Below, piece after piece: positions 1 to 64,000 of a DNA stretch of 64,000 nucleotides. Within the stretch, counting starts at the first letter, position 1, and the number at the start of each line of letters is the position of its first letter. Position numbers and translations under genes: made by a program. The stretch is from Sphingomonas sinipercae (lineage in GTDB: Bacteria > Pseudomonadota > Alphaproteobacteria > Sphingomonadales > Sphingomonadaceae), in contig NZ_CP049871.1 of the NCBI RefSeq assembly GCF_011302055.1, positions 1,570,501 through 1,634,500 of the forward strand, in the 5' to 3' direction. The notes beneath the pieces were generated by a model. It had not been told where the DNA came from, did no database searches, and was given only the letters and a program-made list of their open reading frames with translations.

Positions 1-136
1 GCCGGACCAGCACTTCCTGGCGAATCGCCACGTTGAGATTGATCTCGATCGGCTTTTCGGGCGCCTTGACCGTGATGCAGCTGGCCAGCGGCAACGCGAA
101 CAGCGCCACCGTCGCATTCCTGCAGAGGGTTTTCAT
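1..136 (-). CDS. ynbE: YnbE-family lipoprotein, partial at the window edge
   Basis: The ATG is at 136 and the frame stays open to position 1, so only about the first 45 residues are visible. They form a short signal sequence with a lipobox-like LPLASC, then ITVKAPEKPIEINLNVAI, which fits the small YnbE lipoproteins. In E. coli YnbE is an outer-membrane lipoprotein that works with YdbH in an inter-membrane bridge implicated in phospholipid transport. It starts 5 bases after the ydbH-like stop, so the two are very probably co-transcribed. The C-terminus lies outside the window. Confidence 0.85.
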   Translation of the reverse strand, partial: MKTLCRNATVALFALPLASCITVKAPEKPIEINLNVAIRQEVLVR

Positions 137-141
137 TGTCC

Positions 142-3100
142 TCATTTCGTCTCGCCTTCGGCTGGGGGGTTGGGGGTTCGTTCGATCACGTTGGTCTGAG
201 TCTGGGGCGTTTGCTCCTCGTCCTTCTGGTTGCGCAGGACAACGACATCGAGCGACGGGGAATCGACCGGGAACGGGAGCACCGGGGCAATCACCTGAGT
301 CGGGTCCTTCATGCCCTTGGCCATCTGGATCAGTGCGCGGAACGGCCCCTGGACGTTCAAATTCACCTTCAGCGGCACCTTGCGGAAAGCGCCGCGGACC
401 AGGCCGGCCAGGAAGCCGCCGCGATTGGCGAGCGTGATCTGGTCGATGCTCATCCGGGTCGCGAATTCGCCCGCAAGGTCACCGTCGAGGCGGATGATCA
501 TCGAGCGGTAGCGGATGTCGCTGAGCAGGTCGAAGGCAAGGCCCGCGACCAGCCCGGCCTTGGGCTTGGTCCCGGTATAGCGGAACTGGCCGCCAGGCGG
601 TCGCGCGTCCAGCCGGCCGCCGACGATGCGCCCGCCCTCTTCATCAAAGATCATCGGCAGCACGCCGTCGAAGATGCCGGTGATCTCCAGCCCTTCGAAG
701 CCGAGCGTGTCGATGAAGGTCTTGGCGTTCAGCCCTTCGACCTGAAACGTCAGGCGCTTCGCCGTCGGCGCGCCGAAGTTGAGAATGGTTTCCTGAAGGA
801 TCAGCCGTCCGCCCATGAACGGCCATTCGCCGCGTTCGACCTTGACCAGCTGGTCCGGCAGCAGCTGATAGCGGATGGTCCCGTTGGTAACCTCGATGCC
901 AGGGTTGATCGACGCGACCGTCGCCACCTGGCCCGGCGCCGTCTCCAGCCCAAGCAAATCGGTAAAGCGGATGTTGGTCGACAGCCCGGTGACCGGGCCG
1001 AACGGCGCCGCAAGGTCCATCCCGCGGGTCCAGAACTCGGCGGTCGAAGTGACCGCGCCGCTGCCGCTCCAGTTGATGTCGCCGCGCCCGCTGAGGGTGC
1101 CATTGACCAGGGCCACCACGCCCTCGGTGAGGCGGGTCAGGTCGTTGGGCTGGAGCCCGTTCGGGTTGAAGCTAATCCCGGGCACGTTCAGTCCGGCGCC
1201 GCCTGCCCCGGTTTCCAGGTTGTGGCGGATGTCGACGTTGGTGACGAGCGCGCCGCTGGCGGGATGGCGCAGCGAACCGGTCGTGGTGATCCGGTTATCC
1301 GCAAGCACGAAATGCACGTCGTTGCTGCGCAGCGGATAGAAGCGCGGCGGATCGGCCCGGTCGCTGACCAGGGTGGACCCGTCGATGACCAGCCGGCCGT
1401 TCGCGAAATGCCAGCGGCCGTCCATGTCGGTCAGCTTCAGCGGCACTTCGCCGATGACGGCGTCCGCGCCGCCAATCGTCCCGCGCGCGCCGCCGGACGT
1501 GAAGTTGCCGCGCAAGGTCGCCGCATCGATCATCACCGGCGCCCTGGTCTTGCCGAGCCGCAAGGCGACGTTGCTGCCGTTGAAGCCCTGCTGGGTCATC
1601 AGGATGCTGGAGGCATTGAGGCGCATCGGCGAAGAGCCGATCCGCCCGGTGATCGCCGGGTTGGCGATCCGGCCAGACACGCGCAATTGCCCGCCCGGCG
1701 GCTGGTAGATGATGGCCGGTCCGGTCGGGCATACCGGCAGCCGCGTCCGGTCCAGGGTCAGCGCCTGCATCCGCAAGGCATCGAAGCTGATGACGGTGCA
1801 CTGCTTGCCGACCTGGATCCCGCCGGCGCTGCCCATGCTTCCGGCGATGGGCAGGCTAAGCCCGCGCACGACCCCGCCCGGGAAGCGCCCATCGAGCGTG
1901 GCCACGGTGCTGAAGGTTGTCGCGCCATTGCCCTGGGCGGAGAAGCGGACGGTCGACAGCGCCAGCCGCGACCCGTCGCTGATATAGGGGCGGAAGTTGC
2001 CGACGCCGTCCATGCCGCCGTCCTTGCGCTGGCGCAGCACCATCGTGCCTTCGGGCAAGCCGCCGCCGCGCATGTCGATCCGTCCGTCGACCCGGATCGC
2101 GCCCGACGGCCAATAATAAGTCAGGCCCTTGCCGCCCGAAATCCGCGCCCTCGCGCCGGTCGCGGTGCGGACGTTGGCATCGACGATTCGCGCGCCCCCG
2201 CCACCGGGGAAGTTGACCAGCGCCAGCCCGCCAGAGGCGTCGAAGGATCGCGCGCTCTTGCTGATCGCGTCCGACATTTTGCCGGCGATGGCGCCGATCG
2301 GGGTACCGCGAGTCGCGCTCAGCGCGTTGGTGAAGCTGGCGATCATCGACGGCGCCATGGTCGCGCCGGTGGCGGTGTAATGGCCCGCCATCACCAGCGT
2401 GCCGGTGTCCACGCCCAGCCGGTATTTACCGGTGACTCGCGTCCGATCCGCCCCAATCGTGCCGAGCCGTGATTTCTGCGCGGAAATGTCGATCCGCCCT
2501 GACGCCTTGTCCGGCGCGCCGTTGAGCGTGATCATCCCGTTCAGCGCCGCCAGGCCGTTGTCGCCGGCCGTGATCATCTGCGAGAGGATCCGGGCGCGGG
2601 CGTCGTAGCGGTTGAACGACTCGCTGAACCGGCTGTCGATCTCCAGCCGCGGCTTGACCACCGAGAACCGGCTTGCCGGGCAAGTGAAGAAGTCCGCGCT
2701 CAGCGGACCGTCGACATGCGGGCGGCGCGCGGTGACCTCGACCGAGCCGAAGCTGCGCACGTTCTGCGCCGTGCAGCGGCCGGTGACCAGTTTGGGAACC
2801 GAAGCGACATATTTGCCTTCGAACCCGCCAGTGAGGTTGCCCGACCCGGCCAGCGCGAAGCCGAGCGGGCCCCACGGCGTGCGCAAGGAAATGCTGGTAT
2901 CGGCGATATCGACAGCGACGTCGGGAAGCGCGAACGGCTTCTTTTCCTTGCTCGGTGCGGGCAGCAGCTTGTCGAGCTCGCCCCAGCTCACCTGACCGTT
3001 CTTGCCCACCGTGCCGCGCAGCCGGACCCCGCGGGCGACGATCCGATAGACGTCGATCCCGCCGTTCCACTTGATCCGCATCTGCACCAGCACGCGCTTG

Positions 3101-3393
3101 GCCACGACGTCGGGGCTCTTGGGGTCGCCAAGCACCAGATTGCTGATCTGCTGGGTGCGAAGGCCGACCCGGTCGAGCGTGTAGCTGCCGCGCACCCCGC
3201 GCTTCTCCAGCTCATTGTCGATGACGTTGCCGGCGATGGTCCGCCGCTCGACCCAGACGAAGACCAGCGCGACGAGGAGAAGCGCCAAGAGGCCGAGCGC
3301 GACCCACGTGAGGAGGCGGCGCAAGCGATGACGCCGTACGATGACGACGTCAGCCTCGCCCGGTTCCCCGCTCTCGCCCCGGAATTCATCCAT
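142..3393 (-). CDS. ydbH: YdbH-family AsmA-like inter-membrane transport protein
   Basis: A 1083-residue protein with a short basic cytoplasmic N-terminus and a single membrane segment at about residues 26-48 (LLTWVALGLLALLLVALVFV). The rest is a long periplasmic, beta-rich region with many G/N-rich strands (for example FEGLEITGIFDGVLPM near the C-terminus), as in YdbH/AsmA-like proteins. That family forms elongated hydrophobic-groove bridges between the inner and outer membranes. The gene immediately precedes a YnbE-like lipoprotein, the known partner, which is the strongest support for YdbH over TamB or YhdP. Start chosen at ATG 3393; radC is divergent across a gap of about 100 bases. Confidence 0.85.
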   Translation of the reverse strand: MDEFRGESGEPGEADVVIVRRHRLRRLLTWVALGLLALLLVALVFVWVERRTIAGNVIDNELEKRGVRGSYTLDRVGLRTQQISNLVLGDPKSPDVVAKRVLVQMRIKWNGGIDVYRIVARGVRLRGTVGKNGQVSWGELDKLLPAPSKEKKPFALPDVAVDIADTSISLRTPWGPLGFALAGSGNLTGGFEGKYVASVPKLVTGRCTAQNVRSFGSVEVTARRPHVDGPLSADFFTCPASRFSVVKPRLEIDSRFSESFNRYDARARILSQMITAGDNGLAALNGMITLNGAPDKASGRIDISAQKSRLGTIGADRTRVTGKYRLGVDTGTLVMAGHYTATGATMAPSMIASFTNALSATRGTPIGAIAGKMSDAISKSARSFDASGGLALVNFPGGGGARIVDANVRTATGARARISGGKGLTYYWPSGAIRVDGRIDMRGGGLPEGTMVLRQRKDGGMDGVGNFRPYISDGSRLALSTVRFSAQGNGATTFSTVATLDGRFPGGVVRGLSLPIAGSMGSAGGIQVGKQCTVISFDALRMQALTLDRTRLPVCPTGPAIIYQPPGGQLRVSGRIANPAITGRIGSSPMRLNASSILMTQQGFNGSNVALRLGKTRAPVMIDAATLRGNFTSGGARGTIGGADAVIGEVPLKLTDMDGRWHFANGRLVIDGSTLVSDRADPPRFYPLRSNDVHFVLADNRITTTGSLRHPASGALVTNVDIRHNLETGAGGAGLNVPGISFNPNGLQPNDLTRLTEGVVALVNGTLSGRGDINWSGSGAVTSTAEFWTRGMDLAAPFGPVTGLSTNIRFTDLLGLETAPGQVATVASINPGIEVTNGTIRYQLLPDQLVKVERGEWPFMGGRLILQETILNFGAPTAKRLTFQVEGLNAKTFIDTLGFEGLEITGIFDGVLPMIFDEEGGRIVGGRLDARPPGGQFRYTGTKPKAGLVAGLAFDLLSDIRYRSMIIRLDGDLAGEFATRMSIDQITLANRGGFLAGLVRGAFRKVPLKVNLNVQGPFRALIQMAKGMKDPTQVIAPVLPFPVDSPSLDVVVLRNQKDEEQTPQTQTNVIERTPNPPAEGETK

Positions 3394-3491
3394 CGGAAAC
3401 TACAAACCCCTCCATAGCTAGGCCGTTCCGTCTGCGGCACGACTAGGCTAGGGAAGGGTTGCTCGGCTATCGCATTTTTCAGGAGTGCGGC

Positions 3492-4187
3492 TTGCACGGG
3501 CGCGCCACCACTTTAGCGGACACCAGCGGCTCCGGCCATCGCGCGCGGCTTCGACAGCGGCTGTTCGACGGCGGCGGCAAGGCCCTGCTTGATCATGAGC
3601 TGGTCGAATACCTCCTCGCCCTCGCCATCCCCCGCCGCGACACCAAGGCCCAGGCCAAGGAACTGATCGCCAAATTCGGCGGCATCGGCCCGCTGCTCGG
3701 CGCCAGCGCGGACACGCTACGCCGAGAGGGGCTGAGCGACGGCGTCATCGGCGCGCTCAAAATCGCGGAGGCGACCGCACTCCGCCTGCTGGAGACGAAG
3801 ACGGAAGGCGCGCCGATCCTGTCGAGCTGGGACGCGCTCGGCGATTATCTCCACGCGGCAATGGCCCATTCGCGGACCGAGCAAGTGCGGGTGCTGTTCC
3901 TCAACGCCAAGAACATGCTGATCGCCAACGAGGCGATGTGGAACGGCTCGGTCGACGAAGCCTCGGTCCACGTCCGCGAAGTCATCAGCCGCGCCATCGC
4001 GCTCGGCGCCACCGCGATCATCATCGTCCACAACCACCCCAGCGGCGATCCCAGCCCAAGCAGCCAGGACATCAGGCTGACCAAGGAGTTGGTCGAGGCC
4101 GGGCGGGTGATGAAGGTGACGGTGCACGATCATGTGATCGTTGGGGCAAGCGGGCGGACGAGCTTGCGGGCGATGGGGTTGATCTAA
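3492..4187 (+). CDS. radC: RadC family JAB-domain protein
   Basis: About 231 residues. An N-terminal helix-hairpin-helix-like region (GHRARLRQRLFDGG, then DHELVEYLLAL) is followed by a C-terminal JAMM/MPN domain with the RadC signature HNHPSGDPSPSSQD. JAMM residues bind zinc in related metalloproteases. Despite the name, RadC has no proven role in DNA repair. No ATG is near; TTG at 3492 is preferred because AGGAG lies about 7 bases upstream, whereas the TTG at 3459 in the same frame has its purine tract abutting the codon. Divergent from ydbH. Confidence 0.88.
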   Translation: MHGRATTLADTSGSGHRARLRQRLFDGGGKALLDHELVEYLLALAIPRRDTKAQAKELIAKFGGIGPLLGASADTLRREGLSDGVIGALKIAEATALRLLETKTEGAPILSSWDALGDYLHAAMAHSRTEQVRVLFLNAKNMLIANEAMWNGSVDEASVHVREVISRAIALGATAIIIVHNHPSGDPSPSSQDIRLTKELVEAGRVMKVTVHDHVIVGASGRTSLRAMGLI

Positions 4188-4239
4188 TGCCCGCTTTCGA
4201 CCCATTGCGGACATTACTGCCGCGCCGCATGGTACCCTC

Positions 4240-4683
4240 GTGAGACCACGTCGCCTTCCCGTCTTCACTTTTTTGCTGCTGCTAGGCGGCTGCGATTCCG
4301 GAGTCCGGCTTGGCTGGCAGAAGGACTTTGCAAATATCGTCGATGATCAGTGTGTTGAGCGGGCCCTGAGAAGCGTCTCGGCCGATGTGAAACGAAGTAC
4401 TTACACGGTCGAAGGCGGTGGTCGCCGCTTTCCGCGCGGTGCTCAGGTGACGCAATTCTACTACGACAACGCTGTTACCCCCCACGGTTCATACACTCTT
4501 GATCTTGGGCTCCTCCCCAATGGGAAAACTCGCCTCGTTCACGATTGGGCGAAACTCGGCAAAGAGATACCCGCTGACGAGCGGGCACAGGTCATGCCGC
4601 TGCTGCACCGTGCTAACAACGCCCTCGCCCGCCTGTGCAACCTGTCGTTCGCTGGTTCTCAGCTGGAGGTCGGACCGGGCTAA
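4240..4683 (+). CDS. Hypothetical lipoprotein
   Basis: 147 residues from a GTG start. Residues 1-18 form a lipoprotein signal with lipobox LLGGC, so the protein is probably membrane-anchored. The mature part has no domain I recognise; it contains several cysteines and a segment beginning YTVEGGGRRFP. It lies between radC and purB on the same strand, and nothing in the context suggests a job. Its codon usage is slightly less GC-biased than purB downstream. Function unknown. Confidence 0.7.
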   Translation: MRPRRLPVFTFLLLLGGCDSGVRLGWQKDFANIVDDQCVERALRSVSADVKRSTYTVEGGGRRFPRGAQVTQFYYDNAVTPHGSYTLDLGLLPNGKTRLVHDWAKLGKEIPADERAQVMPLLHRANNALARLCNLSFAGSQLEVGPG

Positions 4684-4758
4684 ATTCCGCTTTCACCCAA
4701 AGAAGACAGTCAACAGCCTATTTGAAGCACCGCACCCGCTCTGCTAGCGGGCGCGGCC

Positions 4759-6075
4759 ATGGTTCCCCGCTATTCCCGCCCCGAAATGACGGCCATCTGG
4801 TCGCCCGAAAACCGCTATCGCATCTGGTGGCAGATCGAGGTCTTCGCGGCCGAAGCGATGGGCAGGATCGGCATGATCCCCGCCGACGACGCGGCGACGA
4901 TCCGCAAGGCCTATGACGATGACGCGCTCGGTGAGATCGACGTGCCGGCGATCGACGCGATCGAGGCAGTGACCAAGCATGACGTCATCGCCTTCCTCAC
5001 CTGGGCGGGGGAGAAGTTGGGGCCGGAGAAGCGCTGGCTGCACCAGGGCATGACCAGCTCCGACGTGCTCGACACCGCGCTTGCCGCTCAGCTCAAACAG
5101 GCGGCCGACATCCTGCTCGCCGACATCGACAAATTGCTCGAGGTGCTCAAGCGCCGCGCCATCGAGCACAAGATGACGCCGACCATCGGCCGAAGCCACG
5201 GCATCCATGCCGAGCCGGTCACCTTCGGGCTAAAGCTCGCCCAGGCTTATGCCGAGTTCAGCCGCAACCGCGACCGCCTCGCCGCCGCGCGCGAGGACAT
5301 CGCCACCTGTGCAATCTCCGGCGCGGTCGGCACCTTCGCCAACGTGCCGCCGGAGGTGGAGGAGCATGTCGCCGCCGAGCTCGGGTTGAAGCCGGAGCCG
5401 GTTTCGACGCAGGTCATCCCGCGCGACCGCCACGCGATGTTCTTCGCGACGCTGGGCGTGATCGCTTCTTCCATCGAGCGGCTCGCGGTCGAGATCCGCC
5501 ACCTCCAGCGGACCGAGGTGCTGGAAGCGGAGGAATATTTCTCGCCCGGGCAGAAGGGCAGCTCGGCGATGCCGCACAAGCGCAATCCCGTGCTGACCGA
5601 GAACCTCACCGGCCTCGCCCGCATGGTCCGCATCGCTGCCCTCCCAGCGATGGAGAATGTGGCACTGTGGCACGAGCGGGACATTTCCCACTCTTCGGTC
5701 GAGCGCTTCATCGGCCCGGACGCGACGATCACGCTCGACTTCGCGCTGGCCCGCCTGACGCAGGTGGTCGATAAGCTACTCGTCTACCCGGAGCGGATGC
5801 AGAAGAACCTCGACCGCATGGGCGGGCTGATCCACTCGCAGCGGGTGCTTCTGGCGCTGACCCAGGCGGGTCTCAGCCGCGAGGATAGCTACGCGCTGGT
5901 GCAGCGCAACGCGATGAAGGTTTGGGAAAGCGACGGGCAGCTGTCGCTGCTGCAATTGCTGAAGGACGACAGCCAAGTGACCGAGAAGTTGTCCAATGCG
6001 CAGCTCGAGGAGCTGTTCGACCTCGGCTATCACCTGCGCCGCGTCGACGACATCTTCGCCCGCGTGTTCGGATGA
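4759..6075 (+). CDS. purB: Adenylosuccinate lyase
   Basis: 438 residues, the normal length for the short PurB form. It catalyses fumarate release from SAICAR and from adenylosuccinate in purine synthesis. Family motifs are visible: TSSDVLDTA near residue 100, GRSHGIHAEP near 145 with the catalytic histidine, and the fumarase/aspartase superfamily signature SSAMPHKRNP near 268-277 on the flexible catalytic loop. ATG 4759 begins MVPRYSRPEM, the usual N-terminus. Its stop overlaps the start of the following SDR gene, so the two are probably co-transcribed. Confidence 0.97.
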   Translation: MVPRYSRPEMTAIWSPENRYRIWWQIEVFAAEAMGRIGMIPADDAATIRKAYDDDALGEIDVPAIDAIEAVTKHDVIAFLTWAGEKLGPEKRWLHQGMTSSDVLDTALAAQLKQAADILLADIDKLLEVLKRRAIEHKMTPTIGRSHGIHAEPVTFGLKLAQAYAEFSRNRDRLAAAREDIATCAISGAVGTFANVPPEVEEHVAAELGLKPEPVSTQVIPRDRHAMFFATLGVIASSIERLAVEIRHLQRTEVLEAEEYFSPGQKGSSAMPHKRNPVLTENLTGLARMVRIAALPAMENVALWHERDISHSSVERFIGPDATITLDFALARLTQVVDKLLVYPERMQKNLDRMGGLIHSQRVLLALTQAGLSREDSYALVQRNAMKVWESDGQLSLLQLLKDDSQVTEKLSNAQLEELFDLGYHLRRVDDIFARVFG

Positions 6076-6779
6076 GCGACCTTCAGGGCAAGCTCGCGCT
6101 GGTCACCGGCGCCAGCCGCGGCATCGGTGCCGCGACGGCGGAAGCGCTCGCCAGGGCAGGCGCGCACGTCATCCTGGTCGCCCGCACCGCCAAGGCGCTG
6201 GAAGAGGTCGAGGAGCGGATCCACGCCGCCGGCGGCTCCGCGACCATCGCGCCGCTCGACCTGTCCAAGGGCGAAGAGATCGGCAAGCTGGCGGCTGCGG
6301 TTGGCGAGCGCTGGCAGGCGCTCGATGTGCTGGTGCTCAACGCCGCGATGCTGGGTTCGCTCAGCCCGGTCGAACATATCGACCCTAAGGAATACGCCCG
6401 CATCCTGACGCTGAACGTCGCCGCCAACCAGGCGCTGATCGCCGCTTTCGACCAGATGCTCCGCCGCAGCGAGCGGGCCGACGTGATCGCGGTCACCTCG
6501 TCCGTCGGCGGTGAGCCGCGCGCCTTCTGGGGCGCCTATGGTTCGTCCAAGGCGGCGCTGGAAAACCTCGTCCTCTCCTACGGCGACGAGACGGGATATT
6601 CGGGTAAGGTCCGCGTGCACATTCTCGATCCCGGCGCGACCCGCACCCGAATGCGCCAGCTCGCTTTCCCGGGCGAGGAGCCGGAAAGCCTGAAGCCGCC
6701 CGAAGCCGTCGCCGACTTTATCGTGGACCGGCTGCAGTCGGACGCTCCGACCGGCGAGCGCGTCAGGGTCGACGGCTAG
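6072..6779 (+). CDS. SDR family oxidoreductase
   Basis: 235 residues, a classical short-chain dehydrogenase/reductase. The N-terminal Rossmann fold has TGASRGIG (residues about 12-19) for NAD(P) binding, NAAM near 90, a serine in VTSSVGG, and the catalytic YGSSK near 155-159. Substrate cannot be told from sequence. Its ATG overlaps the purB stop (ATGA), implying translational coupling, although no purine role for this family is known. The 3' end overlaps the convergent photolyase gene by 17 bases. Confidence 0.92.
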   Translation: MSDLQGKLALVTGASRGIGAATAEALARAGAHVILVARTAKALEEVEERIHAAGGSATIAPLDLSKGEEIGKLAAAVGERWQALDVLVLNAAMLGSLSPVEHIDPKEYARILTLNVAANQALIAAFDQMLRRSERADVIAVTSSVGGEPRAFWGAYGSSKAALENLVLSYGDETGYSGKVRVHILDPGATRTRMRQLAFPGEEPESLKPPEAVADFIVDRLQSDAPTGERVRVDG

Positions 6780-8082
6780 CGCCAAGCGCCCGCTCGCGCG
6801 CTTCGCGGTGGCCGATCCGCGGCTCGGGATAGTCGCCGCGGTCGCTTGGGTCGTGGATTTCATCGTCCGATAGATGCGCGAGCTCCGGCACCCAGCGGCG
6901 GATGTATTCGGCGGCGCCGAACTTGGCCGATTGGCTTAGCGGCGCCATGACCCGTGCCCAGGGCTGGCTGTCGATGCCGGTGCCGGCGATCCACTGCCAG
7001 TTGAGGCTGTTGTTGCCGTAGTCGGCATCGACGAGCGTGTCCCAGAACCAGCGCGCCCCGCGCCGCCAGTCGATTAGCAGATGCTTCACCAGGAAGCTCG
7101 CGGCGATCATCCGCACCCGGTTGTGCATCCAGCCGGTCGCCCACAGCTGGCGCATCCCGGCATCGACGATCGGGTAGCCGGTGAGTCCCTTGGCCCACGC
7201 CTCGAAATCCGCCTGGGAGTTGCGCGGCCGGACCCTAGGCGGTCGCTGGCTGCGGTCGCCGATGTGGGGATCGGCGAGGATCGCGCTGCGCGAGAAATCG
7301 CGCCACGCCATCTCCTTGCGGAACTTGGCCGCTTCGTCCCCATCCAGCCGGTGCCACACCTGCCGCGGGCTGATCTCCCCGAAATGCAGGTGGGCTGAGA
7401 GGTTCGACGTGCCCACCTCCGAAGGCAGGTCGCGCCGCTCCGCGTAGGACGCCGCCTCGTCAGCGAAGCGCTCGAGATGTTCCTCCGCGCCAGCTTCGCC
7501 CGGCTGCCAGACCGAAAAGCCTTCCGCCCAATTGGGCCTTGTCGGGAGGAGGTCCCAATCCTCAAGCTTGTCGCTCCTTGGCAATTTGGCCGGTTGTTCG
7601 AACCGGTCCGGCGCCGGCTGCGGCTTCGCCACCTCGAACGCGCAAAATGCCCGAAAGAACGGGCCGTAGATTCGATATGGCTTGCCGGCCCCGGTCTTCA
7701 CCCGCTCCGGCGGGACGAGGGTATCTCCGGGGTGCAGCGTCAATCGCGTCCCCAGCTCTTGTTCCGCCGACTGCCACCACGGTTCATAGTGGGCGGTGGC
7801 GTGGACCGCCTGGGCACCGAGCGCGTCAGCAACCTGCCGCACCGCCTCGACCGAGCGGCCGCGGCGCAGGATCAGCGCCCCGCCTCGCCGCTCAATCTCC
7901 GCCTTCAGCGCTGCCAGGCTGTGGTGGAGCCACCAGCGCTGGGCGCCGCCGATCCGCCATTCGCCCGGCGTTTCGTCGTCGAGCACGTAGAGGGCGGCAA
8001 AGGGACCCTGCCCTGCAGCCGCGGCGATGGCCGGCTGGTCGGTAAGGCGCAGGTCCTGGCGAAGCCAAACGAGGGAAGTCAT
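6763..8082 (-). CDS. phrB: Deoxyribodipyrimidine photolyase (class I)
   Basis: 439 residues, typical for class I CPD photolyases. The N-terminal antenna domain starts LVWLRQDLRLTDQPA. The C-terminal FAD domain carries EISPRQVWHRL, GYPIVDAGMRQLWATGWMHN and DYGNNSLNWQWIAGTG, and the tail has the usual PEPRIGHREARERAL. The enzyme uses blue light to split pyrimidine dimers. The tryptophans typical of the electron-transfer chain lie in conserved stretches. It could be a cryptochrome-like member, but motifs favour a repair photolyase. Convergent with the SDR gene. Confidence 0.95.
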   Translation of the reverse strand: MTSLVWLRQDLRLTDQPAIAAAAGQGPFAALYVLDDETPGEWRIGGAQRWWLHHSLAALKAEIERRGGALILRRGRSVEAVRQVADALGAQAVHATAHYEPWWQSAEQELGTRLTLHPGDTLVPPERVKTGAGKPYRIYGPFFRAFCAFEVAKPQPAPDRFEQPAKLPRSDKLEDWDLLPTRPNWAEGFSVWQPGEAGAEEHLERFADEAASYAERRDLPSEVGTSNLSAHLHFGEISPRQVWHRLDGDEAAKFRKEMAWRDFSRSAILADPHIGDRSQRPPRVRPRNSQADFEAWAKGLTGYPIVDAGMRQLWATGWMHNRVRMIAASFLVKHLLIDWRRGARWFWDTLVDADYGNNSLNWQWIAGTGIDSQPWARVMAPLSQSAKFGAAEYIRRWVPELAHLSDDEIHDPSDRGDYPEPRIGHREARERALGASRRP

Positions 8083-8134
8083 GGCCCATCAACGCCCCTC
8101 CACCGCCAAAGGACATTAGGGCTTTCGGCCATGC

Positions 8135-9073
8135 TCAGCAGATTTTGACCATCACCTCGCGCGAAAGGCGGGAGCTTCGCCGCTGGCCATAGCGGGCGTC
8201 GCCGATGCTCACGTTGGCCGTGCATCCGGAGCGCTCGATGTCCGCTTGCGGCAAGATCGACCAGCGCAGAAACTTCTGGAGCGCTGGCGTGCGCTTCAAG
8301 GCGTGCCGGACCAGCGGATCTTCCATGTTGGTCGGCTCGCAAGCGCTGGGGCCGGCGAAACCCTTGAAGGGATCGTACCCGCCCCGGCGGTAGCAATTGG
8401 CCCCCTCACGCCAGACGAGGTCGCGGCGCCAGAACAGGGCCGGCGGCGGCGAAGCGAAGATCGCATCCGCCTGCGGGCTGGCGGCCTTCACGGCGGCGTT
8501 GGCGCGCTGTGTGATCAGCAGGTTGCCGGCGATGTAGGCCAGCACGACGCCGATCGCGATCTGCATCGGCCGTCGCCACTCCCTGCCTCGCTTCTCCCGC
8601 TTCTTCGACCACCACAGGCTGCCGCCCACCAGCACCCACAGGAACAGGTCGATGATGAACAGGCCGTCGGCGTGGTACCAGCTCATCGAGACCGGCGAGA
8701 GCAGTTGCACCGAATACGTGGTGAGCAGGTCGAGCAGCGGGTGAGTCAGCGCGCCGAGGTAGCAGAGCGCAACCAGCCAGCCGGCCCGCATCGGCAGCCC
8801 GCTCTTGAATTGACCGCCCCGGCCCACTTGCCAGCGGTCGAGCAGCAATAGCAGCCCCGCCAGGATCGGCGGCATCACCAGCACCCCGCCGACCAGCCCG
8901 TGGGTAAAGCCGCGGTGGATCGCCAGCGGGGTCCACGGCACCCAGCCGAGGAAGACGTCGATGTCGGGCATGTTGGCGGCGAGGATCAGCGCCGCGAGAC
9001 CCTTGCGCGTCTGCGTCTTGAGCCCGGCCTGGCCTAAAGCCCAGCCAGCCATCGAGTGGGTGATGTTGTCCAA
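8135..9073 (-). CDS. YdjM/DUF457-type inner-membrane metal-dependent hydrolase
   Basis: 312 residues. The start must be TTG at 9073: the preceding in-frame codon is TAG, and the family N-terminus DNITHS follows directly. Further family motifs are NMPDIDVFLGW and HRGFTHG, with His/Asp residues that probably bind metal. Several hydrophobic segments span the first two thirds, with a soluble C-terminal part after about residue 190. The E. coli homologue YdjM is SOS-regulated; no LexA-type box is obvious here. It lies 14 bases after korB and is probably the last gene of that operon. Confidence 0.85.
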   Translation of the reverse strand: MDNITHSMAGWALGQAGLKTQTRKGLAALILAANMPDIDVFLGWVPWTPLAIHRGFTHGLVGGVLVMPPILAGLLLLLDRWQVGRGGQFKSGLPMRAGWLVALCYLGALTHPLLDLLTTYSVQLLSPVSMSWYHADGLFIIDLFLWVLVGGSLWWSKKREKRGREWRRPMQIAIGVVLAYIAGNLLITQRANAAVKAASPQADAIFASPPPALFWRRDLVWREGANCYRRGGYDPFKGFAGPSACEPTNMEDPLVRHALKRTPALQKFLRWSILPQADIERSGCTANVSIGDARYGQRRSSRLSREVMVKIC

Positions 9074-9087
9074 CTAGGAAGCGCGCA

Positions 9088-10107
9088 TCAAAGGCTGTGC
9101 GGTTCCTTTTCGACCTGCCAGGTCTGACCCTTGGCGACGAGCGCCTGGAGGTCGGGGGACTTGCCCTTGGCCGCGGCGGCATTCTGTTCGACGACGGCGC
9201 TTTCGAACGTCGGCGCCGGATCCTCGTAAAGGACGCCAAGCGCGACCGGGAACCCGTCCTGCGGCATTTCGACGAGCATGTGCGCGATCGACCGGTTGGT
9301 GGCGTCGTGGACCAGCACTTCGGGATTATCGGCGTCGACGACCTTGAGCGCGAGCCGGTCGCGATCCAGCGCCAGCCCCTTGGTCCCGCCGGCGAACAGC
9401 ATCTTCTCGCCCGGTTTCAGCCAAAGCTGCTTTTCCGCGGCGGACTCGCGGGCAGTGAAGGGCGCGAAGACGTCGTCATTGTAGACGACGCAATTCTGGA
9501 AGATTTCGACGAAGCTGGCGCCGCGATGCGCGTGCGCGGCCTTGAGCACCTCGGGCAAATTCTTGTGCACGTCGATGGCCCGGGCGACGAAGCGCGCGCC
9601 TGACCCCAGGGCAAAGGCGCTGGGCGTCATCGGCCGGTCGACCGAGCCGAACGGGGTCGATGGCGATCGGGTACCGATGCGGCTGGTCGGCGAATATTGC
9701 CCCTTGGTCAGGCCGTAGATTTCATTGTTGAACAGCAGGATCTGGCAATCGAGGTTGCGGCGCAGGACGTGCATCGTGTGGTTGCCGCCGATGCTCAAGG
9801 CGTCGCCGTCGCCAGTGATGATCCACACGTCGAGCTCCGGATTGGCGAGCTTGATGCCGGTGGCAAACGCCGGCGCCCGGCCGTGGATGGTGTGGAAGCC
9901 GTAGCTGGCCATGTAATAAGGGAAGCGGCTGGAGCAGCCGATGCCGCTGACGAACACCGTCTTTTCCCGCGCCACGCCAAGGTCGGGCATGGTGCGCTGC
10001 ACCGCCTTCAACACCGCATAGTCGCCGCAACCGGGGCACCAGCGGACCTCCTGGTCGCTGGCCCAGTCTTTCGCGGTCGTCGCCGGGATCGGGGTCAGGT
10101 CGTTCAT
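9088..10107 (-). CDS. korB: 2-oxoacid:ferredoxin oxidoreductase, beta subunit
   Basis: 339 residues. This is the thiamine-diphosphate-binding subunit of 2-oxoglutarate/2-oxoacid ferredoxin oxidoreductase: WCPGCGDYAVL near residues 23-33 (iron-sulfur/TPP region), SGIGCSSRFPYY, and the TPP-Mg motif GDGDALSIGGNH. The complex oxidises a 2-oxoacid with CoA to acyl-CoA plus CO2, reducing ferredoxin. KorA is upstream, separated by two tiny overlapping ORFs. Starts at ATG 10107, 4 bases after the stop of the 24-codon ORF. Exact substrate (2-oxoglutarate or another 2-oxoacid) is inferred from the KorAB type. Confidence 0.95.
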   Translation of the reverse strand: MNDLTPIPATTAKDWASDQEVRWCPGCGDYAVLKAVQRTMPDLGVAREKTVFVSGIGCSSRFPYYMASYGFHTIHGRAPAFATGIKLANPELDVWIITGDGDALSIGGNHTMHVLRRNLDCQILLFNNEIYGLTKGQYSPTSRIGTRSPSTPFGSVDRPMTPSAFALGSGARFVARAIDVHKNLPEVLKAAHAHRGASFVEIFQNCVVYNDDVFAPFTARESAAEKQLWLKPGEKMLFAGGTKGLALDRDRLALKVVDADNPEVLVHDATNRSIAHMLVEMPQDGFPVALGVLYEDPAPTFESAVVEQNAAAAKGKSPDLQALVAKGQTWQVEKEPHSL

Positions 10108-10111
10108 CGCC

Positions 10112-10186
10112 TCAGCTCAGCCAGACGATAATTGCGATGACGATGACCAGCATCGCGATCATCGGGATGGGGTTGATCTGCTTCAT
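10112..10186 (-). CDS. Putative 24-residue single-span membrane peptide between korA and korB
   Basis: An ATG at 10186 opens a 24-codon frame ending TGA at 10112. The peptide is MKQINPIPMIAMLV followed by IVIAIIVWLS: a basic N-terminus and about 17 consecutive hydrophobic residues, a convincing single transmembrane helix. Its ATG overlaps the stop of the preceding 59-codon ORF as ATGA, and korB starts 4 bases after its stop, so it would be translationally coupled to both. It resembles no family I know. It may be a small subunit or membrane tether for the oxidoreductase, which is pure inference. Confidence 0.55.
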   Translation of the reverse strand: MKQINPIPMIAMLVIVIAIIVWLS

Positions 10187-10362
10187 GCCGAAACGTCCTT
10201 ACGGTCACTAAAGTCACGCGGTTGTGCAGCATTTTCGTGACCTTTAGCGAGCTCTGCACCTGGCGCCGCGCCGTCACGGAGTAAATCCGTGACGTCGATC
10301 GGGCCCTGCTTCGCCGACCCGTCGGCCGACCGCTGCCTCAGCTCTTCGCGCTGCTCGATCAT
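10183..10362 (-). CDS. Putative 59-residue charged protein coupled to korA
   Basis: ATG at 10362 overlaps the korA stop (ATGA), and TGA at 10183-10185 overlaps the ATG of the 24-codon membrane ORF (again ATGA). The product is hydrophilic and highly charged: it starts MIEQREELRQRS and ends DFSDRKDVSA, with no membrane segment or known domain. Two inverted repeats fall inside the reading frame, so part of the protein may be encoded by inserted palindromic DNA. The double ATGA overlap argues that it is translated. Function unknown. Confidence 0.55.
   Translation of the reverse strand: MIEQREELRQRSADGSAKQGPIDVTDLLRDGAAPGAELAKGHENAAQPRDFSDRKDVSA
10208..10247. repeat. Imperfect inverted repeat inside the 59-codon ORF
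   Basis: Arms CTAAAGTCACG (10208-10218) and CGTGACCTTTAG (10236-10247) are complementary apart from one bulged base, with a 17-base loop. The hairpin would form in the korA-korB mRNA as well as in DNA. It could slow a ribosome, serve as an RNase processing site, or be part of a palindromic repeat family. Confidence 0.7.
10273..10293. repeat. Perfect 8-bp inverted repeat inside the 59-codon ORF
   Basis: GTCACGGA-GTAAA-TCCGTGAC, a perfect palindrome with a 5-base loop. No T-run follows, so it is not an intrinsic terminator. It shares the GTCACG core with the neighbouring inverted repeat at 10208-10247, suggesting that both belong to one palindromic unit. Confidence 0.75.
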
Positions 10363-12269
10363 TGCTGCGCAATCCTCTCGCTGCGCTCGGCGAGTTGGGT
10401 GTCGATCGCTTGTTCAATCTCGGCGATGCGGAAAGGGTGGCCGCTGACCTTGTTCAGCGGCTGCGCGTCGACGAGATACTGATCGCGGAGCAAGGTCTTC
10501 AATTGGCCCATGTTCATCTCGGGCACGAGGATGCGCCCGAAGCCCTTCAATAGGACAGACATATTTTTGGGCATCGGCCAGATGTGGCGGATGTGGACGT
10601 GGGCGACGTCCTGTCCCTTGTCGAGCGCCCGGCGCACCGCCTGGTGGATCGGGCCAAAGGTCGAGCCCCACCCGACGACCGCAAGCGCCGCCCCTTCGCG
10701 GCCGAGGCAGACGTCCTGGTCGGGAATGCCCTGCGCGACGTTGAGCACCTTCGCGGCGCGCGTGTCGGTCATCTCCTGGTGCGACTTGGGCGAGTAATCG
10801 ATGTTGCCGCTGCCCGGCGCTTTCTCAATGCCGCCGATGCGGTGTTCCAGCCCGGGCGTGCCCGGCTTGATCCACGGGCGGACGAAGTTGCAGTCGCGGG
10901 CATAAGGCATCACGCCCTCGCCCTCCGCCGGCGCGGTTTCGAGGAACTTGACCGGGAACGGCGTGTAGGTCCCCATGTCGGGCACCTTCCACGGCTCGGC
11001 CGCATTGGCGATGTAGCCGTCGGTCAGGAGCATCACCGGCGTCATGTGATGAGTGGCGATGCGCACCGCCTCGATCGCGCAATCAAACGCATCGGCCGAC
11101 GAGCGGGCGGCGATGACCGGCACCGGCGCGTCGCCGTTGCGGCCATAAACGGCCTGGTAAAGGTCCGACTGCTCGGTCTTGGTCGGAAGGCCCGTCGACG
11201 GGCCGCCGCGCTGCGAATTGACGACCACCAGCGGCAGCTCGGTCATGATCGCGAGGCCAAGGGCTTCCATCTTCAGGGCGATGCCCGGCCCGGATGATGA
11301 TGTGATGCCCAGGTGCCCGGCGTAGGACGCGCCGATGGCGGCGCAGATTGCCGCAATCTCGTCCTCCGCCTGGAAGGTGGTGATCCCGAATTCCTTGAGC
11401 CGCGACAGATGGTGGAGCAGCGGGCTGGCCGGGGTGATCGGGTAGGAACCGAAGAACATCTTGAGGCCGGCGAGCTGCGCCCCGGCAACCAGGCCGAGGG
11501 CAAGCGCCTCGGCGCCGGTGACGGTGCGGTAAAGCCCCGGTTCGGCCGGTGCGGCCGCAATCCGGTGCTGTCGCATCCCCGGCGCGCCGATTTCCACCGT
11601 CTCGCCATAGGCATGGCCGGCGTTGAGCGCGGCGATATTGGCCTCCGCAAGCTCCGGCATCTTGGCGAACTTGGTCTTCAGCCACTCGACGATCGGCGCG
11701 CGGTCGCGGTCGAACATCCACAGCGCCAGGCCGAGCGTCCACATGTTCTTGCAGCGCAGCGCTTCCTTGTTGCCAAGGCCGAACGGCTTCACCGCATCGA
11801 GCGTCAATTGCGAGATGTTGAACTTGATCAGCTGCCATTTGCCGAGCGAGCCGTCTTCGAGCGGGTTGGCATCGTAGCCGGCCTTGGCGAGGTTGCGGGC
11901 GCCGAATTCGCCTTCGTCGGCGATAATCAGCCCGCCTTCGCGCAAATGTTCGACATTCACCTTCAGCGCGGCCGGGTTCATCGCCACCAGCACGTCGGGC
12001 TGGTCGCCGGCGGTCTCGATCGCCGTCGAGCCAAAATTGATCTGGAAGGCGGAAACCCCGAACGTCGTCCCCTGCGGGGCGCGGATTTCGGCCGGGAAGT
12101 CCGGGAAGGTGGCAAGGTCGTTGCCGGCGAGCGCGGTCGAGAGCGTGAACTGCCCGCCGGTGAGCTGCATCCCGTCGCCGCTATCGCCTGCAAAGCGGAC
12201 GACGACAGCTTCGAGATGCGGATGGGCGGAAGCTTCCGCTTCAGTGACGGTGTGGGTGGCAGTGGCCAT
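10359..12269 (-). CDS. korA: 2-oxoacid:ferredoxin oxidoreductase, fused gamma/alpha subunit
   Basis: 636 residues from ATG 12269. The N-terminal gamma domain starts near residue 27 (VVRFAGDSGDGMQLTGG); the alpha domain with FQAEDEIAAICAAIGASYAG follows near the middle, and a C-terminal transketolase-like domain completes the usual fused KorA of about 610-640 residues. It forms the 2-oxoacid-binding part of the complex with KorB. The frame continues upstream of 12269, but those 64 codons lack conservation and reach into the divergent promoter region. The stop overlaps a 59-codon ORF. Confidence 0.95.
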   Translation of the reverse strand: MATATHTVTEAEASAHPHLEAVVVRFAGDSGDGMQLTGGQFTLSTALAGNDLATFPDFPAEIRAPQGTTFGVSAFQINFGSTAIETAGDQPDVLVAMNPAALKVNVEHLREGGLIIADEGEFGARNLAKAGYDANPLEDGSLGKWQLIKFNISQLTLDAVKPFGLGNKEALRCKNMWTLGLALWMFDRDRAPIVEWLKTKFAKMPELAEANIAALNAGHAYGETVEIGAPGMRQHRIAAAPAEPGLYRTVTGAEALALGLVAGAQLAGLKMFFGSYPITPASPLLHHLSRLKEFGITTFQAEDEIAAICAAIGASYAGHLGITSSSGPGIALKMEALGLAIMTELPLVVVNSQRGGPSTGLPTKTEQSDLYQAVYGRNGDAPVPVIAARSSADAFDCAIEAVRIATHHMTPVMLLTDGYIANAAEPWKVPDMGTYTPFPVKFLETAPAEGEGVMPYARDCNFVRPWIKPGTPGLEHRIGGIEKAPGSGNIDYSPKSHQEMTDTRAAKVLNVAQGIPDQDVCLGREGAALAVVGWGSTFGPIHQAVRRALDKGQDVAHVHIRHIWPMPKNMSVLLKGFGRILVPEMNMGQLKTLLRDQYLVDAQPLNKVSGHPFRIAEIEQAIDTQLAERSERIAQQ

Positions 12270-12384
12270 GGCGCTTTCTAAGCCGGTGCATCTGCTTTCG
12301 CCACTGGGTTCATGAGGGACTTTTCCAGATTTGCAGGCCGCGAAAGGCAGCGCTAGCCTGCCGCTCTGCAACAAGGGGTGGCAA

Positions 12385-13137
12385 ATGTCGCAAGATCGCC
12401 GGGTTCCTGGATGGCGAAGCGCCGCCTCCATCGCTGTCGCCCTCCTGCTTTGCGCAAGCATCGAATCGGCGGCGGCCGCCGCTGCGCCAGTGGTTGCCGG
12501 GCAATCGGTGCTTGCGGCGCAGTCGGCCTGGCACCGGGCCTATGCAGCGAACGACACGCGCCAGCTGGACGCACTTCTGGCCGAGGACGCGACGATCGTC
12601 GAAAGCGGTGGCGTCCTGGTCGACAAGGCTGCGTTGCTCGCTCGCGGCAAGCTTCCGCCGATCGCTTTGACCCTGTCCGCGAGCGACCAGCGCGTCCGGC
12701 GCAGCGGTAACTTCGCCCTGGTCACCAGCACCGTGCTTGAGAAGCGAGGCCCGGCCCGCCTCGAATTCCGGGTGACCGACGTCTTTGAAATGAAGAATGG
12801 CGGCTGGAAGCTGGCATCGTCGCACTGGACCCGGACGGCCGGCGACCTGACCCCGGTGACGCTGCCGCGGCCGGCGGTGGATCGCCTGGCCGGCACCTAC
12901 CGGACCCCGCGCGGCGCGACCTTGGTCGTCGCCCGCGATGGCGACCAGCTGCGCGTGACCGAGCCGGGCGGCACGTCGACGCCGCTGGTGGCGATTTCCC
13001 CAACTACGTTCATGGGGCCGGCCGGGCGGGTGCGATGGATGTTCATCGCCGAACCGTCAGGGGCGATCGGCCATGCCGTCATCGCCAATTTGAATGCGCT
13101 GACCCTGCTGTCCCGGGTAAACGCCGACCCGCGTTGA
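12385..13137 (+). CDS. Secreted NTF2-like (SnoaL/DUF4440) protein
   Basis: 250 residues from ATG 12385, preceded by AAGGGGTGG. An N-terminal signal peptide ends near ESAAAAAAPV. An NTF2-like fold follows at about residues 40-150: AWHRAYAANDTRQLDALLAE, then DVFEMKNGGWKLASSHWTR, typical of DUF4440/SnoaL domains. The remaining ~100 residues look like a small beta domain (LAGTYRTPRGATLVVARDG). No catalytic role can be assigned. Divergent from korA; the 115-base gap between them must hold both promoters. Confidence 0.8.
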   Translation: MSQDRRVPGWRSAASIAVALLLCASIESAAAAAAPVVAGQSVLAAQSAWHRAYAANDTRQLDALLAEDATIVESGGVLVDKAALLARGKLPPIALTLSASDQRVRRSGNFALVTSTVLEKRGPARLEFRVTDVFEMKNGGWKLASSHWTRTAGDLTPVTLPRPAVDRLAGTYRTPRGATLVVARDGDQLRVTEPGGTSTPLVAISPTTFMGPAGRVRWMFIAEPSGAIGHAVIANLNALTLLSRVNADPR

Positions 13138-13141
13138 GGGA

Positions 13142-14101
13142 TCAGGAATCGCGGACGTCGGCCAGCGGGGCGCGGAAGCGGGCCTGGACGCCGGCAGGGT
13201 CGAAAGCGATCGAGACGTCGCGAGAATTGCAAATACCAAGGCCGATGAGCCGGGAGCCGAAGCCGGTCGTTTCCGGCGCCTCGACCGCCGGGCCGTCCGT
13301 TTCCTTCCAGTGCAGCACGAAGTGGCTGCCTTCGACCTGCCATTCGACCCTGACCTTGCCCGCGGGGGTCGACAATGCGCCATATTTCACTGCGTTGGTC
13401 GCCATTTCGTGAAGCAACAGCGACATTGAAAGCGCGGCATCGGGCGCAACCGAGATGTCAGGGCCACTGAGGTCGAACTGGTCGGGCTCCGCTTCGACCC
13501 GGAGCACTCGTTCGACCAGCCCGCGCATCGGGGTCGCGCTCCAGCTCGACTGGAGCAGCAGATTGTTGGCGCTGCCCAGCGCGGCGAGGCGCGCGTGGAA
13601 GGTACGTAGCGAATCGCCCGCGGCCGATTGAAAGGTCTGCTCGGCGATCGCCTGCACCATGGAGAAGCTGTTCTTCATCCGGTGCGACAGTTCCTGCATC
13701 AGCAAGGTCTTCTGCTGCTCGCGCGCTTGGCGGTCGGTGATGTCCCGGGAGATCACGCAATAATGGCCCGACGGCGCCGGGATCGAGGCGACCGTCACCT
13801 CCCACGTCTTGTCCGTGCCCTTGGCCGTCGGACAGTCGGCGACCAAGGTCACGACGCCGTTGGAACGGGCGCCGTCCAGCGCCGATTCCAAAAGCTCGCG
13901 GCTCTCCTCGGGCCACAACTCGGGCCAGTAGCGGCCGTGCACCATCGCGAGATCGTCAATCTCCATGATGGCCAGGCCCTCTTCGTTGAAGAACTGGATG
14001 GTGCCGGAGCCGTCGAGGATCTTCACGCAATCCTGCGACGCCAGGCAGGCGGCATGCCGGTCGACGACGCGCTCCTTGATTGCGGAATCGGAAGTGTTCA
14101 C
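13142..14101 (-). CDS. PAS-domain HWE-family sensor histidine kinase
   Basis: 319 residues from GTG 14101, with a GGGGGG purine run about 6 bases upstream. The N-terminal half is a PAS-type sensor (VKILDGSGTIQFFNEEG through YCVISRDITDRQ). The phospho-accepting H-box is QELSHRMKNSFSMVQAIA (His near residue 140). The ATPase part has the HWE/HisKA2 N-box LLHEMATNAVKYGAL and the WKETDGP motif that names the family. No membrane segment is seen, so it is probably cytosolic. Such kinases often feed the alphaproteobacterial general stress response, but no PhyR/NepR genes are nearby. The gene for its response regulator is not in the window. Confidence 0.92.
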   Translation of the reverse strand: MNTSDSAIKERVVDRHAACLASQDCVKILDGSGTIQFFNEEGLAIMEIDDLAMVHGRYWPELWPEESRELLESALDGARSNGVVTLVADCPTAKGTDKTWEVTVASIPAPSGHYCVISRDITDRQAREQQKTLLMQELSHRMKNSFSMVQAIAEQTFQSAAGDSLRTFHARLAALGSANNLLLQSSWSATPMRGLVERVLRVEAEPDQFDLSGPDISVAPDAALSMSLLLHEMATNAVKYGALSTPAGKVRVEWQVEGSHFVLHWKETDGPAVEAPETTGFGSRLIGLGICNSRDVSIAFDPAGVQARFRAPLADVRDS

Positions 14102-14235
14102 GAATGCCCCCCAAGTGCTGGATGGTCGGTCCAAGGCACGGGCGGCCGACGCCCTTCATATCGCCGACGTCACGGAAATTTCAATGCCTCGCAAGGGTTT
14201 GCTTGCGACGAAGCAGCCGAAGTATTGCGTGCCGA

Positions 14236-15189
14236 TCAATAATCCCAGAGGCCGAGGCCGGGTGAATAGAGCGGGATCTGCCACGCCAGCGGCATCTCGA
14301 GGTAGAAGCCGACCGGATTGTCGCCGAACCCGCCATTGTCCTGCCCTATCCAGTCGGTGATCACGTTGTGATCGCTGCGCCACAAGACGTCGCTGCGCCC
14401 ATCACCGTTGAAATCACCGGTGCCGACAATGTGCCAATCGAGCGGAATGACCTGACCCGTGTTGGCGTGGTTGTTAATGAAGCCGCCATTGTCCTGGCCG
14501 AGCCAGTTCGTCACCGTGCCGGCATCGCTGCGCCACAGGATGTCTGAATTGCCGTCGCCATTGAAATCGCCGGTGCCGACGATGTGCCAGTCGAGCGGGA
14601 TCACTTCGCCCGTGTTAATGTGGTTGTTGATGAAGCTGCCGTCGGCCCGGCCAAGCCAGTTGGTGACGGTGCCATTGTCGCTTCGCCACAAGATATCGTC
14701 GCGGCCATCGCCGTTGAAATCGCCGGTGCCGACGATTTTCCAGTCGTTGGGAATCAGCAGGTTCCCGCCGGGACCGTCGCCCTGGAATTGGTCCTTGCCA
14801 AGCCAGGTGATCACGCTTCCATCGGCTGCGCGCCACACGATGTCGTCGATCGAATCCCCGTCGAAGTCGCCGGTGCCGGCGACTTGCCAACCAGCCGGAA
14901 CCTTCGTGACCTGCGACAAGGTCCACGCCAGATAAAAGGCGCCGTCTTCGACCGTGTAAGAGACGGAAACGTTACCGTCGGCCGTCATCCACAAGGTGTC
15001 GCTTCGGCCGTCCCCGTCGAAATCGCCAATCGCGACGAGGTCGCCGACGGCATAAGTGTCCATCCCAGCAGCTTCGTTATAGGTAAACTCTGCATGGAGC
15101 CCGCCTCGCCAATTCGACACCGCACCGGTTTCAGTGTTGCGGAAGATGATGTCGTCGCGGCCGTCGCCATCGAAATCGATTCTGGGCAT
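14236..15189 (-). CDS. FG-GAP/VCBS repeat protein
   Basis: 317 residues made almost entirely of FG-GAP-type repeats: units such as VGTGDFNGDGRDDILWRSD recur about seven times at a spacing of roughly 45-50 residues. Each has a DxDxDGxxD-like calcium-binding loop. The usual fold is a beta propeller. No signal peptide or anchoring domain is visible: the ATG at 15189, with GGGGA upstream, leads directly into the first repeat. The central repeats are nearly identical in DNA, so unequal recombination could change their number. Such proteins are commonly secreted; the route here is unclear. Confidence 0.85.
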   Translation of the reverse strand: MPRIDFDGDGRDDIIFRNTETGAVSNWRGGLHAEFTYNEAAGMDTYAVGDLVAIGDFDGDGRSDTLWMTADGNVSVSYTVEDGAFYLAWTLSQVTKVPAGWQVAGTGDFDGDSIDDIVWRAADGSVITWLGKDQFQGDGPGGNLLIPNDWKIVGTGDFNGDGRDDILWRSDNGTVTNWLGRADGSFINNHINTGEVIPLDWHIVGTGDFNGDGNSDILWRSDAGTVTNWLGQDNGGFINNHANTGQVIPLDWHIVGTGDFNGDGRSDVLWRSDHNVITDWIGQDNGGFGDNPVGFYLEMPLAWQIPLYSPGLGLWDY

Positions 15190-15307
15190 GGCAAATCCCC
15201 CAATGGTCCGGCCTGTTTTAGCAGAATTGTTACCTAAAAACGATTCAGCTCACCTGCTCGGCTCCGCGACGGATTGCCGTGCCGGACCAAGCGATTAGAG
15301 GTGCGGC

Positions 15308-15778
15308 ATGGACGATTCATCCTACCGCCGCGGGGTCGGCGTGATGCTGATCAACGCCGACCGCAAGGTCTGGGTCGGGGCCCGAGTCGATAATCCGGAG
15401 GACGCCTGGCAAATGCCGCAGGGCGGGATCGACGATGGCGAGGAGCCGTGGGCGACGGCGCTGCGCGAGCTTGAGGAGGAAACCGGGATCGCGCCCGCGC
15501 TGGTCGAGCGCATCGCCGAATGCCCGGAGCGGCTACGCTACGACCTGCCCGAAGACTGGCGGCCCAAGCTGTGGGGCGGGCAATGGCACGGGCAGGAGCA
15601 GGACTGGTTCCTGGCACGCTTCCACGGCTGCGACGACGACGTGAATATCGCCACCGAGCATGCAGAATTCCGCGCCTGGAAATGGGTCGAGCCGGCTGAT
15701 CTTCCCGAGCTGATCGTGCCGTTCAAGAAGGAGCTTTACCGGCAGCTCCTCGACCGCTTCGCCCAGTGGCTGGACTAG
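15308..15778 (+). CDS. rppH: RNA pyrophosphohydrolase (Nudix)
   Basis: 156 residues, the standard RppH length. The Nudix box lies at about residues 39-61 (GGIDDGEEPW followed by RELEEETGI), with the catalytic glutamates in REL..EE.G. The N-terminal YRRGVGVMLIN and the later WGGQWHGQEQDWFLARF match RppH/NudH. It removes pyrophosphate from mRNA 5' ends and so triggers decay. The last 4 bases overlap the convergent BLUF gene. Confidence 0.95.
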   Translation: MDDSSYRRGVGVMLINADRKVWVGARVDNPEDAWQMPQGGIDDGEEPWATALRELEEETGIAPALVERIAECPERLRYDLPEDWRPKLWGGQWHGQEQDWFLARFHGCDDDVNIATEHAEFRAWKWVEPADLPELIVPFKKELYRQLLDRFAQWLD

Positions 15779-16191
15779 ACCCGCACCACCCCGGAAATCG
15801 ATTCCGTCATGCGATGGACGCAATCGCGGATCTGCGGATCGACATCCGCCGGGATGCGCTCGTCGATCGCCGAGCGTGCGTCGAGGTAGGTGCCTTCGAC
15901 CTGCACCAGCTCCATCGACCAGTCGGGAAAGCTGCGTTCCTGAATGGTGCGCTCGTCGCGGATTTCGACGCCGCTGTGGCGCGTGTCCCGGCGCAGGCGG
16001 GCGACGAGGTCGTTGACCGCGGTCTCCGACCCTTCGATGACCTGGAGGAAGCGCGTGCCGTTGAACACCAGCAGCCCGGTGATGCCGTCAATCGCGTTGA
16101 GATCGCGCGCGGTGCGATGGATTTCTTCGAGCTGTTCGGCCGTCAGGTCGAGCGCCGCATGACTGATATAGGTTAGCGATTTCAATTCCAT
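15775..16191 (-). CDS. BLUF-domain blue-light photoreceptor
   Basis: 138 residues from ATG 16191, essentially a lone BLUF domain plus a short C-terminal extension. The flavin-contacting residues are seen: Tyr in KSLTYISHA, Asn in ARDLNAIDGITGLLVF, and Gln in FLQVIEG. BLUF domains bind FAD and signal blue light through a rearranged hydrogen-bond network. No output domain is fused, so it must act through a partner protein. A longer frame upstream overlaps the divergent hydrolase gene and lacks conservation. Photolyase and a PAS kinase lie within 10 kb. Confidence 0.92.
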   Translation of the reverse strand: MELKSLTYISHAALDLTAEQLEEIHRTARDLNAIDGITGLLVFNGTRFLQVIEGSETAVNDLVARLRRDTRHSGVEIRDERTIQERSFPDWSMELVQVEGTYLDARSAIDERIPADVDPQIRDCVHRMTESISGVVRV

Positions 16192-16273
16192 AGCGCCATC
16201 GTAACGATATTCGCGAGCGGCACAAGCCGGGCACGACGGGCGGTGTGGCGTTGACGGCGAGGCCCCGCTAGGG

Positions 16274-17485
16274 ATGGCCGCCATGGGGGCACTGACGACC
16301 ACCGAAGCGAGCGCAGTCGAACGCGCGGCCGCCGAGCCGATGCTCGAGCAGGTGCTGGCGTGGAGTGCGATAAACAGCGGCTCGCGCAACCTCGACGGGC
16401 TTGCCCGGGTTGCCGGCCAACTGGCGGACGCTTTCGCCGGCCTGGGCGGCGACGTCGCGCTGGTCGATGCCGACCGGGTCGAGGCCATCGACAGTGCCGG
16501 CAAGCCATTCGAAATCGCGCATGGGCAGCACTTGCGGGTCCGGGTGCGGCCGGAGGCGCGGCTGCAACTGCTGTTCACCGGCCACATGGACACGGTCTTC
16601 CCCGCCGACCATCCCTTTCAGGAGACGCGCTGGCTTGACGATGGCGTGCTTGGCGGCCCGGGCGTCGCCGACATGAAGGGCGGGATCGCGGTGATGCTTG
16701 CGGCGCTGAAAGCAGTCGAGGCAGCCGGCGCCGATGTCGGCTACGAAGTGCTGATCAACAGCGACGAGGAGGTCGGCTCGCTCGCGTCCGCGGCGCTGAT
16801 CGCCGAGGCGGCGCGGGGCAAGCGTGCGGCGCTGACCTACGAGCCGGCGGCGCTGCCCGACGGGACGCTTGCGGGGGCGCGGCCGGGCAGCGGCAATTTT
16901 GCCTACACCGTCCGTGGCCGATCGGCGCACGCCGGGCGCAATCCCGAAGACGGGCGCAACGCGCTGCTCGCCGCCGCCGACCTGGCGCTTCGCCTGGAAA
17001 CGATGCGGCGGCCCGGACTGTCGGTGAACCCGGCGCGGATCGAGGGCGGATCGCCGACCAACGTCGTCCCCGACTTGGCCGTCCTGCGCGTCAACCTGCG
17101 CCCCGCAACGCCGGAAATCGAGGCCGACGCGAAAGCGGAGCTGGCGCGGCTGACGGCGCTGGTCGCGCAGGAGCGCGACGTCGCGATCCACGCCCACGGC
17201 GGATTTGCCCGGCCGCCCAAGCCGATGACCGCGCCGATGGAGCAATTGTTCGGGTTGGTGCGGACCGCGGGCGCGGACCTTGGCCAGGCCATCGGCTGGA
17301 AGCCCACCGGCGGCGTGTGCGACGGCAACAACATCGCCGCCTGCGGGGTGCCGGTGGTCGACACGATGGGGGTGCGCGGGGGCAAGATCCACAGTGACGA
17401 GGAATATCTGATCGTCGAATCCTTGGCCGAGCGCGCCGCGCTGTCGGCGCTGACCGTGCTTCGGCTTGCAGGAGAAGCGGCGTGA
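16274..17485 (+). CDS. M20-family metallohydrolase in the arginine succinyltransferase operon
   Basis: 403 residues. Dizinc M20 motifs are visible: GHMDTVFP near 102-109, GPGVADMKGG near 128-137, SDEEVGS near 165 and GRSAHAG near 213 in the lid domain; the last metal ligand is likely in KIHSDEEY near 372. The family includes DapE, acetylornithine deacetylase and carboxypeptidase G2. Its stop overlaps the GTG start of astA. Because DapE-like enzymes remove succinyl groups, a role as N-succinylglutamate desuccinylase replacing AstE is plausible but unproven. Confidence 0.88.
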   Translation: MAAMGALTTTEASAVERAAAEPMLEQVLAWSAINSGSRNLDGLARVAGQLADAFAGLGGDVALVDADRVEAIDSAGKPFEIAHGQHLRVRVRPEARLQLLFTGHMDTVFPADHPFQETRWLDDGVLGGPGVADMKGGIAVMLAALKAVEAAGADVGYEVLINSDEEVGSLASAALIAEAARGKRAALTYEPAALPDGTLAGARPGSGNFAYTVRGRSAHAGRNPEDGRNALLAAADLALRLETMRRPGLSVNPARIEGGSPTNVVPDLAVLRVNLRPATPEIEADAKAELARLTALVAQERDVAIHAHGGFARPPKPMTAPMEQLFGLVRTAGADLGQAIGWKPTGGVCDGNNIAACGVPVVDTMGVRGGKIHSDEEYLIVESLAERAALSALTVLRLAGEAA

Positions 17486-18495
17486 GCTGCAGGATCAGGG
17501 CTGCGCGCGAAAGCGATGTTGGGGCGCTGTACAAGCTGGCGAAGCTGACCGGCGGCGGCTTCACCAACCTGCCCGCCGAGCGCAAGACGCTGGCCGAAAA
17601 ACTAGAGCGGAGTGCGCAGGGTTTCGCGCGAGAAAGCGAGAGTCCCGGCGACGACCTGTACGTCTTCATGCTCGAGGATTTCGAGACCAAGGCGATTCGC
17701 GGCACCTGCCAGGTGTTCGGCGCGGTCGGGACCGATCGGCCATTCTACAGCTATTTGATTTCGACCCGGACCCAGAAGAGCGCCGAGCTCAACCGGGTCT
17801 TCCACAACCAGACGCTGACGCTGACCACCGACCTCGAAGGCTCAAGCGAGGTCGGCGGGCTGTTCCTCCACCCGCAGGAGCGCGCTGGCGGGCTGGGCGT
17901 GCTCCTGGCCCGATCGCGCTACCTATTCATCAAGGCGCACCGCGAGCGCTTCGCCGACACCGTGCTGGCCGAGCTTCGCGGCGTGATGGACGAGCGCGGC
18001 AATGCGCCTTTCTGGGATGCGCTTGGCGGCCGATTCTTCGGCATGAGCTTCCCTGAAGCGGACGACTTCAACGCGATCCACGGCACGCAATTCATCGCCG
18101 ACCTGTTCCCGACGACACCAATCTACGTTTCGATGCTGCCCGAAAGCGCGCGCGAGGTGATCGGCCAGCCGCACCCGACCGGGCGCGCGGCGCTGCGGAT
18201 GCTGGAGAACGAAGGGTTCGAGTGGGACAGCTACGTCGATATATTCGACGGCGGGCCGACGGTGACCGCATCGACCGACAAGATCCGCGCCATCCGTGAA
18301 AGCACGACGATCACCGTCGCCGAGGGCATTCGGGAGGACGGCGAGACGATGCTCCTGGCATCGGGCCGGCTCGCCGACTTCAAGGCCTGTTACGGGCAGG
18401 TGGTCCGCGACGGCGACAGCGCGCTGGTCGACCCGAAGGCGCTGGCGATGCTCGAAGCCGGGCCGGGCGACAGGCTGCTCGCGGTCAAGCGCTGA
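17482..18495 (+). CDS. astA: Arginine N-succinyltransferase
   Basis: 337 residues. It transfers succinate from succinyl-CoA to arginine, the first step of the AST pathway. Recognisable stretches are RAARESDVGALYKLAKLTGGG at the start, GSSEVGGLFLHPQERAGG with the acetyl-CoA-type loop in the middle, and SFPEADDFNAIHGTQFIADL. The GTG at 17482 overlaps the stop of the M20 hydrolase; the C-terminus overlaps the astB start. Only one AstA copy is seen, so it is presumably homomeric. Confidence 0.95.
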   Translation: MSCRIRAARESDVGALYKLAKLTGGGFTNLPAERKTLAEKLERSAQGFARESESPGDDLYVFMLEDFETKAIRGTCQVFGAVGTDRPFYSYLISTRTQKSAELNRVFHNQTLTLTTDLEGSSEVGGLFLHPQERAGGLGVLLARSRYLFIKAHRERFADTVLAELRGVMDERGNAPFWDALGGRFFGMSFPEADDFNAIHGTQFIADLFPTTPIYVSMLPESAREVIGQPHPTGRAALRMLENEGFEWDSYVDIFDGGPTVTASTDKIRAIRESTTITVAEGIREDGETMLLASGRLADFKACYGQVVRDGDSALVDPKALAMLEAGPGDRLLAVKR

Positions 18496-19745
18496 TGCCG
18501 CTGTCCGAAATCAACTTCGACGGGATTGTCGGGCCAAGCCACAATTATGCCGGGCTGAGCCTTGGCAACCTTGCCTCCACGCGCAACGCCCGGCGGCCGT
18601 CGCACCCCCGGGCGGCGGCGCTGGAAGGCATCGTCAAGATGCGGGCCAATCTGGCGCTCGGCCTGACCCAGGGCATCCTCCTTCCCCACCCGCGCCCCAA
18701 CCGGCGCTGGCTGGGGCAGCTCGCAACGTCGATCGAGCAGGCCGAGCCGGCCCTGGCCATCAATGCGATGTCGGCATCGGCGATGTGGGCGGCCAATGCG
18801 GCGACGGTTTCCCCCGCCCCCGATACCGCCGACGGCCGCTGCCACCTGACCGTCGCCAACCTCAAGACGATGGTCCATCGCAGCCACGAATGGCCGGCGA
18901 CTCTGGAGCAGTTGCAGGTGGCATTCGGGTCGGACGCGTTCGTCGTCCACCCGCCGGTCCCGCCGGTCTTTGGCGACGAAGGCGCGGCGAACCACATGCG
19001 GCTGTCGCCCGCTTACGGCGAACCGGGGGTCGAGCTGTTCGTCTATGGCCAGAGCGGCGGCCAGTTCCCTGCGCGCCAGCATTTGGAAGCGTGCAAGGCC
19101 ATCGCCCGGCTCCACCAGCTCGATCCGATGCGCACCCTGTTCATCGAGCAGTCGGAGGAAGCCATCGCGGCCGGCGCGTTCCACAACGACGTGGTGGCGG
19201 TCGCCAACGGCCTGGTGCTGTTCGCCCATGAAAAGGCATTCGCCGATCGCGGGGCCGTCCTCGACCGCTGCGCCAGCCTGCTGCCCGGCTTCGAATATGT
19301 CGAAGTGCCGGAGTCCGAAGTACCGCTGGCCGACGCCATTTCGTCATACCTTTTCAACGCTCAGCTGGTCAGCCCGCCAAGCGGCGAAATGACCTTGGTC
19401 GTCCCGACCGAAGCGCGCGAGACGCAGAGCGTCTGGGGATGGATAGAGCGCCACCTTGCCGGCAACGGCCCGATCCGCCGGGTCGAGGTGGTGGACGTTC
19501 GCGAATCGATGGCCAACGGCGGCGGCCCCGCCTGCCTGCGGCTTAGAGTCGTTGCCGATCCCGAGACGATCGACCCGCGCTTCCTGGTCGACCAGCAAAA
19601 GCTGGACCGGGTCGCGGCGGTGGTCGAGGAATGCTGGCCAGTCGCAATCTACAGCGACAACCTGCAATCGCCGGAGCTTGTCGCCACCGTCGAGCAAGCG
19701 CGCAAGGCGCTGCTCGAGACGCTGGAACTGACGGAACTTATCTGA
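18495..19745 (+). CDS. astB: N-succinylarginine dihydrolase
   Basis: 416 residues. It hydrolyses succinylarginine to succinylornithine, CO2 and ammonia. The N-terminus NFDGIVGPSHNYAGLSLGN is the family hallmark. Catalytic candidates are the histidine in AFHNDVVAVANG (near residue 228) and the cysteine in GGGPACLRLRV (near 345), in keeping with a Cys-His-Glu amidinotransferase-fold enzyme. The ATG shares one base with the astA stop. astC and astD are not in the window; argD at the far end might supply the aminotransferase step. Confidence 0.96.
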   Translation: MPLSEINFDGIVGPSHNYAGLSLGNLASTRNARRPSHPRAAALEGIVKMRANLALGLTQGILLPHPRPNRRWLGQLATSIEQAEPALAINAMSASAMWAANAATVSPAPDTADGRCHLTVANLKTMVHRSHEWPATLEQLQVAFGSDAFVVHPPVPPVFGDEGAANHMRLSPAYGEPGVELFVYGQSGGQFPARQHLEACKAIARLHQLDPMRTLFIEQSEEAIAAGAFHNDVVAVANGLVLFAHEKAFADRGAVLDRCASLLPGFEYVEVPESEVPLADAISSYLFNAQLVSPPSGEMTLVVPTEARETQSVWGWIERHLAGNGPIRRVEVVDVRESMANGGGPACLRLRVVADPETIDPRFLVDQQKLDRVAAVVEECWPVAIYSDNLQSPELVATVEQARKALLETLELTELI

Positions 19746-19773
19746 GCCTGTGCCGCAACGGGACAGTCACGAC

Positions 19774-19790
19774 TTAACGCGCCTTTAACC
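19774..19790 (+). promoter_or_regulatory. CtrA-type binding box
   Basis: TTAACGCGCCTTTAACC fits the alphaproteobacterial CtrA consensus TTAA-N7-TTAA exactly and ends with the favoured CC. It sits 59 bases upstream of the small membrane-protein gene at 19849, a reasonable activation position. Both half-sites are intact in an otherwise GC-rich genome. Occupancy by CtrA is inferred. Confidence 0.65.
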
Positions 19791-19848
19791 CTATCCATTA
19801 GGAGGTTTTCGGCTCAAATCCGCCGTCGAAGCGTTCAGGCGTTAAGAT

Positions 19849-20226
19849 ATGGCGATGTTCAAGAAAATCGGTCGACTGTTCACGATCAAGACGCGCACCG
19901 AAGCGTGGATGGTGATCTATGCCATCGCGGTCGGCGCGGTGGAGCGCGGGCATCATTACCTGCAAACCTATCCGGGATTTGGCGGCTGGCTGCTGGCGGT
20001 TGCCTGCACGGGCGTCGTCTTCGTCGCCGGCGGCAAGCTCCTGGATTCCGTCCGCCCCCGCAACGCAGCCGCGGCCGGGCCATTCGCCGCGGTTCAGCTG
20101 CGCCGGGCGCCGGTCATTCGTAGTCGACCCAAAGCACGCCGCGTGCATTCTGGTGGAGCGTCACGACCTTGGCCTGGCACAGGTTCACCCCAGGCCAGAT
20201 CACCATCCGCCCGTCCGGAAGCGTAG
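19849..20226 (+). CDS. Small membrane protein of unknown function
   Basis: 125 residues. A short basic start (MAMFKKIGRLFTIKTRTEAW) is followed by two hydrophobic stretches: VIYAIAVGAVE and GGWLLAVACTGVVFVAGG. Beyond about residue 70 the chain turns Arg/Pro/Ser-rich and low in complexity. That part overlaps the convergent gene at 20114 by 113 bases, so the conserved protein may effectively be the first 70-85 residues. No known domain. A CtrA-type box upstream suggests cell-cycle control. Confidence 0.7.
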   Translation: MAMFKKIGRLFTIKTRTEAWMVIYAIAVGAVERGHHYLQTYPGFGGWLLAVACTGVVFVAGGKLLDSVRPRNAAAAGPFAAVQLRRAPVIRSRPKARRVHSGGASRPWPGTGSPQARSPSARPEA

Positions 20227-20467
20227 CGCGCAGGTCGAACGCGCAATCTTCATTCTTGAACTGGGCGGAGCCGCGGCCACCCTTGACCACCGGGACCGGC
20301 GCCACCGTCAACGGCTGCCATACGGCGGTGCCGAACCGGCGCACCGCAAGGCCCGTCATCTCGACGTTCGTCGCATTGACCAGCGTGAAGTTCGCGGCCT
20401 GCGCGAACGCAGGAACTGGCGACAATGCGATGATTGCCGCCAGCCCCAATGTCATCGTTCGTTTCAT
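20114..20467 (-). CDS. Small secreted protein of unknown function
   Basis: 117 residues with a clear signal peptide (about residues 1-22, cleaved after AFA). The mature region starts QAANFTLVNATNVEMTGL and has two cysteines (ENEDCAF-like segment and VNLCQAK) that could form a disulfide. It looks like a small beta protein; no characterised family is recognised. It is convergent with, and overlaps, the CtrA-box gene by 113 bases. The secretion signal makes this the more certain of the two overlapping frames in the shared region. Confidence 0.75.
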   Translation of the reverse strand: MKRTMTLGLAAIIALSPVPAFAQAANFTLVNATNVEMTGLAVRRFGTAVWQPLTVAPVPVVKGGRGSAQFKNEDCAFDLRATLPDGRMVIWPGVNLCQAKVVTLHQNARGVLWVDYE

Positions 20468-20514
20468 GGGCGCAATATAAACGCCCGCCCGCCGCTAGAA
20501 AAGCGGCGCCGCGC

Positions 20515-20766
20515 TCAGGCCGCGTCGAGCTGCGGGTAGACCGGCCAGCGGCGCTGGACGACCGTTGCGCTTTGCCCGTGGCGATGGCTTTCGGCCAGCG
20601 GCAGCGCCGTGGCGCAGAAGGCGCATTCCGCGAGCATCCGGCCGATGTGCCAGTGGGTGCGGCCGCATCCCGGACAGTGGTTGACCTGACCTTCGCGGTA
20701 GGTGGCGTGATAGCCGCGGACTTGCGGGTTGAACGGGTCGCGGTTGCTGTGAAGTGCGTTGAACAC
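20515..20766 (-). CDS. Zinc-ribbon-like small protein
   Basis: 83 residues from GTG 20766, preceded at good spacing by AAAGGAT; an ATG at 20787 in the same frame has no ribosome-binding site. One CxxC pair (CPGCGRTHWH) and a second (CAFC) lie about 16 residues apart and would make a four-cysteine zinc ribbon. The N-terminus begins VFNALHSNRDPFNPQV. It may be a nucleic-acid-binding or regulatory protein; no partner is evident. Confidence 0.75.
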   Translation of the reverse strand: MFNALHSNRDPFNPQVRGYHATYREGQVNHCPGCGRTHWHIGRMLAECAFCATALPLAESHRHGQSATVVQRRWPVYPQLDAA

Positions 20767-20919
20767 GACAGTATCCTTTAGAAGCATTTACCGTCCAACG
20801 AGCGACGAATCGTTAGGTTTCAGCGGTCGTTCGTTATCGTCCCAAATTGATTATGCTCCCCTTGGCGGCGCGCATAGCGGCAAGGGAGCGAACGTCCCGG
20901 GCCGGGACGGCTGTGGATA

Positions 20920-20934
20920 TTAACTATCCTTTAG
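20920..20934 (+). promoter_or_regulatory. Degenerate CtrA-like box
   Basis: TTAACTATCCTTTAG keeps the TTAA-N7-TTAR spacing with one mismatch in the second half-site. It lies 43 bases before the 51-codon gene at 20977. Much weaker support than the site at 19774. Confidence 0.3.
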
Positions 20935-20976
20935 TTTTTGATGCGCATCGTGCCCATGACCAGGGGGACTTACGTC

Positions 20977-21132
20977 ATGGAGTCTAACGAGCGTTATTAT
21001 CGTCGCCGGGCGTTCGAAGAGCGGCTTGCCGCGCAACGGGCGATGACCGAGCAAGCGCGGGCATGGCACGCAAAACTGGCGGAAGATTTCGCCATGCGTG
21101 CGCAGGGGCAGCTAACCGCCCTCACCGCCTAG
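20977..21132 (+). CDS. Small basic hypothetical protein
   Basis: 51 residues from ATG 20977, with AGGGGG about 10 bases upstream; in-frame starts at 20938 and 20956 would lengthen it. The peptide is helical and charged (MESNERYYRRRAFEERLAAQ), rich in Arg, Glu and Ala, without membrane segment or known domain. Isolated between divergent small genes. The frame is short enough that translation remains uncertain. Confidence 0.5.
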   Translation: MESNERYYRRRAFEERLAAQRAMTEQARAWHAKLAEDFAMRAQGQLTALTA

Positions 21133-21162
21133 GCCGGCGTTCTTCCAGCTTCCGCCTGCGCC

Positions 21163-21816
21163 TCAAAGCGGCGCTGCGTCCGCTCCGCCTTTGCGCAGGA
21201 GCAGCATCAGATTATTGGCGGGCATCGCCCGCGTTTCGGCCAGCGCCAGGCCACGTTCGCCGGCAGCCGCCGCAAAAGCTTCCACTTCCCGCAAACCCCA
21301 GTTCGGATCGCGCGCCTTCAGGTCGGCATCGAAAGCCAGGTTGCTTGGCGCGGTCGCCACGCCGGCGCGGAGCCATGGCCCGTAGAGGATGAGCGGCGAA
21401 CCGGCGCCAAGCAGGCGCGCCGCACCGTCAAGCAGCCCAAGCGCCGCGGCCCACGGGCTGATGTGCACCATGTTGATGCTGACGATCGCCTCCGCCGAAT
21501 CGACCGGCCAGTCGGGCGCTGCGGCGTCGATCTGGACGGGCTCCAGCAGGTTCGACAGCCCAGCCTCCTCCCGCCAGGCGGCGATCGAGGCCAGCGCTTC
21601 CGGGTGAACGTCGCTCGGCTGCCAGGTCAGGCCGCCGAAGCGATCAGCGAACCAGGCCGCATGTTCGCCGGTGCCGCTGGCGATTTCGAGCACCAGCCCG
21701 CGTTCCGGCAACCAATCGCGCAAGACTTCGGCGATCGGCTCGCGGTTGCGCAGCGCAGCCGGGGCGGAGCGGCGGCTGCCGTTGGCGGGCGCCTCGTAAA
21801 AGCGCCGCTGGCTCAG
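21163..21816 (-). CDS. DUF938 SAM-dependent methyltransferase-like protein
   Basis: About 217 residues if started at CTG 21816, which overlaps the gcvPB stop as CTGA. No ATG or GTG is in frame. A TTG at 21723 would give 186 residues but remove the conserved segment APAALRNREPIAEVL that normally precedes the SAM-binding loop. Motif I reads LVLEIASGTGEHAAWF, and NMVHISPW is the DUF938 core. The methyl acceptor is unknown. It is the last gene of the gcv operon. Confidence 0.8.
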   Translation of the reverse strand: MSQRRFYEAPANGSRRSAPAALRNREPIAEVLRDWLPERGLVLEIASGTGEHAAWFADRFGGLTWQPSDVHPEALASIAAWREEAGLSNLLEPVQIDAAAPDWPVDSAEAIVSINMVHISPWAAALGLLDGAARLLGAGSPLILYGPWLRAGVATAPSNLAFDADLKARDPNWGLREVEAFAAAAGERGLALAETRAMPANNLMLLLRKGGADAAPL

Positions 21817-23408
21817 CGGCCGCCCTGCTCGCTTGGCGTTGGCGCTTCACCGGCCGACGGCACCGCTTCCTTGTAGGCCAGGACGGGCTTCCTTGCCGCG
21901 AGCGTCTCGTCGAGCCGGCGGCGCGGGGCGAAGACCGGCGCGGCCTTCAGGCTTTGATCGCCGGCCTTCGCCCGTTCCGCAATGCTGCGCATCGCCGCGA
22001 TGAACTGGTCGAGCGCGGCGCGCGATTCGGTCTCGGTCGGCTCGACCAGCATCGCGCCGTGGACAACCAGCGGGAAATACATGGTCATCGGGTGGAAGCC
22101 TTCGTCGATCAGCGCCTTGGCCAGGTCGATGGTGCTCAGGCCGCCGCCGAAGCCGCGGTCGGAGAAGATCGCCTCGTGCATGCACGGCCCGCTCTTCGCG
22201 AAGGGCGCATCGAGCACGTCTTCCAGGCTGCGCAGGATGTAGTTGGCGTTGAGCACGGCGTCCTCCGCGACCTGGCGAAGGCCGTCGGCGCCGTGGCTGA
22301 GGATGTAGGACAGGGCGCGCGTGAACATGCCCATCTGGCCGTGGAAGGCGACCATTCGGCCGAACGCCTGCGGATGCTCGTCGCCGGCGCTTTCTTCCTC
22401 GACCAGCCGGTAGCCGTCCGAATCGCGGGTGACGAACGGGAGCGGCGCGAATGGCCCCAGCGCCTTTGACAGCACCACCGGCCCGGCGCCCGGCCCGCCG
22501 CCGCCATGCGGGGTCGAGAAGGTCTTGTGCAGGTTGATGTGCATCGCATCGATGCCGAGGTCGCCGGGGCGGACCTTGCCGACGATGGCGTTGAAGTTGG
22601 CGCCATCGCAATAGACCAGCCCGCCGGCCGCGTGGACCGCTTCGGAAATCGCGATCATGTCCGGTTCGAACAGGCCGCAGGTGTTGGGGTTGGTGATCAT
22701 CACCGCCGCGACGTCGGGCCCGAGCCGGGCTTTCAGTGCATCGAGGTCGACTCGGCCGGCGGCATTGGCCGGGATGTTCTCGACCCGGTAGCCGGCGAAG
22801 GCGGCGGTCGCGGGGTTGGTGCCATGGGCGCTTTCGGGAACCAGCACGACTTCACGCGCATCGCCGCGCGCTTCGAGCGCCGCACGAATGCACAGCAGAC
22901 CGCACAGTTCGCCATGCGCGCCGGCCTTGGGGCTCATCGCCACCGACTGCATGCCGGTCAGCGTCAGCAGCCAGCCGGCCAGGCTCTCGATCAACTCCAG
23001 CGCGCCCTGCACCGTTTCCTGCGGCTGCAACGGGTGGATGTCGGCGAAGCCGGGCATCCGCGCGACTTTCTCGTTGAGGCGCGGATTGTGCTTCATCGTG
23101 CACGAACCGAGCGGGAACAGCCCCAGGTCGATGGCGTAATTCTGCCGCGAAAGGCGGGTGTAGTGGCGCACCGCCTCGGGCTCGCTGAGGCCGGGAAGGC
23201 CGATGTCGCGGCCGCGCGCGAGGCCGCCGAGGCGCGCTTCGTCGAGCGCGACGGCTTCGATGTCGACGCCTGTCTGGTCGTAGCTGCCGCGTTCGAACAG
23301 CAGCGGCTCTTCAAGCTGCAGCGCGCGGTTGCCGGTGACGGTCGGCTGGTCGCCGGGCGCGTCGTTGGTCGGCGTCGACGGGCGCCATCCGGAAGGGTTG
23401 AGGGTCAC
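21813..23408 (-). CDS. gcvPB: Glycine dehydrogenase (decarboxylating) subunit 2
   Basis: 531 residues from GTG 23408, which overlaps the gcvPA stop as GTGA. This is the PLP-carrying half of the split P-protein: the Schiff-base lysine is in [16 protein letters not shown], and [19 protein letters not shown] is the usual N-terminal signature. With GcvPA it decarboxylates glycine and passes aminomethyl to GcvH. The family is about 480-520 residues; the excess here is a low-complexity C-terminal tail (after residue ~500) that overlaps the DUF938 gene. Confidence 0.97.
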
Positions 23409-24763
23409 GCGCAAACCTCCTTCAGGCCAGCTTCCAGGGCATCGATATCCGCATCGGTCACGGTCTCGGTCACGGCGATGACGAGGCCGTTGGCGAGCGC
23501 CTGGGCGCCGGGATACAGCCGGCCGAGCGAGACGCCGCCAAGGATCCCGCGTTCGACCAGGGCGTGCACCGCCGGCCGCGCTTCGACCGGGAGCCGGACG
23601 GTGAATTCGTTGAAGAAGCTGTCGTTGACCAGATCGACTCCGGGAAGGCTCGAAAGCCGCCGCGCAACATTTGCCGCGCGCGAATGGTTAACCTCCGCCA
23701 ACTGTCGCAGGCCGGCCTGCCCCAGCAGCGTTAGATGCACGGAGAAGGCAAGTGCACAGAGCCCCGAGTTTGTGCAGATGTTGGAGGTCGCTTTCTCCCG
23801 CCGGATATGCTGTTCGCGGGTCGACAGGGTCAGCACGAAGCCGCGCTTGCCCGTCGCATCGACCGTCTCCCCAGCCAGACGCCCGGGCATCTGGCGGACG
23901 TATTTTTCACGGGTAGCGAACAGGCCGACATAGGGCCCGCCGAACTGCAGGCCGACGCCGATGCTCTGCCCTTCGCCGACGACAATATCGGCGCCCATTT
24001 CGCCCGGCGACTTGATCAGCCCGAGCGCGACCGGCTCGGTGACCACGGCGATCAGCAGCGCGCCCTTGGCATGGGCAGCTTCCGCGATCGGGGCGAGGTC
24101 GGTGATGCGGCCGAGGATGTCGGGATATTGGACGACGACGGCGCTAGTCTGGTCGTCGATGGCGTCGATCAGGCGCTGCGCATCGGTTTCGGCGGTGAGG
24201 TCCGGGACGGCGGTTTCAAGGACATCGCCGGTGAACTTCGCCATCGTGTTGCAGACGCTGACGTAATGCGGGTGCAGCCCCGACGACAGGATCGCCTTGG
24301 TCCGACGCGTAATCCGGCGCGCCATCCCGATCGCTTCCCAGCAGGCGGTCGAGCCGTCGTACATGGATGCGTTGGCGACGTCGCAGCCGAGCAGCCGAGC
24401 GACCTGGGTCTGGAATTCGAACAGCACTTGCAGCGTGCCTTGCGCGATTTCCGGCTGGTAGGGCGTGTAAGCGGTCAGGAATTCGCCGCGCTGGATGATG
24501 TGGTCGACGCTGGCCGGGATGTGGTGCTTGTACGCGCCGCAGCCGAGGAAGAACGGCACTTCGCCGGCGACCATGTTCTTGCGCGCCATCGCCGCAAGTT
24601 GCCGCTCCACCGACAATTCGGAAGCGTGCATCGGAAGCTCGCGGATAACGCCGTCCAGGCGGGCGCCTTCGGGGATATCGACGAACAGGTCGTCGATCGC
24701 ATCGGCGCCGACGGCGGCAAGCATTTGCGAACGATCGTCATCGCTCAGCGGCAAATAGCGCAT
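23405..24763 (-). CDS. gcvPA: Glycine dehydrogenase (decarboxylating) subunit 1
   Basis: 452 residues, normal for GcvPA. The N-terminus [19 protein letters not shown] and internal [29 protein letters not shown] and [14 protein letters not shown] are typical of the non-PLP-binding subunit of split glycine decarboxylase. ATG 24763 directly abuts the stop of the preceding methyltransferase gene (TGA-ATG), so translation is probably coupled. The glycine riboswitch lies upstream of gcvT, about 2.4 kb away. Confidence 0.97.
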
Positions 24764-25546
24764 TCAGGCAGGCTTTCTCATGATGAAGCGGAGGCGGACG
24801 TAATCGGCGATTGCGGAACCGGCGCGGTCGGCGACGGCGCGAGCGAGGTCTTCGCGCTCTTCGTCGGGGACTCCGGCGCGGTCGAGCCAGCCCCGACGGA
24901 AGGTGGTGACCCAGGCGGCGACGCCATGTTCAAGCTCGGTCGGCCGGTCGATCAGCCGAGCGTCAATCTGGGTGAAGCCTGCCGCTTCGTAGACGGCTGC
25001 GAAATCCTCGGCCGAGGCATACCAGTTGGAGGCTTCCAGCGGCGGCTGATAGCCGCGAATCACCAGCTCCGTATCCAGGGCTTCGCGCAGGTGCTCGAGA
25101 TTTCCCTCGCCGCCCATTTCCCCGGCGAAACGCCCGCCGAGGCGAAGCGCTTCGAAGACGGCCGCCGCGACGCGTTCCTTTTCCAGCATCCAGTGCAGCG
25201 CGGCGTTCGAGAAAGCGGCATCGAACTGGCGGTCGAACTCCATGTCCGCCGCGTCCATCAGCTCGGCAAAGAGCCCGTTCGCCCTGGCCGCTTCGACCAG
25301 CTCGGGCGAATTATCGACGCCAACCACTTCGGCGCCGCGATCGATGATTTTGAGCGACAGGGCGCCGTCGCCGCAACCGACGTCGAGGATTCGCTCCCCC
25401 GACCGCGGGTCGAGCAAGTCGAGCGCCGCCTGGCCGAGCGCCGGCACGAACGCCCCGACGCGCGCATAGTCGGCGGCGACCCAGCTGCTGATCGAGGCGG
25501 GCGTGGCGTTCAAGGACCGAGCTGGGGTCAGAGGGTCTTCACCCAT
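24764..25546 (-). CDS. Class I SAM-dependent methyltransferase inside the gcv operon
   Basis: 260 residues from ATG 25546. SAM-binding motif I is [15 protein letters not shown] near 50; later motifs are [12 protein letters not shown] and [13 protein letters not shown]. The layout resembles trans-aconitate 2-methyltransferase/Methyltransf_11 enzymes, though the substrate is not readable. The start overlaps the gcvH end by 19 bases and the stop abuts gcvPA, so it is embedded in the operon and under the riboswitch. Not a standard gcv component. Confidence 0.85.
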
Positions 25547-25899
25547 TCGCGGTAGGCGGCTTCGTCCATCAGGCCTTCGAGCTCGCCCTGGTCGGACAGG
25601 CGCAGCTTGAAGAACCAGCCCTCGCCTTCGGGATCGCTGTTCACCAGCGCGGGATCGTCGGCGACGGCCTGGTTGCCTTCGATCACTTCGCCGCTGACCG
25701 GCGCGTAGACGTCGGACGCGGCCTTGACCGATTCGACGACGGCAGCGTCGCCGCCCTTGGTCAGCTGCCGGCCGGCGTCCGGGACTTCGGCGAAAACGAT
25801 ATCGCCGAGCGCGTTCTGCGCATGGTCGGAAATGCCGACCGTGGCGGTGTCGCCGTCGACTTTGATCCATTCATGGTCGCGGGTGAAATAGAGGCTCAT
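25528..25899 (-). CDS. gcvH: Glycine cleavage system H protein
   Basis: 123 residues from ATG 25899. It starts [17 protein letters not shown], typical of GcvH. The lipoylated lysine is in [18 protein letters not shown]. The lipoyl arm shuttles the aminomethyl group from GcvP to GcvT and is re-oxidised by lipoamide dehydrogenase (not in the window). LipB encoded at 58.3 kb would supply the octanoyl group. Four bases separate it from the gcvT stop. Confidence 0.97.
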
Positions 25900-25902
25900 C
25901 AA

Positions 25903-27114
25903 TCAGGCTCCCTTGCGATGATAGCGGTGGGGGACGAACGGCATCGCCGCGACCGTCGCTTCGAACAGCTTGCCGCGCTGCTCCAGCTTTAACTGCGTGC
26001 CGGGTTCGGCCAGGTGCGCGGCGACATAGCCCATCGCAATCGGCCGCTGCAGCGTCGGCGAAAAGCCCCCGCTGGTGATCCGGCCCACCTGGTTGCCTTC
26101 GCCGTCGAGCACCAGCCCGCCTTCGCGCACCGGCTGACGCCCAGCGACGTCGAAGCCGACGCGCTTATTGATCGGGCCGCTGTCGAATTCGGCCAGGATC
26201 CGCTCCGCGCCGGGGAACCCGCCTTCGGCGCGCCGCCGCTTCTGGATGGCGAACGTCAGGCCGGCAGCCACCGGCGTCGTGTCGGTATCGAGATCGTGTC
26301 CGTAGAGCGGCAGCCCGGCTTCCAGCCGCAACGAATCGCGCGCGCCAAGCCCGATCGGCTTGACCCGCTCATCGGCGAACAGGGTCTCGGCGAGCTTCTC
26401 GGCGTGGGTGGCGGGGACCGAAAGTTCGAACCCGTCTTCGCCGGTGTAACCGGACCGGCCGAAGCCGAGCGCCACGCCCTCCCATTCGCGCGACGTGCCC
26501 TGCATGAAGGTGAGCTCGTCGGCGACGCCAGGCCAGAACCGGTCAGCGACCTCGGCCGCCTTGGGACCCTGCAACGCCAACAAGGCGCGGTCTTCGAGAT
26601 GATTGAGTGTGACTTCGTCGGGAAGCCGTTCGCGAAGGTAGGCGATGTCGTCCCACTTGGTGGCCCCGTTGACGACCACGTAATAGGCTTCCTCGTTCCC
26701 TTGCGCGACATTGGTGACCATCAGGTCGTCGACGATCCCGCCATTGTCGGCCATCAGCAGCGAATAGCGGATTCGGCCCGGCTTCAGCCCCTTGATATCG
26801 CCGGGCAATACGGTCTCGAGCGCGTCCGCGGCGCCTTCGCCGGTGACCATCAGCTGGCCCATGTGGCTGACATCGAACAGGCCCGCGTTTTCGCGGGTCC
26901 ACAGATGCTCCGCCATGATGCCTTCATATTGGACGGGCATCATGTAGCCGGCGAATTCGACCATTCGCCCACCCTTGGCGCGGTGCCAGCTGTCGAGCGG
27001 CAAGGTCATGGGCTCGGCCGGTGCGCCCTCCCCGCCTTCGGAATCGCCGCGATACGGTTCGCCGCGCGCCATAGTGTGCTGGTCGGTGGGCCCGTTGTGG
27101 ACTTCTCGGCTCAT
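25903..27114 (-). CDS. gcvT: Glycine cleavage system T protein (aminomethyltransferase)
   Basis: 403 residues from ATG 27114, with GGAG about 10 bases upstream. The folate-binding GcvT fold is seen in LPLDSWHRAKGGRMVEFAGY, DVSHMGQLMVTG, GYTGEDGFELSVPA and RDSLRLEAGLPLYGHDLD, and the C-terminal barrel in VGRITSGGFSPTLQRPIAMGYV. The first ~36 residues before MTLPLDSW are an unconserved extension, so translation could start later. First gene after the glycine riboswitch. Confidence 0.96.
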   Translation of the reverse strand: MSREVHNGPTDQHTMARGEPYRGDSEGGEGAPAEPMTLPLDSWHRAKGGRMVEFAGYMMPVQYEGIMAEHLWTRENAGLFDVSHMGQLMVTGEGAADALETVLPGDIKGLKPGRIRYSLLMADNGGIVDDLMVTNVAQGNEEAYYVVVNGATKWDDIAYLRERLPDEVTLNHLEDRALLALQGPKAAEVADRFWPGVADELTFMQGTSREWEGVALGFGRSGYTGEDGFELSVPATHAEKLAETLFADERVKPIGLGARDSLRLEAGLPLYGHDLDTDTTPVAAGLTFAIQKRRRAEGGFPGAERILAEFDSGPINKRVGFDVAGRQPVREGGLVLDGEGNQVGRITSGGFSPTLQRPIAMGYVAAHLAEPGTQLKLEQRGKLFEATVAAMPFVPHRYHRKGA

Positions 27115-27164
27115 TGGATACGGCTCCGCGACATTGGCCGCACGGCGCCATTGCCGCCCAGCCT

Positions 27165-27352
27165 CATCGCCCCCGTCTGTCGCTGCGCCTGAGAGCTTTG
27201 CCCCTTCGGCGGTCCCGCGCCTGACGCTCGGGACACTTTCCAGACTGTCAGGCCCGCGCGGTCCTGTTGCCTGAGAGATTCCGGAGGCGGTTGCTCCTTC
27301 GGCGCCGGTCAAGCTGTTGAGAAGCTTGCCCGAACTCTCCCGCGCGGCCTTT
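27165..27352 (-). promoter_or_regulatory. Tandem glycine riboswitch upstream of gcvT
   Basis: On the minus strand the leader contains two consecutive glycine aptamers. The first runs from GCGGGAGAGTTCGGGC through GCGCCGAAGGAGCAA to AATCTCTCAGGCAACAGGAC. The second has ACCGCCGAAGGGGCAAA and GCTCTCAGGCGCAGCGACAG. These are the family's conserved core elements, and the leader ends about 50 bases before the gcvT ATG. Tandem glycine aptamers usually switch on gcv expression when glycine is high. This leader occupies most of the 313-base non-coding gap 27115-27427. Confidence 0.93.
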
Positions 27353-27427
27353 CCGGCAATAACCCGCCGGAGACGCGCCGAGCCTTGGCTTCGCCTGCTT
27401 CGCGAGTCAACGCCGACTTAAGGGCGG

Positions 27428-28060
27428 CTAGCGGGTGGCGTTGTAGCGCAGCTGATCCTGCGACAGCTGGAAGCCGACCAGGTGCTGGAACGTGGCGCGA
27501 GCGACGGCATCGCGGATCGTCGGATCGGTCAACGGATCGATCGCGGCATTCGTGTCGCCAACCCGCCGCCGCGCCGTCAGCACCTTGCGAACGCTTTCCG
27601 GGAGGGTCGCGGCCGCACGCGAAATGCGGACGGTCCCCTGCCCCGCGGTGATGGCGCGATTGCTGCCGGCCGGAAAATTGATCGCAACCCCGGCAAGCTT
27701 CTTGGCGACCACCTGGTTGCCGGCCTGCATCGCGATATCGAAATACGGGAGGACCACCTGCCGCGCGGCTCCGGCGTCGCGGCGCGTCGCCACGACCTGG
27801 AACACGGCGGTGGAGATAAACTCGCCCGCCGTTTCCGTGCAGGTGGCGCGAACGTTGGTGATTGCGGCGGTGACGTCCACTGCCCCCGCCTCGCGGCTGT
27901 CGCCGGGGTTGAAGAGCGTGATGTCGCCGGTCCCGGCCGGGATCGCGACCTGCGGACAGCTGCTCCGGACCGTGTAAATGCCGCCGTCGTCAATCGTCCC
28001 GGCGGTCTTGCAGCCGGCGAGAGGAAGCATGAACAGAAGCGCGGAATAGCGAAGCTTCAC
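27428..28060 (-). CDS. Hypothetical lipoprotein
   Basis: 210 residues from GTG 28060, with AAGGAA about 9 bases upstream. Lipobox LAGC at residues 14-17 shows membrane anchoring after SPII processing. The mature chain is beta-rich (QVAIPAGTGDITLFNPGDS, FISTAVFQVVATRRD). No known domain. Divergent from ispH and upstream of the glycine riboswitch, but with no sign of shared regulation. Function unknown. Confidence 0.75.
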   Translation of the reverse strand: MKLRYSALLFMLPLAGCKTAGTIDDGGIYTVRSSCPQVAIPAGTGDITLFNPGDSREAGAVDVTAAITNVRATCTETAGEFISTAVFQVVATRRDAGAARQVVLPYFDIAMQAGNQVVAKKLAGVAINFPAGSNRAITAGQGTVRISRAAATLPESVRKVLTARRRVGDTNAAIDPLTDPTIRDAVARATFQHLVGFQLSQDQLRYNATR

Positions 28061-28115
28061 TGATGGTGTTCCTTAGGACGAGGAGGTCGAGCGCCGTCAT
28101 AGGAACCGCCTTCCA

Positions 28116-29105
28116 ATGCTGCAAGCGAGGCCTTACATCGCGCCCATGCAACCGCAGCGGTCATCGGGGCGCCCGCCCCTGCACGTGCTTGTCGCCGCGC
28201 CGCGCGGATTCTGCGCCGGGGTCGACCGCGCCATCCGCATCGTTGAGCTCGCGCTCGAGAAATATGGCGCGCCGGTCTACGTGCGCCATGAAATCGTCCA
28301 CAACCGCTTCGTCGTCGATGAGCTTCGCGACCGGGGCGCGATTTTCGTCAAGGAACTGGACGAGGTTCCGGACGACCGGCCAGTCGTCTTTTCCGCGCAC
28401 GGCGTGCCCAAGACGGTGCCGGCCAAGGCCAGCCAGCGGGGCCTAAGCTTCCTCGACGCGACCTGCCCGCTGGTATCGAAGGTCCACCGGCAGGCCGAGC
28501 GGGTGGCCGCGGAAGGCCTGCACATCATCTTCGTCGGCCATGCCGGCCACCCCGAAGTGATCGGCACCTTCGGCCAGGTTCCGGAAGGTACCATGACACT
28601 GGTCGAAGACGTCGCCGACGTGAACCGCATCGCGGTCCCGGACGAAAGCCGGCTTGCGTTCCTGACACAGACGACTCTGTCGGTCGACGATACCGCCGAC
28701 ATCGTCACCGCGCTCAAGGCCCGCTTCCCGGCCATCCGGGCGCCGCGGACCGAAGACATTTGCTATGCGACGTCCAATCGCCAGGCCGCGGTCAAGGCGA
28801 TCGCCGCGCGCTGCGAGAAGATGCTGGTGATCGGGTCACCGCAAAGTAGCAATTCCCTGCGCCTGGGCGAAGTGGCCGAGCGCCTGAACGTGCCCGCCCG
28901 GCTGATCGAGCGGGCGAGCGATATCGACTGGGCGTGGCTGGGCGAACCCAAAGTGCTTGGAGTGACCGCCGGGGCATCGGCGCCGGAACGGCTGGTGCGC
29001 GAAGTGATGGACGCGCTGGCCGAACGCTTCGAGGTGGTCGAAGAAGAAGCCGATCACAATCCCGAGCGGATGGTGTTCAAGCTTCCACGCGAGCTTGTCG
29101 ACTGA
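28116..29105 (+). CDS. ispH: 4-hydroxy-3-methylbut-2-enyl diphosphate reductase
   Basis: 329 residues if started at ATG 28116 (AGGAA about 10 bases upstream); ATG 28146 would give 319. Three cysteines that ligate the 4Fe-4S cluster are seen in [24 protein letters not shown] and [11 protein letters not shown]. Other family stretches are [14 protein letters not shown] and [13 protein letters not shown]. It performs the last step of the MEP isoprenoid pathway, making IPP and DMAPP. rnhA follows after 5 bases. Confidence 0.97.
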
Positions 29106-29110
29106 CCCAC

Positions 29111-29569
29111 GTGGACGCGCTTTCCAAGGTCGACATTTTCACCGACGGCGCCTGCCGGGGCAATCCCGGCCCCGGCGGCTGGGCGGCATTGCTTCGGACC
29201 GGCGGGCGTGAGCGCGAGCTGACCGGCGGCGAGGCGCTGACCACCAACAACCGAATGGAGCTGGTCGCCGCTATCAGGGCGCTGCAGGCACTCAAGCGGC
29301 CGTGCAGCGTCGACCTGCACACCGACAGCGCCTACGTCCGCGACGGGATCACGAAATGGGTGCACGGCTGGCAGCGCAACGGCTGGCGCACGTCGGACAA
29401 GAAGCCGGTGAAGAATGAAGAGCTGTGGCGCGAGCTGCTGGAAGCAGTGGTTCCGCACCACATCCGCTGGCACTGGGTGAAAGGGCATAGCGGCCACCCG
29501 GAAAACGACCGCGTCGATGCGCTTGCCTGTGAGGAAGCGGACCGGCAGCGGCAGCATCACCAACTGTGA
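29111..29569 (+). CDS. rnhA: Ribonuclease HI
   Basis: 152 residues from GTG 29111. The four catalytic acidic residues are visible: Asp in [16 protein letters not shown], Glu in [11 protein letters not shown], Asp in [13 protein letters not shown], and Asp in [26 protein letters not shown] carries the conserved His loop. It degrades RNA in RNA-DNA hybrids. Downstream of ispH with only 5 bases between, so probably one transcript; the pairing is likely incidental. Confidence 0.96.
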
Positions 29570-29651
29570 GAACAAGTTTTTCACCGATGTGTATTAGCGT
29601 ATTGCATCAGTGTAACACGTTCGATAGTTTCCTCCACGGGGGGAGATTCAC

Positions 29652-30392
29652 GTGGACCAGTCAATGGAGCCGAATGCCGCAGATACTCGGACGGAGTCGC
29701 GCCAAGTTAGGCTGCGCATCACGTGGAGGTATCTCGTTGCCTTCGCCGCTCTGACCATCCTGTGCGGCACCTCGCACGAATTCGTTCATCACTTTTCCGC
29801 CGCGGCCATCTGCGGCGGCTTCGGCGTAAAAACCTTCAACTCGTTCGATATCGCCCCTGGATGTGAGGCAAACCCGTGGCACTGGGCTGCTACACTCGCC
29901 GGGCCGGCCTTCACCTTCGGGCTGATGTGGTGGGGTGCGCTCTTGCTACGCCGACAATCAACATCTGATCGCCAGATCGGCTTTGCGTTGATCTTCGCGA
30001 ACTTCCCGATCAACCGGCTATTTTTCGTGCTGATCTACGCCAACGACGAATATGACGCCGCCTTCCACTTGTTCGGCAGGTCAGAACTTGTGCACCTGCT
30101 GACGATCGCTGCGACTTGGCTGATCGCCTTACCGCCGGTGGTGATCGGGTATCGTGCCATCGCCAATCCGAAGCGCCCACTGTGGTTCGCCGCCTTTTTT
30201 ATCCTGCCGTTTGTCTTCGTTCTGACCTTCGCCGCTGTCTTCCTCGAGAATTATCTCTTGCTCGAAAAGCACTTCCTTGCGTCACGCGTGCTCGGCGTCC
30301 CCTGGCTGATACTCGTCGTCGAGGGCCTCTCGCTGGCGATCTACTATGCTTTCCGGCGCGACCTTACAGGACGGCGGCGTCTCAGCGACTAA
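29652..30392 (+). CDS. Multi-pass membrane protein with HExxH motif
   Basis: 246 residues from GTG 29652 (GGGGGAG about 8 bases upstream). About five hydrophobic segments. The first ends with CGTSHEFVHHFSAA, an HExxH motif at residues ~42-46. AGPAFTFGLMWWG follows in the second, and FANFPINRLFFVL precedes acidic NDEYD. Order and spacing recall membrane-embedded zinc proteases (M50-like), but the canonical NxxPxxxLDG motif is not clear. It has no recognised family and slightly lower GC than neighbours. Confidence 0.7.
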   Translation: MDQSMEPNAADTRTESRQVRLRITWRYLVAFAALTILCGTSHEFVHHFSAAAICGGFGVKTFNSFDIAPGCEANPWHWAATLAGPAFTFGLMWWGALLLRRQSTSDRQIGFALIFANFPINRLFFVLIYANDEYDAAFHLFGRSELVHLLTIAATWLIALPPVVIGYRAIANPKRPLWFAAFFILPFVFVLTFAAVFLENYLLLEKHFLASRVLGVPWLILVVEGLSLAIYYAFRRDLTGRRRLSD

Positions 30393-31446
30393 AGCGGCCC
30401 GGCGAAAATAATTCCGGATCGATGTGACCGACAATCTCGAGTAAAGCTTCGCCGAGCAGCAACGAGGCCGCCAGTTTCGCCGCTGCCGGCGCGGTCTGGA
30501 TGCCGAAGCCGCCCTGCCCCGCGCACCAGAAAAACCCATCGGCAGAAGGATCGAAGCCGTAGACCGGCACCCGATCGCGCGAAAAGCTGCGCAGCCCGGC
30601 CCAACGCCGCTCGACCGCCTCGATCGGCCAGTCGACCGCTTGCTCGAACCGGTGAATGGCGACGGCGACGTCGATCTCTTCAGGGGCAGCGTCGCACGGG
30701 TCGCTGTCGATTTCGTCATGGGGGCTGAGCCAGACGATATTGTCGCCTTCGCCCTTGAAGTAGAAGCTTTCGGCCGCGTCGATCACGAGCGGCAAGTCCT
30801 TCAGGCCGGTCTGGCCGACCCTGAGCTGCACCATCGTCCGGCGCTTGGGCTGAATGCCAATCGCGCGAACGCCGCAGCCGATCGCGACCGCGTCGGCCCA
30901 GGCCCCGGCGGCGTTGACCACCACGCCGGCTTCGACTTCGCCGCCGTCCGAAAGCCGGATTTTCCAACCGTTGCCCTGGCGTTCGGCGGCGACCAGCGAA
31001 GCGTCGGTCCGCACCGTGCCGCCCCACTGGCGGAAGCGTGCGAGGCAGTCGGCATGAAGCGCGGCAACGTCGATGTCGGCGCAGCTTTCCTCAAACAGGG
31101 CGCAGGCCCAGTCCGGGCGGGTGCCCGGGACTCGGTCCTCGAGGGCCGAGCGCCCGAGGAGAATCCCGCCGTCCACCTCCGGCAGCCGGGACACATCACG
31201 GGCGATGTGCAGGGCCCCGCGCTGGCGCAGGAACGGTGCTAGGAACCGGCGGCTGGCAAGGGTCAGCGGCGCCACCGCCGGGCCGCCATAGCTACCGAGC
31301 CAGAACGCCGCCGAGCGCCCGGTCGCATGCATTCCGCAATGGCGTTCCGCTTCGACGATCAGCACGCGCCGGTGCGCGGCTAGCTCGGCGCCAAGGTTCG
31401 CCCCGGCGATTCCGCCGCCGACGATGATGATGTCGAAGCTATCCAT
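30382..31446 (-). CDS. FAD-dependent oxidoreductase (DAO/DadA type)
   Basis: 354 residues. An N-terminal dinucleotide-binding motif IIIVGGGIAGANLGAELA is followed by VEAERHCGMHATGRSAAFW, where the flavin is normally contacted. The C-terminal WAGLRSFSRDRVPVYGFDP and WCAGQGGFGIQTAPAAA are typical of D-amino acid oxidase/sarcosine oxidase-like enzymes (PF01266). Substrate unknown; it could oxidise a D-amino acid or N-methyl glycine. Its last 11 bases overlap the convergent membrane-protein gene. Confidence 0.88.
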   Translation of the reverse strand: MDSFDIIIVGGGIAGANLGAELAAHRRVLIVEAERHCGMHATGRSAAFWLGSYGGPAVAPLTLASRRFLAPFLRQRGALHIARDVSRLPEVDGGILLGRSALEDRVPGTRPDWACALFEESCADIDVAALHADCLARFRQWGGTVRTDASLVAAERQGNGWKIRLSDGGEVEAGVVVNAAGAWADAVAIGCGVRAIGIQPKRRTMVQLRVGQTGLKDLPLVIDAAESFYFKGEGDNIVWLSPHDEIDSDPCDAAPEEIDVAVAIHRFEQAVDWPIEAVERRWAGLRSFSRDRVPVYGFDPSADGFFWCAGQGGFGIQTAPAAAKLAASLLLGEALLEIVGHIDPELFSPGRFSR

Positions 31447-31496
31447 CCAAGCGCCCGGTTACGAATTGGCAAGTGTCAGCGTCTAGTGCCGTCGTC

Positions 31497-31970
31497 ATGA
31501 CAAACGTCGCATTAACCCAGGCGCTGCTGGCGATACTTGCAATCCTGCTGGTCGTCGCCGCGACGATCGACGTCCGCACCTATACGATTTCCAACCGGCT
31601 CAACCTGGCGGTGGCGCTGCTTGCGCCACTGTACTGGTTGAGCGCCGGGCTGCCCTGGTGGCCCGATATCGCCGCGCAGGCCGGGACGGCTCTCGCCGTG
31701 TTCCTGCTGCTCTCCATCCTGTTTTACACCGGGATGATGGGCGGGGGCGACGTCAAGCTCGCCGGTGCCCTCGCGCTCTGGTTCACGCCGGCGGAGACGC
31801 TGCGTTCGCTCATCTACATGGCGCTTGCCGGCGGCGTGGTCACGGCCGTCGCGCTCATCGTCCATCGCGCCGCTCGCAAGGGCGGCCGGCCGAAGGTTCC
31901 GTACGGCGTTGCGATCGCCGTCGGCGGCCTCGCGATTCTCACCCAACGGTTTCTTAACCAATTTGCCTGA
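31497..31970 (+). CDS. cpaA: Prepilin peptidase CpaA/TadV
   Basis: 157 residues from ATG 31497. Aspartates of the GXGD-type peptidase are in AATIDVRTYTISNRLN and MMGGGDVKLAGAL. Hydrophobic throughout, as expected for a membrane enzyme that cleaves Flp prepilins. First gene of the pilus cluster. No Flp pilin substrate gene is adjacent. Confidence 0.92.
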   Translation: MTNVALTQALLAILAILLVVAATIDVRTYTISNRLNLAVALLAPLYWLSAGLPWWPDIAAQAGTALAVFLLLSILFYTGMMGGGDVKLAGALALWFTPAETLRSLIYMALAGGVVTAVALIVHRAARKGGRPKVPYGVAIAVGGLAILTQRFLNQFA

Positions 31971-32016
31971 TTTGTAAGGTTGTTCGCAGCGGGTCTGCAG
32001 GGGAGGCGTTCTCGCC

Positions 32017-33072
32017 ATGGATTTTAAAAAAGTAATGCTTCTGGTCGGCGCTCTGGTGGTGGCAGCAGTCACCGCCTTCATGGCCAAGAACATGTTCACC
32101 GGCGCGGGCGCGCAGCAGGCCGAGGCCGCTGCTCCCGGCGTCCCGCTTGGACCCAAGGTGCTCGTCGCCCGCAAGGATCTGCCGGTCGGCACGATCATCG
32201 ACCAGACGATGCTGGGTTTCCAGGATTGGCCGAAAGACGCGCTCGACGGCGCTTATTACGCGCAGGGCACCCCTGACGCCGACCCGTCGAAGCTGCTCGG
32301 CACTGTCGTTCGCTTCCCGGTCACCGCCGGCCAGCCGCTGACCCGCGGCTCCCTGGTCGGCCCGAAGGACCGCGGCTTCCTCGCCGCGGCGCTCGGCCCG
32401 GGCATGCGTGCCGTCACCGTCCCGGTCACCACGTCGAACGGCGTCGCCGGCTTCGTATTCCCGGGCGACCGCGTCGACATGGTGCTGAACCAGACCGTCG
32501 ATAACAACGGTGGCGACGGTGCGCCGCTCAAGGTGTCCGAGACGATCGTTCGCAACGTTCGCGTGCTTGCCACCGACCAGCGCATCAGCAGCAAGGACGA
32601 AGACGGCAAGACCGAGGTGAAGACCTTCTCCAACGTCACGCTGGAAGTCACGCCGCGGATCGCCGAAAAGGTTTCGGTCGCGCAAAGCGTCGGGACTCTC
32701 TCGCTGTCGCTTCGCTCGCTTGCCGACAGCACGTCGGAGCTAGAACGAGCCGTCGCTTCGGGTGAGGTAAAGGTGCCAGCCGGCACCACGCCCGCCGACG
32801 AGCGCCGCCTGCTCAACGCTTACGCAAGCCGTCCAATGGATAACAACACGACGTTCACCACCGGTGGCGACGTTTCCCGCTTCCAGCGCCGCACGGTGCC
32901 GGCGAAGGTCAAGTCGCGCGACGAGCTCGCCGCCGAGGTCGCTCGCAATGCGATGGACAAATATATCGACCGCGTGGCGCCTGGCGCGGGTGGAGGCAGC
33001 GTTGCTTCCGGCCCCGTCGTTCGCGTGACCCGCGGCAGCAACGTGACAATCGTTCCGGTGGGGGGCCGCTAA
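32017..33072 (+). CDS. cpaB: Flp pilus assembly protein CpaB/RcpC
   Basis: 351 residues with a GGGGAGG ribosome-binding site. N-terminal signal anchor (VMLLVGALVVAAVTAFMA) precedes the SAF domain (PKVLVARKDLPVGTIIDQTM), then the RcpC/CpaB domain with GMRAVTVPVTTSNGVAGFVFPGD. The protein is periplasmic and associates with the CpaC secretin. cpaC begins 1 base after its stop. Confidence 0.95.
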   Translation: MDFKKVMLLVGALVVAAVTAFMAKNMFTGAGAQQAEAAAPGVPLGPKVLVARKDLPVGTIIDQTMLGFQDWPKDALDGAYYAQGTPDADPSKLLGTVVRFPVTAGQPLTRGSLVGPKDRGFLAAALGPGMRAVTVPVTTSNGVAGFVFPGDRVDMVLNQTVDNNGGDGAPLKVSETIVRNVRVLATDQRISSKDEDGKTEVKTFSNVTLEVTPRIAEKVSVAQSVGTLSLSLRSLADSTSELERAVASGEVKVPAGTTPADERRLLNAYASRPMDNNTTFTTGGDVSRFQRRTVPAKVKSRDELAAEVARNAMDKYIDRVAPGAGGGSVASGPVVRVTRGSNVTIVPVGGR

Positions 33073-33073
33073 G

Positions 33074-34504
33074 ATGAACAGGTTCAACCTCAAGACGGGC
33101 GCGGCCGCAATCGCCCTGGCGATCGGCTTCGCCGGAGCCGCGGCTCCAGCCCCGGCCCTCGCCCAGTCAATGTCGGCCAAGCCGTCGGAAACGCTCAACC
33201 TGTCGCAGGGCACCGGCACTCTGGTGCGGCTGTCCTCGCCGATGACCGACGTCTTCGTCGCCAACGACAAGGTCGCCGACGTTCAGGTCCGTTCCTCGAC
33301 CCAGCTGTATGTGTTCGGCAAGGGCAACGGTGAAACCACCGTCTACGCGACCGGCAAGGACGGGCGCGTGGTTTATGCCTCGACCGTTCGCGTCGGCAAC
33401 AACATCAGCTCGGTGGACGAAATGCTCCGCCTGGCGATGCCCGAAGCCAACCTTCAGGCGACGCCGATGAACAACCTTGTGCTGCTGACCGGCACCGTCG
33501 CCTCCCCGACCGATGTCGAGGAAGCGCAGCGACTGGTCCAGGCCTATGTCGGCGAAGGCACGCAAGTGGTCAGCCGGCTGCGTTCCTCGACGCCGCTGCA
33601 GGTCAACCTGCGGGTGCGCATCGCGGAGGTGAACCGCAGCCTGCTGAAGCAGTTCGGTGTCAACCTTCTTGGCGTCGGCAACGGCTTTTCGGTCGCGCAG
33701 GGTGACGGCATCTACGTCCCGCCGGCGGGTGCTGGCGACGACACGGACGGCAGCGACACCGGCAAGATCATCCGCGGCACCATCGGCACGACCTTCGGGC
33801 TCGGCAAGCGGTTCCTCGGCCTCGACCTGATCGGCCGCCTCAACCTGGCGGAAACCGATGGCCTGGTCACCACGCTTGCGGAACCGAACCTGACGGCCTT
33901 GTCCGGCGAAACCGCCAGCTTCCTGGCCGGCGGCGAATTCCCGATCCCAGTGTCGCAGGGCAACCAGGGCATCACCATCGAGTACAAGCAATATGGCGTC
34001 GGCCTGGCCTTCACGCCGATCGTGCTCGGCGATGGCCGCATTTCGATGCGCGTTCGCCCGGAGGTCAGCGAACTTTCGAACGAAGGGTCGGTCAAGCTCA
34101 ACGACTTCGTCGTCCCGGCGCTGACGACCCGCCGCGCTGAAACGACGGTGGAGCTCGGCTCCGGCCAGAGCTTCATGATCGCCGGCCTGCTGCGCAACGC
34201 GCTGACCAACGACATCGACAAGGCGCCGTTCCTGGGCGACCTCCCGATCCTTGGGGCGCTGTTCCGCTCGACCAGCTACAAACGGCAGGAGACCGAACTG
34301 GTCATCATCGTGACGCCGTACCTGGTCCGCCCGGTCAGCGGCCGCATGGCCCTGCCGACGGACGGGCTTCGCGCACCGACCGACGCCCAGCGCGTCGCCT
34401 TTGGCCAGACGGTCACCGGCGTCAGCGCCGCGCCCGCCGCCGCCCCGGTGGCAACAATCCAGGCAGTGCCGGGAAGCGCCGCCGCCCCCGGGTTCAAGCT
34501 GTGA
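33074..34504 (+). CDS. cpaC: Pilus secretin CpaC/RcpA
   Basis: 476 residues. Cleavable signal peptide ending near ALAQS; N-terminal pilus secretin domain (LSQGTGTLVRLSSPMTDVFV); middle BON/secretin N-domain (LVLLTGTVASPTDVEEAQRL); C-terminal secretin barrel with VTTLAEPNLTALSGETASFL and DKAPFLGDLPILGALF. It forms the outer-membrane channel for the Flp pilus. Last bases overlap the reading-frame GTG preceding cpaD. Confidence 0.96.
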   Translation: MNRFNLKTGAAAIALAIGFAGAAAPAPALAQSMSAKPSETLNLSQGTGTLVRLSSPMTDVFVANDKVADVQVRSSTQLYVFGKGNGETTVYATGKDGRVVYASTVRVGNNISSVDEMLRLAMPEANLQATPMNNLVLLTGTVASPTDVEEAQRLVQAYVGEGTQVVSRLRSSTPLQVNLRVRIAEVNRSLLKQFGVNLLGVGNGFSVAQGDGIYVPPAGAGDDTDGSDTGKIIRGTIGTTFGLGKRFLGLDLIGRLNLAETDGLVTTLAEPNLTALSGETASFLAGGEFPIPVSQGNQGITIEYKQYGVGLAFTPIVLGDGRISMRVRPEVSELSNEGSVKLNDFVVPALTTRRAETTVELGSGQSFMIAGLLRNALTNDIDKAPFLGDLPILGALFRSTSYKRQETELVIIVTPYLVRPVSGRMALPTDGLRAPTDAQRVAFGQTVTGVSAAPAAAPVATIQAVPGSAAAPGFKL

Positions 34505-34530
34505 ACCGGCTGCACAGGAAGGACGTGAAC

Positions 34531-35163
34531 ATGCGTACCAAGCTTTGCCTCCTGCTGGTGGCGTCTAGCCTGAGCGCCTGCGCTCAGACCGGCGAGATCC
34601 CGGCAGCCCGTGGCGTCAGCGCCGTCAATGAGCCGGTGCTCAGCCGCGCCGCTTTCACTTATGACCTGTCGGCACCGGCCGGCGTTCTGCCCCCGCAGGA
34701 AGTCGCCCGGCTCGATAGCTGGTTCCGCACGCTGAACCTGGGTTACGGCGACTCCATCTACGTCGACGGGCCCTATGCGGACTCGGTTCGCGGCCAAGTC
34801 GCGCAGATCGCCGGCGCTTATGGGATGGCCGTATTGCCCTCCGCCCCGGTGTTGACCGGCGCGATCGGTGAGGGCGCAGTGCGCGTGATTGTCAGCCGCA
34901 CCCGGGCCGAGGTGCCGGGGTGCCCGCTTTGGAATCCTGCACCCAGCTTCAACTACAGCAACACGAGCACGCCGAACTACGGCTGCGCGGTGAACTCCAA
35001 CATGGCCGCGATGGTCGCCAACCCGGAAGACTTGTTCCACGGGCGCGATTCCGGCGGCCTTGGGGACACGCAGACTGCCAGCAAGGCCGTCGAATATTAC
35101 CGCACCGCTCCGCCGACCGGCAAAAAGGGTCTGCAGGACGTCAATACCAAGGAAGGTAAGTAG
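34531..35163 (+). CDS. cpaD: Pilus assembly lipoprotein CpaD-like
   Basis: 210 residues from ATG 34531, preceded by AGGAAGGA. A GTG at 34501 in frame overlaps cpaC but would push the signal peptide inward. The lipobox LSAC lies near residues 12-16. The mature protein has PPQEVARLDSWFRTLNLGYG and CPLWNPAPSFNYSNTSTPNY, which match CpaD/TadO. It is thought to assist secretin assembly in the outer membrane. Two bases separate it from cpaE. Confidence 0.9.
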   Translation: MRTKLCLLLVASSLSACAQTGEIPAARGVSAVNEPVLSRAAFTYDLSAPAGVLPPQEVARLDSWFRTLNLGYGDSIYVDGPYADSVRGQVAQIAGAYGMAVLPSAPVLTGAIGEGAVRVIVSRTRAEVPGCPLWNPAPSFNYSNTSTPNYGCAVNSNMAAMVANPEDLFHGRDSGGLGDTQTASKAVEYYRTAPPTGKKGLQDVNTKEGK

Positions 35164-35165
35164 GC

Positions 35166-36434
35166 ATGAACGCCCCATTCCAGGCGCGCGCGGGACTCCG
35201 CGATCCGTTCACCGCCTTTGTCTGCGACGATGCCACGGCCGATATGCTGCGGCCGATCGCCGTGGAGCATGGCTGGAGCCCGGAGAAAGTGAACAAGGGC
35301 GGACTGCGCAACGCGGTGCAGTCGCTGTCGGTGTCGGCAAGCCCGAACATCCTGTTCGTCGACCTTTCGGAATCGGCCGATCCGCTGAACGACATCAACG
35401 CCCTTGCCGAGGTTTGCGAACCGGGCACGATCGTGATGGCCGCCGGGCAAGTGAACGACGTTCGCCTGTATCGCGACCTGCTTTCGAGCGGCATCCACGA
35501 TTATCTGCTGAAGCCGTTCACGGTCGACCAGCTGCGCGACAGCTTCGCTCATGCCCAGTCGATCCTGTCCGGACCGCGCGGGGATTCGCAGGTTGAAAAG
35601 CCGCACGTGATGGCCGCGGTCATCGGCGTGCGCGGCGGGGTCGGCGCGTCCGGCCTGGCGACGTCGCTGGCCTGGCTGCTGGGTGAGCGCGCACAGCGTT
35701 CGACCGCACTGCTCGACCTCGACGTCCACTTCGGCACCGGCGCCCTGTCGCTCGACCTGGAACCGGGCCGCGGCCTGACCGACGCGATCGAGAATCCAAG
35801 CCGCATCGATGGACTGTTCATCGAGCGCGCAATGGTCCGGGCCAACGAGCGGTTGTCGGTGTTGTCGGCGGAAGCGCCGATCCACCAGCCGCTGCTGACC
35901 GACGGAAGCGCCTTCTTCCAGTTGCAGGAAGAAATGCGCAACGCCTTCGAGGCTACCGTCCTCGACCTGCCGCGCCACATGCTGATCGCACACCCGCATC
36001 TGGTCCATGACCCGCACGTTGCGGTCGTCGTCGCCGAACTGACTTTGGCCGCGACGCGCGATGCAATCCGCATCCTCGCCTGGCTGAAGTCGAATGCGCC
36101 GCAGACCAAGGTCATCGTGGTTGCCAACCGCGTCCCCAACGGCGGCGCGCTGGAAATCAGCCGCAAGGACTTCGAGCAGTCAATCGAGCGGCCGGTAGAC
36201 ATCGTCTTCCCGTTCGACAGTAAGCTGGCCGCGCAATCCGCCAAGCTTGGCAAGCCGGTCGCTGAGATCGCGACGGGCAAGCTGGCGGCGCCGTACAACC
36301 AGTTGCTGAAGATGGTCCTGAGCCACGCCAGCGATGAAGGCGTGCAGGCGGCCGAAAGCGGCGAGTCCGGCGGCAAGGGTTTGGTGACGAACCTGAAGCA
36401 GATGTTGAGCAAGCCGAAAGCCAAGGCGGCTTAA
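35166..36434 (+). CDS. cpaE: Pilus localisation ATPase CpaE/TadZ
   Basis: 422 residues. A receiver-like N-terminal half (residues ~15-125, with GIHDYLLKPFTVDQLRDSF) precedes a ParA/MinD-type ATPase domain starting at VMAAVIGVRGGVGASGLAT. The P-loop lacks the classical Lys-Thr ending, a known divergence in CpaE proteins. The partner CpaF ATPase gene, expected next, is absent; tadB follows after 51 bases. Confidence 0.94.
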   Translation: MNAPFQARAGLRDPFTAFVCDDATADMLRPIAVEHGWSPEKVNKGGLRNAVQSLSVSASPNILFVDLSESADPLNDINALAEVCEPGTIVMAAGQVNDVRLYRDLLSSGIHDYLLKPFTVDQLRDSFAHAQSILSGPRGDSQVEKPHVMAAVIGVRGGVGASGLATSLAWLLGERAQRSTALLDLDVHFGTGALSLDLEPGRGLTDAIENPSRIDGLFIERAMVRANERLSVLSAEAPIHQPLLTDGSAFFQLQEEMRNAFEATVLDLPRHMLIAHPHLVHDPHVAVVVAELTLAATRDAIRILAWLKSNAPQTKVIVVANRVPNGGALEISRKDFEQSIERPVDIVFPFDSKLAAQSAKLGKPVAEIATGKLAAPYNQLLKMVLSHASDEGVQAAESGESGGKGLVTNLKQMLSKPKAKAA

Positions 36435-36485
36435 GCACGCCGTGCAGCGTCACTTGCACAGGTTCAGGGGAACGGGGCAGCACCA

Positions 36486-37454
36486 ATGATGTTCATCGCG
36501 ATCCTTGCGATCGGAGCCGTCGGCGCGCTGCTGCTGCTCTACAACGCCTTCAGCGGTCCGTCGGCCTCCAAGGCCATCAAGCGGCGCATGGAGCTGGTGA
36601 AGGAGCGGCACGCGGAAGGCGTCGCCGCTTCGGCGCAGGCGCAGATCCGCAAGCTGATGGCGGCCCGCGCCAGCCGCATCGACGGCTGGGCCAGCACGAT
36701 CATCCCCAAGCCCGCCTTGCTCCGCAAGCGGCTGGAGATGACCGGCAAGAACATCTCGCTCGGTAAATATGCGATGATCGGCGGCGGCATCCTGCTGGTC
36801 GTCATGGTGGTGCTGATGCTGCGCGGCGCGCCGCTTCTGCTGTCCATCTTCGCCGGCCTGTTCTTCGGCATCGGCGGACCGCACTTCATCATCGGCAAGA
36901 TGATCACCCGGCGGGTCAACAAGTTCAATTCCAACTTCCCCGACGCCATCGAACTGATGGTCCGTGGCCTTCGTTCGGGCCTTCCGATCAGCGAGACGAT
37001 CGGCATCGTCGCGACCGAGGTCCAGGGCCCGGTCGGCGTCGAATTCCGGATGGTCGCCGACAAGATGAAGCTCGGCAAGACGATGGAAGCATCGCTCCAG
37101 GACACGGCGGACCGGCTTGGGACGCCCGAATTCCAGTTCTTCGTCATCACCCTGGCGATCCAGCGGGAAACCGGCGGCAACCTGGCGGAAACGCTGTCCA
37201 ACCTGGCCGACGTGCTGCGCAAGCGCGGGCAGATGAAGCTCAAGATCCGCGCGATGAGCTCGGAATCGAAGGCCTCCGCCTACATCGTCGGTTCGCTGCC
37301 GTTCGTGGTCTTCACGCTCGTGACGATGATCAACCCCGAATATATGGGCGGCTTCTTCGTCGACGAACGGCTGATGGTCGCGGGCATGGGCGGCCTGGTG
37401 TGGATGGGCATTGGCGTGTTCATCATGGCCAAGATGGTCAACTTCGAGATCTAA
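36486..37454 (+). CDS. tadB: Pilus inner-membrane platform protein TadB
   Basis: 322 residues, normal for TadB. N-terminal membrane segment, two further hydrophobic stretches near 95-130, and a T2SSF domain with FNSNFPDAIELMVRGLRSGL and ALAIQRETGGNLAETLSNL-like residues (TLAIQRETGGNL). C-terminal membrane segments complete the platform topology. It pairs with TadC to anchor the extrusion motor. Confidence 0.95.
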   Translation: MMFIAILAIGAVGALLLLYNAFSGPSASKAIKRRMELVKERHAEGVAASAQAQIRKLMAARASRIDGWASTIIPKPALLRKRLEMTGKNISLGKYAMIGGGILLVVMVVLMLRGAPLLLSIFAGLFFGIGGPHFIIGKMITRRVNKFNSNFPDAIELMVRGLRSGLPISETIGIVATEVQGPVGVEFRMVADKMKLGKTMEASLQDTADRLGTPEFQFFVITLAIQRETGGNLAETLSNLADVLRKRGQMKLKIRAMSSESKASAYIVGSLPFVVFTLVTMINPEYMGGFFVDERLMVAGMGGLVWMGIGVFIMAKMVNFEI

Positions 37455-37470
37455 GGGGCGAAAGACGGAT

Positions 37471-38460
37471 ATGCAGGCCTCCGGCCCCACTCTTCTCGGC
37501 TTCGACGTCATCCTGGTAGCGACGCTGCTGAGCGGCGTCGCGTGCCTCGCGGTGATGCTCGCAATCTATGCGGCGACGACGGTCAAGGACCCGATGGCGC
37601 GCCGCGTGAAGGCGCTGAACGACCGGCGCGAGCAGCTCAAGGCCGGCATCGTCGCGTCGACCAACAAGCGGAAGAAACTCAACCACCGCAACGAAGCGGC
37701 GGACCGGGTGCGCTCGATCCTGAGCAGTTTCAAGATGCTCCAGGACGACCAGATCCAGAAGACGCAGCAGCGGCTGATGCAGGCCGGTATCCGCACCAAG
37801 GACCTGGCGTTCTTCATCATCTTCGCCCGCTTCGTGCTGCCGGTCGTGCTCGGCCTGACCGCGGTGGTCCTGATCTACCTCGTCCAATATTGGCCGGAAT
37901 GGGGCTGGTTCCGCAAATATGCGACCGTCGCCGCCGTCCTTGTCGGTTCGTACAAGGCGCCGGACGTGTGGCTGAAAAACAAGGTCACCAAGCGCAGCCA
38001 TGCCGTTCGCAAGGGCCTTCCCGACGCGCTCGACCTGCTGGTCATCTGCGCCGAGGCGGGCCTGACCGTCGACGCCGCGTTCGGCCGCGTCTCGCGCGAG
38101 CTGGGCAAGGCCTATCCGGAGCTGGGCGACGAATTCGGGCTGACCGCGATCGAGCTGGGCTTCCTCAACGAGCGTCGCCAGGCGTTCGAGAACCTGGCCA
38201 ACCGGGTTGACCTGGAAGCGGTTCGCGGTGTCGTCACGACCATGATCCAGACCGAGAAGTACGGCACCCCGCTCGCTTCCGCGCTGCGCGTTCTGTCGGC
38301 CGAATTCCGCAACGAGCGCATGATGCGCGCCGAGGAAAAGGCCGCGCGCCTGCCGGCGATCATGACAGTGCCGCTGATCCTGTTCATCCTGCCGACGCTG
38401 TTCGTCGTCATCCTCGGACCGGCGGCCTGCTCGATTAGCGACAACCTCATCAACAGGTAG
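37471..38460 (+). CDS. tadC: Pilus inner-membrane platform protein TadC
   Basis: 329 residues from ATG 37471. T2SSF domain: GLPDALDLLVICAEAGLTVD and MIQTEKYGTPLASALRVLS. Hydrophobic segments at the N-terminus, near 110-150 and at the C-terminus (IMTVPLILFILPTLFVVILG). The second platform protein beside TadB. Sixteen bases separate the two genes. Confidence 0.95.
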   Translation: MQASGPTLLGFDVILVATLLSGVACLAVMLAIYAATTVKDPMARRVKALNDRREQLKAGIVASTNKRKKLNHRNEAADRVRSILSSFKMLQDDQIQKTQQRLMQAGIRTKDLAFFIIFARFVLPVVLGLTAVVLIYLVQYWPEWGWFRKYATVAAVLVGSYKAPDVWLKNKVTKRSHAVRKGLPDALDLLVICAEAGLTVDAAFGRVSRELGKAYPELGDEFGLTAIELGFLNERRQAFENLANRVDLEAVRGVVTTMIQTEKYGTPLASALRVLSAEFRNERMMRAEEKAARLPAIMTVPLILFILPTLFVVILGPAACSISDNLINR

Positions 38461-38533
38461 GTTGCGCGCCCGGAACGGATTGGCCGCTGCTGCGCTTAAG
38501 TCCCCAAGCCTTCAACCAAGGGGAATAAGACAG

Positions 38534-38857
38534 ATGGTTGCCTTCACATCCGACCAGTGGGTGATCCTGGCGCTCGTGTTCGTGCTCGGCCTTCTGGTCG
38601 GCGCCTTCCTGTTCGCCGGCGGCGGCCGCAAGTGGAAGACCCGCTATCGCGAAGAAACGCGGCGGCGCGAGGAGCTTGAAAAAGAACATCGCGACCGCGA
38701 GGCGCATTGGAGCGAGCGCGAAAAGGATTGGCGTGAGCGCGACACCCTGCGCGGCGCAGCCATCCGTGACCGCGACGTCACGACGTCGAGCGACATTGAC
38801 GGCGACGGCGTGCGCGACAGCGTCGATCGGCGCCCGACTGACGACCGCCGGGCCTAG
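38534..38857 (+). CDS. Single-span membrane protein with charged coiled-coil tail
   Basis: 107 residues from ATG 38534, shortly after an AAGGGGAA element. One hydrophobic stretch (WVILALVFVLGLLVGAFLFA) is followed by a strongly charged helical region (YREETRRREELEKEHRDREA). The C-terminus ends in an acidic, Arg-rich DGDGVRDSVDRRP. No family known. It follows tadC on the same strand after 73 bases, so it may be transcribed with the pilus genes. Convergent with glyS (4-base overlap). Confidence 0.7.
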   Translation: MVAFTSDQWVILALVFVLGLLVGAFLFAGGGRKWKTRYREETRRREELEKEHRDREAHWSEREKDWRERDTLRGAAIRDRDVTTSSDIDGDGVRDSVDRRPTDDRRA

Positions 38858-40917
38858 CCTTCGATCTTCGAGAAATCCGCGACGCGGTTCACTGCGTCGC
38901 GGAAGCGCATCAGCAGGTTGAGCCGACGCGCGCGCACGGCAGCATCGTCGGCATTCACCGTCACCTTGTCGAAGAAGGCGTCGATCGGCGCACGCAGGGA
39001 TGAGAGCGCATCCATGGCGGCGGTGAAGTCTTCCGCGTCGATTGCGGTGATCGCGCGCAGCTCGGCGCCTTCAAGAGCGGCGGCGAGCGCACTTTCCTCC
39101 GCCGGCATTTCACCGTTGCCCCTGACTTGATCCGGGGTCCAGCTGCCCTCTTCCTTCTTCAGGATGTTCGCTGCGCGCTTGTAACCGGCGAGCAGGTTCG
39201 CGCCGTTCTCCGTCTCAACGAACGCCTGCAGCGCCTTCACCCGCGCCAGCAGCCGCACCAAGTCATCCTCGCCGCCAAGCGCAAACACCGCGTCGATCAG
39301 GTCGTGCCGAACCCCCGCCTCGCGCTGCTGCACCTTCAGCCGGTCGGCGAAGAAAGCCATGATCTCGTCGGCATTGCGGTCGAGACGGTGGATTGCTTCG
39401 TCGCCGCTGGCCGCCGCGCGATTTGCGAGAGTACCCCTGACGGCCTGCCGAAGGTTTAGCCGCAAGCCGGCGTCCACGATCATCTCGATCGAGCCGATCG
39501 CAGCCCGGCGAAGCGCGAACGGGTCTTTCGATCCAGTCGGCTTCAATTCGACGCTGAAAAACGCACAGATCGTGTCCAGCTTGTCGGCCAGGGCAAGCGC
39601 GGCGGACAGCGGGTCGCGCGGATTGCCATAGTGATCGCGCACCGCGTTCGCGACCGCATCCGCCTCGCCCTGCGCGCGCGCCAAATAGCCGCCGATCACG
39701 CCCTGCAATTCCGGAAACTCGCCGACCATGCCGGTAACGAGGTCCGCCTTCGCGAGCAGCGCGGCGCGTTCGACCTGGTCCGCGTCGGCGTCGATGACTC
39801 CGCTGTCGACCAGCCAGCGGGCCAGCTTCGCGACCCGCTCGACCTTGTCGGCGATGGTGCCGAGCTTTTCATGGAAAATGATTCCGGAAAGCTTCTTCGC
39901 TTGCTCCTCCAGCGGCACCTTCAGGTCCTGTTCCCAGAAGAACCGAGCGTCGGACAGGCGCGCGGCGAGGACGCGCTTGTTGCCTTCGACGATCGCGGCG
40001 CCGCCGTCGGTCGCGTCGATATTCGCGGTGCAGACGAACGCCGGGGCCAGTTCGCCGCCGGCGTCGGTGCAAGCGAAATACTTCTGGTTCGCGCGCATGG
40101 TCAGCACGATCACCTCGCGCGGCACGTCGAGATATTCGGGATCGAACCGGCCGAGCAAAGGCACCGGCCATTCGGTCAGGCCCGCGTTCTCGACGACCAG
40201 CCCCTCATCTTCGACGATGGCCAATCCCGCTTCGGAAGCGGCCCGCGCAGCCCCGTCGCGGACTATCCGTTCACGCTCCGCCTGGTCGACGATGACGTGG
40301 CAGGCGCGCAGCTTTTCAACGTAATCCCCTGCGCCGCCGATGGTGATCGGGCCGGGGCAGTGGAAGCGGTGGCCGAACGTCGTCGCGCCGCATTCGACGC
40401 CGTCGAGGGCGACCGGAACGATATCTTCGCCAAGGATGGCGACGACGCCGTGCAACGGCCGCACCCAGCGCAGCGAAGCCGTGCTGGCCGACGCTTCCCC
40501 CCAGCGCATCGACTTGGGCCAGGGGAAGTTGCCGACGATGCGCTCGATCATCCCGCCGAGCAGTTCCGCCGTGCCCTGCCCTGCCGTCTCGACCACCGCG
40601 AAATAGACGCCGTCGCGGTCCTCAAGTTGCTCGCGCGCCAGGCCAGTCTTGCGCAGGAACCCCTCGAGCGCCTGCGGCGGCGCCGAGGTGCGGGGACCCT
40701 TAAGCTCCTCGCGGCGGTCCTCCGTCTGCAACGGCAGGTCGCGCGCGATCAGCGCCAGCCGCCGCGGCGTCGAATAGGACTCGATGGCGCCGCTCTTCAG
40801 CCCAGCCTTGCCGAGTTCTTCGACGAACAGCCGCTCCAAGTCACGGCGCGCGCCCGCCTGCATCCGCGCCGGGATTTCCTCGCACCGAAGCTCCAGCAGG
40901 AAGTCAGCCGCGCTCAA
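38854..40917 (-). CDS. glyS: Glycyl-tRNA synthetase beta subunit
   Basis: 687 residues from TTG 40917, which overlaps the glyQ stop as TTGA. ATG at 40944 in the same frame would overlap glyQ by 31 bases. The N-terminus [18 protein letters not shown] matches Gly[16 protein letters not shown] and [18 protein letters not shown] are further signatures. C-terminal DALR-like anticodon-binding domain. With GlyQ it forms the alpha2beta2 enzyme charging tRNA-Gly. Confidence 0.96.
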
Positions 40918-41771
40918 GCTACCCACCCGTTCTTGTCCATCCACGCGGCGCAGGCGCCCTTGGCGAGGTCGCGGACCCGGCCAATGTAGGCCTGGCGCTC
41001 CGCGACCGAGATCACGCCGCGCGCCTGCAACGTATTGAAGATGTGGCTGGCCTTGATCGCCTGCTCATAGGCCGGGATCGGCAGCGCGTTGCCCAGGCAC
41101 AGCTCGCATTCCGCGACGGCTTTCCTGAACCCTTCGAACAAAGTGTCGGTGTTGGCGACTTCGAAATTATATTTCGACGCTTCGCGTTCGTTTTCCTTGA
41201 ACACGTCGCCGTAGGACGTGGTCTCGTTGAACTTCAGGTTGAAGACGTTGTCGACGCCCTGGATGTACATCGCCAAGCGCTCGAGCCCGTAGGTCAGCTC
41301 ACCCGAGACGGGCTTGCAGTCGAAGCCGCCAACCTGCTGGAAATACGTGAACTGGGTCACTTCCATGCCGTCGCACCACACTTCCCAGCCGAGGCCCCAG
41401 GCGCCGAGCGTCGGGCTTTCCCAATCGTCCTCGACGAAGCGGATGTCGTGCTTGAGCGGGTCGATCCCGATCGCCGACAGGCTGCCCAAGTACAGTTCCT
41501 GCAGGTTCGGCGGGCTCGGCTTCAGAACCACCTGATACTGGTAATAATGGCCCAGGCGGTTCGGGTTCTCGCCATAGCGGCCGTCGGTCGGCCGCCGGCA
41601 CGGCTGCACGAAAGCCGCGCGCCAATGGTCCGGGCCGAGCGCGCGCAGGACCGTCGCCGGGTGGAACGTCCCCGCCCCCATTTCCAGGTCGTAGGGCTGC
41701 AGGAGCACGCACCCCTGCTCGCTCCAATAGCGATGCAGCGTCAGAATCAGGTCCTGAAAGGTCAGTGACAA
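40914..41771 (-). CDS. glyQ: Glycyl-tRNA synthetase alpha subunit
   Basis: 285 residues from TTG 41771. The chain begins [19 protein letters not shown] and continues with the class II core: [47 protein letters not shown] and [14 protein letters not shown]. About 285-300 residues is normal. No ATG lies in frame near the conserved N-terminus. Divergent from the TraB/GumN gene. Confidence 0.97.
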
Positions 41772-41891
41772 GAAGGCGCCCCGGTCTCGTGCTGAGTGAA
41801 CGTCGTGGCTTTGGCGGATGCGAAAGCGGCGGGCAAGTGGACGTTCAGCGCGCAGCCCCTACATCAGCTCCAACTCCGCGAAAGGTCACCA

Positions 41892-42797
41892 ATGTTCCTG
41901 AAGTATCTGCGCCGCGCCGCCGCCCTGCTTGCAGTCCCGGCCCTCGCCTTCGGGCCGGTTGCCGGAAAGGCCGAAGCAAAGACCGCCGAAGCGCGCCCGG
42001 CGCTGTGGCAAGTGTCCGATCCCGACACGAAGATTTACCTGTTCGGGACGATCCACCTGCTGCCCAAGGAGTTCCGCTGGGAAACGCCGCGCCTGCGCAA
42101 AGCGATCGCGGAATCGGATACGTTGGTGGTGGAGACTATCATAGATCCCAAAAACCCCGCCGAACTGGCGAGGGAGCTGGTGCGGCTGGGCTATGCCGAC
42201 GGGCTACCGCCGCTGGCGAGCCGGATCGACCCGGCGAAACGGGCGATGCTGGAGGCGACGATCGTCAAGAGCGGGATTCCCCGCCCGGCGTTCGACCGGA
42301 TGAAGACCTGGGCCGCCGCATTCTCGCTGCTCGGCACGCAATTCAAGGAGCTTGGCCTGCACGGAGATGCCGGAGTCGAACAGACGTTGCGCGACGCCTT
42401 CGCGGCAGCGGGCAAGCCGATCGGCCAGCTGGAGACGAACGGCGAGCAGCTCGGCTTCTTCAACGACCTGCCGGAGCCGGCGCAGCGCGCGCTGCTCGAA
42501 GGTGCGATCGATTCGCCCGAGCTTGCCGGCAAGCAGTTCGACATCATGCTTCGCGCCTGGGCCCGCGGCGACGTCGAAGCGGTCGGCAAGTCGTTCAATG
42601 CAGACCTTGGGTCGTCGCCCGGGCTGATCGAAGTGCTCGCCAAGCGCCGCAATGCGAACTGGAGCCGGTGGATCGAAAAGCGGCTTGCCGCGCCGGGGAC
42701 GGTGCTCGTCGCAGTCGGCGCTGGCCATCTCGCCGGCCCGGATTCGGTGCAGACGATGCTCTCGCGGGGGGGCTATCGGATAAAGCGGGTCCAGTAA
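41892..42797 (+). CDS. TraB/GumN family secreted protein (copy 1)
   Basis: 301 residues from ATG 41892. Signal peptide at residues ~1-25. TraB/GumN (PF01963) features: DTKIYLFGTIHLLPKEF near the N-terminus and VAVGAGHLAGPDSVQTML near the C-terminus. The GTIH and GAGH histidines are candidate metal ligands, as in the family, which includes putative metalloproteases. Substrate unknown. A paralogue lies 1.2 kb downstream beyond the XRE cassette. Confidence 0.88.
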   Translation: MFLKYLRRAAALLAVPALAFGPVAGKAEAKTAEARPALWQVSDPDTKIYLFGTIHLLPKEFRWETPRLRKAIAESDTLVVETIIDPKNPAELARELVRLGYADGLPPLASRIDPAKRAMLEATIVKSGIPRPAFDRMKTWAAAFSLLGTQFKELGLHGDAGVEQTLRDAFAAAGKPIGQLETNGEQLGFFNDLPEPAQRALLEGAIDSPELAGKQFDIMLRAWARGDVEAVGKSFNADLGSSPGLIEVLAKRRNANWSRWIEKRLAAPGTVLVAVGAGHLAGPDSVQTMLSRGGYRIKRVQ

Positions 42798-42847
42798 GCC
42801 GTCGGACTGCTCCCAAGGCCGGCTGAAAGTCAGCTCATGATGTCTTT

Positions 42848-42926
42848 TTGTCATGGCTGCATGATTTTTTGTCAGGCTCGCTTGACATGGTCATCCTTCG
42901 CTGACAAATAGTCATGGACACCTGAC
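42848..42926 (+). promoter_or_regulatory. Promoter with clustered TGACA/TGTCA half-sites
   Basis: A sigma70-type -35 TTGACA (42882-42887) is separated by 17 bases from -10-like CAAATA (42905-42910). Around it TGTCA/TGACA occurs at least five times (near 42849, 42870, 42883, 42902, 42923), including the inverted pair TGTCA-N8-TGACA at 42870-42887 overlapping the -35. An operator for the XRE repressor downstream is a natural inference. Located 53 bases before the 46-codon ORF. Confidence 0.6.
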
Positions 42927-42962
42927 ATCGAGTCGGGTGAAAGCCAAGGGTGGGATGACGAA

Positions 42963-43103
42963 ATGTTACAGGAAATCAGGACTGCAAAGATGGTCGCGGC
43001 GCTGTTCGCGTCGCTGCTTGTGAGTTCGGCCGCAATCTCGGCCGCGGTGGGGCCGGCGTCCCCGCTGATCGGCGACGGCATCGGCGCTCCGGCCAAGGCT
43101 TGA
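42963..43103 (+). CDS. 46-residue peptide with signal-like segment
   Basis: From ATG 42963 with AAGGGTGGG about 9 bases upstream. Basic start MLQEIRTAKM, then hydrophobic MVAALFASLLVSSAAISAAV, then a short polar/Gly-Pro tail (GPASPLIGDGIGAPAKA). If the hydrophobic part is a cleavable signal, only about 15-20 residues are exported; alternatively it is a membrane peptide. It ends 4 bases before the XRE gene. Unrecognised. Confidence 0.6.
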   Translation: MLQEIRTAKMVAALFASLLVSSAAISAAVGPASPLIGDGIGAPAKA

Positions 43104-43107
43104 GGGG

Positions 43108-43314
43108 GTGAACAACCGCCTCCGCGTGCTGCGCGCCGAGCGTGGGTGGAGCCAGGCCGAACTGGGCGGCAGGCTGGGCGTCTCCCGCCAGGCAGTGAAC
43201 GCGATCGAGACTGGGAAGTACGATCCTTCGCTGCCGCTGGCCTTCAAGATCGCGCGCCTCTTTGAACTCAGTATCGAAACGATTTTCCATGACGAGGGTG
43301 AAGCCGATGGTTGA
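43108..43314 (+). CDS. XRE-family transcriptional regulator
   Basis: 68 residues from GTG 43108, which follows a GAGGGG run directly. It is almost only a helix-turn-helix: LRVLRAERGWSQAELGGRLG, then VSRQAVNAIETGKYDPSLPL. Small XRE proteins of this kind (YozG/HipB-like) commonly autoregulate and pair with a membrane protein. The downstream gene overlaps its end. The TGACA cluster upstream is a plausible operator. Confidence 0.92.
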   Translation: MNNRLRVLRAERGWSQAELGGRLGVSRQAVNAIETGKYDPSLPLAFKIARLFELSIETIFHDEGEADG

Positions 43315-43732
43315 GGACAAGATGGGCGTCGGCGAGCGCCGCGAAGCCATGACCCGCCGCAAGCAGGTTGGAATCATCGCCGCGCTTGCGGTCCCGGGGT
43401 TTCTCGCTGGCGTGTTCATCGGCCGGGGCGAAGCCAAGGCGTTGCTGGACGGCGCCGACGTCTGGTCGCCCGAACTCGCGATCGCGACGACCATTGTTTA
43501 CCTCGTCGCCATCATCGGCGCGAGTATATTGCTCCACAAGACGATGGATGAGGTGCAGACGCAGACCCAATATAAGGCCAGCGCCTTCGCGGGCACCGCG
43601 TTCATGGTGGTCTATCCAGTCTGGTTCCTGCTGTGGAAGGGCGGGTTTGTGATCGAGCCCATCCACTGGGTGATCTACATTCTCTTCGTCTTCACCTCGC
43701 TTGCCGCCAGCGCCTATTACCGGTTCCGCTGA
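43307..43732 (+). CDS. Four-span membrane protein partnered with XRE regulator
   Basis: 141 residues from ATG 43307, overlapping the XRE stop. After a polar start (MVEDKMGVGERREAMTRRKQ) it has about four hydrophobic segments: IIAALAVPGFLAGVFIG, AIATTIVYLVAIIGASILL, ASAFAGTAFMVVYPVWFLLW and VIYILFVFTSLAASAYY. No known domain is identified. The overlap implies co-translation with the regulator. An intrinsic terminator follows. Confidence 0.8.
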   Translation: MVEDKMGVGERREAMTRRKQVGIIAALAVPGFLAGVFIGRGEAKALLDGADVWSPELAIATTIVYLVAIIGASILLHKTMDEVQTQTQYKASAFAGTAFMVVYPVWFLLWKGGFVIEPIHWVIYILFVFTSLAASAYYRFR

Positions 43733-43781
43733 CAGTCGCGGCTAAATCCTGCTCGCGCGCAGGCCATCATCAGCGGGGGCG

Positions 43782-43816
43782 AAGCGCGCCGGAGACGGAC
43801 TTCCCGGCGCGCTTTG
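43782..43816 (+). terminator. Intrinsic terminator after the XRE cassette
   Basis: Stem AAGCGCGCCGG with CCGGCGCGCTT, loop of about 11 bases, ending in GCTTTGTTAT. The T-run is short, but the very GC-rich stem is strong. About 50 bases beyond the membrane-protein stop. Confidence 0.7.
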
Positions 43817-43820
43817 TTAT

Positions 43821-44041
43821 TGCGCCGCAACGAGAATTTTTCACTTTCGGCGAATAACGCTAGACATTTTTAAACCTGTCGGTGAGCATCCTCATCCACG
43901 GTATCGGGCGGGGGTCGCGAACCATCAGGTGATCGAGAAAGCGCGTTTCGCGCGACGGGTGAGCTTTGCCCGAAGCGCCCGTGGATGCTGGACGGATGCC
44001 GGATGCGCGCAGGTTTCCCGATGCATGGGGAACGCTTTGTA
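43821..44041. other. Non-coding gap before TraB/GumN copy 2
   Basis: Together with the terminator this makes a 309-base gap between coding regions. An AT-rich patch at about 43850-43880 (TTTTTCACTTTCGG, then ATTTTTAAACC) may hold the promoter. The rest shows no convincing short gene, repeat or structured RNA. Confidence 0.5.
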
Positions 44042-44860
44042 ATGAGCATGATTCCGCTTTTGATCGCATCGGCGATGGTCAACCCGACGACGGCCGTACC
44101 GTCCCGCGACCCGGTGCAGCCGGCGCTGTGGAAAATCAGCGATCACGACACGACCATTTATCTATTCGGCACTTTCCACGCACTCGACGGCACGACCCAT
44201 TGGTTCAAGGACCGGGTGCGCAGCGCGTTCGACGCCTCCGACCAGCTCGTGCTTGAAACCATCCTGCCCAAGCCGGGAAGACTGGGGAGCACGGCCCTGC
44301 CGACCGGCGCGCCGGCCCTTTCGGCCCCGGCCCGGCAGCTTGCCCGTTCCGGCTCCCTGCTCGCGTCGACCAGGCTGGTGATGAATGCCGGTCACGCGCG
44401 CGGCATGTCGAGCAACCTTGGTGCCGACGCCGAGCTTCGCAACGCGGCGGAATCTTCGGGCAAGGCGCTCGGTGGGCTGGAGCCGCTGGAATTCCAGCTG
44501 AACATGTTCAGCGCCCTTTCGGCCCAAGCCCCGCGGCCCCTCGCCGCGCAGCCTGCGCCGCCGACGGACGCGGCCACGATCAAGGCGGTGTCGAACGTGC
44601 TTGCGCAACTGCAGGATGCCTGGAACCGGGGCGACCTCAACACCTTCGCGCCGATGCTTGAGCAGATGCGAGTCCAGACCCCGCAAACTTACCGGACCAT
44701 GTTCGCCGACCGCAATTCGCGCTGGGCCCAGTGGATCGCGGCACGACTGCAGCAGCCGGGGACAGTCTTCGTCGCCGTCGGTGCCGGGCACCTGGCCGGG
44801 CCGGACAGCGTCCAGATCAAGCTCGCCTCGCTCGGCGTCGGGACGATGCGGATCAACTGA
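44042..44860 (+). CDS. TraB/GumN family secreted protein (copy 2)
   Basis: 272 residues from ATG 44042; an upstream ATG at 43985 is in frame, but MSMIPLLIASAMV gives a better signal sequence. It shares with copy 1 PALWKISDHDTTIYLFGTFH near the start and VAVGAGHLAGPDSVQIKL near the end, whereas the middle has diverged and contains Pro/Ala-rich inserts. Candidate metal-binding histidines are kept. It is probably a tandem duplicate separated by the XRE cassette. Confidence 0.85.
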   Translation: MSMIPLLIASAMVNPTTAVPSRDPVQPALWKISDHDTTIYLFGTFHALDGTTHWFKDRVRSAFDASDQLVLETILPKPGRLGSTALPTGAPALSAPARQLARSGSLLASTRLVMNAGHARGMSSNLGADAELRNAAESSGKALGGLEPLEFQLNMFSALSAQAPRPLAAQPAPPTDAATIKAVSNVLAQLQDAWNRGDLNTFAPMLEQMRVQTPQTYRTMFADRNSRWAQWIAARLQQPGTVFVAVGAGHLAGPDSVQIKLASLGVGTMRIN

Positions 44861-44877
44861 AATCGGGCGACCGCCGG

Positions 44878-45720
44878 CTACCCTCGCGTGCTAGTGATCA
44901 CCGTTATCATCAGCCCAGGAATGTAAGTCACAACGCCACGAACAGGTTTCCCCGCCGGATCACGAGCGGGCGTGCCGATCTTCCGGCCTTGCAGCTGCGC
45001 ACAGAGCTCACGATCGAAGACAGGATTGCCGGGGCCAGAATGCCGGTTGCAGCTCACAACGCTGCCCTGCTCGTTAAGTAGCAACGCGTAAGACATCTTG
45101 CCGCGCTGCTGAGGGAAGCGCATCCGGCGAAGCACTTGCTGGGGGATGAGCAGGTCCCTGTCCATCACGTCCGGCCGCGCGCCGCCCGGTTGGAACTGGG
45201 ACGCGTCCGCTCCCCATTCGATCAGCTGTTCCGCTTCGCAGAGCCGTAGCGCTGATATTGCTTCCGCCGCTTGTGGCAGGGGTACCGGCCCGACCCTCAG
45301 CTTCTTGCCTCTGATAGCCAAGTCGTGGCCAGCGGCGATCGCGTCGACGGCCTTCGCTGAGAGCGAGGCCATGTTTGCCGCGCGGTCGTACGGTGCGTTT
45401 GTCTCGAACACGCCCACGAAGTCGCGCCATTCGACGCGTCCATCGATCCGCAGGGCCACGTCGGATTCGAACCCATCGGAAGGCGCGTCGATGTTTTTCC
45501 TAGCAATCGACAGGGAATAGCGGTCGCTGCCAACGTCGGTTTCGATGCTTAGGCGCAGTGGCGGGTTGAGGGAGTAATGTCGTTTCAATTGGCATTCGCC
45601 AGGTGCAACATTCAGCGCCCAGGAGTCTTCAGCTGCGGGGGCCGCATCGGCCCGACCGCCCAGCAATGCGAGCAGTCCAAAAATCGGTGCAATTGTGCGC
45701 CCTTGAAGATAACTGCCCAT
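44878..45720 (-). CDS. Secreted protein with TonB-like C-terminal domain
   Basis: 280 residues from ATG 45720. Signal peptide ending near GGRADAAP. A long middle beta region precedes a TonB-C-like module: SYALLLNEQGSVVSCNRHSG through VFDRELCAQLQGRKI and RGVVTYIPGLM. Two cysteines (SC, LC) flank the motif. The lack of a Pro-rich linker and N-terminal anchor argues against a classical energy transducer; related orphan proteins are common in sphingomonads. Divergent from rplY. Confidence 0.75.
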   Translation of the reverse strand: MGSYLQGRTIAPIFGLLALLGGRADAAPAAEDSWALNVAPGECQLKRHYSLNPPLRLSIETDVGSDRYSLSIARKNIDAPSDGFESDVALRIDGRVEWRDFVGVFETNAPYDRAANMASLSAKAVDAIAAGHDLAIRGKKLRVGPVPLPQAAEAISALRLCEAEQLIEWGADASQFQPGGARPDVMDRDLLIPQQVLRRMRFPQQRGKMSYALLLNEQGSVVSCNRHSGPGNPVFDRELCAQLQGRKIGTPARDPAGKPVRGVVTYIPGLMITVITSTRG

Positions 45721-45946
45721 TCCAACCTCACCCCCAATGCGAACGCTCAGCCCGAAGCTTAGAGACCCATGCAATTGTGTCACCAGTTGATTCACAGCTG
45801 CGTCATTGGGGAAAAAGCGGACCCGCCCAGCGCGATCGCCGGCGCCTTCCTTGCCAGACCGGCGCCCCTCCCTTATAGGCGCGCGCTCCCAAGCCATGGT
45901 CATCCCTGGAGGCGTGGCGGGAGTTAACGCAACTGGAGAATAGTCA

Positions 45947-46618
45947 ATGAGCGAACAGCTGACGCTGCCCGCCGAGACGCGCGACCGGGCTGGCAAGGGA
46001 GCCTCCCGCGCACTGCGTCGTGAAGGTCGGGTCCCCGTCGTCGTATATGGCGACAAGCAAGAACCCCTGTCCCTTCATGTCGAGGAAAAGCTCCTCGCCA
46101 AGATGCTGTCGACGGGTCACTTCATGAATTCCGTCGTCATGGTCGACATCGCCGGAAAGGCGAACCGCACCCTTCCCAAGGACGTGCAGTTCCACCCGGT
46201 CACGAGCCGTCCGATCCATGTCGACTTCCTCCGCATCGGCGAGCACAGCCAGGTCAACGTCAACGTGCCGGTCCGCTTCGCCGACGAAGAAGAGTCGCCC
46301 GGCCTGAAGCGCGGCGGCGTGCTCAACGTTGTCCGTCACGAGCTTGAGTTGGTCTGCGACGCGTCGAAGATCCCGGACGAGATTTCGATCTCGCTCGCCG
46401 GGCTCGAAATCGGCGATTCGCTGCACATTTCGGCGATCACCCTGCCGGAAGGTTCGAAGTCGGCGATCGACGACCGCGATTTTACCATCGCCACTGTTGT
46501 CGCTCCGTCGGCGATGAAGTCGGAAGAATCGGAAGAAGAGGCTCCGGCCGCGACCGACGTTCCGGCCATCAACCAGGACGAAGGCGAAGCTGGCGAAGGC
46601 GAAGCGCAGGCCGAATAA
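45947..46618 (+). CDS. rplY: 50S ribosomal protein L25 (Ctc type)
   Basis: 223 residues with a CTGGAGAA ribosome-binding site. The N-terminal L25 domain binds 5S rRNA ([37 protein letters not shown]). The C-terminal Ctc extension (residues ~100-190) and an acidic tail ([13 protein letters not shown]) follow. Preceded by a divergent 220-base promoter region; followed by an intrinsic terminator, then pth, its usual neighbour. Confidence 0.97.
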
Positions 46619-46645
46619 GCCTACCCTTCGACCCGCATTTCAGGA

Positions 46646-46682
46646 GACCGCCTGCCGGGCGACCGGCGGGCGGTTTCTTTTT
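46646..46682 (+). terminator. Intrinsic terminator after rplY
   Basis: GACCGCCTGCCGG pairs with CCGGCGGGCGGTTTC around a GCGA loop, ending in TTTCTTTTT. Lies between rplY and pth, so pth may be only partly co-transcribed. Confidence 0.85.
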
Positions 46683-46709
46683 GTGCACCGCAAACGCTAG
46701 GAGGCGCCG

Positions 46710-47288
46710 ATGCAAATCTGGGTCGGCCTTGGAAATCCCGGCGCGAAGTACGCCATGCACCGGCACAATGTCGGCTTCATGGCGGTCGACGCGATCGGTG
46801 AAGTGCACGGGTTCGGCCCGTGGTCGAAGAAATTCCGAAGCCTGATTTCCGAAGGCCGCGTGGGCAGGCATCGCGTGCTGCTGGTGCGGCCGCAGACCTT
46901 CATGAACGACAGCGGCGATGCGGTTCAGCAGGCGCTGAATTTCTACAAGCTCGACCTGGATGCGCTGACCGTCTTTCACGACGAGCTCGACCTCGGCGCG
47001 ATGAAGGTCAAGGTGAAGCAGGGCGGCGGCACCGCGGGCCACAATGGCCTGCGGTCGATCGACAAGGCGCTCGGGCCGGATTTTCGCCGGGTGCGGATTG
47101 GCATCGGCCACCCCGGACCGGGCCTGAAGCACCTCGTCACGCCCCACGTGCTCGGCAATTATGCGAAGTCGGAGATCGAGCCGCTGTCCGACCTCCTCGC
47201 CGCCGTCGCCGACGAAGCGCAATGGCTGGCCGACGGCGACGACGTTCGCTTCATGAGCGAAGTCGCGCGCCGGATGCACGACGAATGA
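46710..47288 (+). CDS. pth: Peptidyl-tRNA hydrolase
   Basis: 192 residues with an AGGAGG site upstream. Family motifs: VGLGNPGAKYAMHRHNVGFM (catalytic His), RPQTFMNDSG and FHDELDLGAMKVKVKQGGGT, then GHNGLRSIDKALGPDFRRVR. It releases peptides from drop-off peptidyl-tRNA. ATGA overlap with the downstream oxygenase-like gene. Confidence 0.97.
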   Translation: MQIWVGLGNPGAKYAMHRHNVGFMAVDAIGEVHGFGPWSKKFRSLISEGRVGRHRVLLVRPQTFMNDSGDAVQQALNFYKLDLDALTVFHDELDLGAMKVKVKQGGGTAGHNGLRSIDKALGPDFRRVRIGIGHPGPGLKHLVTPHVLGNYAKSEIEPLSDLLAAVADEAQWLADGDDVRFMSEVARRMHDE

Positions 47289-47851
47289 GCGTCCGGGACC
47301 TGTTCCCGACGCGGCTGTATGAAGCGCAGCTGGAAACCGACCTCGACGAGCTGGCGCATTCGATCCGCTCGCTCGCCCAGGACGACGGCGCGGGGCGGCA
47401 ATGGAGCCGCGACCATCGCTACGCCGGCTACACCAGCTACGCCTCGCTGAACGATCTCCCGCGCCGCGACCCCGCCTTTGCCGACCTTGCAAAGGCGCTC
47501 ACCCGTCACGCGCGAAGCTTCGCCATCGACCTGGGCTGGGAAGTCCGGCCAAGGCTCGACAGCCTGTGGGTCAATTTGTTGAAAAGCGGTGGGCAACATA
47601 GTGGACACATCCATCCGCAAAGCATCCTGTCCGGCACATTCTATGTCGAAGTGCCGCAAGGCTCCGGTGCGATCCGCTTCGAAGATCCGCGCCTGCCGCT
47701 GATGATGGCCGCGCCGCAGCGCCCCGACAGCTTCGTTTCCGTCGAACCGCACCCGGGCCTGCTGCTGCTTTGGGAAAGCTGGCTTCGCCACGAGGTGCGC
47801 CCGGGCCCGGGCAAAGGCGAGCGGTTGAGCATCAGCTTCAATTTCGCGTAA
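47285..47851 (+). CDS. TIGR02466-type putative 2OG-Fe(II) oxygenase
   Basis: 188 residues; its ATG overlaps the pth stop. The core HSGHIHPQSILSGTFYVEVP contains candidate Fe ligands (His-x-His), a later His is in ESWLRHEVRPG, and RLSISFNF closes the double-stranded beta helix, with an Arg that may bind 2-oxoglutarate. The family is uncharacterised. Coupling to pth hints at a translation link but no function is established. Confidence 0.8.
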   Translation: MSVRDLFPTRLYEAQLETDLDELAHSIRSLAQDDGAGRQWSRDHRYAGYTSYASLNDLPRRDPAFADLAKALTRHARSFAIDLGWEVRPRLDSLWVNLLKSGGQHSGHIHPQSILSGTFYVEVPQGSGAIRFEDPRLPLMMAAPQRPDSFVSVEPHPGLLLLWESWLRHEVRPGPGKGERLSISFNFA

Positions 47852-47864
47852 GGGGCGCCAATCC

Positions 47865-47932
47865 CGTCATCGCGAGGAGCGCAGCGACGTGGCGATCCAG
47901 TGTTGGATTGCTTCGCTTCGCTCGCAATGACG
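47865..47932. repeat. Palindromic intergenic repeat element
   Basis: Two long complementary arms: CGTCATCGCGAGGAGCGCAG... at the left and ...TTCGCTCGCAATGACG at the right, meeting at GATCCAG/TTGGATTG. The sequence has the look of a dispersed palindromic (REP-like) element common in alphaproteobacterial intergenic DNA. It falls between the oxygenase-like gene and ychF and could also act as a transcription or mRNA-stability element. Confidence 0.8.
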
Positions 47933-47951
47933 ACCTGATCGAGGAACAAGC

Positions 47952-49052
47952 ATGGGCTTCCGCTGCGGCATCGTCGGCCTGCCGAACGTCGGCAAATCCA
48001 CCCTTTTCAACGCGCTGACCGAGACGGCTGCGGCACAGGCGGCCAACTATCCGTTCTGCACGATCGAACCAAACGTGGGCCGCGTCGCCGTGCCCGACCC
48101 CCGCCTCGACAAGATCCGCGAGATCGCCAAGTCGGCGCAGGAAATCGAAACGCAGATCGAGTTCGTCGACATTGCCGGCCTGGTCCGCGGCGCCAGCAAG
48201 GGCGAAGGCCTGGGCAACCAATTCCTTGCCAACATCCGCGAAGTCGACGCCATCGTCCACGTGCTGCGCTGCTTCGAAGGCGGCGACGTCACCCACGTCG
48301 AAGGCCGCGTCGATCCCATCGCCGACGCGGAGACGGTTGAGACCGAGCTGATGCTCGCCGACCTCGACAGCCTCGAGCGGCGCGTGCCGAATCTCGCCAA
48401 GAAGGCCCAGCAGGGCGACAAGGAAGCGAAGATCGAAGCGTCCGTGCTCGGCCAAGCGCTGGAGTTGCTGCGCGCTTCAAAGCCGGCGCGCCTGACCCAA
48501 CCCAAGGACGCCGAAGAGGAAAAGGCGCTGAAGCGGGCGCAGCTGCTGACGGCCAAGCCGGTGCTTTACGTTTGCAATGTCGACGAAGGCGACGCGGCCG
48601 AAGGCAACGCCCTGTCCGCACGCGTGTTCGAAAAGGCGGCGGCCGAAAATGCGAAAGCCGTGGTGGTTTCGGCGGCAATCGAGGCCGAAATCGTCACCCT
48701 TCCAAGCGAAGAGCGTGAGGCCTTTCTTGCCGACCTCGGCCTTGAGGAAACCGGCCTTAGCCGAGTCATTCGCGCCGGCTACGAACTGCTTGGCCTGATC
48801 ACTTTCTTCACCGCGGGGCCGAAGGAAGCGCGCGCCTGGACGGTGCGCCGCGGCGCCAAGGGGCCCGAAGCCGCCGGCGCGATCCACACCGATTTCGAGC
48901 GCGGCTTCATCCGCGCCGAAACCATCGCCTTCGACGACTTCGTCGCGTGCGGCGGGGAAGCCGGCGCGAAGGATGCGGGCAAGATGCGGGCCGAGGGCAA
49001 GGAATATGTCGTGCAGGATGGCGACATCCTGCTGTTCCGCTTCAACGTCTAG
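47952..49052 (+). CDS. ychF: Redox-regulated ATPase YchF (Obg family)
   Basis: 366 residues, the usual length. P-loop in CGIVGLPNVGKSTLFNALT, switch regions in YPFCTIEPNVGRVAVPD and FVDIAGLVRGASKGEGLGN, then the helical and TGS domains (AWTVRRGAKGPEAAG). The family hydrolyses ATP better than GTP and binds ribosomes. RBS GAGGAAC at good spacing. Its last 11 bases overlap the PAP2 gene. Confidence 0.97.
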   Translation: MGFRCGIVGLPNVGKSTLFNALTETAAAQAANYPFCTIEPNVGRVAVPDPRLDKIREIAKSAQEIETQIEFVDIAGLVRGASKGEGLGNQFLANIREVDAIVHVLRCFEGGDVTHVEGRVDPIADAETVETELMLADLDSLERRVPNLAKKAQQGDKEAKIEASVLGQALELLRASKPARLTQPKDAEEEKALKRAQLLTAKPVLYVCNVDEGDAAEGNALSARVFEKAAAENAKAVVVSAAIEAEIVTLPSEEREAFLADLGLEETGLSRVIRAGYELLGLITFFTAGPKEARAWTVRRGAKGPEAAGAIHTDFERGFIRAETIAFDDFVACGGEAGAKDAGKMRAEGKEYVVQDGDILLFRFNV

Positions 49053-49677
49053 GCTGGCGCGCCGCGACGCGTTCCGCCAGCGGCAGCGCCAGCAGCACCC
49101 AGAGCAGGCCGAACGACCAACCGCCGACCACATCGCTTGGCCAGTGCACGCCGAGGATGACCCGGCTGAGTCCGATGCAGATAGCGAACACGAAAGCGAC
49201 GGCGACGGCCGGCCTTAGCCAGCGCGTCCCGGCCGTCAGCACCACTGCGATGGTCAAATAAGCGATCATCGAATTGGCGGAGTGCGCGGACGGGAAAGAC
49301 GGACTGTAAACCGGCACGAGGTGCGCTTCGATTTCCGGCCGCATCCGGACGATCGAATATTTCTGAGCCCACACCAACAGCCGGCCGAAAACGGTCACGC
49401 CGATTAGCGCCAGGCCGAGCCGGGGATGTTTGCGAACCAACAGGAATAGTGCGGCCGCGACGCTGAGCAGCACGACAACCACACCTTCGCCGAAAAACGT
49501 CAGGAAGCGCGCGACGGCAGCGATCGAAGGCCGGTCGCCGGCATACAGCGTTCGAAGGACGGCCTCATCGATAACCCCGGCCCCGAGCATCAGCATCGCC
49601 AGCCACAGAACGGCAAGGGCTGCGGCGGGGATCGCCACCCGGCGGGGACGCGATCGTTCGGGAAGATCAGGGTGCAT
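49042..49677 (-). CDS. PAP2-family phosphatase
   Basis: 211 residues with about five membrane spans. Phosphatase motifs: KYSIVRMRP (motif 1), SPSFPSAHSANS (motif 2, catalytic His) and SRVILGVHWPSDVVGGW (motif 3). Members act on phosphatidic acid, undecaprenyl-PP or other lipid phosphates at the membrane; substrate unknown here. Convergent with ychF, divergent from the MaoC gene. Confidence 0.93.
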   Translation of the reverse strand: MHPDLPERSRPRRVAIPAAALAVLWLAMLMLGAGVIDEAVLRTLYAGDRPSIAAVARFLTFFGEGVVVVLLSVAAALFLLVRKHPRLGLALIGVTVFGRLLVWAQKYSIVRMRPEIEAHLVPVYSPSFPSAHSANSMIAYLTIAVVLTAGTRWLRPAVAVAFVFAICIGLSRVILGVHWPSDVVGGWSFGLLWVLLALPLAERVAARQPRR

Positions 49678-49772
49678 CGTCCATCAACCCCTGAGACGTG
49701 AAATCGCACCACGCGCCTTGCCGACGCTGGCAATCCGCCGCCGTGCTGCTAGGCGCGGCCCAAGGAGCAGCC

Positions 49773-50219
49773 ATGATCTATCTCGAAGATATCGAAGTCG
49801 GGACGGAGACCGATTTCGGTTCCTACGAAGTCACTCGCGAGGAAGTGATCGACTTCGCGCGCAAGTACGATCCGCAGCCGTTCCACCTTTCCGACGAGGA
49901 AGCCGCCAAGACCCACTTCGGCCGGCTTGCCGCAAGCGGCTGGCACACTTGCGCAATGACGATGGCGGTCATCGCCCGCCATGTGGTCGGCAACGACCAG
50001 GCGAGCCTCGGCTCCCCAGGAATCGACGAGCTGCGTTGGCTAAAGCCCGTTTACCCCGGCGACACGCTCCACGTCACCGGGACCATTACCGAGACCACGC
50101 CGTCGCGAAGCCGCCCCGACATGGGCTCCTTCAGGACGCGCACGACGGTCACCAACCAGGACGGTGTCCAGGTGATGACCTACACGTCGATCGTGCTGAT
50201 GCGCCGCCGCCCTGCCTGA
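49773..50219 (+). CDS. MaoC-like (R)-specific hydratase
   Basis: 148 residues from ATG 49773, with AAGGAG 7 bases upstream. Hot-dog fold; catalytic signature DPQPFHLSDEEA (Asp-His pair), then GRLAASGWHTCAMTM. Related enzymes hydrate enoyl-CoAs to (R)-3-hydroxyacyl-CoA or are involved in polyketide-like paths; it may also be a thioesterase-like relative. Stands alone, convergent with the M28 peptidase. Confidence 0.9.
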   Translation: MIYLEDIEVGTETDFGSYEVTREEVIDFARKYDPQPFHLSDEEAAKTHFGRLAASGWHTCAMTMAVIARHVVGNDQASLGSPGIDELRWLKPVYPGDTLHVTGTITETTPSRSRPDMGSFRTRTTVTNQDGVQVMTYTSIVLMRRRPA

Positions 50220-50222
50220 GCC

Positions 50223-51824
50223 TTATTCGTCCGGGTCGACGTAGGCGAACGGATCGGTCGGCAACGGCTGGGTCGGCAACGGCGGCCGCGGGATTTCCCG
50301 GTCGCTATTGGCCGCCGCGAGCAGCATGCCGGCCATTACCACCGCGGCCTGCCGCATGTCGTCGGCCCGCAAGTGATCGAGCGTGTCGATGCTCGAGTGG
50401 TGGACCCTGCTTTCGTAGTCGAGCGGATCCTGGATGAACTGATACCCCTGGAGCCCGACGGCCTGCATGAAGACGTGATCCGTTCCCCCAGTCTTGCCCG
50501 CAACCACCGCTTGCGCGCCGAGCGAGTTGAAGGGCGCCATCCATTCGCTCAACAGCGGCACTGCGGCGGCATTGCCTTCCGCATAGATGCCGCGGAACTT
50601 GCCCGAGCCATTGTCCATGTTGAAATAGGCCTTGAGCTGGTCGTAACCGGGCTTCTTCGACAGCGGGAAACGGTTGAGCCAGCTGAAGTAAGCTGTGATC
50701 CCGTCCATCCCGGGCGGGGTCGCGCGATTGACCAGATGTTGCTCGATGTAGGCGCGGCTCCCCAAAAGCCCCTGCTCTTCGCCTTCCCACAAGGCGAACC
50801 GGATGGTCCGCTTGGGCCGCACACCAAGGGTTCTTAAAATTCGCGCGGCTTCGATCACGACCGCGCTTCCGGCGCCGTTGTCCGCGGCACCGTCGCCGGC
50901 GATCCAGCTGTCGAAATGCGCGCCGGCCATTACATAGCCCGCGCGCGGATCGGTGCCCGGAATTTCGGCGATGATGTTGTTCGCCAGATGGTCGCTATCG
51001 TCGAACTGGGCGTCGCTCATCAGCTCGATGACGGGTGCCGGACCGGTCTTCGCCAGTCGCGCCAAGCGCCGATAATCCTCCGCAGCAAGCTCGAAGCCGG
51101 GCAAGGCGGGGGAATGGTTCGGGAGGTAGGAATAGCCTTCGCCGTGCAGCAGCTTGCCGTCGCGATAGCTTTTGCGGACCCAGGCGAGCGCGCCTTCGGC
51201 CTTCAGGAAAGCGTCCACCTGCTTGGCGAACTGGAACCGCTTGAGCCGCCGATCGAGCGTCTCTGGGTCGTAGGTTGGAAGATTATAGTTGTCTTCGTCC
51301 CCAATATCCTTGTCGCTGAGCCGCTTGAACGCGGCTTCCTTGGGCTCGTCGCTGACCCCCGGCATGGTGAGAAGGACGATCTTGCCCGACAGCTTGCCGC
51401 GCCACGCCGCCAGATGCTCGACCTTCGAAATCGGCGCGACGACGATCGGCGCGCGCAAGGTGCCGGCCGTTCCCGGGGTCCAGGCAACGGGGATCGCCGT
51501 CATCTCAATCACGCGCGGCTCGACCATCCGCGCCTTGCTGGATGTCATGTTCCACCCGCGGCCGAATTCGAACGGTTCGCGACGGACGTTCGCCAGGCCG
51601 TAGGAACGCAACTTCGCAAGCGCCCATTCCTCGGCGCGATCGAGATTGCGCGAATTGGTCAGGCGCGACCCGATCCCGTCCATCAGCTGCGATGCAGTGA
51701 GCATCACCTGGCTGCGGTTCATGCCTTCGTCGATGATCCTGGCGCTATCCGCCGATTGCGCGTGCGCGCCGGTTCCAAGCACCAGTGCGGCGCCGGACAG
51801 CAAAAACAAATGCGAGCGACGCAT
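50223..51824 (-). CDS. Secreted M28-family metallopeptidase
   Basis: 533 residues from ATG 51824. Signal peptide ending near GTGAHAQS. A PA domain lies in the middle (LSGKIVLLTMPG, approximately 130-165). The catalytic domain shows zinc-binding motifs: AGAHFDSWIAGDGAADNGAG, RFALWEGEEQGLLGSRAYIE (Glu base) and GGTDHVFMQAVGL. Bimetallic aminopeptidase. The 158 codons upstream of 51824 in the same frame overlap the adjacent lipoprotein gene and are not conserved. Confidence 0.92.
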   Translation of the reverse strand: MRRSHLFLLSGAALVLGTGAHAQSADSARIIDEGMNRSQVMLTASQLMDGIGSRLTNSRNLDRAEEWALAKLRSYGLANVRREPFEFGRGWNMTSSKARMVEPRVIEMTAIPVAWTPGTAGTLRAPIVVAPISKVEHLAAWRGKLSGKIVLLTMPGVSDEPKEAAFKRLSDKDIGDEDNYNLPTYDPETLDRRLKRFQFAKQVDAFLKAEGALAWVRKSYRDGKLLHGEGYSYLPNHSPALPGFELAAEDYRRLARLAKTGPAPVIELMSDAQFDDSDHLANNIIAEIPGTDPRAGYVMAGAHFDSWIAGDGAADNGAGSAVVIEAARILRTLGVRPKRTIRFALWEGEEQGLLGSRAYIEQHLVNRATPPGMDGITAYFSWLNRFPLSKKPGYDQLKAYFNMDNGSGKFRGIYAEGNAAAVPLLSEWMAPFNSLGAQAVVAGKTGGTDHVFMQAVGLQGYQFIQDPLDYESRVHHSSIDTLDHLRADDMRQAAVVMAGMLLAAANSDREIPRPPLPTQPLPTDPFAYVDPDE

Positions 51825-51933
51825 CGCCACCTCCCCCTGTTGATCGGTGTGCGAAGCTGCACGTAAATCGGGGCACGGCAAGTAAATTCGGTCGGCATGG
51901 AGCGCGACGCACGGGCCGGCGGCGCTGGGCAAG

Positions 51934-51966
51934 AAAAAGCCCGCGACAGCCGAAGCTGCCGCGGGC
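51934..51966 (-). terminator. Intrinsic terminator after Gly/Tyr-rich lipoprotein gene
   Basis: Minus-strand stem GCCCGCGGCAGC pairs with GCTGTCGCGGGC around TTCG, followed by TTTTTC. Positioned about 25 bases beyond the lipoprotein stop at 51989. Confidence 0.85.
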
Positions 51967-51988
51967 CCAGGATGCGTTCGAAGCGCGC

Positions 51989-52630
51989 CTACTCGGTCGG
52001 CGGCTGGCGCCGGTCTTCCAGCTTCCGCTGGACGCGTTGGCGAACTTCTTCGCGGCGCTGCGTGGCATCGGTGCGGCGATCGGAAACGCGCTCGCGGCGC
52101 TCTTCGATCTGGCGCCGAAGCTCTTCGCGGCGTTGCTGGACGACTTCCGTCCGGCGCTCCGGCGAAGCGCCTGGCGTCACCACGCGGCGGGTTGTCGTCC
52201 CACTGCGCGTCTGGGGACGGTCGAAACCGCTCCAATTTTCCTGCGCGGGCGCCACGACCGGCTGATTCGTCGATCCGTTGCGGTTGCGCGCAAGCCACTG
52301 ACTAAGCCGCTGCCTCCAGAACTCGCGCTCGGCCGCGGTCATCTGGCGACGCTGGCGATACCGGTCGTAAACGTAATAGCCGGTGCCGGGGTAGTAATAG
52401 TTGCCGTACCAACCGTAGGGCGAATAGCCGTAGCGGTTGTAGCCATAGCCGCCGTAGCGGTACGGATCGTAGCCGTTTTCCCACGGCGAGCCGTAACCGC
52501 CGCCGTAGCCGTAATCGTCATAGCCGTAGCCGTTATAGCCGTAGCCGCTGCCGACCGACAGGCCGCCATAGGCGCAACCACCGAGCGAGAGGCTTGCGCC
52601 GACCGCCAAAATTGCAAGTTTAGTACGCAT
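51989..52630 (-). CDS. Gly/Tyr-rich lipoprotein with coiled-coil tail
   Basis: 213 residues. Lipobox SLGGC at residues 15-19. Residues ~25-95 are Gly/Tyr/Asn repeats (YGYNGYGYDDYGYGGGYGS and similar) with no stable fold expected; residues ~95-115 are basic; residues ~155-205 form a Glu/Arg-rich coiled coil (VVQQRREELRRQIEERRERV). Probably an outer-membrane lipoprotein exposed at the surface or in the periplasm. Followed by a strong terminator. Function unknown. Confidence 0.75.
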   Translation of the reverse strand: MRTKLAILAVGASLSLGGCAYGGLSVGSGYGYNGYGYDDYGYGGGYGSPWENGYDPYRYGGYGYNRYGYSPYGWYGNYYYPGTGYYVYDRYRQRRQMTAAEREFWRQRLSQWLARNRNGSTNQPVVAPAQENWSGFDRPQTRSGTTTRRVVTPGASPERRTEVVQQRREELRRQIEERRERVSDRRTDATQRREEVRQRVQRKLEDRRQPPTE

Positions 52631-52739
52631 GGAGAGGCTCCTTCCCGCGAAGACACAGCCGGGGATGGAACCGCGTATAATCCCGGTTCAATGAACGAGA
52701 GACAACGACGCGGCGAGCGCGAACGCCCGCCGCTTGCTG

Positions 52740-53663
52740 TTAGCCGGCGATGCCCGCCTTGCGCTTCGAGGAGCGCGACTTGGCCTGGTTCTCCGGTTCG
52801 AGAGCACCGGTAACGCGGACCTTGCGCTTCGCTTCCGCCCAAATGTTGCGGTAGGCGAGATAGCCCAGGATCGTCCCGATCAGCAGGAACAGGACCACCG
52901 CGAGGCCAGCGGCATGGCGCCGCTCGAGGTTCGGTTCGGCTGCCCAGACCAGGAAGGCCGAAACGTCTGTCGCCATCTGGTCGACCGTCGACTTGGTGCC
53001 GTCCGCATAGACCACCTGCCCTTCGCTTGAGAGCGGCGGCGGCATCGCGAGGTTAAGGTTCGGGAAGTAGCGATTGTAGTGGAGGTTCGCCGGCGTCTTG
53101 GCGGCCGGGAACTTCTTCAGCAGCTCGGCCGGCTGATTCGAATAGCCGGTCAGGAGCGAATGAATGTAGGCGGCGCCGCCTTCACGCGACTTGGCGATCA
53201 GCGAAAGGTCCGGCGGCAAGGCGTTGTTGTTCGCTGCACGGGCCGCCAGCTCGTTCGGATAAGGCGACGGGAAGCGGTCGGAAGCGATCGCCTTGCGGGT
53301 CGCGGGTTCGCCCGTTTCCGGATTGAGGCTGGGTACTTCCGTCTGCCACTGGTTGGCGATCGCCTTCACCTCAGCCTCGGAATAGCCGAGCTTTTCGAGG
53401 TCGCGGAACGCCACCAGGCTCATGCCGTGACAGGCGGCGCAAACTTCCTTGTAGACCTGGAAGCCACGCTGCAGCTGCTGCTTGTCGAACTTCCCGAGTG
53501 GGCCATCGCTCGCTAGGTGAAGCGGGCGCGGATGCTCGTGAAACTCTTCCTCGGCCGTCGGCTCCGGAGGGCTGGCGAAATAGGTCGACGCCGTGTTGCC
53601 GAGCGAAATCAGCAATACGCCCGCGAACGCGAGGCCGACCAGAAAACCGAGAATTCGGACCAT
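52740..53663 (-). CDS. petC: Ubiquinol-cytochrome c reductase, cytochrome c1
   Basis: 307 residues. N-terminal signal/anchor, heme-c site VCAACHGMSLVAFRDL near residues 73-88, the characteristic PYPNELAARAANNNALPPDL and the C-terminal anchor (LAVVLFLLIGTILGYLAY). Met axial ligand is in NLNLAMPPPL. It passes electrons from the Rieske protein to cytochrome c. Last gene of petABC, 15 bases after petB. Confidence 0.96.
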   Translation of the reverse strand: MVRILGFLVGLAFAGVLLISLGNTASTYFASPPEPTAEEEFHEHPRPLHLASDGPLGKFDKQQLQRGFQVYKEVCAACHGMSLVAFRDLEKLGYSEAEVKAIANQWQTEVPSLNPETGEPATRKAIASDRFPSPYPNELAARAANNNALPPDLSLIAKSREGGAAYIHSLLTGYSNQPAELLKKFPAAKTPANLHYNRYFPNLNLAMPPPLSSEGQVVYADGTKSTVDQMATDVSAFLVWAAEPNLERRHAAGLAVVLFLLIGTILGYLAYRNIWAEAKRKVRVTGALEPENQAKSRSSKRKAGIAG

Positions 53664-53678
53664 CTTGCTTCCCGCCCC

Positions 53679-54983
53679 TTAGCCGGCAGTCGTTGTCTTG
53701 CGCGGCTTGACGCCCGCGGGTGCGCTTTCCTGCGCCTCGCCGTGAAGCACCGACCCGCTGATGGAGTTGGGCAAGCGAAGCGGCCGTTCGATCTTGGAGA
53801 TGAAGGGCAGGATGATCAGGAAGTGCGCGAAATAATAAGCTGCAGCGATCTGGCTGACCGCGATCTTGCCCGGGGTCGCCGCCGAACCGCCGGCCCAGCC
53901 GAGGAACAGGACGTCGACGATCAGGATCCCGAAGAAGATCTTGAACAGCGGGCGGTAATGACCGGACCGAACCGGCGACTTGTCCAGCCAGGGCAGGAAG
54001 AACAGCAGCAGGATCGACGCGAACATCGCGAGCACACCCCACAGCTTCGCCGGCAGGATGAAATCGACCGTGAAGGCGCGAAGGATCGCGTAGAACGGCC
54101 AGAAATACCATTCCGGTACGATGTGCGCGGGCGTCGCCAGCGGGTTAGCGGGAATGTAATTGTCCGGGTGCCCAAGCGCGTTCGGCATGAAGTAGACGAA
54201 CAGGGCATAGACCAGCAGCACCGCGCCGGCGAACCAGCCGTCCTTGGCCGTGTAGAACGGGTGGAAGGGAAGGGTGTCCTTCTCATCCTTAACATCGACC
54301 CCGGTCGGGTTGCTCGATCCCGGGATGTGCAGCGCCCAGATGTGCAGCACCGTCACCGCGGCAATCACGAACGGCAGCAAATAGTGGAGTGAGAAGAAGC
54401 GGGTCAGCGACGCCTGGTCCGGCGCGTAGCCGCCAAGCAGGAACACGCGCAGCGGCTCGCCGATGATCGGGAATGCCGAGAAGAAGCCGGTGATGACCTG
54501 CGCGCCCCAGTAGCTCATCTGGCCCCACGGGAGCACGTAACCCATGAAGGCGGTCGCCATCATCAGCAGGTAAATGACCAGGCCGAGCATCCACACAAGC
54601 TCGCGCGGCGCCTTGTACGAACCGTAGAACAGTCCGCGGAAGATATGGATGTAGGTGACGATGAAGAAGAAGCTTGCGCCGTTGGAGTGCGCGTAGCGGA
54701 TGAGCCAGCCCGCATTGACGTCGCGCATGATGTGCTCGACCGAATTGAACGCCCCGTCGGCGGACGCGAAATACCACATCGCAAGGACAATGCCGGTGAC
54801 GATCTGGATCGTCAGGAACAGGCCGGCGAGGACGCCGAAGTTCCACATGTAATTGAGGTTGCGCGGCACCGGATAGCCGCCGCCGATCGCACCGTAGACG
54901 AGGCGGGGGAGCGGCAGGCGCTCATCCATCCACCGCATGAATGGGTGCTTAGGCTCGTATTGCTGTGCCCATTTGAAGGCCAT
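53679..54983 (-). CDS. petB: Ubiquinol-cytochrome c reductase, cytochrome b
   Basis: 434 residues, eight membrane spans expected. Heme-b ligands fall in IRYAHSNGASFFFIVTYIHI and RFFSLHYLLPFVIAAVTVLH; the Qo-site motif is in VPEWYFWPFYAILRAF (PEWY). It oxidises ubiquinol in the bc1 complex. A C-terminal tail beyond about 415 is low in conservation. petA lies 19 bases upstream. Confidence 0.97.
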   Translation of the reverse strand: MAFKWAQQYEPKHPFMRWMDERLPLPRLVYGAIGGGYPVPRNLNYMWNFGVLAGLFLTIQIVTGIVLAMWYFASADGAFNSVEHIMRDVNAGWLIRYAHSNGASFFFIVTYIHIFRGLFYGSYKAPRELVWMLGLVIYLLMMATAFMGYVLPWGQMSYWGAQVITGFFSAFPIIGEPLRVFLLGGYAPDQASLTRFFSLHYLLPFVIAAVTVLHIWALHIPGSSNPTGVDVKDEKDTLPFHPFYTAKDGWFAGAVLLVYALFVYFMPNALGHPDNYIPANPLATPAHIVPEWYFWPFYAILRAFTVDFILPAKLWGVLAMFASILLLFFLPWLDKSPVRSGHYRPLFKIFFGILIVDVLFLGWAGGSAATPGKIAVSQIAAAYYFAHFLIILPFISKIERPLRLPNSISGSVLHGEAQESAPAGVKPRKTTTAG

Positions 54984-55002
54984 CGTCGTCTTAGCTCCCC
55001 GC

Positions 55003-55578
55003 TTACCCGATCTGGACCACAGTTTCGGACGCGAACTTATATTCAGGCACCATCAGGTTCTTCGGCGCCGGCCCCGAACGGATTCGCGCCGCCGTATCGT
55101 AAGCCGACCCGTGGCACGGGCAGAAATAGCCGCCGAACGGCCCTTTGTTCTCACCCTCGCCCACGCCGAGCGGGACGCAGCCGAGGTGCGTGCAAACGCC
55201 CAGCGTGATCAGCCAGTTCTGCTTGCCCGGCTTGGTCCGCTGCGCCAGCGATTCCGGGTCGCGAAGCTCGCTGACCGGAACGGCGTTGGCGGCCGCGATC
55301 TCGGCCGGGGTCAGGTTGCGGATGAAGACCGGCTGCTTGCGCCACACCGTCTTGATCGCCTGGCCGGGCAGGATCTTCGAAATGTCGACTTCCGCCGTCG
55401 CCAGCGCCAGCACGTCGGCCGGCGGACCGAACTGAACCACCATCGGCGCGATTGCGGCGACTGCACCGACTCCGGCAAAGCTGACGGCAGCGACGTTCAG
55501 GAAGTCCCTGCGGCGAACGCCGTCGCCGGTTGCGACTGTGTTTTCGGAACCCTCAGCGGACTGTTCCAGCGTGGCCAT
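55003..55578 (-). CDS. petA: Ubiquinol-cytochrome c reductase, Rieske iron-sulfur subunit
   Basis: 191 residues from ATG 55578; a GTG two codons upstream is also possible. A twin-arginine-like RRRDFLNVAAVSFAG and a hydrophobic anchor mark Tat export. The 2Fe-2S ligands are in VCTHLGCVPLG and FCPCHGSAYD. First gene of petABC, transcribed away from the truncated hydrolase ORF. Confidence 0.97.
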   Translation of the reverse strand: MATLEQSAEGSENTVATGDGVRRRDFLNVAAVSFAGVGAVAAIAPMVVQFGPPADVLALATAEVDISKILPGQAIKTVWRKQPVFIRNLTPAEIAAANAVPVSELRDPESLAQRTKPGKQNWLITLGVCTHLGCVPLGVGEGENKGPFGGYFCPCHGSAYDTAARIRSGPAPKNLMVPEYKFASETVVQIG

Positions 55579-55764
55579 GCTCACCCTTTTAACGCTTGTT
55601 GCTCAAGTGCCGAACGGCACGTGTGCGAAGCCGCCCCGGCGTGGGCCGGAAGCGATTGGCGGGCCTGATAGCGGCCCGACTTGGGAGCGACAAGCGCCAA
55701 ACAGCCGCTTGCGCTCGCTCCCTTCGCAATGTTCACTGTCCAGGCACTGCGGGGGTATGTTCAG

Positions 55765-56496
55765 ATGGTCAATTGGACAGCGGTTGGCGCGTTGACGGCG
55801 GTTGCGCTGGTCCATCCGAAACCGGCGATTGCGAAGGTCGTCGCGGTACAGCTGGACGAGCACAAGCCATGGTTGGATGGAAAAGTCGTGGGTCCGGCCG
55901 GTGCTTACGAGATCCTGCGCGGGACGGTGCGCTATGAACTCGACCCGAACTCCGCCGAAGCTGCGCAAGTTACGGACATCAGGCTCGCGCCGGTAAACGC
56001 ACGCGGCAACGTCGAATATTCCGGACCCTTCCTGCTGCTCCGCCCGATCGACTCCGCGCGATCCAACGGCGCTACGCTGATTGAAATCCCGAACCGCGGC
56101 ATGGACCAGACCAACGGCGCCTTGTTCGAATCCAAGGATTTCGAGCTGGTCACGCCCAATGCAAAGGATTTGGGCCGCGCCGGCATCTTCGAACGCGGCA
56201 CCACTTTCGCCTGGGTCGGCTGGCAGGGCCGTCTGAAAGCGAACGAGTTCGGCCTGGCGGTTCCCATCGGCCGGGGCACTGGGATGGCTCGCGCGGACTA
56301 TAATTGGTTCCGCAAGGCGATGCCCGCCGAGGGGGTCTCGCTTCGCGACGTCGGCTTTTACTGTGCCGCCGATACGCGCCAGACCGGTAGCCGCCTGGTG
56401 CGCAAGACGAGTTTCGACGATCCGGGAACGGCCCTTCCACCGGGTTTGACGAGAAAGCGGGCCGAAACTTGCCTGCCGGCGGCCCAGCGGCGATGA
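55765..56496 (+). pseudogene. Truncated Abhydrolase_10-like protein
   Basis: 243 residues from ATG 55765. Signal-like start, then AGAYEILRGTVRYELDPNS, TDIRLAPVNARGNVEYSG and EIPNRGMDQTNG, which resemble the N-terminal region of the alpha/beta-hydrolase domain proteins (PF20091, usually over 450 residues). The hydrolase core with its catalytic serine is missing, and the last ~75 residues are unrecognised. Its stop overlaps the hemF ATG (ATGA). Either a 3'-deleted remnant or a short new gene; the intact frame leaves this open. Confidence 0.6.
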
Positions 56497-57368
56497 GCGC
56501 GGCCATGCAACCGCTCGATGACCAACAACAAGCCGCGCGCGACTGGTTCGAATCGCTTCGCGACCGGATTTGCGCCGAATTCGAAGCAATCGAACGCGAG
56601 GCGGGCAGCGACGCTGGGTTCGCTTACACGCCCTGGGACCGGACCGATCCGTCGGGCGAGCCCGGTGGCGGCGGCGTTCGTGGACAGATGAACGGCAAGG
56701 TGTTCGAAAAGGTCGGGGTCAACGTGTCGACCGTCGGCGGCGCCTTCTCGCCCGAGTTTGCCGCCAGCATCCATGGCGCCGGCGACGACCCGCGATTCTT
56801 CGCCACGGGAATCAGCCTAGTCGCGCACATGGCAAACCCGCACGCGCCGGCGGTGCACATGAACACCCGCTTCCTGTGCACGACCAAGCGCTGGTTCGGC
56901 GGCGGCGCCGACCTCAACCCGGCCATTCCTTATGGAGAGGACACCGAGGCGTTCCATGCCCGGCTTCGTGCCGCCTGCGCAGCGCACGACCCGACCTTCT
57001 ACCCCAGGTTCTCGAAATGGGCGGAAGAGTATTTCTGGCTTCCCCATCGCGGCGTCGCCCGCGGCGTCGGCGGCATTTTCTACGACCATCTCGACTGCAA
57101 CGCCCCCGGTGAAGGCGCGACGTTCGAGGCCAACCTGGCCTTCACCCGGGACGTCGGGGAAGCGTTCCTGGATATCTTCCCGAAGATCGTCCGCAAGCGG
57201 ATGAACGCCGAATTTTCCGCTGCGGACATGCAGCGGCTGCTGGAATTCCGCGGCCGCTACGTCGAGTTCAACCTGCTTTACGACCGCGGGACATTGTTCG
57301 GGCTGAAGACCGGCGGCAACATCGACGCTATCCTGATGAGCCTGCCGCCGCTCGCCCGCTGGGCCTAG
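56493..57368 (+). CDS. hemF: Aerobic coproporphyrinogen III oxidase
   Basis: 291 residues from ATG 56493. Family stretches: GGGVRGQMNGKVFEKVGVN, HAPAVHMNTRFLCTTKRWFG and GGADLNPAIPYGEDTEAF, with YVEFNLLYDRGTLFGLKTGG near the end. It decarboxylates coproporphyrinogen III to protoporphyrinogen IX with oxygen, in haem synthesis, in keeping with the adjacent haem-requiring bc1 operon. Translation is coupled to the truncated upstream ORF. Confidence 0.97.
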   Translation: MSAAMQPLDDQQQAARDWFESLRDRICAEFEAIEREAGSDAGFAYTPWDRTDPSGEPGGGGVRGQMNGKVFEKVGVNVSTVGGAFSPEFAASIHGAGDDPRFFATGISLVAHMANPHAPAVHMNTRFLCTTKRWFGGGADLNPAIPYGEDTEAFHARLRAACAAHDPTFYPRFSKWAEEYFWLPHRGVARGVGGIFYDHLDCNAPGEGATFEANLAFTRDVGEAFLDIFPKIVRKRMNAEFSAADMQRLLEFRGRYVEFNLLYDRGTLFGLKTGGNIDAILMSLPPLARWA

Positions 57369-58201
57369 TCGCCGCTGCTGGGGACCGATACCTCGGCCTC
57401 GCCGCGCCCGGCGAGCTGCAGGTAGATCCGGGCAAGCATGACCGAAAGCACCGTGGTCACCAGCGCCGACAGAACGCCGGAGATCACTCCGACGAACAGC
57501 GCGCCGCCGCTGAACGGCTCGATCTCTCCGAAAAGACTGCGTGCGCCGAGGCCCGCGACGCCGCCCACAGCCAGCATCAATGCCACCATTGCGACGACGA
57601 AGAGCAGCAGAAACGCGAACAGCTTCCAGAACTTGCCCCGGGTGAGTTCCCAACTGCGCTTGAGGATGGCGACAGGTCCCGCCGTTTCCGCGCTTGCCAC
57701 CGGCGACATCATCATCATCCGCACGCCGATCACGATGCCGACAAGGAAGATTACCAGCACAAAGACCGAGAACAGGGGCGAGGCGGCAAGCTGCGCCGGG
57801 TCGAGCGCGGCATCCCCAGCGCTCGCTCCTGCAATCGTGATGGAAAGCAGGATGATGATCGGAAGACTCACGATCAGGAGAATAAGGACGAGGAGAATGA
57901 TCGCGCCGATGAAGGGCAAGGCGCGCCGCAAGGCGTGAAGGATCGCATCGCCGACGGAAAGCGACGGCCCGATTGCAAGCCGGATCAGGGCCAGCTGCCC
58001 AATCATGCCAATCAGCGACAAGAGGAACACCAGCAGGCTGATTCCCGAGCCGCGCGAGGTCGGGCTGCCAGGGTCGATCAGCGTCGAAACGATCGAGGGA
58101 AGCGCCACCATCGCCAGGGCCACAGGGATCAGCAACCGGCCATCGCGCGCCAACACCGCCTTGCTCTCGTCCCACGCAACCGAAATCGAAAGTGACCGCA
58201 T
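57365..58201 (-). CDS. Multi-pass membrane protein (GPDPase_memb/DUF-type)
   Basis: 278 residues from ATG 58201. About six hydrophobic segments, including IPVALAMVALPSIVSTLI, ISLLVFLLSLIGMIGQLALI, a long isoleucine-rich span, and KFWKLFAFLLLFVVAMVALM. The motif RSWELTRGKFWKLF recalls proteins with glycerophosphodiester phosphodiesterase membrane domains, without the enzyme domain. Function unknown. Convergent with hemF (4-base overlap) and divergent from lipB. Confidence 0.75.
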   Translation of the reverse strand: MRSLSISVAWDESKAVLARDGRLLIPVALAMVALPSIVSTLIDPGSPTSRGSGISLLVFLLSLIGMIGQLALIRLAIGPSLSVGDAILHALRRALPFIGAIILLVLILLIVSLPIIILLSITIAGASAGDAALDPAQLAASPLFSVFVLVIFLVGIVIGVRMMMMSPVASAETAGPVAILKRSWELTRGKFWKLFAFLLLFVVAMVALMLAVGGVAGLGARSLFGEIEPFSGGALFVGVISGVLSALVTTVLSVMLARIYLQLAGRGEAEVSVPSSGD

Positions 58202-58307
58202 CTTGCTCCCCTGACCCTGATTGATGCGACTTATGCGTGGCTTCGTGGGCCCGCGCAATCGGCGCCGGCGGTTGCAGCTTCGAACCGGCGAGGGCATCTC
58301 ACGCCTC

Positions 58308-58970
58308 GTGAACGACCAGCCCGAAATCGAATGGCGAATCGCCCCGGGGCCGGTGCCTTATGAGGAAGCGCTGGCAACGATGGAGGCGCGCGTCGCGGCA
58401 ATCCAGGCCGGAGCGGCAAGCGAGCTCGTCTGGCTGGTCGAGCACCCGCCCCTGTTCACCGCCGGCACCAGCGCCGACCCCGCCGAGCTGTTCAATCCCA
58501 GCGGCTTCCCGGTCTTCGATGCCGGGCGCGGGGGCCGCTACACGTATCACGGGCCCGGCCAGCGGGTGGTCTACCTGATGCTCGACCTCGACAAGCGCGG
58601 CCGCGACGTCCGCCGGCTGGTCGCGAGCATCGAAGACTGGATCATCGTTACGCTCGCCGAGCTTGGAGTGAGCGCGCACCGGGCGGCCGGCCGCATCGGC
58701 ATCTGGGTCGGCGAAGGTCCGTCCGAAGCGAAAATCGCGGCGCTTGGCATCCGGGTGAAGCGCTGGGTCACGCTTCACGGCTTGTCGATCAACGTCGACC
58801 CCGACCTGTCCCATTTTGGCGGGATCGTCCCATGCGGGATCAGCGAATACGGCGTCACCAGCCTGGCCGCTTTAGGGAAAGATATGCCGATGTCGCGCGT
58901 TGATGCCGCGCTGAACAGCAGTTTTCCTCGGTTTCTCAACAGTTTGTCGAACCTCAATCAAGTCACTTGA
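58308..58970 (+). CDS. lipB: Octanoyl-[acyl carrier protein]:protein octanoyltransferase
   Basis: 220 residues from GTG 58308 ([13 protein letters not shown] start); ATG at 58221 in frame would add 29 unconserved residues. LipB motifs: [36 protein letters not shown] (catalytic Lys) and [16 protein letters not shown] (catalytic Cys). It transfers octanoate from ACP to lipoyl domains such as GcvH; lipA is not in the window. Confidence 0.95.
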
Positions 58971-59054
58971 TGGGGGGATGCGGTTCAGATTATGCTTAGG
59001 GCGATTTGCGAGGCGGGTTCACCGCCCCAGATCGCATTATCAAGGGAGTTTTGA

Positions 59055-59306
59055 ATGCGTGCTCTTATCCTGGTCGCCGGTGCGGCCCTGGCGGTTGCTG
59101 GTTGCAGCAGCAACAACACCGCCGACAACAACATGGCTGTCGACAACCTGACCGTCGACAACCTCGTCATCGACAACACGATGGCGGTCGACAACACGAT
59201 GGACGCCAATGCCATGACGGCCGACAACACGATGTCGAACGACATGAACACGACGACCAACGCTGCGGACAACGCCGCCGCGAACACCACCAACAACGCG
59301 ATGTAA
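59055..59306 (+). CDS. Small Asn/Asp-rich lipoprotein
   Basis: 83 residues. Lipobox VAGC (residues 14-17). The mature ~67 residues are made of irregular Asn/Asp/Thr/Met repeats (DNxMxxDN), for example NNMAVDNLTVDN and DNTMAVDNTMDANAM, which lack any hydrophobic core. The protein is probably disordered and lipid-anchored. Followed by a strong terminator. Function unknown. Confidence 0.75.
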   Translation: MRALILVAGAALAVAGCSSNNTADNNMAVDNLTVDNLVIDNTMAVDNTMDANAMTADNTMSNDMNTTTNAADNAAANTTNNAM

Positions 59307-59347
59307 TCGCGCCCGGCCCCCCGCAACGGGGGCCGAGGGTGTTTCGA

Positions 59348-59385
59348 AGAGGCTGCCGGACTTGCTCTGGCAGCCTCTTTTTTTT
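59348..59385 (+). terminator. Intrinsic terminator after Asn-rich lipoprotein
   Basis: Perfect 10-bp stem AGAGGCTGCC / GGCAGCCTCT with an 11-base loop and a run of at least eight T. One of the clearest terminators in the window. Confidence 0.95.
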
Positions 59386-59419
59386 GACATCGCGCTGCAA
59401 TCCGTAGGAAGGCCCGCTC

Positions 59420-59773
59420 ATGCGTGAACTCATCATCGCCGGCGCCGCCGCACTCCTCCTTACCGCCTGCAACAGGGGCGGAAACGCCGACCAGCAAGCG
59501 GCGATCGAGCAGAATGTCGAAACCCAGGTGGTCGCCACTAACGATGTGACCGCGATCGACGCCGCCACTGGGCAAGCGGCGAACATGGCGGCCGATGTGG
59601 CTTACATGCCGGAAGAAACCGAGGCTGCGAACGACGCCGCACCCGCCAAAACGGCATCGGGCGACAAGTCCGCGACTAAGCCGCAGCCCGAGCGCAGCGC
59701 GAAACGGCCCGCCCAGGCTGACAGCAACGAGCCGGCTCTCGCGGCCGAGCCAGCCCCGGCCAACGCCGTTTAG
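59420..59773 (+). CDS. Small Ala-rich lipoprotein
   Basis: 117 residues. Lipobox LTAC at residues 14-17 (MRELIIAGAAALLLTACN). The mature chain is Ala/Glu/Pro/Lys-rich and without hydrophobic segments, so likely disordered. It resembles the preceding lipoprotein in size and composition but has its own promoter region after the terminator. The stop overlaps the convergent queC end by 4 bases. Confidence 0.7.
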   Translation: MRELIIAGAAALLLTACNRGGNADQQAAIEQNVETQVVATNDVTAIDAATGQAANMAADVAYMPEETEAANDAAPAKTASGDKSATKPQPERSAKRPAQADSNEPALAAEPAPANAV

Positions 59774-60459
59774 GCTGTCGGCCGCGACGCGTAGCGCGTC
59801 GGATCGTCCAACCCGGCCTCGGCAAACCCTTTCGACCGCAGCCGGCAGGCATCGCAGCGGCCGCAATGCATTCCATCGACCGGGTCGTAGCAACTCAGCG
59901 ACATGGCCGGGTCCAGGCCAAGCCGAATCGCCTCGGCCGCAATCTGCGCCTTCGTCAGATGCTGAAGCGGCGCATGGACGGTGAAGCCCTCCCCCTCCAC
60001 CCCGGCCTTGGTCGCCAGGTCGGCAAGGTTTTGAAAGGCCGCGACAAACTCCGGCCGGCAATCGGGGTAGCCTGAATAGTCGAGCGCGTTGACGCCGATG
60101 AACATGTCGCGGGCGCCCGCAGCCTCCGCCCAGCCGAGCGCAAGGCTGAGCATGATGGTGTTGCGGGCCGGGACGTAGGTCACTGGAATGCCCGGCGCGA
60201 CGCCGGTCTTGGGCACCGGCGTGTCGCTGGTCAGGGCCGAGCCGCCGAAACGGGTCAGGTCGAGGTTGAGGACCACGTGGCGCTGGGCAAGCTTGGCAGC
60301 GATGGCGGCGGCGGCCTCCAACTCAAGGCGGTGGCGCTGGCCGTAATCGACGGTCAAGGCGAGGACTTCGAACCCCTGCTCCCTCGCCAAGCCGGCGCAG
60401 ACCATCGAATCGAGCCCGCCGGAGAGCAGGACCACCGCTTGTCGCGAAACGCTGTTCAT
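59770..60459 (-). CDS. queC: 7-cyano-7-deazaguanine synthase
   Basis: 229 residues. PP-loop ATPase motif VVLLSGGLDSMVCAGLA at the N-terminus; zinc-binding cysteines in MSLSCYDPVDGMHCGRCDAC near 190-210. It converts 7-carboxy-7-deazaguanine to preQ0 in queuosine synthesis. Other queuosine genes (queD, queE, queF) are not in the window. Confidence 0.96.
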   Translation of the reverse strand: MNSVSRQAVVLLSGGLDSMVCAGLAREQGFEVLALTVDYGQRHRLELEAAAAIAAKLAQRHVVLNLDLTRFGGSALTSDTPVPKTGVAPGIPVTYVPARNTIMLSLALGWAEAAGARDMFIGVNALDYSGYPDCRPEFVAAFQNLADLATKAGVEGEGFTVHAPLQHLTKAQIAAEAIRLGLDPAMSLSCYDPVDGMHCGRCDACRLRSKGFAEAGLDDPTRYASRPTA

Positions 60460-60489
60460 GGGCGGCGCTCTAAGGGCCTTGGCGCGATG

Positions 60490-60523
60490 AAAAAAGGGCC
60501 GCCCATCGGTCGAAGGGCGGCCC
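60490..60523 (-). terminator. Intrinsic terminator after DUF3617 gene
   Basis: Minus-strand stem GGGCCGCCC with GGGCGGCCC, 10-base loop, then TTTTTT. It lies about 85 bases past the stop at 60608 and about 30 bases upstream of queC. Confidence 0.85.
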
Positions 60524-60607
60524 AGTTAATCGGGCCGGGCCCGATTTGGGAGGAAAGCGTGCCATCCGGCACCGCACCTCAATAAGCTCGATTGGTTAAA
60601 CGTCCGC

Positions 60608-60988
60608 TTAATGAGCCGGGCACGGACCGATGCGGCGGGCCTGCACGACATAGGCAAAAGGCGCCTCGCCGGAGATGCCCTGCGTTTCGATCCGCATCGA
60701 GCGCGGCGTAAGCATCGTTATCTTGCTGTTGCCGAAGCCTGCCCCGGGGCAGGTGTAGTCCACGATTGCCGTAATGGAATCGTTGCGGACGATCGATTGG
60801 GTGCAGTTGCGGCGCTGGTGCTCGACCCGCGCAAGCACCTCCGGCTCGCGCAGGCAAACCCGGCGCACCGGCGCATTGCGAGGACCGCTGAACTCCCACA
60901 ATCCAGGCGCGATTTGCGAAAGCAGCGTCGCCGGTGCGGCCGCCGTCAGCGCCACCCCCAGGAAGGCATATCGAACCCGCCCCGTCAT
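60608..60988 (-). CDS. DUF3617-like secreted protein
   Basis: 126 residues from ATG 60988; an ATG at 61000 adds four residues. Signal-like start (YAFLGVALTAAAPATLLS), then APGLWEFSGPRNAPVRRVCL, the LWE opening of DUF3617 domains. Cysteines in VCL, RNCTQ, YTCPG and GPCPA could make two disulfides. Function of the domain is unknown. Followed by a terminator. Confidence 0.8.
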   Translation of the reverse strand: MTGRVRYAFLGVALTAAAPATLLSQIAPGLWEFSGPRNAPVRRVCLREPEVLARVEHQRRNCTQSIVRNDSITAIVDYTCPGAGFGNSKITMLTPRSMRIETQGISGEAPFAYVVQARRIGPCPAH

Positions 60989-61026
60989 CGAGTCGCCCAT
61001 AGCATGTTCCGGCCCGGGGTGCAGCC

Positions 61027-61929
61027 TTAGCCGACGTCCTCAAGCGCGATCGGGAAGCTCGTCGAACAGAACGCGCAATCGACCCGGATCATCCCGTCGT
61101 CGCCAACCATGTCGGCGCGCTCCGCCGCCGGAAAGCGGGCAATCACCGACCGCACATAATCGGGGTCGCAACGGCAGCCCTTGGCGAGGTGCAGCGGCTC
61201 GAACGTGCGCACTTCCGCCTCCTCGTTGAACAGGCGCCAGGCGATCTCGTCCAGCGGCAGCGCTGGATCGGTCAGTTCCTCCGCCTTCACCGACCCGGCG
61301 AGGATGGCGACGTGCGGCCAGTCGGGGTGATCGAGCCGCGTGTGTAGCCGCTCGCGCCCTTCCTCCCCTTCCGGCAGGTGCTGGAAGAGCATCCCCCCGG
61401 CGCTCCACCCGCCCTCGCCCTTCTCGGCAGCGAGGCGCACGATGCTTGGGATCTGCTCCGATTGGGCGAAAAAGCTCTCCGCCGCTTTCGCCAGGCTGTC
61501 GCCTTCGAGCGGGACGATCCCCTGATAGCGCTCGTCCATCTCCGGATGGTCGAAGGTGATTGCCAGGTAACCCTTGCCGAACAGCGCCTCGAGCGAGGGC
61601 GCGGGGCCGAGATCGAGCAGCCGTTCGGGATCGTGGCGAACATAGCCGCGCAGGCTTCCGCCCAGGAAGTCGCACACCAACAGGTCGATGACCCCGCCCT
61701 GCGTCTGCGCCTGCAGCGTCACCTGGCCCTCGGCCTCCTTGAGCATCGAGCCGAGCAAGGCGGTCAGCACCAGCGCTTCGGCAAGCAGCCGCTCAAGCAC
61801 CGGCGGATAGCCATGATTGGCAAGAATCTGGTCAAGCGTAGGGCCAAGGCGAGCGAAGCGCCCGCGAGCGTTACGCGATGGAATGGCAACGCCGAGAACA
61901 ACGTCGGTGGTCAGCTGGCTGTCAGGCAT
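61027..61929 (-). CDS. hslO: Hsp33 family redox chaperone
   Basis: 300 residues. N-terminal Hsp33 domain (LVCDFLGGSLRGYVRHD) and C-terminal zinc/redox switch with cysteines in KGCRCDPDYV and CAFCSTSF (CxC...CxxC), the four zinc ligands whose oxidation activates the holdase. The 3' end lies 38 bases from the DUF3617 gene. No oxidative-stress operator is identified. Confidence 0.95.
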   Translation of the reverse strand: MPDSQLTTDVVLGVAIPSRNARGRFARLGPTLDQILANHGYPPVLERLLAEALVLTALLGSMLKEAEGQVTLQAQTQGGVIDLLVCDFLGGSLRGYVRHDPERLLDLGPAPSLEALFGKGYLAITFDHPEMDERYQGIVPLEGDSLAKAAESFFAQSEQIPSIVRLAAEKGEGGWSAGGMLFQHLPEGEEGRERLHTRLDHPDWPHVAILAGSVKAEELTDPALPLDEIAWRLFNEEAEVRTFEPLHLAKGCRCDPDYVRSVIARFPAAERADMVGDDGMIRVDCAFCSTSFPIALEDVG

Positions 61930-62033
61930 TGCGGGAAGATAGGAAGGGGTTTGGCTGGCGACAACTTACTTCACTCCACGGCAACGATACCGCCGGCCAC
62001 GAATGTCTTGCCCGACTCAGCTGACGATACTGA

Positions 62034-62381
62034 TTACGAGGTGAAGCAACCTGGCGTTCCGACCGTCACCGTTCTTTTGCTTTGAACCAAGAAGACCTTA
62101 CGCCCCGGTGTGCAATCATTCACATCGGCCCACGTCGCCAACACCTGACGGATCGAATCGTCTGGGAGGCGCACTGTAAGGATGGGCAAAGTGCCGCCAG
62201 CGCTGCCTGCCGCCGGCCGCGTTCCGACGCGCAGGACCTCTCCTGTCACATCACGACCGCTAACGGGGACTGCGCCAAATTGAAGATAGCCGATCGCGAA
62301 AATTAGCCCCACGAGGAGGGCCAGGGCGCCGGCTTTTTTGATGTACGTCCGAAGATCGTCAATTCGGAACGGATCGGCCAA
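62034..62381 (-). CDS. Single-span membrane protein of unknown function
   Basis: 115 residues if started at TTG 62381; no ATG is close and the ribosome-binding site is weak. One membrane segment (AGALALLVGLIFAIGYLQF, residues ~18-36), then a periplasmic beta-like region with GTLPILTVRLPDDSIRQVLA and two cysteines (NDCTPGRK, GTPGCFTS) possibly in a disulfide. No family recognised. Confidence 0.6.
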   Translation of the reverse strand: MADPFRIDDLRTYIKKAGALALLVGLIFAIGYLQFGAVPVSGRDVTGEVLRVGTRPAAGSAGGTLPILTVRLPDDSIRQVLATWADVNDCTPGRKVFLVQSKRTVTVGTPGCFTS

Positions 62382-62467
62382 GTTAAGCGCAGTCCGCTAT
62401 CATTCGCGGGTCCCCGGCGAGGCCTGCGGTACCGACCATCGACATCGTCAACGCACAACCGAGAATG

Positions 62468-63655
62468 CTACGCCGCTTCGGGCAGGTCGTAGTCGGCGGC
62501 GGCTGCGGACAGGCCGTCGACGAATTCGCGGATGTGGCTTTCCTCGATGTTGAGCGGGGGCAGCACGCGCATAACGTTGTCGCCGGCGGCCACGGCCAGG
62601 ATGCCGCGGGTGCGCAGGTAGGTGACGAAGGCGCGGCTGTCGGTCTTCATCTTGATGCCCAGCATCAGGCCCAGGCCGCGGACGCTTTCGAACAGGTGGT
62701 CGTGATTGGGGAGCATCTGTTCAAGCGCCGAGCGAAGCCGCTCGCCCGTCCGGCGGACATTGCCCAGGAATTCCTCGTTGGCCACGACGTCGAACACCGC
62801 CTGTCCCGCCGCCATTGCCAGCGGATTGCCGCCGTAGGTCGAGCCGTGGGTGCCGACGACCATGCCCGCCGCGGCCTTTTCGGTCGCCAGGCAGGCGCCG
62901 AGCGGGAAGCCGCCGCCGATGCCCTTGGCGCTGGCCATGATGTCGGGGGCAACGCCATATTGCTCATAGGCGTAAAGCGTGCCCGTCCGGGCGACGCCGC
63001 ACTGAACCTCGTCGAACACCAGCATCAGGTCGTTCTCGTCGCAGGCCTTGCGCAGCCCCTCGATGAAGTGCTGGCTGGCCGGGCGGATTCCGCCCTCGCC
63101 CTGCACCGGTTCGAGCAGGAAGCCCGCCGTATGTTCGTCGACCGCGGCCAGCGCCGCGTCGAGGTCGTCGAATTCCACCACTTTGAAGCCGGGCAGCAGC
63201 GGCGCGAAGCCGTCGCGAAGCTTTTCCTGGTTGGTGGCGCTGATGGTCCCCATCGTCCGGCCGTGAAAGGCGTTCGAGAAGGTGATCAGGTCGTGCTTGT
63301 GCGGGTTGCCCTTGGCATGGTGGTAGCGGCGCGCCGTCTTGATTGCGCATTCCACCGCCTCGGCCCCGGAATTGGTGAAGAACACCGTGTCGGCGAAGGT
63401 AAGGTCGACCAGCCGCTGCGCGAACGCTTCCCCCTGCGGCGATCCGTACAGGTTCGACACGTGCATCAGCGTTGCCGCCTGGTCTTGGATCGCCTTGGTT
63501 ACGTGCGGGTGGCCGTGGCCGAGCAGGTTGACCGCGATCCCGCTGGCGAAATCGAGATACTTCTCGCCATTCTCGCCGAACAGATAGGCCCCTTCGCCCC
63601 GGACCGGGCGGACCGGCGAACGCGGGTAAACGGGCATCAGCGGCGTAATGGCCAT
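62468..63655 (-). CDS. argD: Acetylornithine aminotransferase (class III)
   Basis: 395 residues, normal length. PLP enzyme: FFTNSGAEAVECAIKTARR (phosphate-binding loop), AFHGRTMGTISATNQEK, VFDEVQCGVARTGTLYAYEQ and the Schiff-base lysine in IMASAKGIGGGFPLG. It transaminates N-acetylglutamate semialdehyde in arginine synthesis; such enzymes can also act on succinylornithine, of interest because astC is missing near astAB. Confidence 0.93.
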   Translation of the reverse strand: MAITPLMPVYPRSPVRPVRGEGAYLFGENGEKYLDFASGIAVNLLGHGHPHVTKAIQDQAATLMHVSNLYGSPQGEAFAQRLVDLTFADTVFFTNSGAEAVECAIKTARRYHHAKGNPHKHDLITFSNAFHGRTMGTISATNQEKLRDGFAPLLPGFKVVEFDDLDAALAAVDEHTAGFLLEPVQGEGGIRPASQHFIEGLRKACDENDLMLVFDEVQCGVARTGTLYAYEQYGVAPDIMASAKGIGGGFPLGACLATEKAAAGMVVGTHGSTYGGNPLAMAAGQAVFDVVANEEFLGNVRRTGERLRSALEQMLPNHDHLFESVRGLGLMLGIKMKTDSRAFVTYLRTRGILAVAAGDNVMRVLPPLNIEESHIREFVDGLSAAAADYDLPEAA

Positions 63656-63733
63656 GAATTTCGATCCTCTAATCGCGAATGTCGGTCGCGGCGCCCGCCG
63701 CTGCCGGCCGGATATAACGGCAGCCAGGCCAAA

Positions 63734-63764
63734 GCAAAAGGCGCGCCGGTTGCCCGGCGCGCCT
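63734..63764 (-). terminator. Intrinsic terminator after the window-edge gene
   Basis: Minus-strand AGGCGCGCCGG / CCGGCGCGCCT stem with a 4-base loop, then TTTTGCTTT. Lies about 30 bases downstream of the stop at 63793 and about 80 bases upstream of the argD start. Confidence 0.85.
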
Positions 63765-63792
63765 CCATTAGACCTTAAAGATCGGTCGCTCG

Positions 63793-64000
63793 TTACCAGG
63801 CGCGGCGCCAGTTACGGTCGCGGGCGTCGCGCTGGATGCGATATTCCAGGCGCTGGATGCGCTGGTTGATGTTGTACGCCTCGCGCTGGTCGAAGCGGCG
63901 GCCATCGCGCACATCCATGCGAAGCCGGCGTTCGATATCGCGAGCCTCCGCATTGAGGTTGCGATACTCGTTGCGCGTGATCATCCGGCGCTGAGCCAGC
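63793..64000 (-). CDS. Arg-rich helical protein, partial at the window edge
   Basis: The frame is open to position 64000, so only the last ~68 residues are seen. They are strongly basic and helical, with repeating EARDIERRLRMDVRDGRRFD and QRIQRLEYRIQRDARD, ending RRAW. Likely a small secreted or periplasmic Arg/Asp-rich protein of the type common in sphingomonads. An ATG at 63984 could be internal. No function known. Confidence 0.55.
   Translation of the reverse strand, partial: LAQRRMITRNEYRNLNAEARDIERRLRMDVRDGRRFDQREAYNINQRIQRLEYRIQRDARDRNWRRAW

Follow-up and report, generated by a model that had tools for sequence, protein, structure and literature searches.

A conserved single-helix microprotein gene between korA and korB in Sphingomonadaceae

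The korA-korB locus of Sphingomonas sinipercae

The window is a stretch of 64,000 nucleotides from Sphingomonas sinipercae (contig NZ_CP049871.1, positions 1,570,501 to 1,634,500), and all positions given here are counted from its first letter. On its reverse strand it encodes the two subunits of a 2-oxoacid:acceptor oxidoreductase. The fused gamma/alpha subunit, KorA, is a protein of 640 amino acids (10359..12281, ATG at 12281) that scores 627.1 bits against TIGR03710 (OAFO_sf, cut-off 482.75) and matches the Pfam families POR_N and POR above their cut-offs. The TPP-binding beta subunit, KorB, has 339 amino acids (9088..10107, ATG at 10107); it reaches 100.7 bits with PF02775 (TPP_enzyme_C), above the cut-off, and 242.4 bits with TIGR02177 (PorB_KorB), below the cut-off of 261.9. 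The nearest solved relatives are the two chains of an oxoacid:ferredoxin oxidoreductase, 6n2n_A for KorA and 6n2n_B for KorB. Since KorB lies under the TIGR02177 cut-off and over that of TPP_enzyme_C, and its best solved match is such a beta subunit, the name korB is given by relatedness and position. The entries 6n2n and 6n2o represent what we take to be the 2-oxoacid:ferredoxin oxidoreductase from Magnetococcus, an enzyme for which we know of no membrane component. On the Kyte-Doolittle scale, KorB is without a membrane segment (best 19-residue average 0.91), and KorA has two borderline stretches, one from residue 259 (1.64) and one from residue 336 (1.57).

Two short open reading frames lie between these genes, also on the reverse strand. 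The stop codon of korA (10361-10359) is joined by an ATGA overlap (10362-10359) to the start of a frame of 59 codons (10362-10183), the stop of which overlaps in a second ATGA (10186-10183) with the start of a frame of 24 codons (10186-10112), and four bases (10111-10108) separate the latter from korB. The initial annotation had described exactly this layout and had taken both frames for translationally coupled genes. Comparison with relatives, the check that it had itself proposed, bears out that view for the 24-codon frame, which is present in 64 of 65 junctions of the genus and is under purifying selection, and overturns it for the 59-codon frame, which consists of repeat DNA and has no counterpart in 230 other junctions. 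An RNA structure was considered as the feature of the locus and set aside, as a 271-nt stretch with the spacer folds no better than its shuffled versions (z -1.06).

A conserved microprotein encoded by the 24-codon frame

The 24-codon frame is a real gene, and its product, for which the working name KorM is used here, belongs to a conserved microprotein family whose members, across all genomes searched, sit exclusively between korA and korB of Sphingomonadaceae. A search of 120 relatives detected korB in 109, including 65 from the genus. The 65 junctions of the genus come from 64 genomes, one of which (G045) contributes two loci; L034 was excluded, as its contig stops short of korA. Among the genomes compared are Sphingomonas edaphi DAC4 (G041), S. 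alba SE158 (G064) and Sphingomonas sp. BN140010 (G048), and the first two carry the peptide at the slot. All but one of the 65 junctions encode a homologous single-helix peptide with the consensus MKPINxxPLIxMLIVV..W; 62 of these 64 peptides were recognised by the motif and two (L010 and L013) by eye. Over the 62, the best conserved columns are P8 (61), L13 (60), N5 (58), K2 (57) and W22 (44). Counted from the start nearest the motif, the peptides are 24-34 amino acids long.

The membrane helix proposed for the 24-mer is borne out by its best 19-residue Kyte-Doolittle window of 2.62, and the same measure is at least 1.79 in all 64 peptides, with a median of 2.47. Columns 9-23 are free of D, E, K, R, H, Q and N in 59 of 62 peptides. 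The N-terminal end carries a net charge of +1 in 57 of the 62, and the C-terminal end is at 0 in 34 and at +1 in 28; because the C-terminal charge is 0 or +1, the orientation in the membrane is only suggested.

Selection acts on the amino acid sequence of the peptide. Over 16 disjoint nearest pairs of peptide genes (disjoint, and not fully independent), there were 67.3 nonsynonymous and 86.7 synonymous changes, while a neutral simulation with a transition weight of 4 and a GC bias of 0.66 gave an expectation of 110.8 +/- 5.2 nonsynonymous changes, and all 500 runs stayed above the observed value (lowest 93.5). Weighing the other way, the median NG86 dN/dS over 1823 peptide pairs is a modest 0.51. 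The third-position GC content (GC3) of the 24-codon gene (0.88) is that of a coding sequence of this operon, with 0.85 in korA and 0.87 in korB. The 24-mer has no Pfam family above cut-off (best PF15012, E 0.086, 13.4 bits against a cut-off of 27) and no NCBIfam match above cut-off. Among the matches listed in the open-licence PMC literature, there was no account of a korA-korB peptide or of the repeats described below.

Several loci show variations of this gene. The motif in L036 and L043 has no start codon immediately before it, and the open frame there spans 44 amino acids; it remains open further upstream and begins in filler sequence (MAYTPRNP...), possibly an instance of non-coding DNA becoming coding. 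A 44-aa form is annotated in Sphingomonas sp. LY29 (G023) as hypothetical protein SH584_03960. The genome with two korAB loci (G045; L041 and L050) has a separate peptide at each, with four amino acid differences in the core, and could be a mixed assembly (6% contamination). In L075, from an assembly that is 70% complete (G066), the KorB frame contains an early in-frame stop, which may reflect either decay of the gene or an error of assembly, and the peptide was counted.

The 59-codon frame is repeat DNA

The 59-codon frame is not a gene; it is dispersed-repeat DNA that is open by chance. Its predicted product is hydrophilic, as the initial annotation had it (best 19-residue window 0.22), and gives no Pfam or NCBIfam match above cut-off; the GC3 of the frame is 0.63. 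A tblastn search of 230 other korA-korB junctions with the 59-mer returned a best match of only E 0.27 over 16 residues, and blastn of the same junctions found 21 nt of the first repeat described here in one of them (L014). When the DNA of the spacer was searched against the 2.07-Mb genome to which it belongs, dispersed elements appeared under two parts of the frame.

The first element, R1 (10195..10252), is a dispersed imperfect palindrome of about 50 bp with the sequence TAAAGTCACG...CGCGTGACTTTAGTGACTTTAAGG, and its end carries AAGG, a motif resembling a ribosome-binding site. It occurs at 15 places in the genome including this one (L002-L008, L099-L106), the others being 80-94% identical, and 13 of the 15 places fall outside long coding frames by a heuristic that takes as coding those open reading frames of at least 80 codons with a GC3 of at least 0.78. 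In a translated search of the same genome with the 59-mer, an in-frame TAA was found in 11 of 13 other matches. The second element, R2 (10262..10300), consists of the palindrome GTCACGGATTTACTCCGTGAC and its flank, with similarity to relatives reaching about position 10345. Exact copies of 28 and 27 bp are present elsewhere in the same genome. Furthermore, the 59-mer has partial matches elsewhere in other genomes of the genus (best E 1.3e-4), and these correspond to R2 in all seven stretches that were fetched (L283-L289, around position 1501 of each), with the palindrome changed at two positions at most. In all seven, which come from other species, the copies share the palindrome GTCACGGAGTAAATCCGTGAC followed by CGATCGGG...CCGACCCGTCGGCCG. 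Judged by coordinates, six are not near the korB of their own genome, and the seventh genome (G012) yielded no korB.

It would appear that two repeats inserted behind korA and pushed the peptide gene away from it in the genome of the window. As the 59-codon frame is repeat DNA and not a gene, the direct overlap between korA and the peptide gene has been lost here, and the ATGA at 10359-10362 is perhaps a relic of that original overlap. An AAGGA at 10196..10200 on the reverse strand, within the end of R1 and 9 nt before the ATG of the 24-mer, is its likely Shine-Dalgarno sequence. Since the last repeat ends in this motif, the peptide gene may have a ribosome site of its own, supplied by R1, through which the peptide would still be translated despite the lost overlap. 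Filler ending in TTAAG-like sequence precedes the peptide start in several relatives (L014, L028, L054, L059 and L060).

Gene arrangement in the genus

Across the 64 loci of the genus, the peptide gene starts in a 4-nt overlap with the korA stop in 26, at the stop in 6, and 23-194 nt beyond it in 29; L067-L070 were counted from an internal start, and a further ATG sits in the 4-nt overlap there. Its end lies within -5 to +3 nt of the korB start in 56 of 64 loci, with a 4-nt overlap in 30 of these, and 4-nt overlaps with both neighbours are found in 16. The spacers between korA and the peptide gene vary from species to species, apart from one shared by L011 and L048, and several contain palindromes or repeat-like runs. 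In three loci (L051, L052 and L073), a larger open reading frame lies between the peptide gene and korB.

Taxonomic distribution and evolution of the peptide

A profile built from 50 of the 64 peptides of the genus (A1) was used to search 396 genomes drawn from Sphingomonadales at E 0.01. It matched 34 genomes at one place each, in every case in the korA-korB slot as judged by coordinates relative to korB, and no copy was found outside the slot in the 396 genomes at this threshold. The matches comprise all 27 genomes of the genus with korB, as expected by construction, and seven in g41, g48, g53 and g71, which were absent from the profile. The profile is not fully sensitive, as it missed a slot peptide of this kind in G407 (L245), and inspection of the junctions themselves extended the set by named relatives, including an Allosphingosinicella MAG (L143). 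A presence beyond the family was considered and rejected: a second profile (A2), run on 385 genomes from across the class, gave four matches outside the family with E values between 3.1e-4 and 0.0094. The frame that holds the match has 355-592 codons in three cases and 64 in the fourth, and these matches were taken as chance. The peptide is absent from all 23 junctions read in other families of the order (43 genomes with korB), where the gaps are at most 23 nt, and from all 28 inspected in further orders of the class (63 genomes with korB), where the gaps are at most 25 nt in 27 cases and 38 nt in one. None of these 51 junctions outside the family has a membrane ORF in the slot.

In total, 231 junctions were classed by script, with several genomes entering twice (by name and by handle) and with L034 and L198 excluded because korA was missing. 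Of these, 108 are direct, 82 hold a short membrane ORF, 26 another spacer, 10 a larger membrane ORF and 5 a larger soluble ORF. The 82 short membrane ORFs are made up of the 64 loci of the genus, six duplicates (L137-L142), 11 peptides from outside the genus (L134-L136, L143-L145, L162, L227, L241, L245 and L246) and L269. In the last of these, from genus g37, the slot encodes an unrelated single-helix frame of 33 amino acids, MKIETPTQRRSVVIWFVLWAALLVLLPNFRIVQ, with an ATGA overlap with korB, which is possibly a case of convergence.

In a FastTree phylogeny of 228 KorB sequences (L075, L137 and L138 were left out), the peptide marks one clade consisting of the genus and its sisters (support 98), and a second, weaker cluster of g41, g48 and one g71 (support 74) lies among lineages without the peptide. 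The peptide label needs at least seven changes on this tree. The pattern could reflect a single origin followed by a number of losses, two separate origins, or transfer.

Three genomes of the peptide clade keep korAB without the peptide, namely G031 of the genus (L029) and two of g53 (L228 and L229), the latter two having repeat-like filler in its place; the peptide is thus not indispensable. Elsewhere in the genome of G031 there is no copy at E 1, and the idea that the peptide had become naturally fused to KorA in this genome was set aside, as the small gap there is plain absence of the peptide. Many other members of the family are also without it, having either never had it or lost it. Among KorA and KorB residues, none tracks the peptide convincingly in both clades; the best, E278 of KorA, is weak and is kept in G031. 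Six genomes of the genus have no detected korB, four of them being less than 90% complete. Five of the six give weak peptide matches within frames 185-349 codons long, the best at E 0.04, and the sixth gives none.

The junction as an insertion slot

The korA-korB junction is a recurrent insertion slot in the family. By raw counts, larger predicted membrane-protein ORFs of about 100-160 amino acids occupy it in 12 loci, two in the genus of the window (L051 and L073) and ten others (L074, L178, L193, L209, L211, L213, L226, L243, L264 and L274), and soluble ones in five lineages (L052, L151/L153, L186, L214 and L254). Homologous sets among the membrane ORFs are L051 with L193, L178 with L226 (weakly like one ORF of L243), and the other ORF of L243 with L274. 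In 11 of the 12 loci these ORFs have a lower GC3 than korB, the exception being L178. Seven of the membrane ORFs were scanned and gave no Pfam match above cut-off, and the slot ORF of L153 is DUF6678. The membrane ORFs in the slot are a soft hint that KorAB may favour partners in the membrane; among short orphan genes, membrane proteins are in any case common.

Relation to known systems

CydX is a single helix, and KdpF is likewise a small single-pass subunit encoded in the operon of its enzyme; the partners of both are integral membrane complexes. KorM resembles them in being a single transmembrane helix of fewer than 50 amino acids, encoded only with its enzyme across species and under purifying selection. 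CydX is described as shorter than 50 amino acids, encoded with its partner enzyme and having few highly conserved residues, with many homologues left unannotated (PMC4325964). The KorM system differs from CydX and KdpF in that membrane segments are absent from KorB and no better than borderline in KorA, and in that the KorM gene sits between both enzyme genes. Because its partner is not clearly a membrane protein, KorM is not filed as a member of the CydX type.

A second comparison is offered by Prli42, a membrane miniprotein proposed to tether a cytoplasmic complex, the stressosome, to the membrane; its deletion left growth unchanged under several stresses (PMC9840623). Prli42 is comparable to KorM in its putative role, both being membrane miniproteins and putative tethers of a cytoplasmic complex. 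It differs in having another partner and belonging to another phylum, and in that its interaction rests on immunoprecipitation, where that of KorM is putative.

A further comparison is with KorAB of Mycobacterium tuberculosis, which is described as an aerotolerant 2-oxoglutarate:ferredoxin oxidoreductase that likewise has a fused gamma/alpha and a beta subunit, and for which the way in which redox pools are fed is stated as unclear (PMC2773412). Membrane association is also suggested there, since the alpha subunit contains two hydrophobic stretches (PMC2773412); the hydrophobic stretches of KorA lie at similar residue numbers, in a comparison made without alignment. A point of difference is that an intergenic peptide is not mentioned in the passages drawn on from the M. 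tuberculosis source (PMC2773412).

Possible role of the peptide

The initial annotation had proposed that a membrane peptide encoded here might tether the enzyme or link it to the respiratory chain, and this is plausible, being supported by the strict genomic linkage. With a confidence just above even, we favour the reading that the peptide is made together with KorA and KorB, is located in the inner membrane and anchors the enzyme to it in the vicinity of an electron carrier. KorA, the peptide and KorB would originally have been translated in similar amounts through termination-reinitiation at two 4-nt overlaps. Given the length of the ribosomal tunnel, a chain of 24 residues would still lie inside it when synthesis ends. 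The peptide would insert post-translationally as one helix, with the N-terminal lysine and the KPINxxP cap predicted on the cytoplasmic side, and could there serve as a docking point that keeps KorAB on the inner membrane, within reach of the carrier receiving its electrons. Weighing against this reading are the three genomes of the peptide clade that have korAB and no peptide, the many other family members without it, and the lack of a KorA or KorB residue that clearly tracks it. The acceptor that first suggests itself, Rnf, was considered and discarded: RnfC_N is a component of one known membrane ferredoxin oxidase, and a search of the genome gave no match to it and three to Fer4_7.

The same features could be read differently if the peptide were real and acted on another membrane protein, such as a respiratory or transport complex, thereby signalling KorAB synthesis to it without binding KorAB. 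A co-expression layout fits such a metabolic signal as well as it fits a subunit, and the apolar helix (in 59 of 62 peptides) with its short soluble cap is compatible with it. However, a regulator of this kind would be expected to move sometimes, and the absence of any copy outside the slot in the 396 genomes at E 0.01, together with nothing beyond weak matches in five of the six genomes without a detected korB, makes this reading unlikely.

The 4-nt overlaps at both ends in a quarter of the genus loci (16 of 64) would also suit a frame that is merely a translational spacer or coupler setting the ratio of KorB to KorA, the peptide itself being inert. This is very unlikely, as selection acts on the amino acids and not on an open frame alone, as the peptide is kept while its start varies from an overlap to 194 nt past the korA stop, and as korA and korB are adjacent without it in many members of the family and in nearly all outgroup junctions read. 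A similarly slim chance is given to a selfish or toxin-like hydrophobic peptide, of the Hok or TisB kind, that has settled in the operon. The small size, strong hydrophobicity and lack of a family above cut-off would agree with such an origin, as would the entry of several other ORFs into the same slot in the family, but such toxins tend to be mobile and to occur in multiple copies, while the peptide, in the genomes searched, is confined to one site with no other copies, evolves under purifying selection and is clustered on the KorB tree. That both small frames are functional coupled genes, as the ATGA overlaps at both ends of the 59-codon frame might imply, is scarcely credible, being contradicted by the lack of a counterpart at 230 junctions, the repeat origin and the poor GC3 of that frame.

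Returning to the reading of the peptide as a membrane anchor of KorAB, a bolder extension of it, tentative and on balance rather doubtful, would be that KorAB in Sphingomonadaceae is a membrane-attached enzyme of the respiratory type, with a microprotein born in a gene overlap as its third subunit and anchor, and that in sister lineages other small membrane proteins with an equivalent function came to occupy the slot independently. If this were true, a membrane-attached KorAB with its anchor would answer how the aerobic enzyme hands over its electrons.

The peptide family is of a size that annotation easily misses, and its gene seems to have arisen within a tightly overlapping gene pair. The locus also shows dispersed repeats breaking a gene overlap and perhaps resupplying the ribosome site. 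The peptide would provide a direct genetic handle on the electron hand-over of an aerobic 2-oxoacid:ferredoxin oxidoreductase.
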